A DNA stretch of 64,000 nucleotides, from contig NZ_QKTV01000001.1 in the NCBI RefSeq assembly GCF_003362725.1, positions 434,001-498,000 on the forward strand. The letters run 5' to 3'. Position numbers and translations under genes: made by a program. Below are positions 1 through 64,000 of the stretch, piece after piece. Each line of letters starts with the position of its first letter. Within the stretch, counting starts at the first letter, position 1. The DNA is from Winogradskyella aurantiaca (GTDB lineage: Bacteria; Bacteroidota; Bacteroidia; Flavobacteriales; Flavobacteriaceae). Below the pieces are notes generated by a model, which was given only the letters and a program-made list of their open reading frames with translations, did no database searches and was not told the origin of the DNA.

Positions 1-35
1 ATTCAGGAGCTTTATTTTAGCATAGATTTAGCCCT

Positions 36-506
36 ATGATTAAGAAGTCGTCATTTACGGTGGATGAGGCCAAAGCTAAAATGGAGTACTACTGTACTTA
101 CCAGGAACGTTGCCATAAAGACGTTAAGGATAAGTTGGTGCAGATGAAGATGATACCTGAAGCTATTGACCTAATTCTAGTGCATTTAATTGAGCGCAAC
201 TATCTTAACGAGCAACGCTTTGCCGAGCAATTTGTATTGGGCAAATTCCGTATTAAAAAATGGGGGAGACTCCGGTTAAAACGTGAGTTGAAATATCGAG
301 AATTGTCAGAGTTTAGTATTAAGAAAGCACTTGCTTTAATCTCCGACGAAGACTATTATAATGCACTGGATGAATTAGCAGATAAGCGCATTGCAGTTGT
401 TAAGGAACCGCATCCTTTTAAACGCAAAAAGAAGGTTTGTGATTACCTTCTGTATCGCGGTTGGGAAGCCAATCTGGTCTACGAGATTGTTAACGAAAAG
501 CTATGA
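36..506 (+). CDS. recX: RecX family regulatory protein
   Basis: A 156-residue, highly charged, all-helical protein of normal RecX length. It has the family pattern of tandem three-helix repeats, including YLNEQRFAEQFVLGKF and a C-terminal LLYRGWEANLVYEIV. RecX proteins bind RecA filaments in the cytoplasm and modulate recombination and SOS activity. The ATG at 36 is the first in frame and no Shine-Dalgarno is visible, as usual for this phylum. recA is not in the window. The first 35 bases hold no identifiable gene, and an upstream gene may end outside. The gene is convergent with the cupin gene, with 8 bases between stops. Confidence 0.9.
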   Translation: MIKKSSFTVDEAKAKMEYYCTYQERCHKDVKDKLVQMKMIPEAIDLILVHLIERNYLNEQRFAEQFVLGKFRIKKWGRLRLKRELKYRELSEFSIKKALALISDEDYYNALDELADKRIAVVKEPHPFKRKKKVCDYLLYRGWEANLVYEIVNEKL

Positions 507-514
507 GTCCAAGA

Positions 515-1369
515 TTAAGCCTCGGTACGTACAATAGCCTGTTCATTCTTCCAGTCGATCCATTTTTGTCCCTGGAGGCGTCGCATTAAATTATCATAAT
601 TACGCATTAAAAAGACATTGTAAACCGCTTTTCCAAGGTTTTTAGGATTGCGGGCAATGGCTCTTAAGCTCATTGAGAATCCTGGAGTAATATAACGCAT
701 GTAATGCCAGTAACCTTCTGGCATGTATAAGACTTCACCATGGTTGAGGTCACAGATCCAACCTTTGGCCTTTTTTAAGGCAGGCCATTTATCAAAATTG
801 GGATTGGCAAAATCAATGTCTTCCCTTGTAATTAGGGAGTGTGGCACCTTATACAAATAGGGATTTTGCTTTTGATCGAAAAGGATGCATTGTTTTTTAC
901 CTTCAAAATGAAAATGAAAGATATTGGCTAGGTCAATGTCGTAATGCATGAAGGTATAGGAATCGGTTCCACCAAAGAATAACATAGGCAGGCCCTTCAT
1001 CAAACGTAAACCAAAATCCGGGTAGCTAAAGTCCTTTTGAAGTTCAGGAACTTCCTTTAATATGTTCCAAAGAAATATCCTGTATTTGGTTGGTTCTCGT
1101 TTTAAGAGGTCCACATACGCACTCATTTTCATGGTCGCATGGGCCTCATTAAATCCATCTTTATAATCTACAGGACGGTCATCGTACAGTGGTACTGTTT
1201 TATCACCTGCCACCTCTTTCATATAATCGAGGCTCCATTTGGAGTAGGCGGGCCAATCTTCAATAAACTTCTCTATAACCACAGGTTTTTGTGGCTTGAA
1301 ATAGTTTTTAATAAAGTCTTCCTTGGTAATTGTAGAAACCCTAGGGATGCTTTGCAGATTCAACTTCAT
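515..1369 (-). CDS. cupin-like (JmjC-fold) Fe(II)/2-oxoglutarate dioxygenase candidate
   Basis: A 284-residue protein with the cupin_8/JmjC layout. It starts with a conserved 'KPVVIEKFIEDWPA' type segment, then the HxD pair (His142-Tyr-Asp144) and the distal His222 in GYWHYMRY, which together would form the iron facial triad. Such proteins hydroxylate protein or RNA substrates in the cytosol; the substrate here is unknown. It lies 76 bases downstream of bioB on the same strand but has its own promoter-like sequence (see 1390-1422), so it need not belong to the biotin operon. There is no signal peptide. The fold and triad are visible; the activity is inferred from the family. Confidence 0.8.
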   Translation of the reverse strand: MKLNLQSIPRVSTITKEDFIKNYFKPQKPVVIEKFIEDWPAYSKWSLDYMKEVAGDKTVPLYDDRPVDYKDGFNEAHATMKMSAYVDLLKREPTKYRIFLWNILKEVPELQKDFSYPDFGLRLMKGLPMLFFGGTDSYTFMHYDIDLANIFHFHFEGKKQCILFDQKQNPYLYKVPHSLITREDIDFANPNFDKWPALKKAKGWICDLNHGEVLYMPEGYWHYMRYITPGFSMSLRAIARNPKNLGKAVYNVFLMRNYDNLMRRLQGQKWIDWKNEQAIVRTEA

Positions 1370-1389
1370 AGCATGAGATTTACAGCCGC

Positions 1390-1422
1390 TAAAGTTAATA
1401 AAACGTTACGAAATCTTTTCAA
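1390..1422 (-). promoter_or_regulatory. candidate Bacteroidota promoter for the cupin gene
   Basis: On the minus strand TTG (1422-1420) is followed after 22 bases by TAACTTTA (1397-1390), close to the Bacteroidota TTG / TAnnTTTG pattern. It lies 20 bases before the start codon of the cupin gene. Prediction only. Confidence 0.4.
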
Positions 1423-1432
1423 CAGAAAAATG

Positions 1433-1454
1433 AAAGTAGAGTGTTCTACTTTTT
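1433..1454 (-). terminator. hairpin at the bioB stop codon
   Basis: AAAGTAGA and TCTACTTT form an 8-bp perfect stem with a 4-base loop overlapping the bioB stop codon. On the minus strand it is followed by a short T-rich run. It could end the biotin operon transcript; the T-run is interrupted, so the terminator is weak. Confidence 0.45.
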
Positions 1455-2615
1455 AACTGATTCTGTCTCAGATACTAAATCCTTAATTTGTTTTTCTTGT
1501 TTACGGATATCTTTAGCCTCCTGTTTCTTTTGTTCGTTACGCTCGATGCTATGCTCTGGTCGTGTCCATTTGGGTTTTTCACCAAGGGCTTCGTACTTTG
1601 AGTCAGCCGCCTCAACCGTTTGAGGTTGTACCTTTTTAGTGAAAGGTTTCTGTGGATTGACCCCTAATAAACCAAATAATTTCATGTCTTCGTTCACATC
1701 AGGGTTTGGCGTAGTCAGCAACTTGTCACCGGCAAAAATAGAATTGGCCCCTGCAAAGAAGCACATGGCCTGACCTTCTTGAGACATTTGAGTACGCCCT
1801 GCACTCAATCGCACCTGGGTTTCTGGCATTACAATCCTTGTGGTGGCCACCATTCGAATCATTTCCCATATCGACACTGGTTCTTCATCTTCTAATGGCG
1901 TGCCTTCCACAGCCACTAAGGCGTTAATGGGCACAGATTCTGGTTGTGGGTTAAGAGTAGACAAAGCCACTAACATACCAGCTCTATCTTCTAACTTTTC
2001 TCCCATACCAATGATGCCTCCGGAACACACAGTGACATTGGTTTTTCTAACATTGTCGATGGTTTCCAGGCGATCTTCGAAACCACGGGTAGAAATCACC
2101 TCTTTATAATATTCTTCTGAAGAGTCCAGATTGTGATTGTAGGCATATAAACCAGCTTCTGCCAGGCGTTTAGCTTGGTTCTCAGTAACCATGCCAAGTG
2201 TACAACACACCTCCATATCCAGTTTGTTAATGGTGCGTACCATCTCCAATACCTGATCAAACTCGGGGCCATCTTTCACATTTCTCCATGCGGCACCCAT
2301 ACATACACGAGAACTCCCAGTAGACTTAGCTCTTAATGCCTGAGCTTTTACTTGCTGCACGCTCATTAAGTCATTACCCTCTACACTGGTATGATAACGG
2401 GCGGCTTGTGGGCAGTAGCCACAATCTTCGGAGCAACCACCAGTTTTTATGGATAATAGTGTTGAAACCTGTACGGTATTAGGATCGTGATGAAGCCTGT
2501 GAATAGTGGCTGCATCATACAGTAATTCCATCAATGGTTTGTTGTAAATATTTAGAATTTCTTCCTTAGTCCAATTGTGCCTTACTTCGCTCATGGTATT
2601 GTTTTGTTGTGACAA
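1446..2615 (-). CDS. bioB: biotin synthase
   Basis: A radical-SAM enzyme that inserts sulfur into dethiobiotin, the last step of biotin synthesis. The [4Fe-4S] motif CSEDCGYC is at residues 61-68, with the family segments GGCSEDCGYCPQAARY, YNHNLDSS and RLSAGRTQM following in order. At 389 residues it is longer than the roughly 345 of E. coli BioB. The excess is a charged tail of about 60 residues (rich in E, K, Q), probably disordered. It is the last gene of the minus-strand biotin operon, 56 bases after the ketoacyl-synthase-like gene. The ATG at 2615 is used; Met8 is an alternative start. Confidence 0.97.
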   Translation of the reverse strand: MSQQNNTMSEVRHNWTKEEILNIYNKPLMELLYDAATIHRLHHDPNTVQVSTLLSIKTGGCSEDCGYCPQAARYHTSVEGNDLMSVQQVKAQALRAKSTGSSRVCMGAAWRNVKDGPEFDQVLEMVRTINKLDMEVCCTLGMVTENQAKRLAEAGLYAYNHNLDSSEEYYKEVISTRGFEDRLETIDNVRKTNVTVCSGGIIGMGEKLEDRAGMLVALSTLNPQPESVPINALVAVEGTPLEDEEPVSIWEMIRMVATTRIVMPETQVRLSAGRTQMSQEGQAMCFFAGANSIFAGDKLLTTPNPDVNEDMKLFGLLGVNPQKPFTKKVQPQTVEAADSKYEALGEKPKWTRPEHSIERNEQKKQEAKDIRKQEKQIKDLVSETESVKK

Positions 2616-2671
2616 AAATAGGTTTCTATAAAAAATAAAGATATAACAATTGTCATTAAATTAATGACATT

Positions 2672-3814
2672 CTATTGGGCTTTTGACAATAGAAGTGAAA
2701 CGGCATTTCCCCCAAATCCCACGGCATTTACCATAATCTTAGACAGTTTAGAGGGTGGCTCTTGGTCTAGGAAAGGAACCTCAAGAAACTCCTGATGCTC
2801 AAGCATGAGCAAGCCCATTTCGATGCTTAATAATCCAGAAGCACCCAAACTGTGACCTACTTGCCATTTGTTAGTGGTTAAAGCCGGAACTTTATTCTTA
2901 AATATCGATTTTATCGCTTCATATTCGGCCAGATCTCCCTTTATGGTTCCAGGTGTATGGGTAATAACAACATCTATATCATCAGGCTTAAACTCGCCTA
3001 AAGCCATGGCCATGGCATCTTGTATACATTGCGCATTAGATGATAATGAGGCTCCATGAGCTAGGGGTTCTGTAGCATAGCCAAAGCCAATGATCTGGCC
3101 TAAAGAATGATTAGGTTGCCCACCCTCCAGGCAAACCATGCCTGCTGCTTCCGATAGGACCATTGTATTCTGCATTTTAGTCATATCTAAGGCACGACAA
3201 GGGTAAGACCCATTTTCTTTAGAATAAATCTTTAAGGCTTTCATCTGACCAATGGTAAATGGTGTCAAGGGGGCTTCGGCACCACCTGCCATAAATTTTG
3301 TGCTTAAACCCCCTTTAATCCAGGCCATACCATTTAATATGGCATGCAGAGCCGTGGAGCATGTGATGGAATGTGATATTACAGGACCTCTACTTTTGAG
3401 GTCATGTGCCACCCAGGAGGATATATTGCCTAAAGTGGTACTCGGTGAACTTAGAGGTGATACTTTTTTTAACTGCTTAAAATCATCGTAATACTGTTCA
3501 AATAACCCCGTGGCTCCTCGAGAGGACCCAATGTTGATTCCAAAATTAAAATCACCATTCCAGCCAGATTCTTTGAAGGCTGCACGACTACATTGAAGAG
3601 CCAAGTGAGCCGTTTTGTCAAGAGTTCTGTATTGGGATTCTTGCTGAATTGTGTTGAGTTCTTTAGTTGCAGTATCAGACAACTGAGCTACCCAATTACC
3701 ATCAACCGAAGTAAGCAAATGGCCCCTGCTTTTATAGCTGTTCCAAACGTCTTGTCTGTTATGGCCAAGAGCAGAACTTGTAGAGAGTGCAGTTATGTGA
3801 ATGGGATCGTGCAA
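2672..3814 (-). CDS. beta-ketoacyl-ACP synthase-like protein in the biotin operon
   Basis: A 380-residue thiolase-fold condensing enzyme of the KAS I/II type. The Cys-His-His triad is complete: Cys152 in TCSTALHA, His286 in THTPGT, and His321 in GHSLGASG. It is slightly shorter than FabF (about 410). It sits between bioA and bioB on the same strand with short gaps (60 and 56 bases), so it is probably co-transcribed with them. A role in making or priming the pimeloyl chain is an inference from context: no bioC, bioH, bioG or bioW is in the window. It is not the KAS III-type BioZ. It could also serve another fatty-acid pathway. Confidence 0.85.
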   Translation of the reverse strand: MHDPIHITALSTSSALGHNRQDVWNSYKSRGHLLTSVDGNWVAQLSDTATKELNTIQQESQYRTLDKTAHLALQCSRAAFKESGWNGDFNFGINIGSSRGATGLFEQYYDDFKQLKKVSPLSSPSTTLGNISSWVAHDLKSRGPVISHSITCSTALHAILNGMAWIKGGLSTKFMAGGAEAPLTPFTIGQMKALKIYSKENGSYPCRALDMTKMQNTMVLSEAAGMVCLEGGQPNHSLGQIIGFGYATEPLAHGASLSSNAQCIQDAMAMALGEFKPDDIDVVITHTPGTIKGDLAEYEAIKSIFKNKVPALTTNKWQVGHSLGASGLLSIEMGLLMLEHQEFLEVPFLDQEPPSKLSKIMVNAVGFGGNAVSLLLSKAQ

Positions 3815-3874
3815 GCTGAATTGATTTGAGGCAAAAATAAGTCTTCAAATTCGAAATAAAGCATGGTAATTGAT

Positions 3875-5143
3875 CTAAATCACCGAGTCCAGGGCCGACT
3901 CAATCACCTGATAAATTGTGTTTAATTCACCCTGAGAAATAGTAAAAGGTGCTAAGATATATATGGTGTTTCCAAGAGGGCGCAAAAACACCCCATGATC
4001 CATAAAAAATTGAAACAAGCGGTCCCTTAAATTACCATATCGTTCCATTTTTGTATTGATGTCCAGAGCAAATATAATTCCAGTTTGACGTACGGATTTT
4101 ACCTTAGGATGCTGGGCTATATGTTCACCAAAGCCCTGGTGCGAGTGTATGATATTTTGGATATTCTCTTGCATGTCTTCAGAAAGTAGTAATTCGATTC
4201 CTGCTAGCGCAGCAGTACAAGCCAGAGGGTTGGCTGAGTACGTATGACCATGGAAGAATCCCTTAGTAATATCATCGCTGAGAAAGGCTTCATAAATCTC
4301 TAGAGAACAGCTGGTAATGGCCATGGGTAATAAACCTGCTGTTAGTGCTTTACTCAAACAAATTACATCAGGTTGTGTTGTCAAATGAAGTGAGGCAAAG
4401 TGTTTTCCGGTTTTTCCAAAGCCAGTCATGACTTCATCGGCCACCGTTATGATTCCGTGAGTTTTACAGAATTGTAGAATTTGGTCCAATCCATTTTTGT
4501 TGTGCATTTGCATAGCGGCTGCACCCTGTACCAATGGTTCATAAACAAAGGCCGCTATTTTATGATCTTTTGAAAGGTCTTTAAGCTGCTCAATAATACG
4601 CTCATGATTGGAACCATCTGGAGTTGGAATGCGTTTTACTTCTAGAAAAAAGTCTTCAAAAGGTCCGTTGTAAACTGATAACCCAGAGACACTCATAGCA
4701 CCAAATGTGTCTCCGTGAAATCCATCTTCAAAAGCAATGAGTACATGTCGTCGTTCCCCTTTGTTGAAATGGTACTGCAAGGCCATTTTAATACCCACTT
4801 CCACAGCGGTGGAGCCGTTATCGCTAAAAAATAATTTCTCTTGATTATTTGGGAGGATGCTAACTAAAGCTTCGGCCAATTCAATTGCAGGAGGATGGGT
4901 CATACTGCTAAATACCACTTGATCCAAGGTCTGCATCTGTGCAGAAACCTTTGAGGTAATATATAGATTACAATGACCGTACATACAGGTATACCAGGAA
5001 GCAATAGCATCAATGTAAGAGTGGCCATCCTCATCAAAAAGCGTGCATCCTTCAGCTCTCACAATCGCTGTGCTTTCTGGATGGACCTGATGCTGGGTTA
5101 GGGGGTGCCAGAGGTGTTGCTTATCCCGTTCTTTATAGGTCAT
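3875..5143 (-). CDS. bioA: adenosylmethionine-8-amino-7-oxononanoate aminotransferase
   Basis: A PLP-dependent class III aminotransferase that converts KAPA to DAPA with S-adenosylmethionine as amino donor. At 422 residues it has full family length. Visible hallmarks are the N-terminal HLWHPLTQ, the GASWYTCMYGH-like substrate segment (IASWYTCMYGHCN), FSDNGSTAVE, the cofactor Asp236 in ADEVMTGFGKTG and the Schiff-base Lys265 in LSKALTAG. The start codon overlaps the stop of bioD by 4 bases (ATGA), so the two are translationally coupled. Confidence 0.97.
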   Translation of the reverse strand: MTYKERDKQHLWHPLTQHQVHPESTAIVRAEGCTLFDEDGHSYIDAIASWYTCMYGHCNLYITSKVSAQMQTLDQVVFSSMTHPPAIELAEALVSILPNNQEKLFFSDNGSTAVEVGIKMALQYHFNKGERRHVLIAFEDGFHGDTFGAMSVSGLSVYNGPFEDFFLEVKRIPTPDGSNHERIIEQLKDLSKDHKIAAFVYEPLVQGAAAMQMHNKNGLDQILQFCKTHGIITVADEVMTGFGKTGKHFASLHLTTQPDVICLSKALTAGLLPMAITSCSLEIYEAFLSDDITKGFFHGHTYSANPLACTAALAGIELLLSEDMQENIQNIIHSHQGFGEHIAQHPKVKSVRQTGIIFALDINTKMERYGNLRDRLFQFFMDHGVFLRPLGNTIYILAPFTISQGELNTIYQVIESALDSVI

Positions 5144-5757
5144 AAAAGATTGGGTTTGAAATGTTGGGCGTATTCTTTAATAACGTTTTGATCGATGTAA
5201 GGTTCGTTTTCAATTCGACCAATTACCGGGGTTTTAGTCATGGTATCTATGATGGATTCTGTTGAATCATGTTTGTCCCCGCTATAGATAAGAGAAACAT
5301 TGAAGCCTTCATTTTTCAAGAGTTTTAAAGTCATTAGGGTATGGTTAATACTACCTAAATAATGTCTAGATACGACGATAACATGGTCTTTTGGTTGAAT
5401 GAGATCCATTACTGTATCCTTGTTATTCAGTGGTACCAATAAGCCACCTGCTCCTTCGATAACAAGATGGTTCTTAGTTTTTGGTCTGGAAATTAGATCA
5501 AGAGTAATATTCAGTCCGTCAATTTTGGCCGCACCATGTGGGCTCATTGGTGTATTTAGAGCAAAACTATTAGGATGGAATATGGTTTTTTTATTAGTCA
5601 CATAACGACGTACCTTATGCGTGTCGCTATTGTCTAGATCTCCAGCCTGAACCGGTTTCCAATAATCAGATTCAAGAGCTTCAGTTAGTATGGCCGCAGC
5701 AATCGTTTTACCAACATCCGTTCCAATACCCGTTACAAAAAAGGTTTTTTGACTCAT
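5140..5757 (-). CDS. bioD: dethiobiotin synthetase
   Basis: An ATP-dependent carboxylase that closes the ureido ring of dethiobiotin from DAPA and CO2. At 205 residues it has normal length. The P-loop GIGTDVGKT is at residues 10-18, followed by YWKPVQAGD and the EGAGGLLVPL motif typical of BioD. It lies 42 bases downstream of bioF and overlaps bioA by 4 bases, inside the biotin operon. Confidence 0.96.
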   Translation of the reverse strand: MSQKTFFVTGIGTDVGKTIAAAILTEALESDYWKPVQAGDLDNSDTHKVRRYVTNKKTIFHPNSFALNTPMSPHGAAKIDGLNITLDLISRPKTKNHLVIEGAGGLLVPLNNKDTVMDLIQPKDHVIVVSRHYLGSINHTLMTLKLLKNEGFNVSLIYSGDKHDSTESIIDTMTKTPVIGRIENEPYIDQNVIKEYAQHFKPNLL

Positions 5758-5799
5758 AAAAGTGACCGTTTAAACAGTGCTTGATACAATTTTTAAGGA

Positions 5800-6927
5800 T
5801 CAAACAAAGGTAGCCAACAGCCTTAAAACTTCCGAAATTTCTTCTTTGGAATTGTAAGTATGCAAACAAAACCGCAAACGCTCTTTTCCTTTTGAAACAG
5901 TAGGTGATAAAATGGGTTTAACATCAAAACCAACTTCCTGCAGCTTTTGAGAAATACGTTTTACTCTGTCATTTCCTGAAATTACAGCACATTGAATGGC
6001 AGAACTACTCTCTATGAATAGCTGACTTAATTTATTTGCCTCAATTTGATCTTTAAAGTAGCTTATAACCTTTGCAAGAGCTTTATCATTGGAGTTTAAT
6101 TGCAAGTAATTATATGCGCTTATGATACTAGCAATTGCGTGAGGAGGAAGCCCAGTAGTGTATATGAATGGTCTGGAGAAGTTAACCAAATAGGTTTTTA
6201 GATCTTTGGACCCTAAAATGGCTGCACCATGACATCCCATGGCTTTACCAAAAGTGACAATACGGGCAAACACTTTTTCCTGAAGTCCAAGAGATTGTAC
6301 GAGTCCGAATTTAAACACCCCTAAAGCATGCGCCTCATCAATAATACAATGTGCTCCATAGGATTTAGTTAATTTAATTAAACCTGATAAATCTGGAGTG
6401 TCCCCATCCATAGAGAAAACCGACTCGGTTATGACGTAGATAGTCCTGTCTGACTCCAGACTGTATTTCTCAAGTAAGCTTTGCAGGTCCTTTAGATTGT
6501 TGTGTTGAAACTTATAAGATTTAGCGTGGCTCATGCCAATTGCATCTCTAATAGAAGCATGACAGAGCTCGTCATATAAGACTATATCACCACGTTGGGA
6601 AACGCTACTAATTAAACCCAAGTTGGCAGTGTAACCTGAATTAAATACCAAACTAGCTTCCGATAAATGAATCTTACACAAATTGGATTCGAGCAATTTA
6701 TAAAGAGGATGATTACCGGAGAGTAATCTAGATCCAGTAGCGCCATTGGCCTCAATATTCTCCTCGTGCATTAAACTGTGAGTTTGTTTAAATATGTCCT
6801 TGGATTGCGAGTACCCGAGGTAATCGTTAGACGAGAAGTCCACCAATAGGTTGGAGCTTCCAAGTCGCCTGAGCGCGTTCTCCTCTTTGCGAGTTTCTAA
6901 TTTATTTTGGAGTTTTTTGGGTAGCAC
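5800..6927 (-). CDS. bioF: 8-amino-7-oxononanoate synthase (GTG start)
   Basis: A PLP enzyme that joins pimeloyl thioester and alanine to give KAPA. Motifs in order: FSSNDYLG, GATGSRLLSGN, ELCHASIRD, the IIDEAHALG cofactor segment, and the Schiff-base Lys in TFGKAMG. The reading frame stays open to 7047, but the extra 40 residues look non-coding and would overlap the divergent gene's start. I place the start at the GTG at 6927 (VLPKKLQNKLETRKEENALR), which matches where BioF proteins normally begin and gives 375 residues. A TATCTTTA box ends 4 bases upstream, so the mRNA may be leaderless. First gene of the biotin operon. Confidence 0.93.
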   Translation of the reverse strand: MLPKKLQNKLETRKEENALRRLGSSNLLVDFSSNDYLGYSQSKDIFKQTHSLMHEENIEANGATGSRLLSGNHPLYKLLESNLCKIHLSEASLVFNSGYTANLGLISSVSQRGDIVLYDELCHASIRDAIGMSHAKSYKFQHNNLKDLQSLLEKYSLESDRTIYVITESVFSMDGDTPDLSGLIKLTKSYGAHCIIDEAHALGVFKFGLVQSLGLQEKVFARIVTFGKAMGCHGAAILGSKDLKTYLVNFSRPFIYTTGLPPHAIASIISAYNYLQLNSNDKALAKVISYFKDQIEANKLSQLFIESSSAIQCAVISGNDRVKRISQKLQEVGFDVKPILSPTVSKGKERLRFCLHTYNSKEEISEVLRLLATFV

Positions 6928-6931
6928 GGTG

Positions 6932-6980
6932 TAAAGATACGAATGCGAGGCCCAGGTAAAAGGAACAAAACTTATCTTTA
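6932..6980. promoter_or_regulatory. divergent promoter region bioF / lectin-repeat protein
   Basis: Two TATCTTTA boxes, each one base from the TAnnTTTG consensus, face opposite ways: minus strand 6939-6932 for bioF, plus strand 6973-6980 for the surface protein. No convincing TTG -33 element is seen for either. I see no palindrome resembling known biotin repressor sites. Confidence 0.35.
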
Positions 6981-7010
6981 TAGTCTTCAGTTTTTCTGAA
7001 TAAAAATTGC

Positions 7011-9635
7011 ATGAAAAATACGCTGCTGATTTTGGTACTATTATCAAGCAATCTTCTGTTGGCTCAGTTGAATGCGGAAGTGATAGGTGATGCCATTGAT
7101 CAAGGTAATAACTGTTACACCATAACTCAAAATCTCGATTTTCAAGCAGGCGGTGTATGGTTTGATAATGCGATAAATTTTGATAATGACTTCACCATTT
7201 ATTATCAGAATAACTTTGGCTCCAAAGATACTGATGGGGCAGATGGTATGGCCTTGGTTTTCAAAGGAAATCCTTCGGCAGTGATTGGGAGTCCTGGTGG
7301 AGGAATTGGCTATCAGGGAATCACTCCGTCATTGGTAATTGAGTTCGACACCTATCAAAACAATATTCCCGCTGAGGGTTTGCTTGATGACCCGGCCTTT
7401 GATCATATCGCCATTATGAGAAATGGTGATCCTAATCATAATAGTGTAGCGAATAATCTGGCTGGGCCCGTTCAGGCAAGTGGTTCAAATCCTAATATTG
7501 AAGATGGAGTACCGCATGAAGTTAAAATAGAGTGGATTGCTGCTAGTAATCAATTAAATATCTTTTTTGATTGTGATCTAAGGCTAACCTTGAATCAAAA
7601 TGTAAAACAAACCATATTTTCTGGTGATGATTCTGTGTTTTTTGGGTTTGTGGGGTCAACAGGCGGACTGTCTAATATCCATGAAGTATGCTTTAATAGT
7701 ATTTCATTTGTAGATAATCTACAGCTTCAAGATAGGAACGTTTGCGAAGGTGAAACCGTTATTGTTGATGCTAGCATACCAAGTGGTGTTAATTATTCTT
7801 GGTCCCCTACAGAAGGAATTAGTGATCCTAATAGTCCTAATCCCTTTTTTACTCCATCTACGACGACGACCTACACTGTTACGATTGAAGATATCTGTGG
7901 AGAGACCACCACAGGTAATGTGACCTTAACAGTATTGCCTGAGTCTACTCCTGTATTTGACTCGGTGGATCCTATTTGTTTTGGGGAGACCTTAAATCCG
8001 CTGCCAACTATATCAAATAATGGTATTACAGGGGTATGGACTCCAGCCTTAAATAATACCGTTACAACAACCTATACTTTTATTCCTGATACCAATCAAT
8101 GTGCCTTATCATCCACCATGGAAATTGTAGTGAACCCTATTATAATTCCTTTTTTTGATCCCATTGATCCAGTTTGTCAAGGAGAAGCACTAAGTCCGTT
8201 ACCAAATATTTCAACAAATGGAATATCAGGTTTTTGGTCACCAACATTAGACACAAGCCAAACCACACTTTATACATTTACACCAGAGCCGGGACAAGGT
8301 TGTACCGTTCAAGCGACTTTGTTGTTAGAAGTTATAACTAAAGAAGTTCCTGTTTTTGACGCAATTGCTCCACAATGTGAGGGGGCATCCATTAATCCGC
8401 TACCAACGGTATCAAATAATGGTATTTCTGGTTCGTGGTCTCCAGAAGTGAATAATTTGGTCACCACAACCTATGTGTTTATACCAGATGTTGATGAGTG
8501 TGCTGAAAGTACTAGTTTAGTGATTGAGATTGTTCCAATTGTAACTCCATTATTTGATCAGGTACAGCCAATTTGCCGGGGAGAAACATTGACTCCCTTG
8601 CCAGTTCTTTCTTTAAATGGGGTGTCTGGATCCTGGTCGCCAGATTTAAATAATCAAGGAACTACATTATATATCTTCACACCAGATTTTGATGAGTGTG
8701 CCTCAACGGTAACAATGGAAATTGAAGTGGTTCCATTAGTTATCCCTGAGTTTGATCCAGTAGACCCCATCTGTCCGGGTGATACCTTAAGTGATTTGCC
8801 ACTAATTTCTAACAATGGAATTGAAGGGGTTTGGTCTCCAGAACTCAATAATTTGGAAACAACAATATATACATTTACTCCACTTTCAGGACAGGGGTGC
8901 ACTGTAGAATCTACTCTTGAGATTGTCGTTATCGATCCGGTAGTCCCTGTGTTTAATGAGAGAGATTCCATTTGTGAGGGGGATGTTATGATGCCCCTTC
9001 CTGTTATGTCTGCAAATGGGGTATCAGGTTCCTGGTCTCCTGATTTGAATAATCAGGAAACTACCACCTATACCTTTACTCCTGATCCAGGACAATGTAC
9101 TAATGTGCAGGTTAGTTTAGAAATTATAGTCAATCCAATATTTGAATTAGGGATTTCGGTGAGTCTTGTTTCAGAACCATTTGCAGAAAATCAGACGGTA
9201 GAAGCTATGGTCACTGGCGGTTCTGGTAATTATGAGTATTCTCTGGATGGTATAGTTTGGCAAGAATCCAATGTATTTCAAGGATTGACAGGTTGCGATG
9301 AATTAGAAATTAAGGCAAGAGAAATTACCACTTGTAGTAATATTGCTTCTGCAAAATTTAGAGTTTTTGATTATCCTAATTTTTTCACCCCTAATGGGGA
9401 TTCCAATAATGACTTTTGGAATATTTACTGCCTTCAGGATCAGTCGAACGCCATTATAAATATTTATGACAGGTATGGAAAAGAACTGACAAGAATTAGG
9501 CCTGATGGCCCTGGTTGGGACGGAAGGTATAATGGACAACCATCACCAGCTAATGATTATTGGTTTAAAGTAAGCTATTCGGATCCTAATGGTGAATTAA
9601 AGATTTTGGCATCGCATTTTTCCTTGAAACGCTAA
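7011..9635 (+). CDS. surface protein: L-type lectin domain, six tandem repeats, T9SS type-B C-terminal domain
   Basis: An 874-residue exported protein. It starts with a signal peptide (MKNTLLILVLLSSNLLLAQ). A legume-lectin-like domain covers about residues 25-235, with GADGMALVFKG and SLVIEFDTYQN. One PKD-like segment (YSWSPTEGISD) follows. Six imperfect repeats of about 65 residues then start near residue 313; each has a FDxxxPxC opening, a PLPxxSxNGxxGxWSP core, a TTxYxFxPD strand and a second Cys. The end (from about residue 780, FFTPNGDSNNDFWNIYCL) is the gliding-motility-associated C-terminal domain that directs type IX secretion. It is probably a carbohydrate-binding adhesin on the cell surface. 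Its stop is 2 bases from that of dinB, with no obvious terminator. Confidence 0.88.
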   Translation: MKNTLLILVLLSSNLLLAQLNAEVIGDAIDQGNNCYTITQNLDFQAGGVWFDNAINFDNDFTIYYQNNFGSKDTDGADGMALVFKGNPSAVIGSPGGGIGYQGITPSLVIEFDTYQNNIPAEGLLDDPAFDHIAIMRNGDPNHNSVANNLAGPVQASGSNPNIEDGVPHEVKIEWIAASNQLNIFFDCDLRLTLNQNVKQTIFSGDDSVFFGFVGSTGGLSNIHEVCFNSISFVDNLQLQDRNVCEGETVIVDASIPSGVNYSWSPTEGISDPNSPNPFFTPSTTTTYTVTIEDICGETTTGNVTLTVLPESTPVFDSVDPICFGETLNPLPTISNNGITGVWTPALNNTVTTTYTFIPDTNQCALSSTMEIVVNPIIIPFFDPIDPVCQGEALSPLPNISTNGISGFWSPTLDTSQTTLYTFTPEPGQGCTVQATLLLEVITKEVPVFDAIAPQCEGASINPLPTVSNNGISGSWSPEVNNLVTTTYVFIPDVDECAESTSLVIEIVPIVTPLFDQVQPICRGETLTPLPVLSLNGVSGSWSPDLNNQGTTLYIFTPDFDECASTVTMEIEVVPLVIPEFDPVDPICPGDTLSDLPLISNNGIEGVWSPELNNLETTIYTFTPLSGQGCTVESTLEIVVIDPVVPVFNERDSICEGDVMMPLPVMSANGVSGSWSPDLNNQETTTYTFTPDPGQCTNVQVSLEIIVNPIFELGISVSLVSEPFAENQTVEAMVTGGSGNYEYSLDGIVWQESNVFQGLTGCDELEIKAREITTCSNIASAKFRVFDYPNFFTPNGDSNNDFWNIYCLQDQSNAIINIYDRYGKELTRIRPDGPGWDGRYNGQPSPANDYWFKVSYSDPNGELKILASHFSLKR
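7947..9131 (+). repeat. six in-frame tandem repeats of about 195 bp
   Basis: The coding region repeats six times with a period near 65 codons. Repeats 4 and 6 are the most alike (NGVSGSWSPDLNNQ in both). Each repeat carries two Cys, one near the start and one near the end, suggesting one disulfide per module. Divergence at DNA level shows the array is not very recent. Confidence 0.85.
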
Positions 9636-9637
9636 AA

Positions 9638-10855
9638 TTATTGATGTCTGTTGGCTAGAAGTGGGGGGGGTTCTCCCGTAAAAGGATTCCAGCGGCTAAT
9701 GGTTTTGGCCTCCATCCCTGCCGCACTAACCACAGCTCTGTCCCCATAACGTTCCCGCATCTTATCGATGGCCTGAGCCAGATTCAGATGAATTTCATTG
9801 TCTTCAAATAGATTGATTTGGTGCCCTCCCTCTACTAAATGACTAAAACGCACTCCAATAAGTCGTACCAGTAACCTGCGGTTGTAGAGCTTATTAAACA
9901 GTTCCAGTACCACAGGAATGAGGTTATGGTCCATAGCACTGTAGGGAATTCGTTTCTGCTGGGTATAGGTTTGAAAGTCTGAATAACGAATTTTAAATGT
10001 GACACAGGCTGTTAGTTTATTGCCCCGTCGAAGCTGATAAGCCAGATTTTCGGTCATGGCAATAACCAAGCCTTTTAACTTGTGCATATCGGTAGTGTCC
10101 TGACCAAAGGTGCGTTCGGTTGAAATGGATTTGCGTTCGTGGTATTGAATTACGGGGCTGTTATCAATACCGTTGGCTTTTTTCCAAATGCCCAGACCAT
10201 TTTTACCCAGAACCTTATGCATGAGGTCCATTGGCATTTCCTGAACGGTTTTAATGCGTTTAATACCTAAATCACACAAAGACTTATAGGTTACCTTACC
10301 AACCATAGGAATCTTTCTAACTGATAACGGTGCTAAAAAGGGCTTTTCGGTTCCTGAAACAATCCTGATTTCATTATTGGGTTTAGCTTCTCCGGTGGCA
10401 ATTTTGGAAACTGTTTTATTGACAGATAAACCAAAGGAAATAGGCAGACCTGTTTCTTTCATAATACGCTGCCGAAGTTCTGAGGCTAGTTTATGGCAGC
10501 CAAAGAACTTATCCATCCCTGTCAGGTCAATGTAGAACTCATCGATGGAAGATTTTTCGTAGAGCGGTACACTTTCTTTAATAACATCGGTGACTTCTTT
10601 TGAAAATTTGGTATATACCCCGGAGTTGCCACGCAATACGATGGCTTCCGGACATAGCTGCTTGGCCATACGCATGGGCATGGCCGAATGGACTCCGAAT
10701 TTACGAGCTTCGTAACTACAGGAGGCTACCACACCTCTGTCACTGGTGCCTCCTATGAGAATGGGTTTGCCGTTGAGGCGACTGTCTAGCAGACGCTCGC
10801 AAGACACGAAAAATGTGTCTAAATCCATATGTACTATAGAGCGATTTTGATTCAT
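9638..10855 (-). CDS. dinB: Y-family DNA polymerase (DinB/Pol IV-like)
   Basis: A 405-residue translesion DNA polymerase. The catalytic acidic residues are present: Asp11 in HMDLDTFF and Asp105-Glu106 in SSIDEFYID, unlike the inactive ImuB proteins. The C-terminal little-finger region ends with QINLF, a sliding-clamp binding motif, followed by about 45 residues. It overlaps the stop of the upstream dnaE-like gene by 4 bases (ATGA), so the two polymerases are translationally coupled. The regulator divergent from this pair is LexA-like, which suggests damage control of the operon. A run of eight C (9663-9670 on the plus strand as G) lies near the end of the gene. Confidence 0.92.
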   Translation of the reverse strand: MNQNRSIVHMDLDTFFVSCERLLDSRLNGKPILIGGTSDRGVVASCSYEARKFGVHSAMPMRMAKQLCPEAIVLRGNSGVYTKFSKEVTDVIKESVPLYEKSSIDEFYIDLTGMDKFFGCHKLASELRQRIMKETGLPISFGLSVNKTVSKIATGEAKPNNEIRIVSGTEKPFLAPLSVRKIPMVGKVTYKSLCDLGIKRIKTVQEMPMDLMHKVLGKNGLGIWKKANGIDNSPVIQYHERKSISTERTFGQDTTDMHKLKGLVIAMTENLAYQLRRGNKLTACVTFKIRYSDFQTYTQQKRIPYSAMDHNLIPVVLELFNKLYNRRLLVRLIGVRFSHLVEGGHQINLFEDNEIHLNLAQAIDKMRERYGDRAVVSAAGMEAKTISRWNPFTGEPPPLLANRHQ

Positions 10856-13824
10856 GAAGCCAGTGGTGTTTCATCTGCATACCTTGGGTCTTCTATAATG
10901 GCCAGATGCTCCATTTTAGAAACCTCAATATTGATGCAATCAAATTCTATTAAAACGGTTCCAGTTATTTCATAGATACCTTTTCCTCTAAAGGGGTATT
11001 TGGCGGCAACAGGGGGGAAGTGAACCGTATCAATAAAGTCTCCATCACGGTCTAAAAAAGTGCCAAAGAACATGACCTTTCGGTTAGAAGTTGAGGTAGT
11101 TTTAGTGGTGACCAAATAGCCCTCAATAGTTACTTGTTGCTTTTCAAAATGTTTGAGGGCTTTGGCTCTCATTGTATTGGTAGAGACCGTTTTTAGAAGG
11201 TGAAAAGGATTGTATAAGGGATAGCCTAATAACTCGATCTGATCAAAAGCATTTTCTAAAGCAGTACTTGGTAATTCGGGAGTTCTATAATTAATACGTT
11301 CGGTTTTAAAAAGTGTCATCCGATGCTCCTCTAAAACGGTTTTACTAATTTTTAAATGAGCTTCCCATAGTAACTTGCGTTTGTTTTGTTGTGTGAACCT
11401 AAACGCATCAATTTTAATGAGAATGCTTATCTGTTCTATAGAGATAGGTACCCGTTCAATAAAATCATCTAGGCTTGAAAAAGGACCATCTTCATCACGT
11501 GCTCTTAAAAAGTACTGGATGGTTTTAGATTCCAGTGACTGCAGAAATTTAAAACCCAGATAGATGGTCTTGCCTTTAATAATGGTATTACTTAAACTGG
11601 TATTGATGCAAGGAGCTTCAATTTCAGCCCCATGCATACGTGCTTCGTGAACATAAAATTCTGTACGATAAAAGCCTCCGTAATTATTAATGGTAGCCAC
11701 CATATACTCTAATGGGAAATAGGCTTTTAAATAAAGACTCTGGTAGCTTTCTACAGCATAGGAGGCGGAATGCCCTTTAGCAAATGCATAGCCTGCAAAA
11801 CTTTCAATTTGTCGCCAGACCTCTTTAGTGAGATCTTTAGCTTTTCCGGCGTTTTCACAGTTGTCAAAAAACTGTTGTTTTACTTTTAAGAATTCATCTC
11901 TGGAGCGAAACTTCCCAGACATGCCCCGTCTCAACATATCAGCTTCTCCAAGTGTGAGCCCTCCAAAATGGTGGGCAACCTTAATGACATCTTCCTGATA
12001 AACCATAACTCCATAGGTCTCAGGCATAATATCCAACAATACTGGATGGGCATCCTTACGGCGTTCTGGATAGCGGTAACGCAAAATATACTCGCGCATC
12101 ATTCCTGATTTGGACACACCAGGTCTAATGACAGAACTGGCAGCTACCAATCCCAGATAATTGTCTACTTGTAGCTTAGTTAACAGCATACGCATAGCTG
12201 GAGACTCTACATAGAAGCAACCAATAGCCTTAGCATGTCTTAGCAGGTATTTAATTCGTGGGTCTTTTTTAAAACCCTTAATATCATGGATGTCAATTGG
12301 TGGTAGTTGGGGATGGTTATAGGCAATGATTTCTGTGGTTTCTTTGATCTTGCCTAGCCCACGCTGACTTAAAATATCAAACTTATAAAGACCGATATCT
12401 TCAGCTGCTACCATGTCAAACTGAGTGGTAGGAAAACCCTTTGGAGGCATAAAAGTAGCGCTGTAATAATGGATAGAACGTTCTGAGATTAAAATACCTC
12501 CAGCGTGAATACCCAGATAGTTAGGAAACCCATCTATGTAGGTGCTGTAATAGACCACCAATTGTGAGAGTTTGTCCAGTTGATTGATATTGTATTTGCC
12601 ACGGGTGAGTACATCCATTTCAGACTTAGGGAGACCAAATACTTTTCCTAATTCTCTAACAGATGCTCTAAACTTAAAGGTGTTGTAAACAGTTAGCAGC
12701 GCCGTGTGCTTAAAACGTTTGAAAATAAATTGTGTAATATCATCACGATCGGTCCAGGAAAAATCGATATCAAAGTCAGGGGGATTGGTGCGGAATAGGT
12801 TAATGAAACGCTCAAAATACAGGTCCAGCTCCACTGGATCTACATCAGTAATACGTAATAGATAAGCGATAATGCTATTAGCTCCACTACCACGTCCTAC
12901 ATAGAAATAGCCCTTACTTCGGGCATATTTTAGAATCTTCCAATTGATTAGAAAGTAGGAGACAAAGCCCTTCTCTTTAATAATATGAAGCTCCTTCTCA
13001 ATTCTGTTAAAGATGCGTACTCCTGGTTTTTTGTAGCGATAGTGCAATCCGTCATAAGTAAGCTTCTTTAGTAGCTTAAAATCCAGCTCTGCATTGTTGG
13101 TATAAAACCGCTGATTTTTTGGTGTAATACTTTCAAAATCAAAAGTGATATGACAGCTGTCAAGTAAAGCATTGCTATTGCTAATAAGCTCCGGGAAATT
13201 ACGGTATTGAGCACACAATTCCTCATAAGGTATCATGGTAGCATCGGGCTGCCCTTCTTCGGATTTAGGAAGTTTACTTAAAAGTGTGTTGTTGTCAATA
13301 GCGCGCAAAAGGCGGTGGGTATTGAATCCTTTTTTGTTTTGAAATGAAACGGTTTTTAAAACGACCAGTTGGTCCCGATACTCATTCCATTTAGAAAATT
13401 TAAGTTGATTGAGGTCTTTGGGGCTGATCCCTAAAAACTCATTTTTTCTCAATTGAAAGTCTTTACCACTTTGATACGGATAAATAGCATAACAATCCTC
13501 TAAAACATATTCTGGCCGTTCAGGGATTCTGGAGTTGGGTTGGTGTAGAAATGTCGAGAGGTAGTTGTTGATATTTTGGAAGCCTTTATTGCTTTTGGCT
13601 ATAAGAATAAATTGTTGTTGGGCACTATTTCTAAAGTCGACTCCTAGTACTGGCTTTATCTTGTATTTTTTTGAAAGCCGCATTACATCCAAACAAGCAG
13701 TAGTGCTGTTAATGTCTGTAAGCGCTAGCGTTTTCACCCCGTTTTCTGAAGCGATAGCGAGTAGCTGTTCTGGTTTAATAGTGCCATATCTTAGGCTGTA
13801 ATATGTGTGACAGTTTAAATACAT
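10852..13824 (-). CDS. DNA polymerase III alpha-type subunit (second, DnaE2-like)
   Basis: A 990-residue C-family polymerase, shorter than a replicative DnaE (about 1160 in E. coli). It has an N-terminal PHP domain (NCHTYYSLRYG), a finger/palm region with GRGSGANS and the catalytic aspartates in PDFDIDFSW (Asp350, 352, 354), LTLGEADMLRRGMSGK, and AKGHSASYAVESYQSLYLKA. A C-terminal OB fold runs from VTIEGYLVTT to about residue 970. The PHP metal ligands look degraded (CHT for HxH, TDI for TDH). It is co-transcribed with the Y-family gene and divergent from the S24 repressor, so a mutagenic translesion role is likely. A replicative role cannot be excluded from this window alone. Confidence 0.9.
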   Translation of the reverse strand: MYLNCHTYYSLRYGTIKPEQLLAIASENGVKTLALTDINSTTACLDVMRLSKKYKIKPVLGVDFRNSAQQQFILIAKSNKGFQNINNYLSTFLHQPNSRIPERPEYVLEDCYAIYPYQSGKDFQLRKNEFLGISPKDLNQLKFSKWNEYRDQLVVLKTVSFQNKKGFNTHRLLRAIDNNTLLSKLPKSEEGQPDATMIPYEELCAQYRNFPELISNSNALLDSCHITFDFESITPKNQRFYTNNAELDFKLLKKLTYDGLHYRYKKPGVRIFNRIEKELHIIKEKGFVSYFLINWKILKYARSKGYFYVGRGSGANSIIAYLLRITDVDPVELDLYFERFINLFRTNPPDFDIDFSWTDRDDITQFIFKRFKHTALLTVYNTFKFRASVRELGKVFGLPKSEMDVLTRGKYNINQLDKLSQLVVYYSTYIDGFPNYLGIHAGGILISERSIHYYSATFMPPKGFPTTQFDMVAAEDIGLYKFDILSQRGLGKIKETTEIIAYNHPQLPPIDIHDIKGFKKDPRIKYLLRHAKAIGCFYVESPAMRMLLTKLQVDNYLGLVAASSVIRPGVSKSGMMREYILRYRYPERRKDAHPVLLDIMPETYGVMVYQEDVIKVAHHFGGLTLGEADMLRRGMSGKFRSRDEFLKVKQQFFDNCENAGKAKDLTKEVWRQIESFAGYAFAKGHSASYAVESYQSLYLKAYFPLEYMVATINNYGGFYRTEFYVHEARMHGAEIEAPCINTSLSNTIIKGKTIYLGFKFLQSLESKTIQYFLRARDEDGPFSSLDDFIERVPISIEQISILIKIDAFRFTQQNKRKLLWEAHLKISKTVLEEHRMTLFKTERINYRTPELPSTALENAFDQIELLGYPLYNPFHLLKTVSTNTMRAKALKHFEKQQVTIEGYLVTTKTTSTSNRKVMFFGTFLDRDGDFIDTVHFPPVAAKYPFRGKGIYEITGTVLIEFDCINIEVSKMEHLAIIEDPRYADETPLAS

Positions 13825-13832
13825 CAGGAGAA

Positions 13833-13840
13833 CAAAATTA
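13833..13840 (-). promoter_or_regulatory. -7 box for the dnaE2-like/dinB operon
   Basis: On the minus strand TAATTTTG (13840-13833) matches the TAnnTTTG consensus 8 bases before the dnaE-like start codon. The implied leader is very short or absent. No clear TTG -33 element is seen. Confidence 0.4.
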
Positions 13841-13860
13841 ACCCCTATATGTAGCTATTA

Positions 13861-13883
13861 TTGCTTACATTTGTAGTAAACAA
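13861..13883. promoter_or_regulatory. inverted repeat, candidate S24/LexA-like operator
   Basis: TTGCTTAC (13861-13868), seven bases, then GTAAACAA (13876-13883): two 8-base arms, 7 of 8 complementary. It overlaps the repressor's -7 box TACATTTG (13866-13873) and lies between the two divergent operons, a natural place for an autoregulatory operator controlling both. The repeat is seen directly; its role is inferred. Confidence 0.55.
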
Positions 13884-13902
13884 TGTTAAAGTTGAAACAA
13901 TT

Positions 13903-14679
13903 ATGAAACCCATTCAAGCCAATATCAGACACCTGCGAAATTTAAAACAGTTGTCTCAAGAGCGTTTTGCCGATGAATTACAATGGTCCCGATCCATGGT
14001 AGGCTCCTATGAAGAAGGGCGATCTGAACCTCCTATACAGCGATTGATAGATCTGTCTAATTACTTTAATATTCCAATTGATATTCTGGTTAGAAAAGAC
14101 CTTAGGTTGGCTAAGGACACCTCTTTTATTGAGGTGGGTAACAAACGCGTCTTATTTCCTGTAACGGTTAATGAAGATAATGAAGACCTTATTGAAATTA
14201 TCCCAGCAAAAGCATCGGCCGGTTATTTATCGGGTTATGATGATCCCGAGTATATAGAACAGCTTCAGAAGATAAAACTTCCTTTTTTACCTACGGGAAC
14301 GCACAGGGCATTCCCTATTAAGGGTGATTCCATGCTGCCGGTTAAAGATGGGTCTTTTGTAGTGGCAAAGTTTTTAGAAAATATAAGTGAACTTAAAACA
14401 GGGCGCACCTATATTGTACTAACTAAGGATGATGGCTTGGTATATAAACGCGTGTACCTTCCTGAGGGCAATGAGACCCACTTATTATTAAGTTCTGATA
14501 ATAAAGCATACCAGCCCTATTTGGTGCCAAAAGCGGCTATTTTGGAGCTCTGGGAATTTACCTGTTGTATCAACACACAGGAGTATGACGAAAAGGAACT
14601 TAAACTCAGTAGTATTATGACTATGTTCCAGGAATTAAAAGTTGAGTTGGAGCAAATTAGAGGCTTTGAAATGAGTTAA
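13903..14679 (+). CDS. XRE-family repressor with S24 self-cleavage domain (LexA-like)
   Basis: A 258-residue two-domain regulator. Residues 5-63 form a Cro/CI-type helix-turn-helix (RHLRNLKQLSQERFADELQW). Residues 95-235 are an S24 peptidase domain with the Ala106-Gly107 cleavage bond (KASAGY), nucleophile Ser143 in GDSMLP and general base Lys182 in YKRVYL. Such proteins cleave themselves when stimulated by RecA filaments. The frame is open from 13861, but the ATG at 13903 fits the HTH start and lies about 30 bases after the TACATTTG box. Being divergent from two translesion-type polymerases, it is probably their SOS-type repressor. Confidence 0.9.
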   Translation: MKPIQANIRHLRNLKQLSQERFADELQWSRSMVGSYEEGRSEPPIQRLIDLSNYFNIPIDILVRKDLRLAKDTSFIEVGNKRVLFPVTVNEDNEDLIEIIPAKASAGYLSGYDDPEYIEQLQKIKLPFLPTGTHRAFPIKGDSMLPVKDGSFVVAKFLENISELKTGRTYIVLTKDDGLVYKRVYLPEGNETHLLLSSDNKAYQPYLVPKAAILELWEFTCCINTQEYDEKELKLSSIMTMFQELKVELEQIRGFEMS

Positions 14680-14749
14680 TAGTATCAAATCTTAAAAAAT
14701 TGTTAATTTTTTTGTAACTTGATGACATAACTAACAAAATCAATCGGTT

Positions 14750-14917
14750 ATGGAACCAATCAATCGCTCTTTTACAGAGAATCGCATTATTGATGCAATT
14801 ACAGTAGTAGCCGTTGTTCTATTCTTAATTTTCTTTATTAAATCGGTTATAATGCTAATTGATGCTTTTCAGGATCAAATGTATTATAATGCTGTAGCAC
14901 AATTAAGTTCCGTTTAA
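14750..14917 (+). CDS. small single-pass membrane peptide (55 aa)
   Basis: An ATG-initiated ORF of 55 residues (MEPINRSFTENRIIDAITVV...) with one clear hydrophobic helix, about residues 16-37, and a polar C-terminus. It stands alone, 70 bases after the S24 gene, and is followed directly by a strong terminator. A TAACTTGA sequence upstream resembles a -7 box. I do not recognise the family. Its position behind the SOS-type repressor may be coincidental or may reflect co-regulation. Confidence 0.55.
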   Translation: MEPINRSFTENRIIDAITVVAVVLFLIFFIKSVIMLIDAFQDQMYYNAVAQLSSV

Positions 14918-14932
14918 AAATGGGGACTCAAT

Positions 14933-14964
14933 AAAAAAGTCGCAGTGGAAACTGCGACTTTTTT
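14933..14964. terminator. bidirectional terminator between small ORF and atpC
   Basis: AAAAAAGTCGCAGT and ACTGCGACTTTTTT form a perfect 14-bp stem with a GGAA loop, A-rich on one side and T-rich on the other. It can terminate both the plus-strand small gene and the minus-strand atpDC operon. Confidence 0.9.
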
Positions 14965-14985
14965 GTTGTTTATAGCTTAGTTGTA

Positions 14986-15279
14986 TTAATCTGCTAATAC
15001 AATTACTTTATTGTCTTTAGATTCTACAGTACCTGATTTGATATTCAAGGTAAGAACCTTTTGGTCTTCGAAATGCGGTTCGATATCACTGTGTAATTCG
15101 TCATAAACAATGTGAGTTTGTGTATGAACCTTAATTCTAACTGTGCCTTCCTTTAGTGTGGAAACGATAGGCGCGTGATTATTCAGCATTTCAAATTCAC
15201 CCTTAACCCCAGGGACAACTACAGAATCAACTTCTGAACTGAACAAGGTGGCTTCCGGTGATACAATTTCTAAATACAT
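14986..15279 (-). CDS. atpC: F-type ATP synthase epsilon subunit
   Basis: A 97-residue subunit of the F1 central stalk (MYLEIVSPEATLFSSEVDSVVVPG..., GEFEMLNNHAPIVSTL). It has only the N-terminal beta-sandwich domain. The C-terminal helical hairpin present in the roughly 135-residue enterobacterial subunit is absent, as in other Bacteroidota. It follows atpD by 32 bases on the same strand. The remaining ATP synthase genes are not here. Confidence 0.95.
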   Translation of the reverse strand: MYLEIVSPEATLFSSEVDSVVVPGVKGEFEMLNNHAPIVSTLKEGTVRIKVHTQTHIVYDELHSDIEPHFEDQKVLTLNIKSGTVESKDNKVIVLAD

Positions 15280-15311
15280 ACAAAATCAATTAATAATTGA
15301 TAAACTGCTGA

Positions 15312-16823
<1,512 letters not shown>

Positions 16824-16881
16824 TTATATGTTTTTATTTCTCAATATTTTAAATAAGAAAAACCACCTGGTTTTTGCGCTG

Positions 16882-16915
16882 CAAAGATACAGTTTTAAAT
16901 TAATTATGCGAACAA
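16882..16915 (-). promoter_or_regulatory. promoter of atpDC
   Basis: On the minus strand TTG (16915-16913), 23 bases, then TATCTTTG (16889-16882), an exact TAnnTTTG match. It implies a leader of about 55 bases before atpD. Confidence 0.6.
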
Positions 16916-16985
16916 TATTTTTGTCAAAAAAAAGACTAAAGAACTTGCGTTTATTGGCCTAGTTTAAACCTTCTATTTGGATATA

Positions 16986-17014
16986 AAAAAACCCAGAGTT
17001 AATCTGGGCTTTTT
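16986..17014 (-). terminator. terminator of the TonB receptor/SGNH operon
   Basis: CCCAGA (16992-16997) and TCTGGG (17003-17008) form a GC-rich stem flanked by A/T runs. On the minus strand the stem is followed by a run of seven T. It lies about 20 bases after the SGNH lipoprotein stop. Confidence 0.85.
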
Positions 17015-17033
17015 AGATATTTTAAACTTGGTC

Positions 17034-18617
17034 TTATTGTAAAGTGGGAGAATAATTTGTTGGATAATCTCCAGCCTTAGCACCGTTACCCGATTCTATA
17101 AAGTTGGAACCATATTTCTCATCAATAGCTTCCAAGAATTTATTAGCTGCAAGAGCATAGCCTCTTGCGGTTAAATGCACTCCATCTAATGAGAATACAC
17201 CACCAAACACTAGGTCAGACGTTAACATGTAATCATCAAACATGATTCCAGTCGTGTTTAACTCCACTAATAATGCGTTTGCATCAACTAAAGCCAGACC
17301 ATTTTGGCTAGCGAGTGATTCTATGGTGGCATTGAAATTAGTTACAGCCATATTTGCCATATCAATTTCGCCATTTTCACCACCTGTTAACACCCATTGG
17401 TTTTCAAGAGGGAAGGTAACTCCATTTACTGATAGTTGTCCTGCCGTTTGAGGATCTACTCCAAGACCTACTAATTCAGCAAAGCGTGCTTCGTTAAGGG
17501 TAGCTATGACAGCTGAACTAGGTAAGGTTAAAAGATCATTTGCATTGGCCTGACGTGATTGGCCGTATTGCTGTGCTAATAGCCCTGCTGTCTGAGGATC
17601 TAAACCACCTCCTATAAGCACTTGAGCAAGCTCAACCGAAATATTTGGGAGTGCTGCATCGAAAATAACAACTGGACTTGCTTCTGTTTCAGAAAAGACT
17701 ACCGATCGCTCAGGCACACCTAGAAAGGCATAAGCCGCATTTAAAGCTGCGAATTGCGCATTTAAGGCAGGAATTTGAGGTCCAAAAGCTGGATTAGATG
17801 GGTCCAACGGTGCAAAAGGTATAGTAGTTAAGAATGGAATAGTCGTTACATCTGGGATATTGGCTATAACTCCGCCAGAAGTAGCTCCTGCCATGAGAGC
17901 AACAGTGGCCCCAAGTGCTTGATCAAAAACTGGTTGCGGGGTTATAGGTCTTACACCACCACTAGTAGCAAAACCAAGTACATCGTTGTTACCAATCCAT
18001 AAACTAAAGAAGGTAGGGTTTTGAGCCAACGCCAATTCTACCATAGTTGCATTTGGTGCATTTCCCGTAACGCGAACGGCGTATGGATTTGCTGCGTCTG
18101 GTAAATTTGCAATATTTCCATAACCAGGTGCCAATAAGTGGAAACTGGCAGCTCCAGGAATTCCTAAATTATTAAACGGACCAATTGGATTATTTAATAC
18201 GATATCCGTAGTTACGGTTACTGGACCAATTACCGATTCCAGTGGAACAGGACCTGCACCACCAAATACAAGTCTTGGATCAAATCCAGGAATGCGCACT
18301 CCACCAGCCGCTAAACCACCAAAATTGTCATTGGTTAAGGGTTGGTTAAAGGCTCCCCCACCAACTAAGGCCATCTTTTCGGCCATAATGTTAGGATAAG
18401 AGTTAAACTGGGATGCTCTGAAAAGGGCATTGTCTGTAAACCCTGATGTAAGGGAATTACCCAAAGCTACATAGGTGGAAAAATCTGCAGTTCCCGCTTC
18501 AAGAGGTGGAAACACCTCTTGCTGAGGAAGTCTAAAATTGTTAACATCATCGTCACATGATAGAAAGGCAAGCACTAATAAGCTTAAGCCAATATATTTT
18601 AGTGTTTTCATTATCAT
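17034..18617 (-). CDS. SGNH/GDSL-family lipoprotein hydrolase
   Basis: A 527-residue lipoprotein. The signal peptide ends in the lipobox LAFLSC (Cys21), followed by acidic residues. Esterase blocks: block I ALGNSLTSGF (Ser55, with Asn in place of the usual Asp of GDSL), block III WIGNNDVLG, and block V DGVHLTARGY with the catalytic Asp and His. It is larger than typical SGNH esterases (200-300) because of a long Ala/Pro/Gly-rich middle region. It lies 2 bases after the TonB receptor on the same strand, so the two probably act together at the outer membrane, perhaps on acylated substrates. The substrate is unknown. ATG at 18611 is an alternative start. Confidence 0.85.
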   Translation of the reverse strand: MIMKTLKYIGLSLLVLAFLSCDDDVNNFRLPQQEVFPPLEAGTADFSTYVALGNSLTSGFTDNALFRASQFNSYPNIMAEKMALVGGGAFNQPLTNDNFGGLAAGGVRIPGFDPRLVFGGAGPVPLESVIGPVTVTTDIVLNNPIGPFNNLGIPGAASFHLLAPGYGNIANLPDAANPYAVRVTGNAPNATMVELALAQNPTFFSLWIGNNDVLGFATSGGVRPITPQPVFDQALGATVALMAGATSGGVIANIPDVTTIPFLTTIPFAPLDPSNPAFGPQIPALNAQFAALNAAYAFLGVPERSVVFSETEASPVVIFDAALPNISVELAQVLIGGGLDPQTAGLLAQQYGQSRQANANDLLTLPSSAVIATLNEARFAELVGLGVDPQTAGQLSVNGVTFPLENQWVLTGGENGEIDMANMAVTNFNATIESLASQNGLALVDANALLVELNTTGIMFDDYMLTSDLVFGGVFSLDGVHLTARGYALAANKFLEAIDEKYGSNFIESGNGAKAGDYPTNYSPTLQ

Positions 18618-18619
18618 TA

Positions 18620-21436
18620 CTATAAATTATTAATTGTCCAAGATACATAGTATTGCGCACCGATGAAACCGGTACCAAAGGCTGTAAAATATTCTTGATT
18701 AAGAATGTTTGCTGCACCTAATTTAAAAGTGGATTTAATGCCGGGAACTCTATAGTTAATTTGAGCATCAACAACATTGTATGACGGTACTACACCGTCA
18801 CCAAAGGACGCTTCCCAGAAAAAAGTATCACTCCATCTCCAGGCCACATTAAATCCAAAGTTTTTAAATAATTCAGTTTTTCCAAAAGAGGCTTTCACTT
18901 TATGCTGTGGTGTATTAAAACTTGTTCTAAAATCTGGATTCGCTTCCCTATCAAACTCTAATCGGGCAAATGTATAATTAAGACCTAGGTCAAAACCATT
19001 AAAAACCTTAGCGGAAACAGCAACGGCCGCACCGTAAGAACTTACATCCTCATCGGCATTTGTATAGGTCTGATACGCCTGAAAATCACTATTAGCAATG
19101 GCGGCTATGGCCAGAGGGGTGTTATTTGGATCACCAGGGATTGTCTGCGTTAAGCCAACATCACCATAAAATGGTGAGATAACAGTTTCATTTGCTATGA
19201 AGTCTTTGTACGAGTTATAATAGGCAGATCCATCAATTATGATGTCTCCTAACTTTCCTCTATACCCTATTTCATAGGAAGTGACCTGTTCAGGTTGCAC
19301 AAGATTTGAGTTGGCTACTTTTAAATCTGCAGGATTTCCAGTCTGTGCAAACTCACTTACTGAACTTGCAAAAAAGGAATTATTGTAAGCACCCTCACCA
19401 GTAACATCTAAATTAGCTTGTCCAGTCACTAATTGACCAAATGGACTAAGTGCATAATTTCTAACGTCTCTTGCAGGATTATCGGCAGCACCACCAACCA
19501 ATATAGCTCGTCCTACGTCAAGACCTATATAGAGATCCTGAGTGGTAGGATTACGGAATCCAGTCTGGAAAGATGCCCGGATGTTATGATTATCATTTAT
19601 TGTAAATCCGGCTGATACTCTTGGAGAGAAGAAACCTTCAAATAATTGTGATTTATCATAGCGAATGGACCCTGTTAATCTAAGATTTACGCTCTCTGAT
19701 AAAATTAAACTCTTCTGCAACTGCGTGTACAAACCAAATTCTGAATAATTGATAGGTCCGTCAGTATCCGTATAAATAGTTCCAAACGAATTAAGCGAAT
19801 ATTGTCTAGCTGATCCTCCTACTTGAACTTCAGCCCAATCCCAAATATGGCTAAAATTATAATTAGCATCTCCATGGTAAATTTTTGAATTATCCTGAAA
19901 TTTTGAACCTGTTGCCAAGTCAGGATCATTTGTTACTTGATTAAAAAGCCTTTGAAATTCTTCCGGATTATCTATGGGATCAACTCTTCCAGTATCTGCA
20001 GTGGCTCGACCTGCCTGGTGAGCTTGCGCCTCATTGGCACCACCAAGAGTTGCTCCAACAAAACCAGCAACATACTCTCCAAACCAAATACTATCGTCTT
20101 TCCAAGCGCGATTAATATTGATACCGGTAAAGACCATGTCATAAGAATCACCAGCTTTATCTTCGGTCACGTATCCTCTAATAAAGAAATTATTATTACG
20201 AATTTCGAGTTTATGCTGTTGTAGAAAAAAGTTCTTTATATTGTATCTGTTAGCCCCTTGGTAAATAGTATTACCTGATCCAACTTTACCGACATATTGA
20301 ATTTCAAAATCATTAGCCCAAGGTCTGAAGTAAAGACCCCAGTCAGCTTTTATACTTTCGGCATTATAGTTGGTAAGATCTCTTTCATCATACCCCGTTC
20401 TACTAACATCTACAGAAGGGACTAATGCAGATCCTCCTTCAGGAAGTAAACCAGCATCTTCTAAAATTTGTGCTACTACATTAATATCAGTGGCAACTTC
20501 ATCTCCATAGACATTAACTCCATCATAATCATAGTCATCCCTTGTTAATCCCCTAAAGAGCTTGTCGTCAGTATTGGTAGCCCACCAGTCTGTTCCTTTC
20601 AGATATCCAAAATTAACCTTGGCAGCAAAATACTCACTAAATTTATAGGCCATTCTAAGCCCTACGTCATAATACTCATTATTTCCAGCGGCTTCTTGCG
20701 AAGTGATCCCTCCTTTTAAGTAGCCACTGATACCTTGAATATCAAATGGACTTTTACTTCGCATAAAAAGGATGCCATTAAAGGCATTAGCTCCATAAAG
20801 TGCAGAGGCGGCCCCAGGCAATAGCTCCACACTATTGACATCAGTTTCCGTCATACCTAGTAAATTACCAAGTGGAAAATTAAGAGCCGGGGCAGAGTTA
20901 TCCATTCCGTCCACTAATTGCATGAATCTTGTATTTGCGAAAGTTGCAAATCCTCTTGTGTTAATAGACTTAAAGGTTAAACTGTTAACATTAATGTCTA
21001 CACCCTTAAGATTTTCTAAGCCATCGTAAAAATCCGCGGATGCCGTATTTTTAATTTCTTTTAAGCCAAAGCGCTCAACGGTAACAGGAGATTCGAAAAT
21101 TCGTTCTGGGGTTCTAGAGGCAGAAATTACCACTTCATCAAGTGTATTTCCTTCTTTCATTCCAAAATCAAAGGTCTGATTATTCCCCGTCACTTCAGCT
21201 GTTTGAGTTTCAAATCCAGTATAGGTAACTTGAATTGTGAATGGGGGAGTTTGGTCTGTGGTTAAAGTATAGTTTCCGTCAAAATCGGAACTAGTTCCAA
21301 CCGTAGTTCCCACAATAATAATATTGGCACCAGGCAAAGGTTGCCCGGTGTCATCAGTAATCTTTCCTTTAACTGTTGTCTGTGACCAAGCAAACGCAAA
21401 GCAAAGCATTACGACGAGCGTTAATTTTGTTTTCAT
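18620..21436 (-). CDS. TonB-dependent outer-membrane receptor with carboxypeptidase-like regulatory domain
   Basis: A 938-residue outer-membrane receptor. After the signal peptide (MKTKLTLVVMLCFAFAWSQ) comes a CarboxypepD_reg-like beta-sandwich of about 85 residues (TTVKGKITDDTGQPLPGANI). The plug domain follows (ISASRTPERIFESPVTVE, GAASALYGANAFNGILF), then a 22-strand-type barrel ending in a terminal aromatic-rich strand (AQYYVSWTINNL). There is no SusD partner; instead a GDSL lipoprotein follows directly. The ligand cannot be read from sequence. Confidence 0.93.
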   Translation of the reverse strand: MKTKLTLVVMLCFAFAWSQTTVKGKITDDTGQPLPGANIIIVGTTVGTSSDFDGNYTLTTDQTPPFTIQVTYTGFETQTAEVTGNNQTFDFGMKEGNTLDEVVISASRTPERIFESPVTVERFGLKEIKNTASADFYDGLENLKGVDINVNSLTFKSINTRGFATFANTRFMQLVDGMDNSAPALNFPLGNLLGMTETDVNSVELLPGAASALYGANAFNGILFMRSKSPFDIQGISGYLKGGITSQEAAGNNEYYDVGLRMAYKFSEYFAAKVNFGYLKGTDWWATNTDDKLFRGLTRDDYDYDGVNVYGDEVATDINVVAQILEDAGLLPEGGSALVPSVDVSRTGYDERDLTNYNAESIKADWGLYFRPWANDFEIQYVGKVGSGNTIYQGANRYNIKNFFLQQHKLEIRNNNFFIRGYVTEDKAGDSYDMVFTGININRAWKDDSIWFGEYVAGFVGATLGGANEAQAHQAGRATADTGRVDPIDNPEEFQRLFNQVTNDPDLATGSKFQDNSKIYHGDANYNFSHIWDWAEVQVGGSARQYSLNSFGTIYTDTDGPINYSEFGLYTQLQKSLILSESVNLRLTGSIRYDKSQLFEGFFSPRVSAGFTINDNHNIRASFQTGFRNPTTQDLYIGLDVGRAILVGGAADNPARDVRNYALSPFGQLVTGQANLDVTGEGAYNNSFFASSVSEFAQTGNPADLKVANSNLVQPEQVTSYEIGYRGKLGDIIIDGSAYYNSYKDFIANETVISPFYGDVGLTQTIPGDPNNTPLAIAAIANSDFQAYQTYTNADEDVSSYGAAVAVSAKVFNGFDLGLNYTFARLEFDREANPDFRTSFNTPQHKVKASFGKTELFKNFGFNVAWRWSDTFFWEASFGDGVVPSYNVVDAQINYRVPGIKSTFKLGAANILNQEYFTAFGTGFIGAQYYVSWTINNL

Positions 21437-21471
21437 TTTAAAGAATTAGTTAATTTAAATGGATATGGATG

Positions 21472-21500
21472 CCAATTTAAATAAATATCAAAGAAAACAA
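21472..21500 (-). promoter_or_regulatory. candidate promoter of the TonB receptor/SGNH operon
   Basis: On the minus strand TTG (21500-21498), 18 bases, then TAAATTGG (21479-21472), close to TAnnTTTG but imperfect. The rest of the gap 21437-21608 is AT-rich with nothing else recognised. Confidence 0.35.
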
Positions 21501-21608
21501 TAAGAAATTCTTAAAAAGATGAGCTTAAAAAGAGAATTTGTTAAAGATTTAAGTTGATTTTAACAATAAAACAAAGTAATCCTCAAAATTTAAATCCCTA
21601 ACAGTCTC

Positions 21609-23456
21609 TTATTCAACTGTTACCGATTTTGCGAGGTTTCTTGGTTGATCAACATTCTTATCCAACATAACAGCTATGTGGTATGAGAGTAATTGTAACG
21701 GAATCGTAGTTAACAAGGGGCTAAGACATTCTAAAGTTTCTGGTACCTCAATAACATGGTCAGCTAACCCTTTAACGCTCTCATCTCCTTCGGTTACAAT
21801 ACCAATTATTTTTCCTTTGCGGGATTTTATTTCCTGAATATTGCTAACTACTTTTTCATAATGCCCTTTCTTAGTTGCAATGACAACAACAGGCATATGC
21901 TCATCGATAAGTGCAATAGGACCATGCTTCATCTCTGCTGCGGGATAGCCCTCAGCATGTATATAGGATATCTCTTTTAGCTTGAGAGCGCCTTCTAATG
22001 CAACGGGAAAATTATACCCTCTTCCTAAGTAAAGAAAGTTTCTAGCTGACTTATAAATATCAGCTATTACCTGAACATATGAATCAGAAGTCAAAGCGGC
22101 CTCCACTTTTGAAGGAATTGTTTCAAGTTCTATCAAATGATGTCTGTAATCTGAGCTTGATATGGTGCCTTTAGCTCTTGCTAATCTCAATGCGATAAGT
22201 GTCAATACAGTTATTTGAGTAGTAAAAGCTTTGGTTGAAGCAACTCCGATTTCTGGTCCAGCGTGGGTGTAAGCACCTGCGTCTGCCTCTCGGGCAATGG
22301 ATGAGCCAACAACATTACAGACACCGAAGACAAAAGCCCCTCTTGATTTGGCTAATTTTATAGCTGCCAGAGTATCTGCCGTTTCTCCAGATTGTGAGAT
22401 GGCAATTACAATATCTTTCTCGGTAATTACAGGATTACGGTATCTAAATTCTGAAGCGTATTCCACTTCAACAGGAATTCGTGCCAGATCTTCAAAAATA
22501 TACTCAGCCACCAAACCAGCATGCCAAGAGGTGCCGCAAGCCACTATAATAATGCGATCTGCATTGAGAAACTTCTTCATGTTATCTTCAACACCAGACA
22601 TTTTAATAATAGCTTCGTTTGTAAGGAGTCTTCCTCTGAAGGTATCCAGAATTGCGCTTGGTTGCTCATAAATTTCCTTAAGCATAAAGTGTTCATAACC
22701 ACCTTTTTCAATTTGCTCAAGGTTTATTTGAAGTTCCTGCATGTAAGGATCAACCAACGCGTCATCGGAGATCTTTCGAATCTTAACTTCTTTATCCCTT
22801 CTTATAATAGCCATTTCTTCATCCTCTAAATAAATGGCATTTTTGGTGTATTCAATAAACGGAGAGGCGTCACTTGCAATAAAAAACTCACCGTCCCCAA
22901 TACCAATAGCTAAAGGGCTGCCTAATCTTGCAACTACAATTTCATTGGGTTTGTTTTTGTCAAAAACAGCGATAGCATAGGCTCCAATAACCTGGTTTAA
23001 TGCAATTTGAACGGCCTTTCCAAGTTTGACCTTTTCGTTTTTTTTGACATCCTCAATCAAGTTGATGAGTACTTCAGTATCGGTATCGGATTTAAAAACA
23101 TAACCCCTTTTAGTGAGCTCCTTTTTAAGGGACTCATAGTTTTCAATAATACCGTTATGGATAATTACTAAGTCACCAGAATTGGAATAGTGGGGATGAC
23201 TGTTGATGTCGTTTGGTTCACCGTGTGTGGCCCATCGTGTGTGACCAATACCGAGTGTTCCTTTGGTAGGCATTGAACTGGTAATTTTTTCTTCCAGATC
23301 TGACACCTTTCCTTTGGTTTTAGACAGTTTTATGGAGCTACCATCATATAAGGCAATACCAGCACTATCATAACCTCTGTATTCTAATCGCTGCAAGCCT
23401 TTAAGGATTACCGGATAAGCTTCTCTATGACCAATGTAACCAACAATTCCACACAT
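21609..23456 (-). CDS. glmS: glutamine--fructose-6-phosphate aminotransferase (isomerizing)
   Basis: Makes glucosamine-6-phosphate, the first step towards UDP-GlcNAc for peptidoglycan and lipopolysaccharide. At 615 residues it has full length. The N-terminal Ntn glutaminase domain has the nucleophile Cys2 (MCGIVGYIG) and HTRWATHGEPN. Two SIS domains follow (ACGTSWHAGL, ISQSGETADT), and the C-terminus is QPRNLAKSVTVE. It is the third gene of a minus-strand operon behind the GT5-like and DUF4270 genes (22-base gap). No glmS ribozyme is expected or seen. Confidence 0.98.
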   Translation of the reverse strand: MCGIVGYIGHREAYPVILKGLQRLEYRGYDSAGIALYDGSSIKLSKTKGKVSDLEEKITSSMPTKGTLGIGHTRWATHGEPNDINSHPHYSNSGDLVIIHNGIIENYESLKKELTKRGYVFKSDTDTEVLINLIEDVKKNEKVKLGKAVQIALNQVIGAYAIAVFDKNKPNEIVVARLGSPLAIGIGDGEFFIASDASPFIEYTKNAIYLEDEEMAIIRRDKEVKIRKISDDALVDPYMQELQINLEQIEKGGYEHFMLKEIYEQPSAILDTFRGRLLTNEAIIKMSGVEDNMKKFLNADRIIIVACGTSWHAGLVAEYIFEDLARIPVEVEYASEFRYRNPVITEKDIVIAISQSGETADTLAAIKLAKSRGAFVFGVCNVVGSSIAREADAGAYTHAGPEIGVASTKAFTTQITVLTLIALRLARAKGTISSSDYRHHLIELETIPSKVEAALTSDSYVQVIADIYKSARNFLYLGRGYNFPVALEGALKLKEISYIHAEGYPAAEMKHGPIALIDEHMPVVVIATKKGHYEKVVSNIQEIKSRKGKIIGIVTEGDESVKGLADHVIEVPETLECLSPLLTTIPLQLLSYHIAVMLDKNVDQPRNLAKSVTVE

Positions 23457-23478
23457 TTGTTTAAGGTTTTAGTTTTGA

Positions 23479-25131
23479 TTAGTTATCTGAACTGCAATCT
23501 TCAATATCCTCTAGACAGGTGTAAAAAATCTTTAACCTTAATGCAACTTCAGGATTTAAAGACCTATTCCCATGAAGAACGGTTCCTTTAGGAGATGTGA
23601 TGGAACTTAATGGAACTGCTTCTGCAGATCCGTCAATATCTTGTACATCACCTTGACTCGTATCTAATTCTAAATTAACATTTGAGGCTACCGCAAGGCC
23701 CAAGCGAACATTAGTAGAATCTGAATCTATAATATTTAATAAATGACTTGTTAATTTCATAGTATATCTAATACCCTTACCATCAGGTTCTTCTCCTTCA
23801 CGTTGTAAAATTCCTAAGTGAGAAGAGACTGATAGTCGAGGTATAGTGGACACAAAGGCATCTATAGCATAATCAATTAAAGGGGTCTGGTTGTCGAGAT
23901 CGTATAAGTAAATCCGGTCGGGCTCGTTTCCACTAATCTGAGTCTGATCTACATACAACACTAAATTAGCTTCGTTAATCAGGCGCTTGTAAGCAAGGAA
24001 TTTGCCATTTTCATCAAATTCTGCAAATTCGTTTTTAAAGGCCTGAAGCCTGTCCTCTCCAGTGTCTGTTTCGCCTTTAAATAATTCAATTCCAGCTAAA
24101 CTTCCTTCACCACCCTTTAGGTAGAGCGATTGGTCTCCATTTTCCATATCCCCAACAGGAATAGATCCTGTAAAGTCATTGTCAATAAAATTAACCTGAT
24201 TATTCTCGAAATTAAACCTATACGTAAACTGCTGTGGATTTCCATCCTCATCTACATTTTCAGGGTTATCCGAATTCTCGTTTTTATAATAGATGGTAAT
24301 ATTAGCCTGGCCATTGCCAAGATTCATTCCAAGTAAAGATCCATCATTCTCAATGCCTTCTGTTTTAAAATAAACTCCTCTAAAATAGTTTCTAAAAGAA
24401 CTTTCATTGGACAGTTCAAGGCTTCCTTGCTTATCAATAATCTTTTGTCTCCAGAAAAGTGTGTCTAGTTTGAAATAAAACCCAGGAAATAATGAGTCGG
24501 TAACATCCTCTCCTTGGGTCAGGTAAATGGATCGGTTGCTTACCTCAATGGTATCTTGAGCAAGAATAACTGGACCCTCTAAAACATTATCCGGAATGGG
24601 TTCACTTTCAGAAGCTGACTTGTTGGAGTAATATCTTTGGAAATCTCCAACATCTCCATCTGGATCAAAGTCTCGCAAGAAGTACTCACTTTCAAAAAGG
24701 CTCAATTTTATGGGTTTATCACCAAATACCGAGTCCAATTGATATTGAATGCGACCATCTTCGTCCGACCCCAGATTGGTGCTGAAGTAAGGAACATAAA
24801 ATGTTACAGAATCAATAGTCACACTGTCACCAAATTCAGGGTCATAAATGGTTGGCCCAATTTGGCTGACAAAGTTGTAGTTAGAACTCCCATAACCGTC
24901 GCCATAAACACCGATATAATTTAATGTCAAATTGTTTGACTGTACAGGCCCCAGAGGTAAATTGTAAGCTACAACGTCATATTCTAAAGAGTCTAGGCCA
25001 AAATTTGTAGCTACTTCCGTATTAACTAAGTCAGAATTTATATCAACAAAATCGTTGTTGCAACTAATAAAAAGTGTTACTAAGAACCCTACTAAAAGCA
25101 GGGATTCAAATCGCTTTAATTTATTATTCAT
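23479..25131 (-). CDS. DUF4270-family lipoprotein
   Basis: A 550-residue predicted lipoprotein. The hydrophobic signal ends in LFISC (Cys24), followed by NNDFVDINSDL. The beta-rich body has TVTIDSVTFYVPYFS-like elements, and the C-terminus is Cys/Asp-rich (TCLEDIEDCSSDN). This matches the flavobacterial DUF4270 family of unknown function, probably on the outer membrane or cell surface. It sits between the GT5-like gene (11 bases) and glmS (22 bases) in one operon. No catalytic motif was recognised. Confidence 0.8.
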   Translation of the reverse strand: MNNKLKRFESLLLVGFLVTLFISCNNDFVDINSDLVNTEVATNFGLDSLEYDVVAYNLPLGPVQSNNLTLNYIGVYGDGYGSSNYNFVSQIGPTIYDPEFGDSVTIDSVTFYVPYFSTNLGSDEDGRIQYQLDSVFGDKPIKLSLFESEYFLRDFDPDGDVGDFQRYYSNKSASESEPIPDNVLEGPVILAQDTIEVSNRSIYLTQGEDVTDSLFPGFYFKLDTLFWRQKIIDKQGSLELSNESSFRNYFRGVYFKTEGIENDGSLLGMNLGNGQANITIYYKNENSDNPENVDEDGNPQQFTYRFNFENNQVNFIDNDFTGSIPVGDMENGDQSLYLKGGEGSLAGIELFKGETDTGEDRLQAFKNEFAEFDENGKFLAYKRLINEANLVLYVDQTQISGNEPDRIYLYDLDNQTPLIDYAIDAFVSTIPRLSVSSHLGILQREGEEPDGKGIRYTMKLTSHLLNIIDSDSTNVRLGLAVASNVNLELDTSQGDVQDIDGSAEAVPLSSITSPKGTVLHGNRSLNPEVALRLKIFYTCLEDIEDCSSDN

Positions 25132-25142
25132 AATAATTTGGG

Positions 25143-25952
25143 CTATCCAAGAACCTCAGTCTGATAAAATTCAGTGTATGGCTCTGAGAAATCTTCTAAT
25201 GAATGATAATCAAGTTTTGGTTTATCTGCCGCTTCAAAGTGAGCCTCCAATTCGGCATCTAGTTCTGGAGATCCTTTAATAATAGCATCCGAGTTATCGA
25301 TGGCTATTTTCATTAAGTTTAAATAATCGGGCTTATCTAAAAGACTAATAGCGTCTTCATCCAAACCGTCAAAACTCACCTTTTTCTTCATATCCTTATC
25401 TAACGTTCCGTCAAAGGATTGATTGTATATTGAGGTTACAATTTTACTTTCGTTAAACAAAGGTTCGGTCTTATAGTATTCTTTTAAATACAGCGGTAAA
25501 AGGGATGCCATCCAACCGTTGACATGAATAATGTCTGGAGCCCAATTAAGTTTTTTAACAGTTTCAATGACACCTTTCGCGAAAAAGATCGCCCGTTCAT
25601 CATTGTCTGAGAATAACTTACCATTTTCATCAGTGAGAGTAGCTTTACGCTTAAAATACTCTTCATTATCTATAAAGTAAACCTGTATGCGCTCTTTTGG
25701 AATGGAAGCAACTTTAATGATTAAGGGCATGTCCAAATCATTAATTACCAAATTAATTCCTGATAATCTTATCACTTCATGCAATTGATGTCTACGTTCA
25801 TTAATATTGCCAAATCGGGGCATAAAAATACGTATCTGTCCACCTTGTTTATTTACCATTCTAGGTGCCTCAAATGACATCGAAGAAATTTCGGTTTCAG
25901 GTAAATACGGTACTACTTCAGAGGAGACATATAATATACGTTTATCTTTCAT
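25143..25952 (-). CDS. glycogen/starch synthase N-domain-like protein (GT5 half)
   Basis: A 269-residue protein resembling only the N-terminal Rossmann domain of GT5 glycogen synthases: ILYVSSEVVPY at the start, MPRFGNINERRHQLHEV, and HVNGWMASLLPLYLKEYY, which aligns with the HxHDW..L.PxYLK segment. The ADP-glucose-binding KxGGL motif expected after the first strand is missing (PETEISSM instead), and the C-terminal GT-B domain is absent. Full enzymes have about 480 residues, so this is probably not a normal glycogen synthase. I choose ATG 25952 over the TTG at 25970. It heads an operon with the DUF4270 lipoprotein and glmS, suggesting an envelope sugar role. Confidence 0.8.
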   Translation of the reverse strand: MKDKRILYVSSEVVPYLPETEISSMSFEAPRMVNKQGGQIRIFMPRFGNINERRHQLHEVIRLSGINLVINDLDMPLIIKVASIPKERIQVYFIDNEEYFKRKATLTDENGKLFSDNDERAIFFAKGVIETVKKLNWAPDIIHVNGWMASLLPLYLKEYYKTEPLFNESKIVTSIYNQSFDGTLDKDMKKKVSFDGLDEDAISLLDKPDYLNLMKIAIDNSDAIIKGSPELDAELEAHFEAADKPKLDYHSLEDFSEPYTEFYQTEVLG

Positions 25953-25989
25953 AAAAATGGTGCTTTGCAAATTTCAAAGTAAAAACATG

Positions 25990-25997
25990 CAAAATTA
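25990..25997 (-). promoter_or_regulatory. -7 box of the GT5-like/DUF4270/glmS operon
   Basis: Minus-strand TAATTTTG (25997-25990), an exact TAnnTTTG match, 37 bases before the chosen ATG. This supports the ATG at 25952. Confidence 0.45.
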
Positions 25998-26028
25998 CAA
26001 AAATTTATGCAGATTGCCTTTATTATCT

Positions 26029-26036
26029 TAAGTTTG
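26029..26036 (+). promoter_or_regulatory. -7 box of panC
   Basis: TAAGTTTG matches TAnnTTTG and ends 25 bases before the TTG start of panC. It is divergent from the GT5-like operon promoter only about 30 bases away. Confidence 0.45.
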
Positions 26037-26061
26037 CAGGCCATTATTTTTGGCCTAGGTT

Positions 26062-26913
26062 TTGAAAACATTTTTCTTAAAATCCGAGCTGATTAAAGAG
26101 CTCAATCTTCTGTCAAAGGATCAAAAGACCGTTGGTTTGGTACCAACCATGGGGGCCTTGCATCAAGGTCATGTGTCTCTTGTAAAACAATGCGCCTTTG
26201 AAAACGATGTTGTCATTGTGTCTATATTTGTTAACCCTACCCAATTCAACAATTCTGGCGATCTGGAAAAGTATCCAAGAGATTTAGAAAGAGATCAAAA
26301 CTTCTTAAAAAATCGCGTTGATAAACCCTTGCTGATTTTTGCGCCTGAAGTGAATGAAATGTACTCTGAAGAATTGGAATCTGTGAATTATGATTTTCAG
26401 GGACTGGAGAATGAAATGGAAGGTGAATTCAGACCTGGACATTTTGACGGGGTTGCCACAATTGTCAGTAAGTTGTTTGAGGTTGTTGGCCCAGATAAGG
26501 CTTACTTTGGAGAAAAAGACTATCAACAACTCCTGATCATCAAGCGCATGGTTGAAATTCTCAAAATACCTGTAACTATAGTGCCTTGCAGAATATTCAG
26601 GGAGAACGATGGCTTGGCTATGAGTTCAAGAAATGAAAGACTTACAGACCGCCAAAGGGCCGTGGCCCCTCTTATTTACCAAGTATTAAAATCTGCCAAA
26701 TCTAGATTTGGCACAGAAAATGCAACAGTAATTAATGATTGGGTTCAGCGACAGTTCATGGAAGAACCTTTATTGGAATTGGAGTATTTTACAATTGCCG
26801 ATTCTGAGACGCTGCAATCAATCAAAGAAAAAGAGGACAATAATAAATATAGGGCTTTCATTGCGGTGTTTGCTGGGGATGTGAGATTAATAGATAATAT
26901 AGCCCTTAATTAA
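26062..26913 (+). CDS. panC: pantothenate synthetase (TTG start)
   Basis: Joins pantoate and beta-alanine with ATP. At 283 residues it has normal length. The HIGH-like motif MGALHQGH, the [10 protein letters not shown] segment, [12 protein letters not shown], the FGEKDYQQL segment and the KMSKS-like AMSSRN are all present. The only start that keeps the conserved N-terminus is TTG at 26062; the next ATG lies inside the active-site motif. It is followed by panD after 14 bases, so the window supplies the beta-alanine and condensation steps of pantothenate synthesis. Confidence 0.96.
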
Positions 26914-26927
26914 ATTTAGAAATTAGT

Positions 26928-27278
26928 ATGTTGGTTCATGTAGTAAAATCTAAAATCCATCGTGTTAAGTGTACAGGTGCTGATTTAAATTATATCGGCA
27001 GCATAACAATTGATCAGGATTTGATGGAAGCAGCAAATATTATTGAAGGTGAAAAAGTTCAGATCGTTAATAATAATAACGGAGAGCGATTAGAAACATA
27101 TGTTATTCCAGGGCCACGTAATTCTGGTGAAATAACATTAAATGGGGCTGCGGCTAGAAAAGTTGCTGTTGGCGACGTACTCATTTTAATCGCCTATGCA
27201 ATGATGGATTTTGAAGAGGCTAAGATATTTAAACCATCTCTGGTATTTCCTGATGAAAATACCAATCTTTTAAAGTAA
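26928..27278 (+). CDS. panD: aspartate 1-decarboxylase
   Basis: A pyruvoyl enzyme producing beta-alanine from aspartate for pantothenate. 116 residues. The self-processing site is visible as YIGSITID (Gly-Ser bond), and the conserved [19 protein letters not shown] follows. It lies in an operon with panC upstream and a membrane protein 4 bases downstream. Confidence 0.97.
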
Positions 27279-27282
27279 CAAT

Positions 27283-28245
27283 TTGTCTAAAACGGCGAAG
27301 ACCATCTTGAAAATTGGATTACCACTAACCCTGGGATTAGTATTGGTATGGTATTCGCTTAATAAGATATCTGTTCAAGAACTCTATAATTATGCCAAAG
27401 GAGCTAATTATTGGTACATCGCCTTGGGTGTAACATTCGGTATATTAAGTCACGCTTCAAGAGCCTACAGATGGTTATACATGGCCCAGCCATTAGGATT
27501 TAAACCAAAATTTGCCAACAGCTTCATGGCAGTATACGCGGCCTATTTAATTAATATGACAGTTCCACGTGCCGGAGAAATTGCCAGAGCCAGTATTCTT
27601 GCAAACTATGAAGATGTACCATTTGAAAAAGGGTTTGGCACTATTGTTTCAGAACGGGTTGCAGATACCTTAATGTTATTGTTGGTCATTGGGTTAGCAA
27701 TGGTTTATCAATATGATTTTTTGATGGATTTCTTTAATTCCAAGTTTCAAACATCCACACTTGTAACACTTTTAGTTCTAGGATTAGCGTTTGGAAGCCT
27801 TGTAATTCTGTTTGTGTTAAAGTCCAAAGGCAGTATAGCGACGAAGATTCGCAATTTTTTAACAGGACTCCTCGAAGGGGTTTTGAGCATATTTAAGATG
27901 AAAAATAAATGGTACTTCATTGCTCATACCATTTTTATCTGGGTGATGTATGTGTTAATGTTTTATGTAACAACACTATCACTTTCAGAGTTTAGTGCTA
28001 TTCCCTTTGGGGCAGTATTGGTGGGATTCATCTTAGCAAGTTTTAGTATTGCGGCGACGAATGGGGGGATTGGTTCTTTTCCTGAGGCTGTTGTTATTGC
28101 ATTCACTTTATTTAATTTACCAGAAGATCCAAGTCGAGCATTTGGATGGATTATGTGGTCTGCTCAGACTTTAGCCATTATAATTCTTGGGGGGTTATCA
28201 TTGATTTATTTACCTATCTATAACCGTAAGTTAAAAGAGGTATAG
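27283..28245 (+). CDS. lysylphosphatidylglycerol synthase TM-region / UPF0104 family membrane protein (TTG start)
   Basis: A 320-residue polytopic inner-membrane protein with about eight hydrophobic helices. Family landmarks are LSHASRAYRWLYMAQPLG, PRAGEIARASIL and GGIGSFPEAVVIAFTLF. It matches the flippase-like membrane half of MprF but lacks the catalytic aminoacyl-transfer domain. The start is TTG at 27283, 4 bases after panD stops, implying coupling; no ATG in the first 60 codons fits better. The function is not known, with lipid handling inferred. Confidence 0.85.
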   Translation: MSKTAKTILKIGLPLTLGLVLVWYSLNKISVQELYNYAKGANYWYIALGVTFGILSHASRAYRWLYMAQPLGFKPKFANSFMAVYAAYLINMTVPRAGEIARASILANYEDVPFEKGFGTIVSERVADTLMLLLVIGLAMVYQYDFLMDFFNSKFQTSTLVTLLVLGLAFGSLVILFVLKSKGSIATKIRNFLTGLLEGVLSIFKMKNKWYFIAHTIFIWVMYVLMFYVTTLSLSEFSAIPFGAVLVGFILASFSIAATNGGIGSFPEAVVIAFTLFNLPEDPSRAFGWIMWSAQTLAIIILGGLSLIYLPIYNRKLKEV

Positions 28246-28285
28246 AAATATTTTATAACTTGCTTGAGACTATAGCCTTTATTAA

Positions 28286-29434
28286 ATGAAAACCTTCATT
28301 GCAGTAGTTTGCGCCCTACTTCTATTTAATCAGTCCTATTCCCAGGCACTTTACGAAACTTTCGACTCTGGTAAGCTAGAAGATTCCAGACAGCTCAAAA
28401 TTCAAGTTCCAAGAAATTACAATCCAGAAGATAAAAGAGAGTATCCTTTGGTTTTGGTTCTGGATGGAGACTATTTATTTGAACCAGTAGCAGGAAATGT
28501 TGACTATCAGGCCTATTGGGAAGATATCCCAGATTGCATAGTAGTTGGCATATCTCAAGCTTCTTCGAGAAGCCAAGATTTTTTCTATGATAATGAAACC
28601 TTCTTCCCTGCTCATGAAGGGGCTGATTTCTTCGAGTTTATAACCATGGAATTAATACCATATTTAGAGGGTAGTTACAATATATCCGATTTTAGAATCA
28701 TCATTGGACATGACTTAAGTGCCAATTATATAAACTACTATCTTTTTAAAAACCCACCCTTATTTCGTGCCTTCGTATTAATAAGTCCAGATTTTGCACC
28801 AGAAATGGAGAGTCGGCTGCTTCAAAGATTGTCTGGGTTACAGCAAGAGACATTCTATTATATGTCATCTGCAGAGAACGATGTTAAAAGATTAAAAACA
28901 ACTATTGAGGAGTTCCAACCAAAAATTGATACCATTAGTAACTCAAAGTTTCATTACAAATATGATTTTTTTGAGGAAGCTAATCACTATTCGCTCGTAG
29001 GAAGAAGTATTCCAAAAGCGCTCAATCAGATATTTGAACTCTACAAACCAATCAGTTCTGCAGAATACAATGACAAAATTTTACCCTATGAAGGAACACC
29101 ATATGAATACTTAGAGAAAAAGTATGAAGATATCGAGTACTTCTATGGATTTGAAAAACAACTGATAGAGAATGATGTTAGGGCCATTGCCTCAGCGTGC
29201 ATTAAAAAAGATGATTTAGAATCTTTGGAAAAATTGGCAAAGCTGGTTAAAAAAGAATTTCCTGAATCTATGCTAAGCGCCTACTACTCCGGTATGGTAC
29301 AAGAAAAATATGGCAATCTCAAGCGTGCATTGCAGCGTTATCAGTCAGGTCTTTTGTTGGCGCCATCCCAATTTATAGACAAGGAAGTTTTGTTGGAAAA
29401 AATGTATGAGATACAAGATGAATTAAAGAGATAA
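28286..29434 (+). CDS. exported alpha/beta-hydrolase-fold protein, nucleophile replaced by Asp (paralogue 1)
   Basis: 382 residues with a signal peptide (MKTFIAVVCALLLFNQSYSQ). It matches the putative esterase family (esterase D/IroE type): VLVLDGDYLFEPV, the elbow IIGHDLSANY and a late His in EANHYSLV. In active esterases the elbow is GHSxG; here Asp143 stands where Ser should be. The final 90 residues look like one helical TPR-type unit (YYSGMVQEKYGNLKRALQRY). It is followed by a full-length paralogue. Likely periplasmic. It may be a non-hydrolytic binding protein or an enzyme with an Asp nucleophile; both are inference. Confidence 0.8.
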   Translation: MKTFIAVVCALLLFNQSYSQALYETFDSGKLEDSRQLKIQVPRNYNPEDKREYPLVLVLDGDYLFEPVAGNVDYQAYWEDIPDCIVVGISQASSRSQDFFYDNETFFPAHEGADFFEFITMELIPYLEGSYNISDFRIIIGHDLSANYINYYLFKNPPLFRAFVLISPDFAPEMESRLLQRLSGLQQETFYYMSSAENDVKRLKTTIEEFQPKIDTISNSKFHYKYDFFEEANHYSLVGRSIPKALNQIFELYKPISSAEYNDKILPYEGTPYEYLEKKYEDIEYFYGFEKQLIENDVRAIASACIKKDDLESLEKLAKLVKKEFPESMLSAYYSGMVQEKYGNLKRALQRYQSGLLLAPSQFIDKEVLLEKMYEIQDELKR

Positions 29435-29477
29435 ATGCATTTCGTCGAAAAAATGTACACTTAACCGATATTTATTC

Positions 29478-29485
29478 TATATTTG
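29478..29485 (+). promoter_or_regulatory. -7 box before hydrolase paralogue 2
   Basis: TATATTTG, an exact TAnnTTTG match, 25 bases before the ATG at 29511. It suggests the second paralogue can be transcribed on its own. No TTG at the right distance was found. Confidence 0.45.
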
Positions 29486-29510
29486 ACTTCCAAATCAAAC
29501 CGACTGTTCG

Positions 29511-30695
29511 ATGAAAAGGACAATTTCATCCTTATGCCTACTTTTTACCATTAGTGCTTTAATAGCACAGGTGAGTTATAAAGAAATAACTTCGGTAAAG
29601 CTTAATACCCATAGAAAGCTTAAAATTAAACTGCCAAAAGACTACGATCCATCTTCGGAGTTAAAACACCCTGTTATTGTGGTTTTCGATGGTGACTATT
29701 TATTTGAACCTGTAATTGGGCAGGTAGATTTTCAAACGTATTTTGATGATATGCCTGGATCAATTGTTGTTGGTGTCGTTCAAGGTAAGGAACGTTTTTA
29801 TGATGGCTATGTTGATGATGTTTCTGGTTTGCCAACAGAATCGGGATTAAGATTTCATGATTTTGTAAAAAAAGAACTCCTCCCTTATCTGGACGCAAAT
29901 TATAAGACAAGTAAATTTAGAGTCGCTGTTGGTCATGATTTAATGGGAAATTATATCAATTCCTTTTTATTCCAAGAAGAGCAAGCTTTTCAGGCTTATG
30001 TTGTTATTAGTCCAGATTACAAAGGGGCAATAGAAAGTCAATTACCAGAACGCCTTGGCTACCTTCAAAATCAAATTTTCTATTATTTGGCTACTTCAGA
30101 TAAAGATGTACGGTATATACGGAATTCGGTTGAAAATACAGATGAGGCATTATCATCTCTGGAGAATCAAAATTTAACTTATTACTTCGATAATTTTAAA
30201 GGCGAAACCCATTATACCTTAGTCACAAGTGCCATATCTAGGGCATTTGACAAGATATTTGATATTTATAAACCATTGAGGGAAAAAGAAATTGAAGAAA
30301 AGGTTCTCCCTTACGATGGGACGCTCGATAAGTACATAACGGATAGGTACAGACGAATAGAGGACTTATTTGGTATTGAAAAACCAATTACAGAAGAAGA
30401 ATTAGAAAAAGTAGTTAAGGTAGCAGAACAAAGAGAGGACCTAGAGTCGCTATACAAGCTAGGTAAACTAACACAAAAGCTATATCCTGATTCCCCACAA
30501 GGAACCTATTACTTGGCCATGCACGCGGATCGGGTAGGTAAAAAGAAGAAAGCGGCTAAACTATATGAAGCGGCACTTGCTATGGGGGATTCTCCTGTCA
30601 TTGATAAAGAATTTATTATGGCAATGGTTGAGGAAACTAATCTTGCAACCGAAGATTTAGAAACAGAAGAGGAGGACGAAGATGAAGAGAACTAG
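29511..30695 (+). CDS. exported alpha/beta-hydrolase-fold protein, nucleophile replaced by Asp (paralogue 2)
   Basis: 394 residues, similar throughout to the preceding gene. It has a signal peptide (MKRTISSLCLLFTISALIAQ), VVFDGDYLFEPVIGQVDFQ, the elbow VAVGHDLMGNY with Asp again at residue 143, and His in GETHYTLV. The C-terminal helical TPR-like part (YYLAMHADRVGKKKKAAKLY) is kept, and the protein ends in a strongly acidic tail (EEEDEDEEN) missing in paralogue 1. The tail codes over the start of a small ORF in another frame (30682). The tandem duplication has kept the Ser-to-Asp change in both copies. Confidence 0.8.
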   Translation: MKRTISSLCLLFTISALIAQVSYKEITSVKLNTHRKLKIKLPKDYDPSSELKHPVIVVFDGDYLFEPVIGQVDFQTYFDDMPGSIVVGVVQGKERFYDGYVDDVSGLPTESGLRFHDFVKKELLPYLDANYKTSKFRVAVGHDLMGNYINSFLFQEEQAFQAYVVISPDYKGAIESQLPERLGYLQNQIFYYLATSDKDVRYIRNSVENTDEALSSLENQNLTYYFDNFKGETHYTLVTSAISRAFDKIFDIYKPLREKEIEEKVLPYDGTLDKYITDRYRRIEDLFGIEKPITEEELEKVVKVAEQREDLESLYKLGKLTQKLYPDSPQGTYYLAMHADRVGKKKKAAKLYEAALAMGDSPVIDKEFIMAMVEETNLATEDLETEEEDEDEEN

Positions 30696-30834
30696 AAAGG
30701 CCCCATATGCGACCGATTACTATTTTGAAGGTTTTTACATTTTCATGAAGGATAGTATGGTCAATAACTGGCAGACCAAAATTGCCGTTGTAAAATTTAT
30801 TACAATCATCTCCTGGTTTAAGACTGGAATTTAA
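30682..30834 (+). CDS. small basic/aromatic protein (50 aa), hypothetical
   Basis: An ATG ORF overlapping the last 14 bases of the preceding gene and coding for MKRTRKAPYATDYYFEGFYI... (50 residues, rich in Lys, Phe, Tyr, with a weakly hydrophobic C-terminus). It occupies most of the 190-base gap before radA, and its start overlap fits translational coupling. No known domain was recognised. It could be a chance ORF; conservation in relatives would settle it. Confidence 0.4.
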   Translation: MKRTRKAPYATDYYFEGFYIFMKDSMVNNWQTKIAVVKFITIISWFKTGI

Positions 30835-30884
30835 AATTGTGTTACTTTAGTTTTTTATTCTTGGATCATTTCTGATTAGAATTT

Positions 30885-32246
30885 ATGGCTAAAGTCAAAA
30901 CTGCCTTCTATTGTCAAAACTGTGGTGCTCAGTATGCCAAATGGCAAGGGCAATGTAATTCTTGTAAACAATGGAATACCATCGCTGAAGAGGTTATTCA
31001 GAAACCTCAAAAGAATGATTGGAAGTCCAATTCGTCAACAACTTCTCAACGCACTTCAAAGCCACTACGTATCAATGAGATCGATGTGACTCAGGAGGCG
31101 CGATTAAACATGCAGGATACTGAGTTTAATCGTGTTTTAGGTGGTGGAATGGTTCCTGGATCACTAACACTTTTAGGTGGGGAACCTGGTATAGGAAAAA
31201 GCACCTTGCTACTTCAAATAGCATTACAACTTCCCTATAAAACACTGTATGTTTCTGGGGAAGAAAGTCAGAAACAGATAAAAATGCGTGCAGAACGTGT
31301 GGATCCAAATTCTGAGAACTGCTTTATCCTCACAGAAACTAAAACTCAAAATATCTTTAAGCAAGTTGAAGATCTAGAGCCAGATATAGTTGTTATTGAC
31401 TCAATTCAAACGCTTCATAGCGATTATATAGAATCATCAGCCGGAAGTATTTCACAGATTAAAGAATGTACAACTGAGTTGATCAAATTCGCAAAAGAAA
31501 CTGCAACTCCAGTTTTGTTGATTGGTCATATAACCAAAGATGGTCATATCGCAGGGCCAAAAATATTGGAGCATATGGTCGATACTGTGTTACAGTTTGA
31601 GGGGGACAGGAACCATGTATTTAGAATTTTAAGGGCGCATAAAAACCGTTTCGGGTCTACCAATGAATTAGGTATTTATGAGATGCTAGGATCCGGACTC
31701 AGACAGGTTAGCAATCCCTCAGAAATTTTAATCTCAGAAAAAGACGGAGAATTATCAGGAAATGCCATATCCGCTACACTGGAAGGCATGCGACCCTTAA
31801 TGATTGAAGTTCAGGCCCTCGTAAGTACAGCTGTTTATGGCACTCCTCAACGATCGGCTACCGGGTTTAATGCAAAGCGCCTTAATATGCTATTAGCAGT
31901 TTTAGAAAAACGTGCTGGCTTTAGATTGGGGGCAAAAGATGTATTCTTAAATATTACAGGTGGTATAAGTGTTGATGATCCTGCAATTGATTTGGCTGTT
32001 GTCGCGGCTATTTTATCTTCCAATGAAGACGTGCCCATTTCTAGTGATTTTTGTTTTGCGGCTGAGGTGGGTTTGTCGGGTGAAGTACGTCCAGTACAAC
32101 GAGTTGATCAACGTATTCAGGAGGCCGAAAAACTTGGTTTTTCAACTATTTTCGTTTCTAAATACAATAAGATCTCTTTGAAAAATAGTTCGATAAAGGT
32201 GCAGTTAATTACGAAGGTTGAAGATCTAACTAGTTTTTTGATTTAG
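30885..32246 (+). CDS. radA: DNA repair protein RadA
   Basis: A RecA-like branch-migration ATPase/helicase acting on recombination intermediates. 453 residues. Domains in order: C4 zinc finger (Cys10, 13, 24, 27; FYCQNCGAQYAKWQGQC), ATPase with Walker A GEPGIGKST, the RadA-specific KNRFGST motif, and a C-terminal Lon-protease-like domain (GGISVDDPAIDLAVVAAI). It stands alone on the plus strand. Confidence 0.97.
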   Translation: MAKVKTAFYCQNCGAQYAKWQGQCNSCKQWNTIAEEVIQKPQKNDWKSNSSTTSQRTSKPLRINEIDVTQEARLNMQDTEFNRVLGGGMVPGSLTLLGGEPGIGKSTLLLQIALQLPYKTLYVSGEESQKQIKMRAERVDPNSENCFILTETKTQNIFKQVEDLEPDIVVIDSIQTLHSDYIESSAGSISQIKECTTELIKFAKETATPVLLIGHITKDGHIAGPKILEHMVDTVLQFEGDRNHVFRILRAHKNRFGSTNELGIYEMLGSGLRQVSNPSEILISEKDGELSGNAISATLEGMRPLMIEVQALVSTAVYGTPQRSATGFNAKRLNMLLAVLEKRAGFRLGAKDVFLNITGGISVDDPAIDLAVVAAILSSNEDVPISSDFCFAAEVGLSGEVRPVQRVDQRIQEAEKLGFSTIFVSKYNKISLKNSSIKVQLITKVEDLTSFLI

Positions 32247-32314
32247 AGTTTTAAATTCTCTCGTTTAATCTAGGAGTTCACGGATTTTTAATTACTGAAC
32301 TAAACAATCAATAA

Positions 32315-33934
32315 ATGAAGTATTTCTATTCCTTAGCATGTTTATTATTGTTGGCTTGTAACAACAGTGATGATAAGGTAAATAGTGCTACCAATGTACC
32401 TCCTAATATTGTCTTTATTATCACAGATGACCATGCGTATCAGGCTTTAAGTGCATATGAGGATCATTTGATCCAAACGCCTAATATAGATCGCATAGCA
32501 AAAGAGGGGATGCTATTTGAAAAAGCTTATGTCTCAAATTCTATATGCTCCCCCAGTAGGGCTGTGGCGCTTACTGGTAAATTGAGTCATTTGAATAGTG
32601 TACGCGATAATTTGGATGTATTTGATACGACAATGGTTACCTTTCCAAAATTGCTTCAAACAGGTGGCTATGAAACGGCCATTTATGGGAAGTGGCATTT
32701 AAAATCAGAACCTAAGGGGTTTGATTTTTGGGAGGTGCTTCCTGACCAGGGGCATTATTACGATCCAGAATTCCTGACTGAAAATGGTGAGATAAAGGAG
32801 GATGGCTATGTTACGGATGTTATTACTGATAAGGCCATAGAGTATCTTAAAAATAAACGGGATAAGTCCAAACCTTTCATGCTTATGTACAATCACAAGG
32901 CACCACATAGGCAATGGTGGCCAAGTATGGAAGATTTAAGAGCTTTCAAAGACCAAAAGATTCCAGTGCCTGAATCCTTTTTTGATGATTATAAGACCAA
33001 GAGCCCGGCTTCCAAGGAGGCCGAAATGCGGATTGCCGATCATATGGCCCTGAGTGCCGATAATAAGATTCATCCGGATATTCTTGAAAAACTTAATTAC
33101 AACGAGTTCTTAGATTGGTATGAAGGAGCCTACTTAGAGCGTTTAAGTCGTCTGTCTGAGGAGGAGCAAAAAGCCTGGCAAGAAGTCTATGGTCCAATTA
33201 ATGAAGAATTTGAATCCAATGCCCCCAAGGGACAAGCTCTGGCCCTTTGGAAATACCAGCGTTATATGGAAGATTACCTGGGTGTTATTTCAAGTGTGGA
33301 TAGAAATATTGGTCGCGTTTTGGACGAGTTGGACAATTCAGGCTTAACTGAAAACACCATGGTTATTTACACCTCCGATCAAGGCTTTTATTTAGGGGAG
33401 CACGGCTGGTTTGATAAACGGTTTATGTATGAAGAATCGTTTAGGACTCCGTTGTTAGTGAGATATCCTAAGCTTATAAAACCTGGGAGTTCAGATAAGC
33501 ATCTTGTTCAGAACATTGATTTTGCTCCTACTGTTTTAGAGGTAGCCGGTGTGCCCATTCCAGAAGATATGCAAGGTCGCAGTCTGGTACCCTTATTAAA
33601 TTCTGATACTGTGGAATGGCGTGACGCTCTGTATTATCATTACTACGAATACCCTGGTATTCATATGGTTAAACGTCATTATGGGGTGCGGACAGAGCGC
33701 TACAAACTCATACGCTTTTACTATAATGTAGAAGCCTGGGAATTGTATGATTTACAAACCGATCCTCAGGAATTGAATAATGTCTACGATACTCCTGAAT
33801 ATGCTGAGGTTCAGACCCAAATGCATGATAAACTGGAAGAAATTCGTATTCAATACAAGGATGCTTCAGATAGCCTTAATCAAGATTGGATAGATAAAGA
33901 TATTGAAAGGCTAAAGAGCCTAGGCTGGGACTGA
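32315..33934 (+). CDS. sulfatase lipoprotein (formylglycine type)
   Basis: 539 residues. The N-terminus is a lipoprotein signal (LLLLAC, Cys15). The sulfatase domain begins at about residue 28 (PPNIVFIITDDHAYQA). The formylglycine-forming motif is CSPSR with Cys78 as the modified residue, followed by TGK. YTSDQGFYLGEHGWFDKR carries the metal-binding DQG and the conserved His/Lys. The C-terminal subdomain (WELYDLQTDPQELNNVY) is typical of polysaccharide or glycosaminoglycan sulfatases. Its anchoring suggests action on sulfated glycans outside the inner membrane. It is not in a polysaccharide utilisation cluster here, and the substrate is unknown. Confidence 0.92.
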   Translation: MKYFYSLACLLLLACNNSDDKVNSATNVPPNIVFIITDDHAYQALSAYEDHLIQTPNIDRIAKEGMLFEKAYVSNSICSPSRAVALTGKLSHLNSVRDNLDVFDTTMVTFPKLLQTGGYETAIYGKWHLKSEPKGFDFWEVLPDQGHYYDPEFLTENGEIKEDGYVTDVITDKAIEYLKNKRDKSKPFMLMYNHKAPHRQWWPSMEDLRAFKDQKIPVPESFFDDYKTKSPASKEAEMRIADHMALSADNKIHPDILEKLNYNEFLDWYEGAYLERLSRLSEEEQKAWQEVYGPINEEFESNAPKGQALALWKYQRYMEDYLGVISSVDRNIGRVLDELDNSGLTENTMVIYTSDQGFYLGEHGWFDKRFMYEESFRTPLLVRYPKLIKPGSSDKHLVQNIDFAPTVLEVAGVPIPEDMQGRSLVPLLNSDTVEWRDALYYHYYEYPGIHMVKRHYGVRTERYKLIRFYYNVEAWELYDLQTDPQELNNVYDTPEYAEVQTQMHDKLEEIRIQYKDASDSLNQDWIDKDIERLKSLGWD

Positions 33935-34002
33935 CCTAAGTCAAGATTTAGTTAGGCTTTAAAGTCCTAGAGAATAGTCTAAAATATTTCCTTAAAAATC
34001 AT

Positions 34003-34010
34003 TAATTTCG
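34003..34010 (+). promoter_or_regulatory. -7-like box of ileS
   Basis: TAATTTCG, one base from TAnnTTTG, 23 bases upstream of the ileS ATG. No good -33 TTG is present. Confidence 0.35.
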
Positions 34011-34033
34011 CAACCTTATTAGAATTGCGAGTA

Positions 34034-37000
34034 ATGAGTGTAAAGTTCCCTGAATATAAAGGACTTAACTTGTCAAAAGTTGCAGAAGAGATTCTGAGCT
34101 ATTGGCAGGACAACGATATCTTTCAAAAAAGTGTCAGTACTAGAGAAGGCAAGGAGCCTTATGTATTTTTTGAAGGTCCCCCATCTGCAAATGGACTTCC
34201 TGGGGTGCACCATGTATTAGCAAGGGCCATTAAGGATATTTTTCCCAGGTACAAGACCATGAAAGGGTATCAGGTGAAGCGCAAGGCTGGCTGGGATACG
34301 CATGGCTTACCTGTTGAATTGGGTGTAGAAAAAGAGCTGGGCATTACCAAAGAAGATATTGGCACCAAGATCACCGTAGAAGAATACAATGAGGCTTGTA
34401 AAAAAGCCGTAATGCGCTACACGGATATTTGGAACGATTTGACTCAAAAAATGGGTTATTGGGTAGATATGGATGACCCTTATATCACCTACAAATCCAA
34501 GTATATGGAAAGTGTATGGTGGTTACTCAAGCAGATTTATGATAAGGACCTCTTGTACAAAGGATACACCATTCAACCGTATTCTCCTAAGGCAGGAACT
34601 GGTCTTAGTTCACATGAGCTTAACCAGCCAGGAACCTATCAAGATGTTACGGATACTACCGTAACAGCTCAATTTAAAGCGGTTGAAGCATCACTACCTG
34701 AGTTTTTAAAGGATGAAGGTGATATTCATTTTCTGGCCTGGACGACAACTCCTTGGACCTTGCCAAGTAATACGGCCTTAACCGTCGGTCCAAAAATTGA
34801 CTATGTATTGGTGCAATCTTACAATCAATACACCTTTGAACCGATTAAGGTTGTTTTAGCCAAAGCCTTAGTTAGCAAGCAATTTACAGGAAAATATTTT
34901 GAAGCTGAATCAGATGAGCAATTAGTCTCTTATACCAAGGAGGACAAGAAAATACCTTTCAAAGTATTAAAAGAATTTAAAGGTTCGGACTTAGTTGAGA
35001 TTCGTTACGAACAACTTTTACAATACACATTGCCAAATGACCATGCTGAAAATGCCTTCAGAGTCATTTCAGGTGATTTTGTAACCACTGAAGATGGTAC
35101 AGGTATTGTGCATACGGCGCCAACATTTGGTGCCGATGATGCCTTTGTTGCCAAGCAGGTGACCCCTGAAGTACCACCTATGTTGGTCAAGGATAAGAAT
35201 GGAAACTTAGTGCCATTAGTAGACCTTCAAGGACGCTTTAGACCAGAAGTTGGTGATGGTTTAGGTGGAAAATATGTGAAGAACGAGTACTACAACGATG
35301 GTGAAGCTCCAAAGCGTTCCGTAGATGTTGAATTAGCTATAGTTCTTAAGACAGACAATAAGGCCTTTAAGGTTGAAAAATACAAGCACAGCTATCCAAA
35401 CTGTTGGAGAACAGATAAACCAATTCTTTATTACCCATTGGATTCCTGGTTTATAAAAGTAACTGACGTCAAAGACCGCATGTTTGAGTTGAACAACACC
35501 ATTAACTGGAAACCAAAATCAACTGGCGAAGGTCGTTTTGGAAATTGGTTGGCCAACGCTAACGACTGGAATTTATCCCGTTCTAGATTTTGGGGAATAC
35601 CACTACCAATCTGGAGAACAGAGGATGGAAAACAACAAAAGTGTATTGGTTCAATAGAAGAGTTACAGTCTGAAATTGATAGGGCGGTTGCCGCTGGATT
35701 AATGGACAGTAATCCAATTGCTGACTTTGAAGTAGGTAATATGGATGAAGCTAATTATGACCTTGTGGATCTTCACAAAAATGTGGTTGATAAGATCACC
35801 TTAGTGTCTGAGTCCGGTCAGGCTATGCAGCGAGAATCAGACCTTATCGATGTCTGGTTCGATTCTGGTTCCATGCCTTATGCACAATGGCATTACCCTT
35901 TTGAAAATGCTCATTTAATTGATAATAAAGAAGCCTTTCCAGCTAATTTTATAGCCGAGGGAGTAGATCAAACACGAGGATGGTTTTATACCCTGCACGC
36001 CATAGCAACCATGGTTTTTGATTCTGTGGCTTATAAGAATGTGGTTTCTAATGGCTTGGTTCTTGATAAGAACGGTCAAAAGATGTCCAAGCGTCTTGGG
36101 AATGCAGTTGATCCTTTTGAAACCCTTGATAAGTACGGTGCAGATGCTACTAGGTGGTATATGATTAGCAATGCCAATCCTTGGGACAATCTAAAATTTG
36201 ATCTAGAAGGAGTAGAAGAGGTGAGTAGAAAATTCTTTGGTACGCTCTACAATACCTATTCCTTCTTCAGTTTATACACCAATATTGATGCCTTTTCATA
36301 CGCAGAAGTGGATATTCTGCATGATGAGCGACCAGAATTGGACCGTTGGATTCTGTCTGAATTGAATACCTTAATAAAAAAGGTTGATGCCTATTATGCA
36401 GATTACGAACCTACCAAGGCCGCAAGAGCAATATCTGATTTTACTCAAGATTATTTAAGTAACTGGTATGTGCGTTTGAGTAGAAGGCGTTTTTGGAAAG
36501 GGGATTATGAGACTGATAAAATATCGGCTTATCAGACATTGTATACCTGTATGGTTACCCTTGCAAAGTTAGGAGCACCAATTGCACCCTTCTTTATGGA
36601 TCGCTTGTATTTGGATCTTACAAAAGCTACAGATAAAGATGCTTTTGAAAGTGTGCATTTAGCGGATTTTCCTGTCGCTAATGAAAATTTAATAGACAAG
36701 GTCCTAGAGCGCAAAATGGAGAACGCTCAGACTATCGCGTCATTGGTATTGTCCTTAAGGGCAAAAGAAAAGATTAAGGTGAGACAGCCGCTGCAGAAAA
36801 TCATGATTCCAGTGGATTCAGAACTTCAAAAACAAGAGATAGAAGCGGTTTCTAACTTAATAAAACACGAGGTCAACGTAAAAAGTATTGAGCTTTTAGA
36901 AGATGCCTCAGACATTCTTGTTAAAAAGATTAAACCAAATTTTAAGGCCTTAGGTCCTCGATTTGGAAAAGATATGAAATTGATTTCCAGTGCTATAAAT

Positions 37001-37441
37001 CAGTTTGATGCAAACGACATCAAAAAAATAGAGCAAAAAGGTAGCGTGGAACTTGACATTAACGGAAAAAATATTACTTTGGGATTGGAGGATGTAGAGA
37101 TTACATCTCAAGATATTGAAGGATGGCTGGTAGCCAATGAAGGGGCTCTAACTGTAGCACTGGATGTTTCAATTACCGATGACTTACGAAACGAAGGAAT
37201 AGCCAGAGAGTTGGTTAATCGCATTCAAAACCTTCGTAAAGATTCAGGATTTGAGGTTACTGACCGTATTGATGTGGCACTACAAAAAGACCCTAATGTA
37301 GAGTTAGCAATTGCTTCAAATGAGATGTATATCAAATCAGAGACCTTAACCGAAGATTTAAAAATTATGGATCAGGTAAACAATGGTATCGATATTGATT
37401 TCGACGGTGTCAGTACCCGATTGTTTATCCAAAAACATTAA
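34034..37441 (+). CDS. ileS: isoleucyl-tRNA synthetase, eukaryote-like type with GxHH motif
   Basis: Charges tRNA-Ile. 1135 residues from the ATG at 34034 (the frame is open from a TTG at 34025, which I reject). The sequence is of the eukaryote-like type: WDTHGLPVELGVEKELG, KMSKRLGN, and a long C-terminal region including ARELVNRIQNLRKDSGFEVTD. In place of the HIGH signature it has Gly57-Val-His-His60 (ANGLPGVHHVLARAIKD). A CP1 editing domain is present (WTTTPWTLPSNTAL, GTGIVHTAPTFGADD). The gene is followed after 4 bases by a DksA-like gene. Confidence 0.96.
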   Translation: MSVKFPEYKGLNLSKVAEEILSYWQDNDIFQKSVSTREGKEPYVFFEGPPSANGLPGVHHVLARAIKDIFPRYKTMKGYQVKRKAGWDTHGLPVELGVEKELGITKEDIGTKITVEEYNEACKKAVMRYTDIWNDLTQKMGYWVDMDDPYITYKSKYMESVWWLLKQIYDKDLLYKGYTIQPYSPKAGTGLSSHELNQPGTYQDVTDTTVTAQFKAVEASLPEFLKDEGDIHFLAWTTTPWTLPSNTALTVGPKIDYVLVQSYNQYTFEPIKVVLAKALVSKQFTGKYFEAESDEQLVSYTKEDKKIPFKVLKEFKGSDLVEIRYEQLLQYTLPNDHAENAFRVISGDFVTTEDGTGIVHTAPTFGADDAFVAKQVTPEVPPMLVKDKNGNLVPLVDLQGRFRPEVGDGLGGKYVKNEYYNDGEAPKRSVDVELAIVLKTDNKAFKVEKYKHSYPNCWRTDKPILYYPLDSWFIKVTDVKDRMFELNNTINWKPKSTGEGRFGNWLANANDWNLSRSRFWGIPLPIWRTEDGKQQKCIGSIEELQSEIDRAVAAGLMDSNPIADFEVGNMDEANYDLVDLHKNVVDKITLVSESGQAMQRESDLIDVWFDSGSMPYAQWHYPFENAHLIDNKEAFPANFIAEGVDQTRGWFYTLHAIATMVFDSVAYKNVVSNGLVLDKNGQKMSKRLGNAVDPFETLDKYGADATRWYMISNANPWDNLKFDLEGVEEVSRKFFGTLYNTYSFFSLYTNIDAFSYAEVDILHDERPELDRWILSELNTLIKKVDAYYADYEPTKAARAISDFTQDYLSNWYVRLSRRRFWKGDYETDKISAYQTLYTCMVTLAKLGAPIAPFFMDRLYLDLTKATDKDAFESVHLADFPVANENLIDKVLERKMENAQTIASLVLSLRAKEKIKVRQPLQKIMIPVDSELQKQEIEAVSNLIKHEVNVKSIELLEDASDILVKKIKPNFKALGPRFGKDMKLISSAINQFDANDIKKIEQKGSVELDINGKNITLGLEDVEITSQDIEGWLVANEGALTVALDVSITDDLRNEGIARELVNRIQNLRKDSGFEVTDRIDVALQKDPNVELAIASNEMYIKSETLTEDLKIMDQVNNGIDIDFDGVSTRLFIQKH

Positions 37442-37445
37442 GATT

Positions 37446-37829
37446 ATGGCAATAGATACTAATAACAGATATTCCGATAAAGATTTAGAGGAATTTAGAG
37501 TACTTATTCAAGAAAAAATTGACAAGGCAGAGCACGACTTAGAATTAATTAAAAGTGCTTATATGAATGATCATAATAACGGAACGGATGACACATCACC
37601 TACTTTTAAAGCCTTTGAAGAGGGGAGTGCTACTATGAGTAAAGAGGCAAATTCGGCTCTTGCTATCCGACAGGAAAAGTTTATTCGTGATTTAAAGAAT
37701 GCATTAATACGCATAGAGAATAAAACCTATGGTATTTGCCGTGTTACTGGTAAACTCATCAACAAAGAACGTTTGAAATTAGTACCGCATGCTACTTTGA
37801 GTATTGAGGCTAAAAACATGCAGAAATAA
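37446..37829 (+). CDS. TraR/DksA-family protein with reduced zinc finger
   Basis: 127 residues, an RNA-polymerase secondary-channel type regulator. It has a coiled coil (about 10-92, with EGSATMSKEAN) and a C-terminal globule (YGICRVTGKLINKERLKLVPHATLSIEA). A canonical DksA has four Cys; only Cys98 remains, so zinc binding by the normal site is unlikely. This reduced form appears usual in Bacteroidota. The start is the ATG at 37446, 4 bases after ileS. It is probably co-transcribed with ileS. Confidence 0.88.
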   Translation: MAIDTNNRYSDKDLEEFRVLIQEKIDKAEHDLELIKSAYMNDHNNGTDDTSPTFKAFEEGSATMSKEANSALAIRQEKFIRDLKNALIRIENKTYGICRVTGKLINKERLKLVPHATLSIEAKNMQK

Positions 37830-37850
37830 AGTCTAGAACATCTCATGTAA

Positions 37851-38513
37851 ATGAACTTGTTCTTTGAGAACATATTAAAGAAACCTTGGAAGTTGTATTC
37901 CAAGGTTTTTTTGTGCCTCCTTTTTTTTTCCTTTTCAATTGGGGCTCAGAATCAATTGCAAAAAACTATTGATCCTGGTAAATACAATCAGGTAAGAATT
38001 AATGGAAATCAGGTTTTTGAAATTGAAATTCAAACTGAGGCTCGTAAAACTATTGAATTAGTATCCATTGTTGACGGCGAATATGGCGACCACTTTCAGT
38101 TTGATATTAAGCTGATAAACAACGTTTACACCATTAGTCTATGGCAGTCGCAGTTGTCTATAATTGAAGATGATAAGCGAAATGCCCATAAGGTAGTTGC
38201 GGCTAAAATGCTATTGAAATTACCAGAAGGCTTTATTGTTGATGTTGTCAGTGATGTCGGTAACCTGGAAATAGAGGGTAATTTCAAGACACTTAGAGCA
38301 AGTTTACAAACGGGATTTTGTCGGTTTAAAGGCCTGGTAGACTTTCTTGAAGTTGAAACCAGAGATGGAAATATTCATCTTCAAACAAAGAATGTAAATG
38401 TAGAAGCAAGGTCCGGTAATGGGGTTGTGACGGTCTCAAATTCAATTCAAGGAAATGGTTCTGCCACCTTAAAAAGTATTAACGGTAATATTTGGGTGGA
38501 AGCCCTGGAGTAA
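37851..38513 (+). CDS. exported beta-rich protein (DUF4097/adhesin-like), unknown
   Basis: 220 residues with an N-terminal signal (basic MNLFFENILKKPWKLYSK, then a hydrophobic stretch ending SIGAQ). The body has short repeated strands (LEIEGNFKTLRASLQ, LEVETRDGNIHLQTKNVNVEARSGNG) like the right-handed beta-helix proteins of the DUF4097 type. It starts 21 bases after the DksA-like gene and ends 8 bases before lspA. A strong terminator-like hairpin (37881-37912) lies inside codons 11-21, and T7 and T9 tracts lie in the signal-peptide region. A shorter start (TTG 37911) is possible but would lose the basic n-region. Confidence 0.7.
   Translation: MNLFFENILKKPWKLYSKVFLCLLFFSFSIGAQNQLQKTIDPGKYNQVRINGNQVFEIEIQTEARKTIELVSIVDGEYGDHFQFDIKLINNVYTISLWQSQLSIIEDDKRNAHKVVAAKMLLKLPEGFIVDVVSDVGNLEIEGNFKTLRASLQTGFCRFKGLVDFLEVETRDGNIHLQTKNVNVEARSGNGVVTVSNSIQGNGSATLKSINGNIWVEALE
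37881..37912 (+). terminator. terminator-like hairpin within the start of the beta-rich exported gene
   Basis: AAACCTTGGAA (37881-37891) and TTCCAAGGTTT (37898-37908) form an 11-bp perfect stem with a 6-base loop, followed directly by T residues to 37912. It lies about 50 bases after the DksA-like stop and looks like the intrinsic terminator of the ileS-dksA unit. It nevertheless sits inside the reading frame that follows. Confidence 0.75.
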
Positions 38514-38521
38514 TAATTCAT

Positions 38522-39136
38522 ATGAAGTTTAGACCTTCTTTACTACTTATTGTCTTGGTACTCCTCGTAGACCAAGCTTCAAAGCTTTATGTTAAGACGC
38601 ATTTTCAGTTGTTTGAGGATGTTGAAGTACTTCCTTGGTTTCGCATTGTTTTTATTGAAAATGAAGGCATGGCCTGGGGGACCCGATTGTCTGATATTAT
38701 TCCCTTTATTTCACAAGGTAAAGCCAAGTTGGTTTTAACCCTTTTCAGAATCACAGCGGTTTGTGGAATTGCACTTTGGTTGTATTCAAGTATCATCAAC
38801 CATAAATCAAAACTCTTGGTTTTATCCATTGCTGTCATATTTGCTGGTGCTCTAGGGAATATTATTGACTCGGTTTTTTACGGAATGATCTTTAGCGATA
38901 GCCTGGGTGAGGTTGCTCAGGCCTTTCCAGAAGGAGGTGGATACTCCACAGTGTTTTATGGCAAGGTGGTTGACATGCTCCATTTTCCTATTTGGAGTGG
39001 TCGCATTTCAGAATCCTTTCCAGTTATTGGAGGGCGTTATGTCTCGTTTTTTGATCCCGTTTTCAATGTGGCCGATATGGCTATTACTTCGGGGATATTT
39101 GTTCTTTTAATATTTAATAAGAAAGCCTTTAGATGA
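38522..39136 (+). CDS. lspA: lipoprotein signal peptidase (signal peptidase II)
   Basis: An inner-membrane aspartic protease that cuts prolipoprotein signal peptides at the lipobox Cys. 204 residues from the ATG at 38522. The catalytic pair is Asp116 in GNIIDSVFYG and Asp185 in FNVADMAIT, with four hydrophobic helices. The loop between the two aspartates is about 55 residues longer than in enterobacterial LspA (roughly 165 residues), as in other Bacteroidota. It overlaps the next gene by 4 bases (ATGA). It serves the many lipoproteins seen in this window. Confidence 0.96.
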   Translation: MKFRPSLLLIVLVLLVDQASKLYVKTHFQLFEDVEVLPWFRIVFIENEGMAWGTRLSDIIPFISQGKAKLVLTLFRITAVCGIALWLYSSIINHKSKLLVLSIAVIFAGALGNIIDSVFYGMIFSDSLGEVAQAFPEGGGYSTVFYGKVVDMLHFPIWSGRISESFPVIGGRYVSFFDPVFNVADMAITSGIFVLLIFNKKAFR

Positions 39137-39555
39137 AAATCATTATTAGAACACTAATAATAGTACTTTTTATCAGTACACTTATCCCTTATTTTACGGG
39201 AGATTCAAAAGGAATGCTAATTCCTTATGGATTAATGGAAATAGGGATTATTTATGAACTCGTTCAAGGCAATGCAGGTATCCTTGAATTTCTATTGTTG
39301 TTGGTACTATTAGCAATTCAAATTCCTATTATAAGCTTGTTATCTATTCCATCAAAAAAGAAATTTAAGCTCAGGCCTATTATCTTTTTAGTCGGCTTTA
39401 TGATAATAAATTTTGCGAATTTGAAGTTTAAAAATTGGGATCAGGCTTTCATATCATTAATTCCCTTCATATTAATTTGGTTAATTCTACTTTTCCTTGT
39501 TCAAAGGTTTTATAGGCAAAATCAGTCTAAAAACGTAGAACTGAGTCAGGTGTAA
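39133..39555 (+). CDS. small polytopic membrane protein, unknown
   Basis: 140 residues, with about four hydrophobic helices and a short polar C-terminus (RFYRQNQSKNVELSQV). The start overlaps the lspA stop by 4 bases, so translation is probably coupled to lspA. Its last 29 bases overlap the 3' end of the 5-formyl-THF cyclo-ligase gene on the other strand. I recognise no family. Confidence 0.75.
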   Translation: MKIIIRTLIIVLFISTLIPYFTGDSKGMLIPYGLMEIGIIYELVQGNAGILEFLLLLVLLAIQIPIISLLSIPSKKKFKLRPIIFLVGFMIINFANLKFKNWDQAFISLIPFILIWLILLFLVQRFYRQNQSKNVELSQV

Positions 39556-40090
39556 CGCATATGTCAAGAGGTATATCGTTTGGATCCACCTCGAAAACAT
39601 CTTGCTCAGGCCCAAAAAAACTCAGGCCAATTTTTAAAACATTTCCACGGCATTCATTTAAGAATCGATCATAAAATCCTTTGCCATAACCAATGCGATT
39701 ACCTTTAGTATCGTAAGCTAGGAGTGGTACCAAGACCACATCTATCATTTGCGTAGCTATTGGGATGCCATTGCTTGGTTCAGGAATGCCATAGGAATTG
39801 ATTGTTAAACTGGTATCATCAGATAAAAGAAAATGGGACATGCTATAATCTTCAAAATTGCTCTTTGAAATAACTGCGTGCTTATCTTTACCTGCCAGAA
39901 TATTTAAAATATAGTCCGTGTTCACTTCTTTTTGATTGGTAATCGTCAAAAAAATGTGGTAGAAAGAGTGATTCCAGATATCTAGATTTAGGAGCTGATT
40001 GGCAATATTAAGGCTATTATCCTCAACTTGATCTTCACTTAGTGCTTGTCTGAGGCTTTTGTATTTTTTTCTGAGCTCGTTTTTGGTCAT
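39527..40090 (-). CDS. 5-formyltetrahydrofolate cyclo-ligase
   Basis: An ATP-dependent enzyme that returns 5-formyl-THF to the folate pool as 5,10-methenyl-THF. 187 residues. The N-terminal KNELRKKYKSLRQALS basic helix and the C-terminal GYGKGFYDRFL signature mark the family. It overlaps the upstream aspartoacylase-like gene by 4 bases and is last in a minus-strand operon with rimK. Confidence 0.93.
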   Translation of the reverse strand: MTKNELRKKYKSLRQALSEDQVEDNSLNIANQLLNLDIWNHSFYHIFLTITNQKEVNTDYILNILAGKDKHAVISKSNFEDYSMSHFLLSDDTSLTINSYGIPEPSNGIPIATQMIDVVLVPLLAYDTKGNRIGYGKGFYDRFLNECRGNVLKIGLSFFGPEQDVFEVDPNDIPLDICVTPDSVLRF

Positions 40091-41055
40091 GCCTCTAGTT
40101 CAGTAGAAATATGAAAAATAGCATCCCCTTGATAGATGATTGGGGACTCGTTTACATTAAATATATAGCCTTCACTCGGAGCCTTAACAATAAAATTAAA
40201 ACTACCGTAAGGGTCTGTAATGTGGCCCAGAACATCACCTTTTTCTACCTGTGTATGCAATCGCACCTTTGGTCTAAACATACCGGAGTGGTTAGCACGA
40301 ATCCATTTGCTTTTAATGATTTTAATACCGGTATTTTTGGGAGAGGACACTTTAAATTTGCTTCTAAGCATATCAAAATGACTCAAAACACGTTTGGCTC
40401 CATTAACTCCTGTGTTGGTAATACTGGAGTCAATATGAAAGGATTTTCCTCCCTCAAATAAGAGCATCGGGATGCCTAGTTTAGCGCAGGCATGACGAAA
40501 TGATTTATTGATGTTATTGGCATAGACAATGAAGGGGGCTCCAAAGATATTGGCTAATTTCTTAAGATCCTTATTGCCATTGGCGATGCGAATTTGAGCT
40601 GCATTAAATCGGTCAGATCCACCTGTATGGAAATCCATAATTAGGTCTGCATATGGCACTACCTCCGTCATTAGCTTGTGTGCTACACGACTGGCTAAAG
40701 AGCCATTTTTGCTGCCTGGAAAAACACGATTTAGATCCCTCCCATCAGGGAATTCACGATCCATATGTATAAACCCTAGAACATTGATCACCGGCAGGCA
40801 AATAATGGTTCCCTGACTTGGTCTGTTAATACCCTTGGAAATCAGCTGTCTTACGATTTCAACGCCGTTAACTTCGTCTCCATGAATTCCGGCCGTAATT
40901 AATACCGTAGGTCCAGGTATTCTAGATCGTTCAATAATAATTGGAACACGTATTTGATTTTGCGTATGCAGTTTAGCTACTTCAAAGTTAACAATGGCAC
41001 TTTCACCAAGAGCTACTTCTTCACCGAGTATTTCTAGGACATCTTTTTCACTCAT
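40087..41055 (-). CDS. succinylglutamate desuccinylase/aspartoacylase-family zinc hydrolase
   Basis: 322 residues, M14-like zinc amidohydrolase of the AstE/ASPA family. Zinc ligands and catalytic region: AGIHGDEVNGVEIV (His, Glu), DFHTGGSDRFNAAQIR, and FEGGKSF. The C-terminal part (WIRANHSGMFRPKVRLHTQVEKG) is a small biotinyl-lipoyl-like beta barrel common in this subfamily. It lies 1 base after rimK and overlaps the cyclo-ligase. Linkage to RimK suggests processing of glutamate-type modifications, which is inference. Confidence 0.9.
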   Translation of the reverse strand: MSEKDVLEILGEEVALGESAIVNFEVAKLHTQNQIRVPIIIERSRIPGPTVLITAGIHGDEVNGVEIVRQLISKGINRPSQGTIICLPVINVLGFIHMDREFPDGRDLNRVFPGSKNGSLASRVAHKLMTEVVPYADLIMDFHTGGSDRFNAAQIRIANGNKDLKKLANIFGAPFIVYANNINKSFRHACAKLGIPMLLFEGGKSFHIDSSITNTGVNGAKRVLSHFDMLRSKFKVSSPKNTGIKIIKSKWIRANHSGMFRPKVRLHTQVEKGDVLGHITDPYGSFNFIVKAPSEGYIFNVNESPIIYQGDAIFHISTELEA

Positions 41056-41056
41056 A

Positions 41057-41932
41057 TTATCCTCGGTTACGTTCTACGTAGGTGATGATGGCCCGCGCAA
41101 TATTTTTTCCTGTGGCTCCCTCAATCCCTTCCAAACCAGGCGTAGAGTTTACCTCCATGATCAGCGGTCCTCGTTTGGACTGTAACATATCTACACCACA
41201 AACAGGTAGTTTTAACGCTCGTGCTGCTTTTATGGCAAGTTTTAATTCGTCTTCCGAAAGGCGGACATATTCAGAGGTGCCACCACGATGCAGGTTTGAT
41301 CGAAATTCGCCTTCCTTACTCTGGCGTTTCATAGCACCTACAACTTGTCCATCAACAATCAAAGCTCTCAAATCGGCTCCTTGAGCTTCGGCAATGTATT
41401 CCTGAACAAGAGCCTTAGCTTGTAAACCACTAAAGGCTTCCATTACGGACTCTGCTGCATTTTTTGATTCGGCTAAAACGACGCCAAGGCCTTGGGTACC
41501 CTCAAGAAGTTTTATAACAACAGGCGGTCCACCAACATGGCGTAGTACTTCCTCGATATCTCTTGAATAATTGGTGAAAACAGTCTTTGGCATACCTATT
41601 CCTGCTTTTGAAAGGCGCTGAAAACTTCTCAGTTTATCTCGAGATCTTAGAATGGCATCCGAAGATACGGTGGTAAATACATTCATCATTTCGAACTGAC
41701 GTACCACAGCACAACCAAAAAAAGTAACCGAGGCTCCTATTCTTGGGATAATGGCATCCACATAATCCAGATAGCGATCTTTATAGTAAATGGTTGGTTT
41801 TTCGCGCTCTATTATGATGTCACATTTCAACGGGTCAATAACCTCAACTTCATGACCGCGATTTTCACCTTCTTCAATCAAGCGGCGTGTGGAGTATAAG
41901 TTCTGGTTCCTGGAGAGAATAACAATATTCAT
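41057..41932 (-). CDS. rimK: RimK-type ATP-grasp glutamate ligase
   Basis: 291 residues, ATP-grasp ligase of the RimK family ([73 protein letters not shown]). In E. coli RimK adds glutamates to the C-terminus of ribosomal protein S6; other members make peptide bonds on other substrates. It is the first gene of a minus-strand operon and divergent from uvrC. A TAACTTTG box (42041-42034) lies about 100 bases upstream. Confidence 0.93.
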
Positions 41933-42033
41933 GGTCGTTTACAGGAAAAATGGAAAAGTTGGTAATAAAGCATATGTGCTAATTTAAGAGATTCTTTTAG
42001 CAATGCGAAAATCCATTGAATTTCAGTTGCTTT

Positions 42034-42053
42034 CAAAGTTATTCTTACCTTTG
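42034..42053. promoter_or_regulatory. divergent -7 boxes for rimK operon and uvrC
   Basis: Minus-strand TAACTTTG (42041-42034) would serve rimK; plus-strand TACCTTTG (42046-42053) would serve uvrC. Both match TAnnTTTG exactly and are only 4 bases apart. The uvrC box ends 4 bases before its ATG, implying a leaderless or near-leaderless transcript. Confidence 0.4.
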
Positions 42054-42057
42054 ATTT

Positions 42058-43863
42058 ATGTCTGAATCCGCCCTTGATGTCCAAATAAAAACCCTACCAC
42101 ACCAACCCGGAGTGTATCAGTATTTTAATTCTGATAATCAATTGATTTATGTAGGAAAGGCGAAGGATATTAAAAAACGGGTGAGTAGTTATTTTACCAA
42201 ACATCACGATTATGGCAAGACCAAAGTCCTTGTAAAAAACATTGCTTCGATAAAGCATATTGTGGTTGCTACAGAGACGGATGCCCTGCTTCTTGAAAAC
42301 AACCTCATTAAAAAGCATCAGCCCCGTTACAATGTTCTTTTAAAAGATGATAAATCGTATCCCTGGATTTGTATAAAAAACGAACGATTTCCGCGGGTGT
42401 TTCCAACACGACGTGTCATAAGGGACGGCTCTGAATATTTTGGCCCCTATACAAGTATGAAGACCGTGAGAACATTGCTGGATCTCGTAAAGGGGTTATA
42501 CCAATTACGCACTTGTAATTACGATTTGCGTCAGGAAAAAGTAGAAGCTGGTAAGTACAAAGTATGCTTAGAATATCATTTAGGGAATTGTAAAGGGCCT
42601 TGTGAGGGATTAGAGACGGAGACTTCCTATCACGCCAACGTTGATGCCATTCGTGCCATATTAAAAGGTAATTTTAAAGATTCCTTACAGCAATTTCGTT
42701 CTCAAATGAAATCGCATGCTGAGGCCATGGAATTTGAGTCAGCGCAAAAGATTAAAGAAAAGTTGGATGTACTTGAGAATTATCAAGCCAAATCAACAGT
42801 GGTTAATCCCAAAATATCCAACGTTGATGTCTTCTCAATAATTAGTGATGAAACCTATGCCTATGTAAATTTTCTTCAGTTGTCATACGGTAATATCATA
42901 AGATCTCACACATTGGAACTTAAGAAAAAGTTGAAGGAATCAGATGCTGAATTATTGAGCCTGGCAATTACTGAGATCAGACAGCGGTTTCATTCACAGT
43001 CCAAAGAGGTGTATGTGCCCTTTGATTTGGAGTTGGGGGAAGGTATAAAGGTGACGGTTCCTAAACTTGGTGACAAGAAAAAGATTTTAGACCTATCTGA
43101 ACGTAATGCTAAGTATTACAGACTTGACCGTTTGAAACAAATAAAAATTGTAGATCCTGACAGGCATTCCAATCGGATCATGGCTCAAATGAAAGTGGAT
43201 TTGAAACTATCTACAGAGCCACGACATATTGAATGCTTTGACAACTCCAACATTCAAGGGTCCAATCCTGTGGCTGCCTGTGTGGTATTTAAAAATGGAA
43301 AGCCAAGTAAAAAAGATTACCGACATTTTAATATAAAAACAGTAGTTGGGCCAGATGATTTTGCCTCCATGGAGGAAGTCGTTCATAGACGATACAGAAG
43401 GTTGCTCGAGGAAGATGAGCCGCTTCCACAATTAATAATTATTGATGGAGGTAAAGGGCAGTTATCATCGGCACTTAAAAGTTTGGATCGCCTTGGATTG
43501 CGCGGTAAAATTGCCATTTTGGGCATTGCGAAACGATTGGAAGAGCTTTTCTATCCCGATGATCCAATTCCTCTCTATTTAGATAAAAAAAGTGAAACAC
43601 TGAAGATTATTCAACAATTGCGAAATGAAGCGCACCGTTTTGGAATTGAGCATCATAGAAATAAACGCAGTAAAGGAGCTTTAACAACAGAATTGGAATC
43701 GATTAACGGCATTGGTGAACAAACAATAGTACAACTAATGAAAGCGTTTAAGAGCGTGAAACGTATTGGAAACGCCAAACTTGATGAACTTGAAGAAGTG
43801 GTTGGTAAGTCCAAAGCTGAGAAAATTTATAACCACTATCACGGCGTACAAAATGCCAATTAA
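42058..43863 (+). CDS. uvrC: excinuclease ABC subunit C
   Basis: The nicking subunit of nucleotide excision repair. 601 residues. The N-terminal GIY-YIG nuclease domain reads GVYQYF...LIYVGKAKDIKKRVSSYF. The Cys region follows (CLEYHLGNCKGPCEG), then the UVR motif binding UvrB (FESAQKIKEKLDVLENYQ), the RNase H-like domain (HIECFDNSNIQGSNPVAA, IIDGGKGQLSSA) and a C-terminal helix-hairpin-helix pair (LESINGIGEQTIVQLM). The end overlaps the patatin gene by 11 bases in another frame. Confidence 0.97.
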   Translation: MSESALDVQIKTLPHQPGVYQYFNSDNQLIYVGKAKDIKKRVSSYFTKHHDYGKTKVLVKNIASIKHIVVATETDALLLENNLIKKHQPRYNVLLKDDKSYPWICIKNERFPRVFPTRRVIRDGSEYFGPYTSMKTVRTLLDLVKGLYQLRTCNYDLRQEKVEAGKYKVCLEYHLGNCKGPCEGLETETSYHANVDAIRAILKGNFKDSLQQFRSQMKSHAEAMEFESAQKIKEKLDVLENYQAKSTVVNPKISNVDVFSIISDETYAYVNFLQLSYGNIIRSHTLELKKKLKESDAELLSLAITEIRQRFHSQSKEVYVPFDLELGEGIKVTVPKLGDKKKILDLSERNAKYYRLDRLKQIKIVDPDRHSNRIMAQMKVDLKLSTEPRHIECFDNSNIQGSNPVAACVVFKNGKPSKKDYRHFNIKTVVGPDDFASMEEVVHRRYRRLLEEDEPLPQLIIIDGGKGQLSSALKSLDRLGLRGKIAILGIAKRLEELFYPDDPIPLYLDKKSETLKIIQQLRNEAHRFGIEHHRNKRSKGALTTELESINGIGEQTIVQLMKAFKSVKRIGNAKLDELEEVVGKSKAEKIYNHYHGVQNAN

Positions 43864-46114
43864 AACCAGTCATATCCAATTGAATAAGCTACTGATAGTT
43901 TCGGTATTAATCGGGTTTGTGTTCTCACTTCAGTTGCTTCAAGGTCAGGAACAATCTGAGCCAAAAGTAGGCCTAGTCCTAAGCGGAGGTGGAGCTAAGG
44001 GCTTCGCGCATATTGGTGTTCTTAAGGTGTTAGACAGTCTTGATGTAAAGGTGGATTATATTGCTGGCACCAGTATGGGGGCTATAATAGGATCCTTGTA
44101 TGCCGCAGGGTATACAGGGAAACAACTGGATTCAATATTTACTGTTACAGATTTTGATAAACTTATAAACGATGATTATCCTAGAGCCTCAAAGTCACTC
44201 TACGAGCGTTCTAATGATGAGCGTTATATTGCCAGTTTGCCCTTTGATAATTTTAAGATATCCTTACCTTCTGGTATTTCAAGAGGGCAAAACGTTTACA
44301 ATCTGCTATATAAGCTTATGCTGCCGGTTAATGGTATAACCGATTTTGAAGAGCTTCCAATTCCTTTTTTCTGTATTGCTACCAATTTAGAAACTGGAAA
44401 ACCAGTGGTATTAGACCAGGGTAAATTGGCAGAGGCCGTATCTGCAAGTGGAGCTTTTCCGTCATTGTTTCAACCAGTAATGATAGGTGACCAGTTATAT
44501 ATTGATGGTGGGGTCACGAATAATTATCCGATCGAATTACTTAGAGAGAAGGGTATGGATATTATCATTGGCGCCGATGTTCAGGATGGACTTCGAGACA
44601 GAAATGATTTGCGCTCGGCGACTGAAATTCTGGTGCAGATCAATAACTTCAGAACTATCAATGATATGCGTGATAAGGCTAAGTTGACTGATATTTATAT
44701 TAAACCAGATATTACAGATTTTAGTGTGATTTCTTTTTCTCAAGGGAGAGATATTATTGATAGTGGTGAGGAGGCAACACTTCAGAATTACGCAGAATTA
44801 AAAAAACTATCCCGACGTATTCCTTATGACAAAAAGCCTCTAAACACCAAAAATGACCAGACGTATTTGATTAGTAATATTTCTTTCACTGGAAATAAAG
44901 ATTATACCAATTCATATCTATTGGGTAAGTTAAAGCTAAAACGAGAAGAACGAGTAACCATTGATGAGATTAATGAGGGTATTGTTAATCTTGTGGCTAC
45001 CAATAATTTTGAGACTGTTAGGTATGATTTAGAATACCTTCCTAGTACCGACAGTTACCAATTAAAATTAAACATTAGAGAATCTAAAGGGCGATCATTT
45101 ATAAAATTAGGTCTGCATTATGATGATCTCTATCGCAGTGCAATAATGGTTAACCTCACTAAAAAGAAATTGTTGTTTAATAATGATATTGCTTCAATTG
45201 ATATTGGTTTAGGTGATAATATTAGGTATGATTTTGACTACTTCCTGGATAAGGGGTTTTATTTGAGTTTAGGGATAAAATCACGATACAATCAGTTTGA
45301 GCGCAATCTAAGTGCTGATTTGGTAGTAGAACGTAACAGTTCAGTTCTTAATGAGGTCAATAAAATTGACGCACGTTTTAGAGATTGGACTAATCAAATT
45401 TATGTGCAAACACTATTTGTAAAGGACTTTGCACTTCGTTTAGGTTTGGAACACAAACACCTGACGTTTAAAACCGAAACACTTCTCAGTGAGGATCAAG
45501 ATCAAAATGAGATTGTTTTTGAAAATACAGATTATCTAAGCGTATTTGGTACTTTAAACCTGGACACCCTAGATAACTTGTATTTCCCAAATAATGGATT
45601 CTATTTAAAAGGCGATTTCCACTGGTATATTAGAGCTTCAGATTTCAATACTAATTTTCAGCCTTTTTCCATAGCCAAGGCTGAGTTCGGTTATGCTTTT
45701 TCTATAGGGGACTTCTCGATACTGGCTGAGACTTCCGGTGGATTTAAACTGGGAAGTAACACAACAAACTCTTTGGACTTTGCCTTTGGAGGTTATGCCA
45801 GGAATTTCGTCAATAATTTTTATGGTTTCTATGGATATGATTTCTTATCCATTACAGGGAATAGTTTTGTTAAGGCTGTTTTGAATTTTGACTATGAACT
45901 TTTTAAAAAGCATCATCTGATTGGAGCTATCAATATGGCCAATATTGAAGATGATATTTTTAGAACTGGCGAGTGGTTTTCGACGCCAGACTACACTGGC
46001 TTTGCCGTGGGATACTCTTTGGAGACCTTTATTGGGCCCATAGAGATTAAATATTCCAAATCCCCAGAATTAAGTGATGGTTTTTGGTGGTTTAACATTG
46101 GATTTTGGTTTTAA
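43853..46114 (+). CDS. patatin-like phospholipase fused to POTRA-like and BamA-type barrel domain
   Basis: 753 residues from the ATG at 43853, the first that gives a signal peptide (hydrophobic segment near residues 13-31); the frame is open further upstream inside uvrC. The patatin domain (38-about 330) has the oxyanion GGGAKGFAHIGV, nucleophile Ser74 in GTSMG, and the DGG of the Ser-Asp dyad in YIDGGVTNNYP. A POTRA-like segment follows (ISFTGNKDYTNSYLLGKLKL). The C-terminal half is an outer-membrane barrel ending in aromatic strands (GFWWFNIGFWF). This architecture resembles type Vd autotransporters such as PlpD. It is probably a surface or exported lipase. Confidence 0.9.
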   Translation: MPIKTSHIQLNKLLIVSVLIGFVFSLQLLQGQEQSEPKVGLVLSGGGAKGFAHIGVLKVLDSLDVKVDYIAGTSMGAIIGSLYAAGYTGKQLDSIFTVTDFDKLINDDYPRASKSLYERSNDERYIASLPFDNFKISLPSGISRGQNVYNLLYKLMLPVNGITDFEELPIPFFCIATNLETGKPVVLDQGKLAEAVSASGAFPSLFQPVMIGDQLYIDGGVTNNYPIELLREKGMDIIIGADVQDGLRDRNDLRSATEILVQINNFRTINDMRDKAKLTDIYIKPDITDFSVISFSQGRDIIDSGEEATLQNYAELKKLSRRIPYDKKPLNTKNDQTYLISNISFTGNKDYTNSYLLGKLKLKREERVTIDEINEGIVNLVATNNFETVRYDLEYLPSTDSYQLKLNIRESKGRSFIKLGLHYDDLYRSAIMVNLTKKKLLFNNDIASIDIGLGDNIRYDFDYFLDKGFYLSLGIKSRYNQFERNLSADLVVERNSSVLNEVNKIDARFRDWTNQIYVQTLFVKDFALRLGLEHKHLTFKTETLLSEDQDQNEIVFENTDYLSVFGTLNLDTLDNLYFPNNGFYLKGDFHWYIRASDFNTNFQPFSIAKAEFGYAFSIGDFSILAETSGGFKLGSNTTNSLDFAFGGYARNFVNNFYGFYGYDFLSITGNSFVKAVLNFDYELFKKHHLIGAINMANIEDDIFRTGEWFSTPDYTGFAVGYSLETFIGPIEIKYSKSPELSDGFWWFNIGFWF

Positions 46115-46304
46115 ACTTTTTTTAATCAACTTTGTGGGTATGATGTCTATTTGGCAAGGACTTAAAGCATACCTTCACTTTTTGATCAAGAGGAATCCTG
46201 AGTAGCTTCACTTTTTTGTAATTTTAAGAATCTGGTCGTCCTGCCCGGTAAACAATAGCTACCTACTTTTTTAATAGAATTATCAACAATTAAATTTTCT
46301 AAAG
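46115..46304 (+). other. intergenic region before hmgA
   Basis: 190 bases between the patatin fusion and hmgA. The segment CTTCACTTTTT occurs twice about 46 bases apart, and TAATTTTA follows the second copy, resembling a -7 box. An ORF of only 21 codons is present and not credible. No terminator hairpin was seen. Confidence 0.3.
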
Positions 46305-47462
46305 ATGCCTTTTTATCATCAATTAGGGTCCATTCCTCCTAAACGGCATACACAATTTAAAAAGCCAAATGGCGAATATTATTACGAGCAATTATTTGGA
46401 ACAATTGGTTTTGATGGTATGTATACCAATAGTTATCATGTTCAAAGACCAACACAAGTAAAAGAGATAATAAAACAATACAGTATTGCACCTGAGGTTG
46501 TTAAACCTAATAATATGCAGTCTTACAGATTTAGAGGCTTTCAGGTGAAACCTGAAAAAGACTATCTAGATAGCAGAAAGATCGTGCTTACTAACAGTGA
46601 TTGTAATATTATTTTAGCAGCTCCTCAGGAATCAACAAACACTTATTTCTATAAGAATACAGATGCGGATGAGTTGATTTTTATACATAAAGGTTCTGGG
46701 AAACTAAGAACACATCTGGGTAATCTGGATTTTAAATATGGGGATTATTTACTCATTCCACGAGGTATCATATACAAACTTGATTTTGATACGCATGATA
46801 ACCGTTTGTTCATAGTAGAGTCCTACAGACCTATTTACACACCAAAACGTTACAGGAATTGGTTTGGGCAATTATTGGAGCACTCCCCATTTTGTGAACG
46901 CGATATGAGGAGGCCTCACGAACTAGAAACTCATGACGAATCAGGAGACTTTTTGATAAAGATCAAGAAACAGGATGAGATATTTGACATGGTATATGCC
47001 TCCCATCCATTCGATGTGGTTGGTTATGATGGCTATAATTACCCTTATGCATTTTCAATTCATGATTTCGAACCAATAACAGGACGTATCCATCAACCAC
47101 CACCAGTACACCAGACATTTGAAACAGATGCTTTTGTGATATGTAGTTTTGTGCCCAGACTTTACGATTACCACCCACTTAGTGTTCCAGCTCCATACAA
47201 TCATAGCAACATAGACAGCGACGAGGTGTTGTATTATGTTGATGGTGATTTTATGAGTAGAAATGATATCGCTGCAGGTCACATTTCATTACATCCCGCT
47301 GGAATTCCACATGGACCACACCCTGGAGCGATGGAGCGCAGTATAGGAAAGGTGAAAACAGATGAGTTAGCGGTAATGGTAGATACCTTTAAACCATTAA
47401 AGGTCACTGCTGAGGCTCTGAAAATTGCCGATGAAGATTATTATAAATCGTGGTTAGAATAA
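46305..47462 (+). CDS. hmgA: homogentisate 1,2-dioxygenase
   Basis: Opens the ring of homogentisate in tyrosine/phenylalanine breakdown. 385 residues, cupin fold. Recognisable parts are MPFYHQLGSIPPKRHTQFKKP, YFYKNTDADELIFIHKGSGKLRTH-type cupin strands (quoted in part), FSIHDFEPITGRIHQPPPVH with iron-binding His, and a late HPAGIPHGPHPGAME. It is shorter than the eukaryotic enzyme (about 445) but typical of Bacteroidota. It is 27 bases ahead of hpd, the enzyme that supplies its substrate. Fumarylacetoacetase is not in the window. Confidence 0.94.
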   Translation: MPFYHQLGSIPPKRHTQFKKPNGEYYYEQLFGTIGFDGMYTNSYHVQRPTQVKEIIKQYSIAPEVVKPNNMQSYRFRGFQVKPEKDYLDSRKIVLTNSDCNIILAAPQESTNTYFYKNTDADELIFIHKGSGKLRTHLGNLDFKYGDYLLIPRGIIYKLDFDTHDNRLFIVESYRPIYTPKRYRNWFGQLLEHSPFCERDMRRPHELETHDESGDFLIKIKKQDEIFDMVYASHPFDVVGYDGYNYPYAFSIHDFEPITGRIHQPPPVHQTFETDAFVICSFVPRLYDYHPLSVPAPYNHSNIDSDEVLYYVDGDFMSRNDIAAGHISLHPAGIPHGPHPGAMERSIGKVKTDELAVMVDTFKPLKVTAEALKIADEDYYKSWLE

Positions 47463-47489
47463 CAATATCAATCAATAAATAAATACAAT

Positions 47490-48650
47490 ATGGCTAAAGA
47501 ATTAGAATCCGTAGAATATGGACTAGAAAAAATATTTGAAGGAGCTCAGGACTTTTTACCGCTTTTAGGAACCGATTATGTCGAGTTTTATGTGGGTAAT
47601 GCGAAGCAATCTGCTCATTATTATAAAACGGCATTTGGATACCAGTCCTATGCCTATAAGGGTTTAGAAACAGGATCGAGAGATCAGGTGAGCTATGTAC
47701 TTAAACAAGACAAAATAAAGCTCGTTCTAACAACTCCCCTTAATAGTCAATCACCAATAAATGACCACATAGTTAAACATGGCGATGGGGTAAAGGTCAT
47801 TGCCTTATGGGTTGACGATGCTAAAAAAGCATACGACGAAACCATTAGTAGAGGTGCTAAATCCTATATGGCTCCTGAGGTGGAATCTGATGAGTACGGA
47901 GAAATCGTTAGAGCAGGAATTTATACTTATGGAGAGACAGTGCACATGTTTGTGGAACGTAAAAATTACACTGGCTTGTTTTTACCTGGTTTTGTTGAGT
48001 GGAAAAGTGACTACAATCCTGAATCTGTAGGGCTAAAATACATTGACCATATGGTAGGAAACGTTGGCTGGGGTGAAATGGATACCTGGGTTAAATGGTA
48101 TGAAGAGGTCATGGGCTTTGTAAATTTCTTATCCTTTGATGATAAACAAATTCATACAGAATACTCTGCTCTAATGAGTAAGGTGATGAGCAATGGTAAC
48201 GGGAGAATTAAATTCCCAATCAACGAACCAGCTGAGGCAGCAAAGAAGTCACAAATTGAAGAATACCTTGATTTTTATGAAGGTCCAGGAGTACAACATT
48301 TGGCACTTGCCACGGATGATATTGTTGCAACTGTCGCCCAGTTGAAAGCCAGAGGAGTTGAGTTTTTACCACCGCCTCCACAGTCTTACTATGACATGAT
48401 TCCCGAACGTTTGGGATCTCATATGGATATTATGAAGGAGGACATTGCTAAACTTCAAGAGTTGTCAATTTTGGTAGATGCCGATGAGGAGGGATATTTG
48501 CTCCAAATTTTCACTAAGCCGGTCGAAGACAGGCCCACACTTTTCTATGAAATTATTCAACGCATGGGCGCTAAAGGTTTTGGTGCTGGAAATTTCAAAG
48601 CATTATTCGAATCCATAGAAAGAGAACAGGCCAAACGCGGAACCCTGTAA
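47490..48650 (+). CDS. hpd: 4-hydroxyphenylpyruvate dioxygenase
   Basis: Converts 4-hydroxyphenylpyruvate to homogentisate using Fe(II) and O2. 386 residues made of two vicinal-oxygen-chelate halves. The metal ligands lie in the C-terminal half: His in YIDHMVGNV, His in GVQHLALATDD, and Glu in TLFYEIIQRMGAKGFG. GAGNFKALFESIEREQ closes the protein as in other HPPDs. It forms a tyrosine-catabolic pair with hmgA and is ended by a strong terminator. Confidence 0.97.
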   Translation: MAKELESVEYGLEKIFEGAQDFLPLLGTDYVEFYVGNAKQSAHYYKTAFGYQSYAYKGLETGSRDQVSYVLKQDKIKLVLTTPLNSQSPINDHIVKHGDGVKVIALWVDDAKKAYDETISRGAKSYMAPEVESDEYGEIVRAGIYTYGETVHMFVERKNYTGLFLPGFVEWKSDYNPESVGLKYIDHMVGNVGWGEMDTWVKWYEEVMGFVNFLSFDDKQIHTEYSALMSKVMSNGNGRIKFPINEPAEAAKKSQIEEYLDFYEGPGVQHLALATDDIVATVAQLKARGVEFLPPPPQSYYDMIPERLGSHMDIMKEDIAKLQELSILVDADEEGYLLQIFTKPVEDRPTLFYEIIQRMGAKGFGAGNFKALFESIEREQAKRGTL

Positions 48651-48671
48651 AGGATTTGTTAAATATCGACT

Positions 48672-48702
48672 AAAACTCTAACTCAGAAAGTTAGAGTTTT
48701 TT
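48672..48702 (+). terminator. terminator of hmgA-hpd
   Basis: AAAACTCTAAC (48672-48682) and GTTAGAGTTTT (48690-48700), an 11-bp perfect stem with a 7-base loop and a T run, about 20 bases after hpd. Confidence 0.9.
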
Positions 48703-48709
48703 CTTTTCT

Positions 48710-48717
48710 TAACTTTG
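48710..48717 (+). promoter_or_regulatory. -7 box of the DUF3108-TDO-M23-pgi operon
   Basis: TAACTTTG, an exact TAnnTTTG match, directly after the hpd terminator and 72 bases before the first gene. No convincing TTG at the usual spacing was found. Confidence 0.4.
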
Positions 48718-48789
48718 GAATAATAATTGATTCTAACTGATCAACAATAATTGCTTTACTAGAAGAGTTATGAATTTTAATTATTGATT

Positions 48790-49572
48790 ATGAAAGCCTT
48801 TTATCCCTTAATTCTACTGTCATTTTTACTCATCTCTGGACACTCGCAAAAAGCTGAACCGGCATTTCAGGGGGGTGAGTGGTTTCGCTTTAGAATGAGT
48901 TATAGCAGTTGGTTAAAGGCAGGTAATGCCACTTTATCTGTATCTGAAACTAAGATTAATGGAAAGGACTGTTTCCATGTTATTGGAAAAGGTTGGACGA
49001 CTGGCATGGTAAGCTGGTTCTTTAAAGTTGAAGATCAGTATGAGAGTTACTTTGATTCTAAATCTGGCCAACCCTATAAATTTATAAGAAAGGTAGATGA
49101 AGGAGGTTATACAAAGGATATAGAAATTGCTTTTGATCATGAGGAGAATAAAGCCTTAGTCCATGATAAAAAGAATGATAATAAGAAAACCATTCCTATA
49201 GAGCAAAATGTTCAGGATATGGTTTCCGCGTATTACTTCCTGAGAAACAACTATAATATTGAGGACGTTGAGGTTGGTGAAAGTATTGAAATGAACATGT
49301 TTTTTGACGAAGAAAACTATGTATTCAAGCTAAAATTTCTTGGAGAAGAAATAATAAAAACGGAGTTTGGTAAAGTAAAAACGCTTAAGTTTAGGCCTTA
49401 TGTTCTTGCAGGGAGGGTATTCAAAGAAGAAGAAAGCTTAACGCTTTGGGTAACAGCAGATAAGAACAAGATTCCTTTAAAGATACAGGCTGATTTAGCG
49501 GTTGGGAGTCTTCGCGCGGACCTCGATGCTTTTAAGGGTTTGAAACACTCCTTCGAGATTATTTATGACTAA
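48790..49572 (+). CDS. DUF3108-family exported protein
   Basis: 260 residues from the ATG at 48790 (the frame is open from a TTG at 48784). Signal peptide MKAFYPLILLSFLLISGHS, then a beta-rich domain with GEWFRFRMSYSSWLKAGNATL and VWFFKVEDQYESYFD-like strands (WFFKVEDQYESYFDSKSG), ending LKHSFEIIYD. This matches DUF3108, a periplasmic lipocalin-like family of unknown role. It lies 3 bases ahead of the tryptophan 2,3-dioxygenase gene in one operon. Confidence 0.85.
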   Translation: MKAFYPLILLSFLLISGHSQKAEPAFQGGEWFRFRMSYSSWLKAGNATLSVSETKINGKDCFHVIGKGWTTGMVSWFFKVEDQYESYFDSKSGQPYKFIRKVDEGGYTKDIEIAFDHEENKALVHDKKNDNKKTIPIEQNVQDMVSAYYFLRNNYNIEDVEVGESIEMNMFFDEENYVFKLKFLGEEIIKTEFGKVKTLKFRPYVLAGRVFKEEESLTLWVTADKNKIPLKIQADLAVGSLRADLDAFKGLKHSFEIIYD

Positions 49573-49575
49573 TTA

Positions 49576-50511
49576 ATGACAATCAATCAAGAAAAGCACA
49601 AAAAAATAATTGAATCGCTTGAAGACAAGTATCAAGCAATTGACCAAAATACTGAAGACCATTTAAAAGGTCTTTTATACAGTAAACCAATTACCTATTG
49701 GGATTACATCCAAACGGATGCCCTCCTAAACCTTCAAATCCAAAGAACTGTATTACCTGATGAAATGGTATTTATTGCCTACCATCAGATCAATGAGCTC
49801 ATTTTTAAAATGATCCTGTGGGAGATTGAACAGGTGGCAGAAGCCCAAGATCTCACAACAGACTTTTTTGAATCTAAAATCATGAGAGTGAGCCGTTATT
49901 TTGATATGCTCACAACTTCTTTTGATATAATGAGAGAAGGCATGGAAGTTGAACAGTATATGAAATTCAGATATACCTTAACTCCGGCCAGTGGTTTTCA
50001 GAGTGCTCAATACCGTCTGATCGAGTTTGCTTCTACGGAATTAATCAACTTGATTGACTATCGTTTTAGAGCTACTATCAACAGAGATACCCCATACACG
50101 CATGCCTTCGAGCATTTGTATTGGCAGGCTGCTGGAAAGGATCATAAAACAGGTAAAAAATCCACACTTTTAGTTAATTTTGAGCGCCGTTACAAAGGTG
50201 ATTTTCTAAACTTTATGGAAGCCTACAACACTAAAAATCTTTGGACACGATTTAAAGAACTTCCTGAGAAAGACCAGAATGATCCGCCCCTGGTAAAGGC
50301 TATGAGACATTATGATTATACAGTTAATGTTACATGGGTAATGGCACATTATAACGCTGCAGTGCACTATATTGAGAGTGGGTTAGGTGATGGTGAGGCT
50401 ACTGGGGGTAGTGATTGGAAAAAATACATGCACCCAAAGTATCAAAGACGTATATTTTTCCCCGATTTATGGTCAGAGAAAGAACTTCAAAATTGGGGGA
50501 TGAATGTTTAA
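49576..50511 (+). CDS. kynA: tryptophan 2,3-dioxygenase
   Basis: A haem enzyme that opens the indole ring to N-formylkynurenine. 311 residues, all-helical. Conserved parts are ITYWDYIQTDALLNLQ, the substrate/haem segment FIAYHQINELIFKMILWEIE, RYTLTPASGFQSAQYR, and near the end MAHYNAAVHYIESGLGDGEA plus GGSDWKKYMHPKYQRR. No other kynurenine pathway gene is adjacent. The stop overlaps the start of the M23 gene by 8 bases. Confidence 0.95.
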   Translation: MTINQEKHKKIIESLEDKYQAIDQNTEDHLKGLLYSKPITYWDYIQTDALLNLQIQRTVLPDEMVFIAYHQINELIFKMILWEIEQVAEAQDLTTDFFESKIMRVSRYFDMLTTSFDIMREGMEVEQYMKFRYTLTPASGFQSAQYRLIEFASTELINLIDYRFRATINRDTPYTHAFEHLYWQAAGKDHKTGKKSTLLVNFERRYKGDFLNFMEAYNTKNLWTRFKELPEKDQNDPPLVKAMRHYDYTVNVTWVMAHYNAAVHYIESGLGDGEATGGSDWKKYMHPKYQRRIFFPDLWSEKELQNWGMNV

Positions 50512-51820
50512 GAATAACTTCATGCAATTATCAAAAATTGGAATCTTACTATTAACCATAGTTTGTTTATGGTCTTGCAAATCTGAAAAATCAGAAGATT
50601 TAGAAATAGAGACGGTAGATTTAGCAGTGGTAGAAGAACAACCACGCTATGAGTTTGGTTTTAACCTTAACGCGTATGTGGTTAAACGTGATACTATAAG
50701 AAAGGGTGACACTTTTGGGATTATCATGGAGCGCAATAAAATTGGCTATCCTAAAATTTTTCAAATTGTTGAGAAGGCTAAGGATACTTTCAATATAGCA
50801 AAGCTCCAAGTTGGTAAACCCTACACACTTCTTTGTTCGCAAGACAGTTTAGAGATGGCACAGTCCTTTATTTATCAGCCAAACAAAGAAGAGTACGTAG
50901 TTATAAATTTTAAGGATTCTATCCATGCCTATACCAGCAGAAAACCAATTAAGTATGTGGAACGAATGGCATCGGGAATTATTCAGAACAGTATCTCCGA
51001 AACTCTGGAAGGGCAAGGACTAAGTCCTAAACTTGCTTTTATAATGGCTGATGATATTTATGCTTGGACTATTGATTTTAGAAGATTACAGCCAGGTGAC
51101 CGATTTAAGGCAATATATGTGGATAAGTATATTGATGACACCATATATGCTGGTGTACATAAAATTAAAGCAGCATATTTTGAGCATAAGAATGAACCAA
51201 TTTATGCGTTTGAATTTGCAACCGACAGTGTCAAGGGGATAGTTGATTATTTTACCGACGAAGCCAAAAACTTAAGACGCGCATTTCTAAAATCTCCTGT
51301 CAAGTTTGGTCGTGTTTCCTCAAGATATAACTTAAACAGGCGTATTGCTTATTACGGTTACAAGAGACGACCTCATAAAGGCACTGATTTCGCCGCTCCT
51401 GTGGGAACTCCAATTATGGCAACGGCCAATGGAACGGTAACCGAATCGACGAGGCGTGGTGGTAACGGAAAGTATGTGAAGATTCGGCATAATGCCACTT
51501 ACAGTACCCAATATTTACATATGAGTAGACAGGCGGTAAAGAAAGGTGAGTTTGTGAAGCAAGGAGATGTTATTGGTTATGTAGGTATGACCGGAAATAC
51601 AGGTGGCCCGCATGTATGTTACCGCTTCTGGAAAAATGGTCGTCAGGTGGATCCCTTCAAGCAAAAACTACCTGAAGCCAAACCCATATCCGATAGTTTA
51701 AAAGCGGAGTTCTTAACGTATATGAAACCAATAAAGTTGCAGCTTGATGCAATTGAGTTTACTCCTTGGGAGGAACGTGAGTTATCCGAAGACCAATTAG
51801 AAATTAGAACAGCAAAGTAA
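50504..51820 (+). CDS. M23-family metallopeptidase lipoprotein (HxC variant)
   Basis: 438 residues. The lipoprotein signal ends LWSC. A LysM-like/OapA-type N-terminal region (about 45-230, with KGDTFGIIMERNKIG) precedes the M23 domain (from about residue 275). Zinc-site motifs are HKGTD (His291, Asp295) and GPHVCYRFW, where the usual HxH is His370-Val-Cys372. It is probably a peptidoglycan endopeptidase acting in the periplasm on cell-wall cross-links. ATG 50522 is an alternative start giving a shorter signal. It overlaps the dioxygenase gene and abuts pgi. Confidence 0.9.
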   Translation: MFKNNFMQLSKIGILLLTIVCLWSCKSEKSEDLEIETVDLAVVEEQPRYEFGFNLNAYVVKRDTIRKGDTFGIIMERNKIGYPKIFQIVEKAKDTFNIAKLQVGKPYTLLCSQDSLEMAQSFIYQPNKEEYVVINFKDSIHAYTSRKPIKYVERMASGIIQNSISETLEGQGLSPKLAFIMADDIYAWTIDFRRLQPGDRFKAIYVDKYIDDTIYAGVHKIKAAYFEHKNEPIYAFEFATDSVKGIVDYFTDEAKNLRRAFLKSPVKFGRVSSRYNLNRRIAYYGYKRRPHKGTDFAAPVGTPIMATANGTVTESTRRGGNGKYVKIRHNATYSTQYLHMSRQAVKKGEFVKQGDVIGYVGMTGNTGGPHVCYRFWKNGRQVDPFKQKLPEAKPISDSLKAEFLTYMKPIKLQLDAIEFTPWEERELSEDQLEIRTAK

Positions 51821-53467
51821 ATGGCACTACCAAGAATTAACCCAACTGGCACAGCAGCTTCCAATCAGTTGTTAGAACACTATAAAGAAATTAAAGATCT
51901 GCACTTAAAAGACCTTTTTAAGGCCGATACGGATCGGGCAGAGAAATTAACCTTTGAATGGGAGGATTTTTATGTTGATTTTTCCAAAAATAGAATCACA
52001 GAGAAGACCATAGATTTGCTGGTAAAATTAGCTGATGAAGTCAAATTAAAAGAGGCCATTGAGAAACAGTTTGCAGGTGATATATTAAACGAAACTGAGG
52101 GACGTGCGGTCTTACATACGGCTTTAAGAAAGCCTCAAGGAACAGAGGTATTGGTTGATGGTGAGAATGTGATGCCGGGTGTACATGCTGTTTTGGAAAA
52201 GATGAAGTCCTTCTCAAATGCCGTAATTAATGGTGACCATTTGGGACATACAGGACAGGCCATAACTGATATCGTCAATATTGGCATTGGTGGGTCTGAT
52301 TTAGGGCCGGCTATGGTGGTGGATTCCCTAAAGTTTTATAAAAACCATCTTCATGCTCATTTTGTAAGTAACGTAGATGGGGATCACTATCAAGAGGTTG
52401 TCAAGAATCTTAACCCTGAAACAACCTTGTTTGTTATAGTGTCTAAGACCTTTACAACTCAAGAAACGCTGTCTAATGCCAATTCTATAAGAGCTTGGTT
52501 TTTAAAGACATTACCATCTGAAGCGGTGTCTAAGCATTTCGTAGCTGTTTCAACTAATATTGAAAGTGTTAAATCGTTTGGGATTAGCGAACAAAACATC
52601 TTCCCAATGAAAGATTGGGTTGGAGGCCGTTTTTCTTTATGGAGTGCCGTGGGCTTGTCTATTAGTTTGGCTTTAGGATTTGATCATTTTAATTCATTAT
52701 TACAAGGGGCCTATGAAATGGATGAACACTTTAGAACCGAGGATTTTCACTCTAATATTCCTGTAATTGCTGGGTTATTGACCATTTGGTATAATAACTT
52801 CTTTGAAGCAGAAAGTGAAGCCGTGATTCCTTATACACAGTATTTAAATCAATTTGCTACCTACCTCCAGCAAGGTATCATGGAAAGTAATGGTAAAAGT
52901 GTGGATAGATCCGGACAAAGCATCCGTTATCAAACAGGAACCGTTATTTGGGGGGAGCCTGGTACCAATTCACAGCATGCTTTTTTTCAGTTAATACATC
53001 AGGGAACTAAGCTTATTCCTGCTGATTTTATAGGTTATGTCAAGCCATTATACGGGAATAAGGACCATCATGACAAACTGATGTCTAATTATTTCGCTCA
53101 AACTGAGGCCTTAATGAATGGTAAAACTGAGAATGAGGTAAGGCAAGAATTTGAATCTCAAAATGCGTCAGAGGAGGATATTGAGCGATTAACCCCATTT
53201 AAGGTGTTTCAAGGTAACAAACCAACCACATCGATTCTAATTGATCAACTTACCCCTAAAAGCCTTGGAAAACTTATTGCCTTATATGAGCATCGCATTT
53301 TTGTTCAGGGTATTATTTGGAACATATTCAGTTATGATCAATTTGGTGTTGAGCTAGGAAAACAGCTGGCTAAGACAATCCTAAGTGAAGTTGAGCAAGG
53401 TAATTCTGGCGGGGCTCATGATGCTTCCACATCAGCGCTACTAAAGCACTTTATTGGTAACTCGTAG
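51821..53467 (+). CDS. pgi: glucose-6-phosphate isomerase
   Basis: Interconverts glucose-6-phosphate and fructose-6-phosphate in glycolysis and gluconeogenesis. 548 residues, full length. Signatures: IVNIGIGGSDLGPAMV, VSKTFTTQETLSNANS, MKDWVGGRFSLWSAVGLSI, GEPGTNSQHAFFQL (catalytic Glu/His region) and GVELGKQLAKTI. The ATG follows the M23 stop codon directly with no gap, so it is co-transcribed. Confidence 0.98.
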   Translation: MALPRINPTGTAASNQLLEHYKEIKDLHLKDLFKADTDRAEKLTFEWEDFYVDFSKNRITEKTIDLLVKLADEVKLKEAIEKQFAGDILNETEGRAVLHTALRKPQGTEVLVDGENVMPGVHAVLEKMKSFSNAVINGDHLGHTGQAITDIVNIGIGGSDLGPAMVVDSLKFYKNHLHAHFVSNVDGDHYQEVVKNLNPETTLFVIVSKTFTTQETLSNANSIRAWFLKTLPSEAVSKHFVAVSTNIESVKSFGISEQNIFPMKDWVGGRFSLWSAVGLSISLALGFDHFNSLLQGAYEMDEHFRTEDFHSNIPVIAGLLTIWYNNFFEAESEAVIPYTQYLNQFATYLQQGIMESNGKSVDRSGQSIRYQTGTVIWGEPGTNSQHAFFQLIHQGTKLIPADFIGYVKPLYGNKDHHDKLMSNYFAQTEALMNGKTENEVRQEFESQNASEEDIERLTPFKVFQGNKPTTSILIDQLTPKSLGKLIALYEHRIFVQGIIWNIFSYDQFGVELGKQLAKTILSEVEQGNSGGAHDASTSALLKHFIGNS

Positions 53468-53552
53468 GGGCCACAGGTAAAGCGCCAATATTTTGTTAAG
53501 TAATTTGTTGAAATTCTTAACATTGTCTTAATATATGCACTTGCTTAATGCG

Positions 53553-53560
53553 TAATTTTG
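53553..53560 (+). promoter_or_regulatory. -7 box of the second TonB receptor
   Basis: TAATTTTG, an exact TAnnTTTG match, 27 bases before the ATG at 53588. The nearest upstream TTG is 27 bases away, longer than usual. The remaining gap 53468-53587 holds no recognised riboswitch. Confidence 0.45.
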
Positions 53561-53587
53561 CCCTGATTAAACCAAATTAAATTAAGT

Positions 53588-56200
53588 ATGAAAAAAATTA
53601 CGCAACTAACCACGATGGCATTTATGATGTTGTTTACAACAGCCATATTTGCGCAGAGTGTTATTAAGGGGAAAGTGATGGACCCTGACTTAAATGCTCC
53701 GCTTCCAGGTGCCAATGTAATCGAAAAAGGTACTTCTAATGGAACTACTACAGACTTCGAAGGAAATTTTACATTGACTACTGAATCACCATCAGGTGAA
53801 ATTGAAATCACTTATGTGGGTTTTGCCACTTTAGTCTTAGCCTTTAATGGTGATACTGACTTTGGAGAAATTAATCTGACTGTTGATAATTCCCTTGACG
53901 AGGTGGTTCTAATAGGTACAGGTGTAATTGACCTTGCTGAAGATAGAAATACGCCTGTGGCGGTTTCAACTATCAAAGGAAAGGATATTCAATTAAAAAT
54001 TTCTGGTAATGCTGAATTTACTGAATCTATGAAGAATACACCTTCTGTTTATGTGTCTAATCAATCAGGAGGTTTTGGTGATAGCCGAATCTTCTTAAGA
54101 GGTTTTGATGATACAAATACAGCTTTCCTACTAAATGGTCAACCAATAAATTCACCAGAGGATGGGCGGATGTTCTGGTCTAACTGGGCAGGTATGGCAG
54201 ACGTTGCAAATGCTGTTCAGGTGCAGAGAGGTTTAGGTTCTTCTAAACTTGCTATTTCCTCAGTAGGTGGTACGGTAAATATTGTTTCTAAGACGACAGA
54301 TCAAAGACAAGGAGGTTTTGTACGTTTTATGGGTGGTAACGATAGCTTTGTTAAAGCTACAGTTGCCTATAACACAGGAACTAATGACAAAGGATGGGCT
54401 TTTTCTTTCTTAGTTGACCATTGGCAGGCTTTCAGAAAATATTCTGAGGGAACAGCTGGTCAAGGGCAAAACTATTTATTTTCTGTTGGATACAAGCCAA
54501 ACGATAAGCACTCATTTAACTTCTTAATCACTGGTGCGCCACAGTGGCATGATCAACTCTTTTCTCAGGATTTAGAGGCTTACAGAGTTTATGGAGAAAA
54601 GCACAACCGTAATTCAGGTTTTAGAGATGGTTCACGTTTTACAGAAAGACGTAACTATTATCACAAGCCGGTAGCAAACTTAAACTGGGATTTTGACATC
54701 AATGATAAGTTAGATTTATCAACAGTTCTTTATGCCTCATGGGGACGTGGTGGAGGAACCGGTGGACTAGGTAGAGGTAGAGTTAGATATAATGACAACG
54801 ATCCTTTAGCTGGAATCGACTTCGATCAAATTGTTGAAAATAACATCGCCACTGCAGATGAAAATGGATTTGGTAACTTTGGTGATTCTTATATTAGAAG
54901 ATCTTCTGTTAACAACCACAACTGGTACGGTCTTTTATCTAACTTGAATTTCCAAGCTAATGAAAACTGGTCTTTTAACATTGGTGTAGATGGTCGTTTG
55001 TACAATGGTTTGCATTTTAGACAAGTAAACGATTTAATGGGACTCAATGGTTTCCTCGATAACTTTAGAACAGATCGTCCTGATGATTATGTCTTTACTA
55101 AGGAGTTTGCAGCTGATCCTTGGGCAGCCTTGTTCAGTTTTGCTGATGAAGCTAATAGAACACAGTTTGATTACGAAGAAAATATCAACTATATAGGAAC
55201 GTTTGGTCAAGTTGAATTTACTACTAACAAGTTTTCAGTATTTGCTCAGGGAGCTGTATCTACGCAGTCTTATCAAAGAACAGGTAGGTTTACAGGACGA
55301 GAAGTTGATGGCATAAACGGTCTTGGTAAATCTGCTAAGGTTAATAAAACCGGATACCAGATAAAAGGTGGTGCAGCTTACAGATTTACACCTGAACACT
55401 CCATTTTTGCTAACGCAGGTAGATTCTCCAGACAGCCTTTCTTGGATAATATCTTTACGGATATTAGAAATTCTAATGCACTTGTTCAACCAGATATTGA
55501 TAATGAGGAGATCACAGGATTTGAAGGTGGTTACCGATTTGTAGGTAATAGACTACGGGTTAACGTAGATGTGTACAGTACAGAATGGGGTAACAGATTT
55601 ATCTCATTTGGTACAAGTCTTCCTAATGACGATTTTGGAATCTATAGATTTACTAATGTAACTCAGATTCACAATGGTTTTGAAATGGACTTTGAATATC
55701 GTGTACCTGAAATCAAATTTAGCTTTAGAGGTTATGCATCTTTAGGTAACTGGAAGTATGATGGAACAACTCCTTACACACTTCAAAATGATGATACTGG
55801 CGATTTTATTGAAAGCGGCACAATTAACTTAACTGGAGTGCAAATTGGGCAAGCAGCTCAGACGTCATTCGGTTTAGGTTTTATTGCTCAGGTTGCTGAA
55901 GGATTATCTTTTGACATGGACTGGAATGTCTATACAGACCTTTATGAGTTTGTTAATGTTGAGGATGCTATTGAAGCTGCTTTAATAGGAGAAGTATATC
56001 AACCTTTAAGATTAGATCCATATTCTTTATTTGATGCAGGTTTAACGTATAACTTTAATTTAAGTGGAAGTAAGCCTATAATTTTTAGAGTTAACTGTTT
56101 CAACTTATTGAATTCATCTTACATAAGTCAAACAAATAACTTTGGTTCTTATTTAGGAATCGGTAGAACTTGGAATGCTAGCTTAAGATATACATTCTAA
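53588..56200 (+). CDS. TonB-dependent outer-membrane receptor
   Basis: 870 residues. Signal peptide MKKITQLTTMAFMMLFTTAIFAQ, then a carboxypeptidase-like regulatory domain (SVIKGKVMDPDLNAPLPGAN). The plug domain follows (LIGTGVIDLAEDRNTPVAVS, RIFLRGFDDTNTAFLLNGQP, VQRGLGSSKLAISSVGGTVN), then a barrel ending in GRTWNASLRYTF with a terminal Phe. It is transcribed alone with its own promoter and terminator and has no SusD or enzyme partner. Its sequence is only distantly like the receptor at 18620, with a different plug motif. Ligand unknown. Confidence 0.93.
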   Translation: MKKITQLTTMAFMMLFTTAIFAQSVIKGKVMDPDLNAPLPGANVIEKGTSNGTTTDFEGNFTLTTESPSGEIEITYVGFATLVLAFNGDTDFGEINLTVDNSLDEVVLIGTGVIDLAEDRNTPVAVSTIKGKDIQLKISGNAEFTESMKNTPSVYVSNQSGGFGDSRIFLRGFDDTNTAFLLNGQPINSPEDGRMFWSNWAGMADVANAVQVQRGLGSSKLAISSVGGTVNIVSKTTDQRQGGFVRFMGGNDSFVKATVAYNTGTNDKGWAFSFLVDHWQAFRKYSEGTAGQGQNYLFSVGYKPNDKHSFNFLITGAPQWHDQLFSQDLEAYRVYGEKHNRNSGFRDGSRFTERRNYYHKPVANLNWDFDINDKLDLSTVLYASWGRGGGTGGLGRGRVRYNDNDPLAGIDFDQIVENNIATADENGFGNFGDSYIRRSSVNNHNWYGLLSNLNFQANENWSFNIGVDGRLYNGLHFRQVNDLMGLNGFLDNFRTDRPDDYVFTKEFAADPWAALFSFADEANRTQFDYEENINYIGTFGQVEFTTNKFSVFAQGAVSTQSYQRTGRFTGREVDGINGLGKSAKVNKTGYQIKGGAAYRFTPEHSIFANAGRFSRQPFLDNIFTDIRNSNALVQPDIDNEEITGFEGGYRFVGNRLRVNVDVYSTEWGNRFISFGTSLPNDDFGIYRFTNVTQIHNGFEMDFEYRVPEIKFSFRGYASLGNWKYDGTTPYTLQNDDTGDFIESGTINLTGVQIGQAAQTSFGLGFIAQVAEGLSFDMDWNVYTDLYEFVNVEDAIEAALIGEVYQPLRLDPYSLFDAGLTYNFNLSGSKPIIFRVNCFNLLNSSYISQTNNFGSYLGIGRTWNASLRYTF

Positions 56201-56214
56201 GAAAAGAAAGTAAT

Positions 56215-56245
56215 AAAAAAAAGCAGCCAACTGGCTGCTTTTTTT
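56215..56245. terminator. bidirectional terminator between TonB receptor and gldD
   Basis: AAGCAGCC and GGCTGCTT (56221-56228, 56233-56240) form a GC-rich stem flanked by an A run and a T run. It serves the plus-strand receptor and probably the minus-strand gldD operon. Confidence 0.9.
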
Positions 56246-56263
56246 ATGGTTTATATTTCACAA

Positions 56264-56845
56264 CTATTCCTGCCATTGAAGACTCTCCATGATATGCTTG
56301 ATATCGTTTTTGAGATAAACGGCAGCTGGATAAATAGAATCGTAATTTGGTTTAGTATAAAAATAAAGCGAGCCGCTCAAGAAATGCTTAAGACTGTCTG
56401 TAGCGTAGAACTGTGATTGAGATGCCGCATTGCCCCCAACTTCATAAAACATCCCATATACTCTATTGTCATCATTTTCAAAAAGGGAGCCTTCTATTTC
56501 GGCAGCTTTAATAGTATGCTTTTGAGTTAGATTCTGTGCATCACGCAATAATTCAATTAAATTATCTCTTACTGGCTTGTATGTGAGGTAAACGGTTCCT
56601 TTAAGATTGGGATAATCGATATTAACTCCAATAGAACCATCTTCAGCGTTATACTTAACCTCTTCTTCAATTTGCGAAATGCTATTTATATCAAAACTAA
56701 AAGGCAGCTGTTCTCTGGAACGCTCATAGTTTGGAACAGGGTAATCCAACCTTAGATAGGCCTTTGGTTTTGGCACGGGGTCATCTCCACATGCAGTAAT
56801 AAATAAAGCTGCAAATAACAAGATTAATTGTCGTATGGTATTCAT
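56264..56845 (-). CDS. gldD: gliding motility lipoprotein GldD
   Basis: 193 residues. Lipoprotein signal ending FITAC (Cys19), then DDPVPKPKAYLRLDYPVPNY, a hallmark of GldD. GldD is essential for gliding and for type IX secretion in Flavobacterium, although its biochemical role is unclear. It overlaps gldE by 4 bases (ATGA) at the end of the mutY-ssb-gldE-gldD operon. Confidence 0.94.
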   Translation of the reverse strand: MNTIRQLILLFAALFITACGDDPVPKPKAYLRLDYPVPNYERSREQLPFSFDINSISQIEEEVKYNAEDGSIGVNIDYPNLKGTVYLTYKPVRDNLIELLRDAQNLTQKHTIKAAEIEGSLFENDDNRVYGMFYEVGGNAASQSQFYATDSLKHFLSGSLYFYTKPNYDSIYPAAVYLKNDIKHIMESLQWQE

Positions 56846-58152
56846 TTTAATATGGTCAGTTTAATCTGTTTTATTCGTCGTTTTTCTAAGGACTCTACAG
56901 TAAAAACGAAATTTTTAAAATTTATTTTACTCCCAATTCTTGGGAAACCTCCTGAAATCTCAAGTATAAATCCGGCAATGGTCTCAGCCTCGCCTTTTTT
57001 CTGTTCAAAATCATCTGAATCCTCAATTTCTATGATTTTATAGAGATCCTTAAGTGTAGTCTTTCCGTCAAACCGATAATTGGAGTCATCAATTTTGGTA
57101 TAATTAAGATCGTCATCGTCGTATTCATCGCTAATATCACCAACAATTTCTTCAATGATATCCTCCAATGAGACTATTCCTGAGGTACCTCCATATTCAT
57201 CTACTACAACCGCCAAATGCACTTTTCGTTTTTGAAATTCCTGCATTAAGTCATCAAGTTTTTTATTTTCAGGCACAAAGAACGGATCTCTTATGAGCTG
57301 TTGCCATTTAAAATTTGCTTCTTTAGAGATATAAGGAAGAAGATCTTTTGCGTACAGAATACCAATGACCTTATCAATGTTTTCTTCGTAAACTGGAATT
57401 CGAGAATAGCCCTTGTCGATTATTTGAGGGAGTATTTTTTCAAAACTTAAGGAACTGTCGAGAGCAAAAATATCCATTCGCGGACGCATGACTTGCTTGG
57501 TGTCAGTATTTCCAAACGACACTATACTTTCAAGAATCTTTTGCTCTTCATCGGTGGTGTCATCTTGGTTTGTTAGTTCAAGAGCTTGAGACAATTGATC
57601 AACGCTTAAGTTAGATTTCTTACTGCCCAGCTTACGCTCCAGTCTTAAAGTAATGTAGCGCATAGGTGTACTAAAGGGAGAAAAAATAGTATCCAAGACC
57701 TTTAAGGGCTTGGCCATGAATGAACTAAAGCGCACATTATTTCTACTTGCATAGATTTTTGGGATAATTTCACCAAACAACAATATTAAAAAGGTTACAG
57801 TTACTACTTCCACCAGAAACTTAACAAGTGGTGAGGGCATGGAACTAAATAAAAACTCCCCTAGATAGGCGAATAAAAGTACTATTGCAATATTGATAAA
57901 GTTGTTAGCAACCAAGATGGTAGCTAATAATTTTTTAGGCTTTTCTAATAAATCCGAAACAACCTGCATTTCATCAGATCCTTCTTCAATACCTTTATCA
58001 ATCTCGGCCTTCGTTAATGAGAATAGTGCTACCTCTGCACCTGATATTAAAGCAGAACAAAATAATAGGGCAAGTAATAGGATGCCGCTAAAAATGGCTG
58101 AATCGCTTAGACCTAGTAAAAGAAGAATGGAATCTGGGGGCTCAATGTCCAA
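56842..58152 (-). CDS. gldE: gliding-motility-associated protein GldE (CNNM/CorC-like)
   Basis: 436 residues. An N-terminal DUF21/CNNM membrane domain with about four helices (LALLFCSALISGAEVALFS) precedes two CBS domains (QVMRPRMDIFALD; VVDEYGGTSGIVSLEDIIEE) and a C-terminal CorC_HlyC domain (DFEQKKGEAETIAGF). The family may move divalent cations. The position beside gldD identifies it as GldE, which in Flavobacterium supports GldD function. It lies 26 bases after ssb. Confidence 0.93.
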   Translation of the reverse strand: MDIEPPDSILLLLGLSDSAIFSGILLLALLFCSALISGAEVALFSLTKAEIDKGIEEGSDEMQVVSDLLEKPKKLLATILVANNFINIAIVLLFAYLGEFLFSSMPSPLVKFLVEVVTVTFLILLFGEIIPKIYASRNNVRFSSFMAKPLKVLDTIFSPFSTPMRYITLRLERKLGSKKSNLSVDQLSQALELTNQDDTTDEEQKILESIVSFGNTDTKQVMRPRMDIFALDSSLSFEKILPQIIDKGYSRIPVYEENIDKVIGILYAKDLLPYISKEANFKWQQLIRDPFFVPENKKLDDLMQEFQKRKVHLAVVVDEYGGTSGIVSLEDIIEEIVGDISDEYDDDDLNYTKIDDSNYRFDGKTTLKDLYKIIEIEDSDDFEQKKGEAETIAGFILEISGGFPRIGSKINFKNFVFTVESLEKRRIKQIKLTILK

Positions 58153-58178
58153 GGTTATAAGTTTAGTTGCTAATTAGA

Positions 58179-58631
58179 TTAAAAAGGGAGGTCATCATCG
58201 CCCATTTGAGCCATTGGATCAGGTGTTTGGGTTTTTTCAGTTGTCGCTGGGCTTCCCATTTGGTTTTGAGATTGAGAATTGTTTCCCTGCTCATTTTTAT
58301 TAGTTAAGAATGTAAAATCCGTACACTGAATTTCGGTTGAATAACGATCATTACCCTGGTCATCTTGCCATTTTCTTGTTTTTAAACGACCTTCAATGTA
58401 TACTTTATCCCCTTTGGTAAGGTACTTTTCACATATTTCGGCTGCCTTGTTGCGCACAACAATATTATGCCATTCTGTATTGGTAACGCGTTCGTTAGTT
58501 TGTTTATTAGTGTAGGTTTCATTAGTAGCTAAGGGGAAACGGCCCACACAATTTTTATCGTCAAAATAATGAAGCTTTACTTCGTCACCCAAATGGCCTA
58601 TGAGCATTACTTTATTGAGAGTTCCAGACAT
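58179..58631 (-). CDS. ssb: single-stranded DNA-binding protein
   Basis: 150 residues. An OB fold in the first 110 residues (MSGTLNKVMLIGHLGDEV, NTEWHNIVVRNKAAEICEKY, YIEGRLKTRKWQDDQGNDRY), a Gln/Asn/Ser-rich linker, and the acidic tip DDDLPF that recruits partner proteins. It lies in an operon between mutY and gldE. Confidence 0.97.
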   Translation of the reverse strand: MSGTLNKVMLIGHLGDEVKLHYFDDKNCVGRFPLATNETYTNKQTNERVTNTEWHNIVVRNKAAEICEKYLTKGDKVYIEGRLKTRKWQDDQGNDRYSTEIQCTDFTFLTNKNEQGNNSQSQNQMGSPATTEKTQTPDPMAQMGDDDLPF

Positions 58632-58700
58632 TGATATTTAGTTTAAATTAATTAGAAGTTGCTGTTAGTTGGATTATTAAAAATAATAAAAAAACAGACC

Positions 58701-59750
58701 TTATAGGCTTTTGGTTTTGAATTCGTTTATGAAATTTGCAATAAGAACTGGTACGGGATACTTATCGAGTTCATTCAAAGGAATGCCATTCATTATTTGA
58801 TCATTAAGAGTAACGATCCAAAACTTGGTATATAGGTGTCTATGACTTAATTTGTGAACAATATCCTTCTCATTGAATAAATGGATGTCTACAACAGTAC
58901 TAGCTACAAAACTTCTCTTTTCTAATAGAATTTGATAGTCATTTATATCAATGGCATGTGGGGTTTCGACGAGAGGGAATTGATATAGGTTTTGCCAAAT
59001 ACCTTTCGAAGTTCGCTTTTCTAAAGAAGTATTTCCAACAGGATCAAGAACAACCAAATAGTTAAAGTACTTTTTTTGAACTTTGTTTTTTTTGAGCTTA
59101 ATAGGAAGCTGACTTACAGCATTTTCCTTTAAGGCTTTGCACGATCTAGCTAGGGGACAAATGCTGCAATCAGGATTTGTAGGCTTGCACTGAAGTGCAC
59201 CAAATTCCATAAGAGCCTGATTGTAGTTGCCTGGATTATGGTTGACGACTAAAGATTGTGATAACTCTTTAAATCTTGATTGACCAATTGTGGAATTAAT
59301 AGGTTCTGAAATTCCAAAATATCGCGATAAGACTCTAAAGACATTGCCATCGAGAACCGCTTTAACTTCATTAAACGCTATGGATGCTATGGCGCTCGCT
59401 GTATAATCACCAATGCCTTTTAAAGATACAAGTTGTTTGTAGTTATCAGGGAATACTCCGCCTAGTTCATTGGCCACATACTTAGCTGTGAAATGTAAAT
59501 TGCGTGCACGCGAGTAGTATCCTAGTCCTTGCCAGTTTTTTAAGACCTCTTCCTCTTTGGCATTAGCCAAATCAAAAATTGTAGGATAAAGATTTACAAA
59601 TCTTTCATAATAAGGTAAACCTTGCTTGACTTGCGTTTGTTGAAGCATGATCTCTGATAACCATATATAATAAGGGTCATTAGTTTGTCGCCAAGGTAAA
59701 TCTCTCTTATGTATTGAATACCAGTTAATTAAGATCTTTTGAAAATTCAT
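58701..59750 (-). CDS. mutY: A/G-specific adenine DNA glycosylase
   Basis: Removes adenine mispaired with 8-oxoguanine. 349 residues. The catalytic region is LPWRQTNDPYYIWLSEIMLQ, the helix-hairpin-helix is LKGIGDYTASAIASIAF, and the [4Fe-4S] loop is C-x6-C-x2-C-x5-C (CKPTNPDCSICPLARSC). A C-terminal NUDIX-like domain recognises 8-oxoG. It is the first gene of mutY-ssb-gldE-gldD, an arrangement known from other Flavobacteria. Confidence 0.97.
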   Translation of the reverse strand: MNFQKILINWYSIHKRDLPWRQTNDPYYIWLSEIMLQQTQVKQGLPYYERFVNLYPTIFDLANAKEEEVLKNWQGLGYYSRARNLHFTAKYVANELGGVFPDNYKQLVSLKGIGDYTASAIASIAFNEVKAVLDGNVFRVLSRYFGISEPINSTIGQSRFKELSQSLVVNHNPGNYNQALMEFGALQCKPTNPDCSICPLARSCKALKENAVSQLPIKLKKNKVQKKYFNYLVVLDPVGNTSLEKRTSKGIWQNLYQFPLVETPHAIDINDYQILLEKRSFVASTVVDIHLFNEKDIVHKLSHRHLYTKFWIVTLNDQIMNGIPLNELDKYPVPVLIANFINEFKTKSL

Positions 59751-59771
59751 TCCTTTTTAGGATCAAATGAG

Positions 59772-59779
59772 CAAAATTA
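59772..59779 (-). promoter_or_regulatory. -7 box of the mutY operon
   Basis: Minus-strand TAATTTTG (59779-59772), an exact TAnnTTTG match, 21 bases before the mutY ATG. Confidence 0.45.
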
Positions 59780-59813
59780 AACGTTTATACCGTTAAATTT
59801 TAATTAATTACGC

Positions 59814-59845
59814 TTGAAAAAATGAAATTAAATTCTATATATTTG
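59814..59845 (+). promoter_or_regulatory. promoter of the HU gene
   Basis: TTG (59814-59816), 21 bases, then TATATTTG (59838-59845). This fits the Bacteroidota consensus in both sequence and spacing and is the best promoter in the window, as expected for an abundant protein. Confidence 0.75.
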
Positions 59846-59884
59846 CAACCCTTATAATTAATAGCAAACAAAAATTAAATTACA

Positions 59885-60175
59885 ATGACGAAAGCAGATT
59901 TAGTAGCCAAAATTTCCGATAAACTAGGAATGGAAAAAGGAGATGTTCAGGCAACTGTAGAGTCTTTTATGAATGAAGTAAAAGCATCTTTAGAAAATGG
60001 AAACAATGTTTATTTAAGAGGATTTGGAAGCTTCATCATTAAAACCAGAGCTGAAAAGACTGGTAGAAACATTTCAAAAAACACAACAATTAAAATCCCT
60101 GCTCATAATATCCCAGCATTTAAACCTGCTAAGGTATTTTTAGAGGGTGTAAAATCTAACGTTGAGGTAAACTAA
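59885..60175 (+). CDS. HU-family DNA-binding protein
   Basis: A nucleoid protein that bends DNA without strong sequence preference. 96 residues. MTKADLVAKISDKLGMEKGD, the conserved YLRGFGSFIIKTRAEKTGRN and IPAHNIPAFKPAK mark the HU/IHF fold. It has a strong promoter. A 29-residue basic peptide gene follows 38 bases downstream with no terminator between, so the two are likely on one transcript. Confidence 0.96.
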   Translation: MTKADLVAKISDKLGMEKGDVQATVESFMNEVKASLENGNNVYLRGFGSFIIKTRAEKTGRNISKNTTIKIPAHNIPAFKPAKVFLEGVKSNVEVN

Positions 60176-60213
60176 CCTACACCAACACTAATTAAAAAAA
60201 TACTTGTTTTATT

Positions 60214-60303
60214 ATGCCAAGTGGTAAAAAAAGAAAGAGACATAAGGTAGCTACGCACAAGCGTAAAAAGCGTAGACGTGCCAACCGTCACAAAAAGAAA
60301 TAA
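60214..60303 (+). CDS. very basic 29-residue protein, probably ribosome- or nucleic-acid-associated
   Basis: An ATG ORF of 29 residues (MPSGKKRKRHKVATHKRKKR then RRANRHKKK): about two thirds Lys, Arg or His, and no acidic residue. It lies between HU and a perfect terminator, which supports a real gene. Short Lys/Arg-rich proteins of this kind occur at this locus in other Bacteroidota as far as I recall. The composition resembles tiny ribosomal proteins, and the K/R/H-rich core is reminiscent of the C-terminal motif of mitochondrial mS38. Identity is not established. Confidence 0.75.
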   Translation: MPSGKKRKRHKVATHKRKKRRRANRHKKK

Positions 60304-60304
60304 G

Positions 60305-60341
60305 TCGAAAAAGTAGTTCTTCAACTACTTTTTTCGATTTT
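60305..60341 (+). terminator. terminator of HU/basic peptide transcript
   Basis: TCGAAAAAGTAGTT and AACTACTTTTTTCGA form a long stem around a CTTC loop, ending in T residues, directly after the stop codon of the basic peptide. Confidence 0.85.
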
Positions 60342-60390
60342 AGAAAAACGTTCTTTGATATAGAAACTCTGCCGCAGGTGGAGCTTCGTT

Positions 60391-60413
60391 GGATTCCCGA
60401 CATAAGTCGGGTC
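60391..60413. repeat. REP-like hairpin in the rng upstream region
   Basis: CCCGAC (60396-60401), ATAA, GTCGGG (60406-60411): a perfect GC-rich 6-bp palindrome in an AT-rich gap, with GGATT before and TCC after. The form GGATTCCCGA...TCGGG resembles dispersed palindromic repeats found between genes in many bacteria. A single copy was seen in the window. The rest of 60345-60475 shows no other structure except a TATAAATTG sequence near the rng start. Confidence 0.4.
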
Positions 60414-60475
60414 CTGTGTCAAAAATTTAATGTAATCCATCTAACTCAATTAAGAGCTAGATATAAATTGACGAT

Positions 60476-62020
60476 ATGAACAAGGAATTAATCGTAAGAT
60501 CAAGTTCAGATGTTGTTGATTTTGCCTTATTAAAAGATGGAAAATTAATTGAATTACACAAAGACGAAGAAGATAACAAGTTTTCTGTTGGTGATATTTT
60601 TATCGCTAAGCTTAGAAAAGTTGTTCCAGGACTAAACGCCGCATTTGTTAATGTGGGTTATGAGAAAGATGCTTTTTTGCATTATCATGACCTTGGGCCA
60701 CAGTTACCTTCGCTTTTGAAATTCATTAAACGTGTAAGCACAGGAAAATTAAAAGACTTTTCGCTTAAAGATTTTCCTTTTGAAAAAGATTTAGACAAGC
60801 ATGGGGCAATTGCCAATGCTGTTAAATCCAATCAATCCATCCTAGTTCAGGTGGTTAAAGAACCCATCTCTACAAAAGGACCAAGGATAAGCTCAGAACT
60901 CTCAATTGCCGGACGATACATAGTACTGGTGCCTTTTTCGAAGCGTATATCTATTTCACAGAAAATAGAGTCATCTGAAGAAAAGGACCGTTTAAAACGT
61001 TTGGTAAGAAGTATTACTCCCAAAGGCTTTGGTGTTATAATCAGAACCGTCGCAGAAGGCAAAAAGGTTGCCGAGCTCGACGCTGATTTACAAAACCTTT
61101 TAAACCGCTGGAATGCGATGTGCAAGAAATTACATAAAGCACACCATCCTACTAAGGTGTTGGGAGAAGTTAATAAAGCTTCATCAATATTGAGAGATAT
61201 TTTTAACGATTCGTTCACTGGAATTGTAGTAGATGATGAAGAACTCTACTTTCAGGTAAAGGAGTATTTACAGAAAATTGCTCCTAAAAAGGAAAGTATA
61301 GTAAAGTATTACAAAAATGGGGTTCCTATATTCGAGAAATATGGAATTGAGCGACAAATAAAAACCTCATTCGGGAGAACGGTCTCCATGGCAAAAGGTG
61401 CTTATCTTGTAATTGAGCATACAGAAGCCATGCACGTTGTAGACGTTAATAGTGGTAACCGTTCTAACAAAGAAAAAAATCAAGAGGACACAGCTCTAGA
61501 AGTCAATCTAATATCAGCATCTGAAATTGCACGCCAGCTCCGTTTAAGAGATATGGGTGGCATTATTGTAATTGATTTTATTGATATGGGTCGTGCCGAA
61601 AACAGAAAAGCCCTGTACAATCATCTTCGTGAAGAAATGAAAGATGACAAGGCAAAGCACAAAATATTACCGCCGAGTAAGTTTGGATTAGTACAGATCA
61701 CCAGACAGCGCGTGAGGCCAGAACGTAATATTAAAACTAAAGAGCAAAACCCTAACCTTATTGGTGGTGACGAAATTGAGGCCCCAATTAAGGTGATAGA
61801 ACGTATAGAGCAAGATCTTGAGCGCATGTATAAAAAGGATCATAATAAGGTGGTTTTAAATACACACCCCTTTATTGCAGCCTTTTTAACCAAAGGAGTT
61901 CCATCAATAAGATTTAAATGGTTCCTTAGTAATTTTAAATGGGTAAAGATTATACCCAGAGATGCTTACACTTATCTTGAATACCATTTTTTGGATAAAA
62001 ATGGTGACAAAATCAAATAA
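60476..62020 (+). CDS. rng: ribonuclease E/G family protein
   Basis: A single-strand-specific endoribonuclease for rRNA and mRNA processing. 514 residues. An S1-type RNA-binding domain near the N-terminus (VGDIFIAKLRKVVPGLNAAF, VNVGYEKDAFLHYHD) precedes the DNase I-like catalytic domain (MHVVDVNSGNRSN, GGIIVIDFIDMG with catalytic Asp). The zinc-link CPxC motif of E. coli RNase E/G, expected near RQRVRPERNIKTK, has no Cys. It ends at a strong terminator. Confidence 0.95.
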   Translation: MNKELIVRSSSDVVDFALLKDGKLIELHKDEEDNKFSVGDIFIAKLRKVVPGLNAAFVNVGYEKDAFLHYHDLGPQLPSLLKFIKRVSTGKLKDFSLKDFPFEKDLDKHGAIANAVKSNQSILVQVVKEPISTKGPRISSELSIAGRYIVLVPFSKRISISQKIESSEEKDRLKRLVRSITPKGFGVIIRTVAEGKKVAELDADLQNLLNRWNAMCKKLHKAHHPTKVLGEVNKASSILRDIFNDSFTGIVVDDEELYFQVKEYLQKIAPKKESIVKYYKNGVPIFEKYGIERQIKTSFGRTVSMAKGAYLVIEHTEAMHVVDVNSGNRSNKEKNQEDTALEVNLISASEIARQLRLRDMGGIIVIDFIDMGRAENRKALYNHLREEMKDDKAKHKILPPSKFGLVQITRQRVRPERNIKTKEQNPNLIGGDEIEAPIKVIERIEQDLERMYKKDHNKVVLNTHPFIAAFLTKGVPSIRFKWFLSNFKWVKIIPRDAYTYLEYHFLDKNGDKIK

Positions 62021-62030
62021 TATCTAATGT

Positions 62031-62060
62031 AAAAACCCCTTCCAAGCGGAAGGGGTTTTT
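62031..62060. terminator. bidirectional terminator between rng and aldo/keto reductase
   Basis: AAAAACCCCTTCC, loop AAGC, GGAAGGGGTTTTT: a 13-bp perfect stem with T run, 11 bases after rng and 20 bases from the end of the convergent reductase gene. Confidence 0.92.
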
Positions 62061-62080
62061 TTATGTTTAAGGATGTTTTC

Positions 62081-63118
62081 TTAAGGTGCGGGGTTGGGAA
62101 TGTCTGCATGTACGGCATTGATTTCAGCTAATACTTCGGGGCTTAAATCAATGGCGATGCTGTCAATATTCTCTTTTAACTGATCTAAATTAGTAGCACC
62201 AATAATATTACTGGTTACAAACGGGCGTCCCGTTACAAAGGCCAAGGACATCTGGGCTAGAGTCATACCATGTTTCTCTGCTATGGCCAAATAACGTTTA
62301 GTTGCTTCGGTAGAATTATCTCCACTATAGCGAGCAAACCTTGGAAACAGTTTTAGACGGGCATTATCTGCCGCAGTACCCTTAATATATTTTCCGGAGA
62401 GCACCCCAAAAGCCATTGGGGAATAGGCCAATAAACCAATATTTTCTCTCGCGGCTACTTCCGCCAGATCTCCTTCAAAGGTTCTATTCAAAAGTGAATA
62501 GGAATTTTGGATGGTGATCATTCTCGGTAAGGCATTTGTCTTGGATTCTTCCAAATACCTCATGGTGCCCCATGCCTTCTCGTTGGAAAGTCCTACCTGT
62601 CTTACCTTACCACTTTTAATGATTTCCTCCAGAGTTTGTAGGATTTCATTAAAGTTATCTGTCCATGGGTCATTAGGATTGTGTTTATAATCACGCATGC
62701 CGAAGGTATTGGTCTGGCGTTCCGGCCAGTGTAATTGGTATAAATCAATATAATCTGTTTGCAGTCGTTTTAAACTATTATCAACGGCTTCGTGAAGTGC
62801 TTCTTTACTAAATCCGGTGGTTCTAATATGCGCTGTATAGTCTCCGGGACCAGCTATCTTAGTAGCTAAAATTACTTTATCGCGATTTCCAGTTTTAGCA
62901 AACCAGTTTCCAATGATGCGCTCGGTATCAGCATAAGTAGCTGCGGTGGCAGGCACGGGATACAATTCAGCCACATCAAAAAAGTTAACTCCCATATCTA
63001 AAGCGAGGTCCATCTGGGCAAAACCTTCGTCCTGGGTGTTCTGGTTCCCCCAGGTCATCGTACCAAGGCAAATTTTACTTACTTCAATATCAGTGTTAGG
63101 TAGGGTGGTATATTTCAT
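62081..63118 (-). CDS. aldo/keto reductase (Tas-like)
   Basis: 345 residues, NAD(P)H-dependent oxidoreductase with a TIM barrel. The catalytic set is visible: Asp in FDVAELYPV, the Tyr in the same motif, Lys in ILATKIAG and His in YQLHWPE. The length and ELYPVPATAATYADTE segment match the E. coli Tas-type subgroup. It is a stand-alone gene on the minus strand. The physiological substrate is unknown. Confidence 0.92.
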   Translation of the reverse strand: MKYTTLPNTDIEVSKICLGTMTWGNQNTQDEGFAQMDLALDMGVNFFDVAELYPVPATAATYADTERIIGNWFAKTGNRDKVILATKIAGPGDYTAHIRTTGFSKEALHEAVDNSLKRLQTDYIDLYQLHWPERQTNTFGMRDYKHNPNDPWTDNFNEILQTLEEIIKSGKVRQVGLSNEKAWGTMRYLEESKTNALPRMITIQNSYSLLNRTFEGDLAEVAARENIGLLAYSPMAFGVLSGKYIKGTAADNARLKLFPRFARYSGDNSTEATKRYLAIAEKHGMTLAQMSLAFVTGRPFVTSNIIGATNLDQLKENIDSIAIDLSPEVLAEINAVHADIPNPAP

Positions 63119-63176
63119 AATTAATCCCTGAGGCGGGCTTCTTTTTGGTTAAATGCAATTTTTAAGAATGTCAAAG

Positions 63177-63211
63177 ATAAAAAAGACCTTCCACGATAGT
63201 GAAAGGCCTTT
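63177..63211 (-). terminator. terminator of the OmpA-family gene
   Basis: On the minus strand AAAGGCCTTTCAC, loop TATC, GTGGAAGGTCTTT form a 13-bp stem with two G-U pairs, followed by a T run. It lies about 25 bases after the stop codon. Confidence 0.8.
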
Positions 63212-63234
63212 CTATAAAAGTATGTTAAGGATGC

Positions 63235-64000
63235 TTACATCTCATTGAGTAATTTGGTGATTTCATCAAGTTTAGGCGTTAATATCACTTCAATTCTACG
63301 GTTCTTTGCTTTGCCTTCACTAGTGTCGTTAGAAGCGATTGGGGCAAATTCTCCTCGTCCTGCGGCGGTTAAATTTTCTGGATTGATACCGTTATTTTCT
63401 CTTAGGATGTTAACAATAGCTGTAGCACGCTTGGTAGATAAATCCCAGTTACCGCTAATTTGCGAATTGCCTTTGTAGGGATCATCATCAGTATGGCCTT
63501 CAATTAATATGGAAATATCAGGATTGTCCGCTAGAACGCTACCTAGTTGTTGAACCGCCGTTCGTCCTTCAGATCCAACAGACCAGCTTCCTGATTTGAA
63601 CAATAGTTTATTCTCCATAGAGATATACACTTTTCCATTGCGCTGCTCTACGGTAAGACCTTTGCCTTCAAATGCAGTCAATGCTTTGGAAATGGCATTT
63701 TTTAATTGTGTCATCTCGGCATCTTTTGAAGCGATAACACGTTCAAGTTCGGCAACGCGCTGCGATCTACTCTCCAATTCTTTTTGTAATCCATTGAGTC
63801 GTTCACTTTCGGCTGCAAGGGCCTGCTCTTTGGCTTCGAGCTGAGCTAGTAGTTCTCTATTTTTCTGAACATTTTCGGCAATGGCAGCCGAACTATTTTT
63901 TTCTAAGGCTTCATAGCTATCCTTTAAAGTTTTGAGGTTTGCCTTGGTTGCAGCCAAATCCGAAGATAGTTGATCACGCTCTGTAATTGCTTCTTCATAG
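63235..64000 (-). CDS. OmpA-family protein (5' end outside window)
   Basis: The frame is open to the window edge (YEEAITERDQLSSDL continues upstream of the internal TTG at 63957), so only the C-terminal 255 or so residues are visible. The first part is a Glu/Leu/Lys-rich coiled coil. The last 120 residues are an OmpA peptidoglycan-binding domain: ILIEGHTDDDPYKG, WDLSTKRATAIVNIL, AAGRGEFAPIASNDT and AKNRRIEVILTP. It probably tethers the outer membrane or envelope to peptidoglycan. Confidence 0.9.
   Translation of the reverse strand, partial: YEEAITERDQLSSDLAATKANLKTLKDSYEALEKNSSAAIAENVQKNRELLAQLEAKEQALAAESERLNGLQKELESRSQRVAELERVIASKDAEMTQLKNAISKALTAFEGKGLTVEQRNGKVYISMENKLLFKSGSWSVGSEGRTAVQQLGSVLADNPDISILIEGHTDDDPYKGNSQISGNWDLSTKRATAIVNILRENNGINPENLTAAGRGEFAPIASNDTSEGKAKNRRIEVILTPKLDEITKLLNEM

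Follow-up and report, generated by a model that had tools for sequence, protein, structure and literature searches.

A Flavobacteriaceae family of esterase-like proteins that lacks the catalytic serine

Two adjacent genes of Winogradskyella aurantiaca, here called H1 and H2, encode esterase-like proteins with an aspartate at the position of the catalytic serine, which raises the question of whether they are enzymes with an Asp nucleophile or proteins that no longer catalyze. Both lie in a 64,000-nt stretch of contig NZ_QKTV01000001.1 (positions 434,001 to 498,000, forward strand), referred to as the window (Table 1). A preliminary description had proposed either binding proteins or Asp-nucleophile enzymes. 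We now favor binding and disfavor the Asp nucleophile, since Asp, Gly, Asn, Glu, Arg, Lys, Ala, Ser, and Thr all occur at this position among orthologues or close relatives. In our assessment, H1 and H2 probably belong to an ancient Flavobacteriaceae family: exported pseudo-esterases that lost the serine early, use no covalent nucleophile, and most likely have a binding role.

Table 1. Features of the tandem locus, in window coordinates
Feature	Position	Strand	Description
LPG_synthase_TM gene	27283..28245	+	PF03706, YbhN-like membrane protein; conserved upstream neighbor
H1	28286..29434	+	382 aa; secreted-type esterase fold, GHD elbow (Asp143), His234, Asp199, helical TPR-like C terminus
H1 elbow codons	28706..28726	+	G141-H-D143-L-S-A-N147 (Ser esterases: GHSxGG); computed from ORF start 28286
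H2	29511..30695	+	394 aa; H1 paralogue, GHD elbow (Asp143), His234, helical C terminus, acidic tail EEEDEDEEN
H2 elbow codons	29931..29951	+	G141-H-D143-L-M-G-N147; computed from ORF start 29511
radA	30885..32246	+	Conserved downstream neighbor

The tandem proteins and their elbow

Both window proteins match the Pfam Esterase profile PF00756 (42.5 and 46.1 bits versus a cut-off of 22), as do all 25 family members checked, and they are 37 to 38% identical to each other. The catalytic elbow Ser (GxSxG) of active PF00756 esterases is missing from both. Each ORF encodes Asp143 at the elbow and retains the late His (His234), as described previously; Asp199 is also present in both, and by alignment it would be the triad acid. 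The N termini are hydrophobic and resemble signal peptides (MKTFIAVVCALLLFNQSYSQA; MKRTISSLCLLFTISALIAQ), which suggests that both proteins are exported.

In AlphaFold models of H1 and H2 (mean pLDDT of 93.7 and 89.7), residue 143 is the sole residue between a strand (133 to 142) and a helix (144 to 154). This arrangement identifies it as the nucleophile elbow, a position that is therefore taken by no other Ser in either protein, and the predicted structures thus agree with the earlier placement of Asp143. We also considered Ser167, which lies in an SPD motif and is 91% conserved, as a replacement nucleophile. It was rejected because it follows strand 162 to 166 rather than occupying the elbow and because it is common to about half of the Ser-bearing outgroup.

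The C-terminal part of each protein is helical and weakly TPR-like (TPR_2 was matched at an E value of ≤0.01 in 6 of 25 members), which fits the TPR-like unit first described there. The acidic tail noted in the second protein only proved to be a feature of most H2 orthologues: the net acidic excess over the last 20 residues is at least 9 in 29 of 44 of them, whereas it never exceeds 5 in the 45 H1 orthologues, which have no strongly acidic tail. Upstream of H2, TATATTTG at positions 29478 to 29485, 25 bases before the start, fits the Bacteroidota -7 element TANNTTTG. Shuffled sequences contain this pattern at least as often as the window does, which means that the fit may be due to chance, and a scan for sigma-70-type promoters found nothing above shuffles.

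Residue 143 and the former active site across the family

The expectation of Ser at the elbow in esterases of this family held for nearly all outgroup esterases tested. They come from genomes of the same order and class; of the outgroup rows listed, L192 (GWEAAAY) is alone in lacking Ser at this column. Two weaker paralogues from the W. aurantiaca genome also carry Ser there (GHSNGAEY and GASLGG). The GHSNGAEY paralogue (L128:892-2598, near G000:C10:880958) has a CBM_20-like N-terminal domain and a long C-terminal extension, and its gene adjoins a LuxR-type regulator gene.

Among 151 aligned family sequences, a sample weighted to the tandem clade (89 of 151), residue 143 is Asp in 113, Gly in 23, Asn in 8, Glu in 3, and Arg, Lys, Ala, and Ser in one each. 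Outside the tandem clade, the 62 sequences comprise 33 with Asp, 23 with Gly, and 3 with Glu, along with Arg, Asn, and Ala; further, more divergent relatives (L188, L189, and L184) have Thr, Gly, or Arg. The column ranks 119th of 360 in conservation. It is biased toward Asp, with states clustered on the tree (none of 500 shuffles was as low), and Ser is almost never regained: the sole member with Ser143 is the H2 copy of locus L114, which is shortened and lacks His234. As far as the aligned sequences go, the missing Ser is thus a trait of the Flavobacteriaceae family and not a peculiarity of the H1/H2 pair. The spread of residues among homologues, which the preliminary description had named as refuting evidence, goes largely against its reading, and the 151 sequences rule out an Asp nucleophile conserved family-wide. 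Gly-type orthologues occupy the same gene order as Asp-type ones, which makes a conserved covalent Asp mechanism unlikely. Within the H1 clade, residue 143 is limited to Asp or Asn, a restriction that counts against the pseudo-esterase interpretation.

In a tree built from 108 rows after removal of the elbow columns, 11 Ser esterases split from 97 family rows (SH-aLRT of 97). Residue 143 shows 17 state changes in all, with the starred branches forcing at least 8 for Asp and at least 5 for Gly, an exact number that is uncertain because this was a quick tree without bootstrap and with several long-branched outgroup rows. The simplest reading is that Ser was lost once, ahead of the family's radiation, and that Asp, Gly, Asn, and Glu later replaced one another. 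The argument that retention of Asp after duplication speaks against a random loss was therefore misframed, as Ser appears to have gone before the family diversified, long before the duplication. Asp143 was also not strictly retained afterward, being Asn in 2 of 45 H1 sequences and Asn, Lys, or Ser in 7 of 44 H2 sequences.

The remaining triad positions bear on whether any catalysis persists. His234 is kept in 138 and Asp199 in 131 of the 151 sequences, and all 96 sequences with a GHD elbow keep both. Together with an elbow that is predicted to be intact, this is what would be expected if H1, H2, and the other Asp-type members were enzymes with an Asp143-His234-Asp199 triad like that of haloalkane dehalogenases and epoxide hydrolases, the Gly-type members being a derived inactive branch. 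However, Gly-elbow orthologues keep the same His (20 of 23) and the same Asp (21 of 23), indicating that the dyad does not track Asp143, and natural Asn replacements occur in both the H1 and H2 clades. In addition, members of a Flavobacterium-like group with the elbow GYDITANF have lost Asp199 and, in part, His234. Taken together, the repeated Asp/Gly exchanges and the loss of triad residues in this group and in the solved relative 4W9R argue against a conserved Asp nucleophile, and we regard an Asp-triad enzyme as quite unlikely. A third configuration of the former active site is seen at the GYDITANF loci (L083 to L086, L090, L094, L096 to L099, and L101 to L106), where the elbow His is Tyr (or Phe), Asp143 persists, and Lys mostly stands in for Asp199.

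Because His234 and Asp199 persist with Asp, Gly, Asn, Glu, or Ala at position 143, we also weighed catalysis without a covalent nucleophile, in which this pair would activate water or act as acid/base and residue 143 would merely shape the pocket. Such a mechanism may apply to the members keeping both residues, and their retention in most sequences is more than binding obviously needs, which speaks against a pure binding role. Yet the Flavobacterium-like clade and 4W9R have lost His, Asp, or both and still keep the gene; overall, we consider this reading unlikely. It is distinctly improbable that Asp-His-Asp or nucleophile-free His-Asp enzymes arose within the CE1-like family independently of the known Asp-nucleophile hydrolases, with differing activities in Gly and Asp members.

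Other positions are more strongly conserved. Two near-invariant neighbors of residue 143 are N150 (150 of 151 sequences) and N147 (144 of 151), and D60, D98, and Y191 are also conserved. Four residues, Y63, Q91, N147, and N150, combine conservation within the family with absence from all 11 Ser outgroup rows; judging from secondary structure, they would lie in the oxyanion-loop region, following a central strand, and on the helix located behind the elbow. Where dS was computable, dN/dS was 0.03 to 0.14 for H1 and 0.02 to 0.07 for H2, values comparable with those of radA, and purifying selection on the orthologues is strong. The low dN/dS and the family-specific invariants suggest a maintained noncatalytic role, as in the inactive peptidases DPP6 and DPP10.

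Distribution, gene order, and duplication

H1 had a match in 169 of 199 Flavobacteriaceae genomes (E value of ≤1e-5), some of the weakest of which may be Ser esterases. The genomes without a match, among those listed, are small (1.3 to 2.3 Mb), suggesting that the pseudo-esterase is lost on genome reduction. In the loci read, the gene order is nearly always panC-panD-LPG_synthase_TM-[pseudo-esterase]-radA, with DUF4270 and starch-synthase-like genes divergent. In 90 of the 91 loci holding both genes, no more than 300 bases separate the pseudo-esterase from the LPG_synthase_TM gene, and the two share a strand. A functional link between the two was considered and rejected: 193 of 199 genomes have the LPG_synthase_TM gene, among them most of those that lack the pseudo-esterase, and in one genome (G126) the pseudo-esterase is present while the LPG_synthase_TM gene is missing, so there is no obligate pairing. 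The neighboring genes are mostly housekeeping genes and point to no function. Between radA and an isoleucyl-tRNA-synthetase-like gene, the window also holds a sulfatase gene (SGSH-type; positions 32315 to 33934), which had no match in the other loci read. A Ser-bearing ancestor at the same locus was sought in 148 genomes of the order and 247 of the class; the full-length Ser-bearing relatives that were fetched lie outside the panC-panD-radA block.

Most sampled genera have one copy of the gene, two copies occur in a Winogradskyella/Gelidibacter/Bizionia group, and three genomes (G016, G097, and G144) have three. In the tree, H1 and H2 fall into distinct groups, each with support, so the duplication is older than the divergence of the genera in which it occurs. 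The Gly-type third copies of the three-copy genomes group with the widespread single-copy Gly orthologues. At these loci (L112, L114, and L116), the interval from the LPG_synthase_TM gene to radA holds an Asp-type H1, an H2-like copy, and a Gly-type copy, whose order varies. The H2-like copies are shortened (~280 aa) and have a broken motif, an observation in line with the idea that H1 and H2 are decaying, functionless remnants in the W. aurantiaca genome. Both window copies are full length, however, the orthologue dN/dS ranges from 0.02 to 0.14, and most genomes of the family retain the gene; we consider decay highly improbable.

According to the pseudo-esterase interpretation, a PF00756 alpha/beta-hydrolase domain (IroE/BES/CE1-like) was joined to a helical TPR-like C-terminal domain, and the catalytic Ser would have been lost ahead of family diversification. 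Neither Ser nor Asp would act as a covalent nucleophile. Binding of a ligand or of another protein in the periplasm, probably by a dimer, is the most likely role of the rebuilt pocket, the helical domain, or both. In the Winogradskyella/Gelidibacter/Bizionia group, H1 and H2 arose by duplication of this gene and have drifted apart, with an acidic tail in most H2 proteins.

Automatic annotation, guided by the match to an esterase profile, would tend to name members esterases despite the missing nucleophile, and the family is useful as a warning of such misannotation. It is conserved, probably periplasmic, found at a fixed place in most sampled Flavobacteriaceae genomes, and has a solved relative. 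The repeated Asp/Gly/Asn exchanges at a dead nucleophile also offer a natural experiment on the features that a pseudo-active site has to retain. We found no description of this Flavobacteriaceae-wide syntenic Ser-less group in the open-licence literature searched, and it may have been described elsewhere.

Comparison with known systems

The IroE-like/BES/CE1 Ser esterases of PF00756 (3GFF, 2QM0, IroE, Fes, and feruloyl esterases) have the same alpha/beta-hydrolase fold and share D60, R95, E122, G141, and the late His with the family. They differ in having GxSxG with a catalytic Ser, where the pseudo-esterases have Asp, Gly, Asn, or Glu together with their own invariants N147, N150, Y63, and Q91. 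MPT51 is a noncatalytic PF00756 protein. Haloalkane dehalogenases and epoxide hydrolases use a catalytic Asp at the nucleophile elbow along with a His and an acid. The elbow Asp that these enzymes require is not conserved among the pseudo-esterase orthologues, which replace it with Gly, Asn, Glu, and other residues. The 50 structural neighbors listed belong to the Ser esterase group; the absence of Asp-nucleophile enzymes from this list excludes nothing by itself.

The closest solved structure is 4W9R (Coch_1243 of Capnocytophaga ochracea), with a Z score of 40.1, an rmsd of 2.9 over 357 residues, and 31% identity; both domains align end to end. Sequence E values to Coch_1243 are 9e-50 and 2e-38 for the window proteins, and the profile E value is 2e-88. 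Like H1 and H2, it has the two-domain architecture and no elbow Ser; it differs from them in its elbow (ASEEAG) and in having Asn in place of His234. The structure was CASP11 target T0852 and CAPRI target T94, handled as a homodimer (PMC5030136), and the dimeric state suggested above for the family derives from this assessment. In the open-licence literature searched, we found only this docking paper and no described function for Coch_1243.

Pseudoenzymes on the alpha/beta-hydrolase fold are an already known kind. DPP6 and DPP10, inactive S9B peptidases with noncatalytic roles, have Asp and Gly, respectively, at the Ser site, and restoring the Ser does not regain activity (PMC4350108). DPP10 keeps its His and Asp (PMC4350108). 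Both belong to a eukaryotic peptidase family with a beta-propeller, and the likeness to H1 and H2, the replacement of Ser by Asp or Gly in an alpha/beta-hydrolase pseudoenzyme, is one of analogy only and not of shared family membership.
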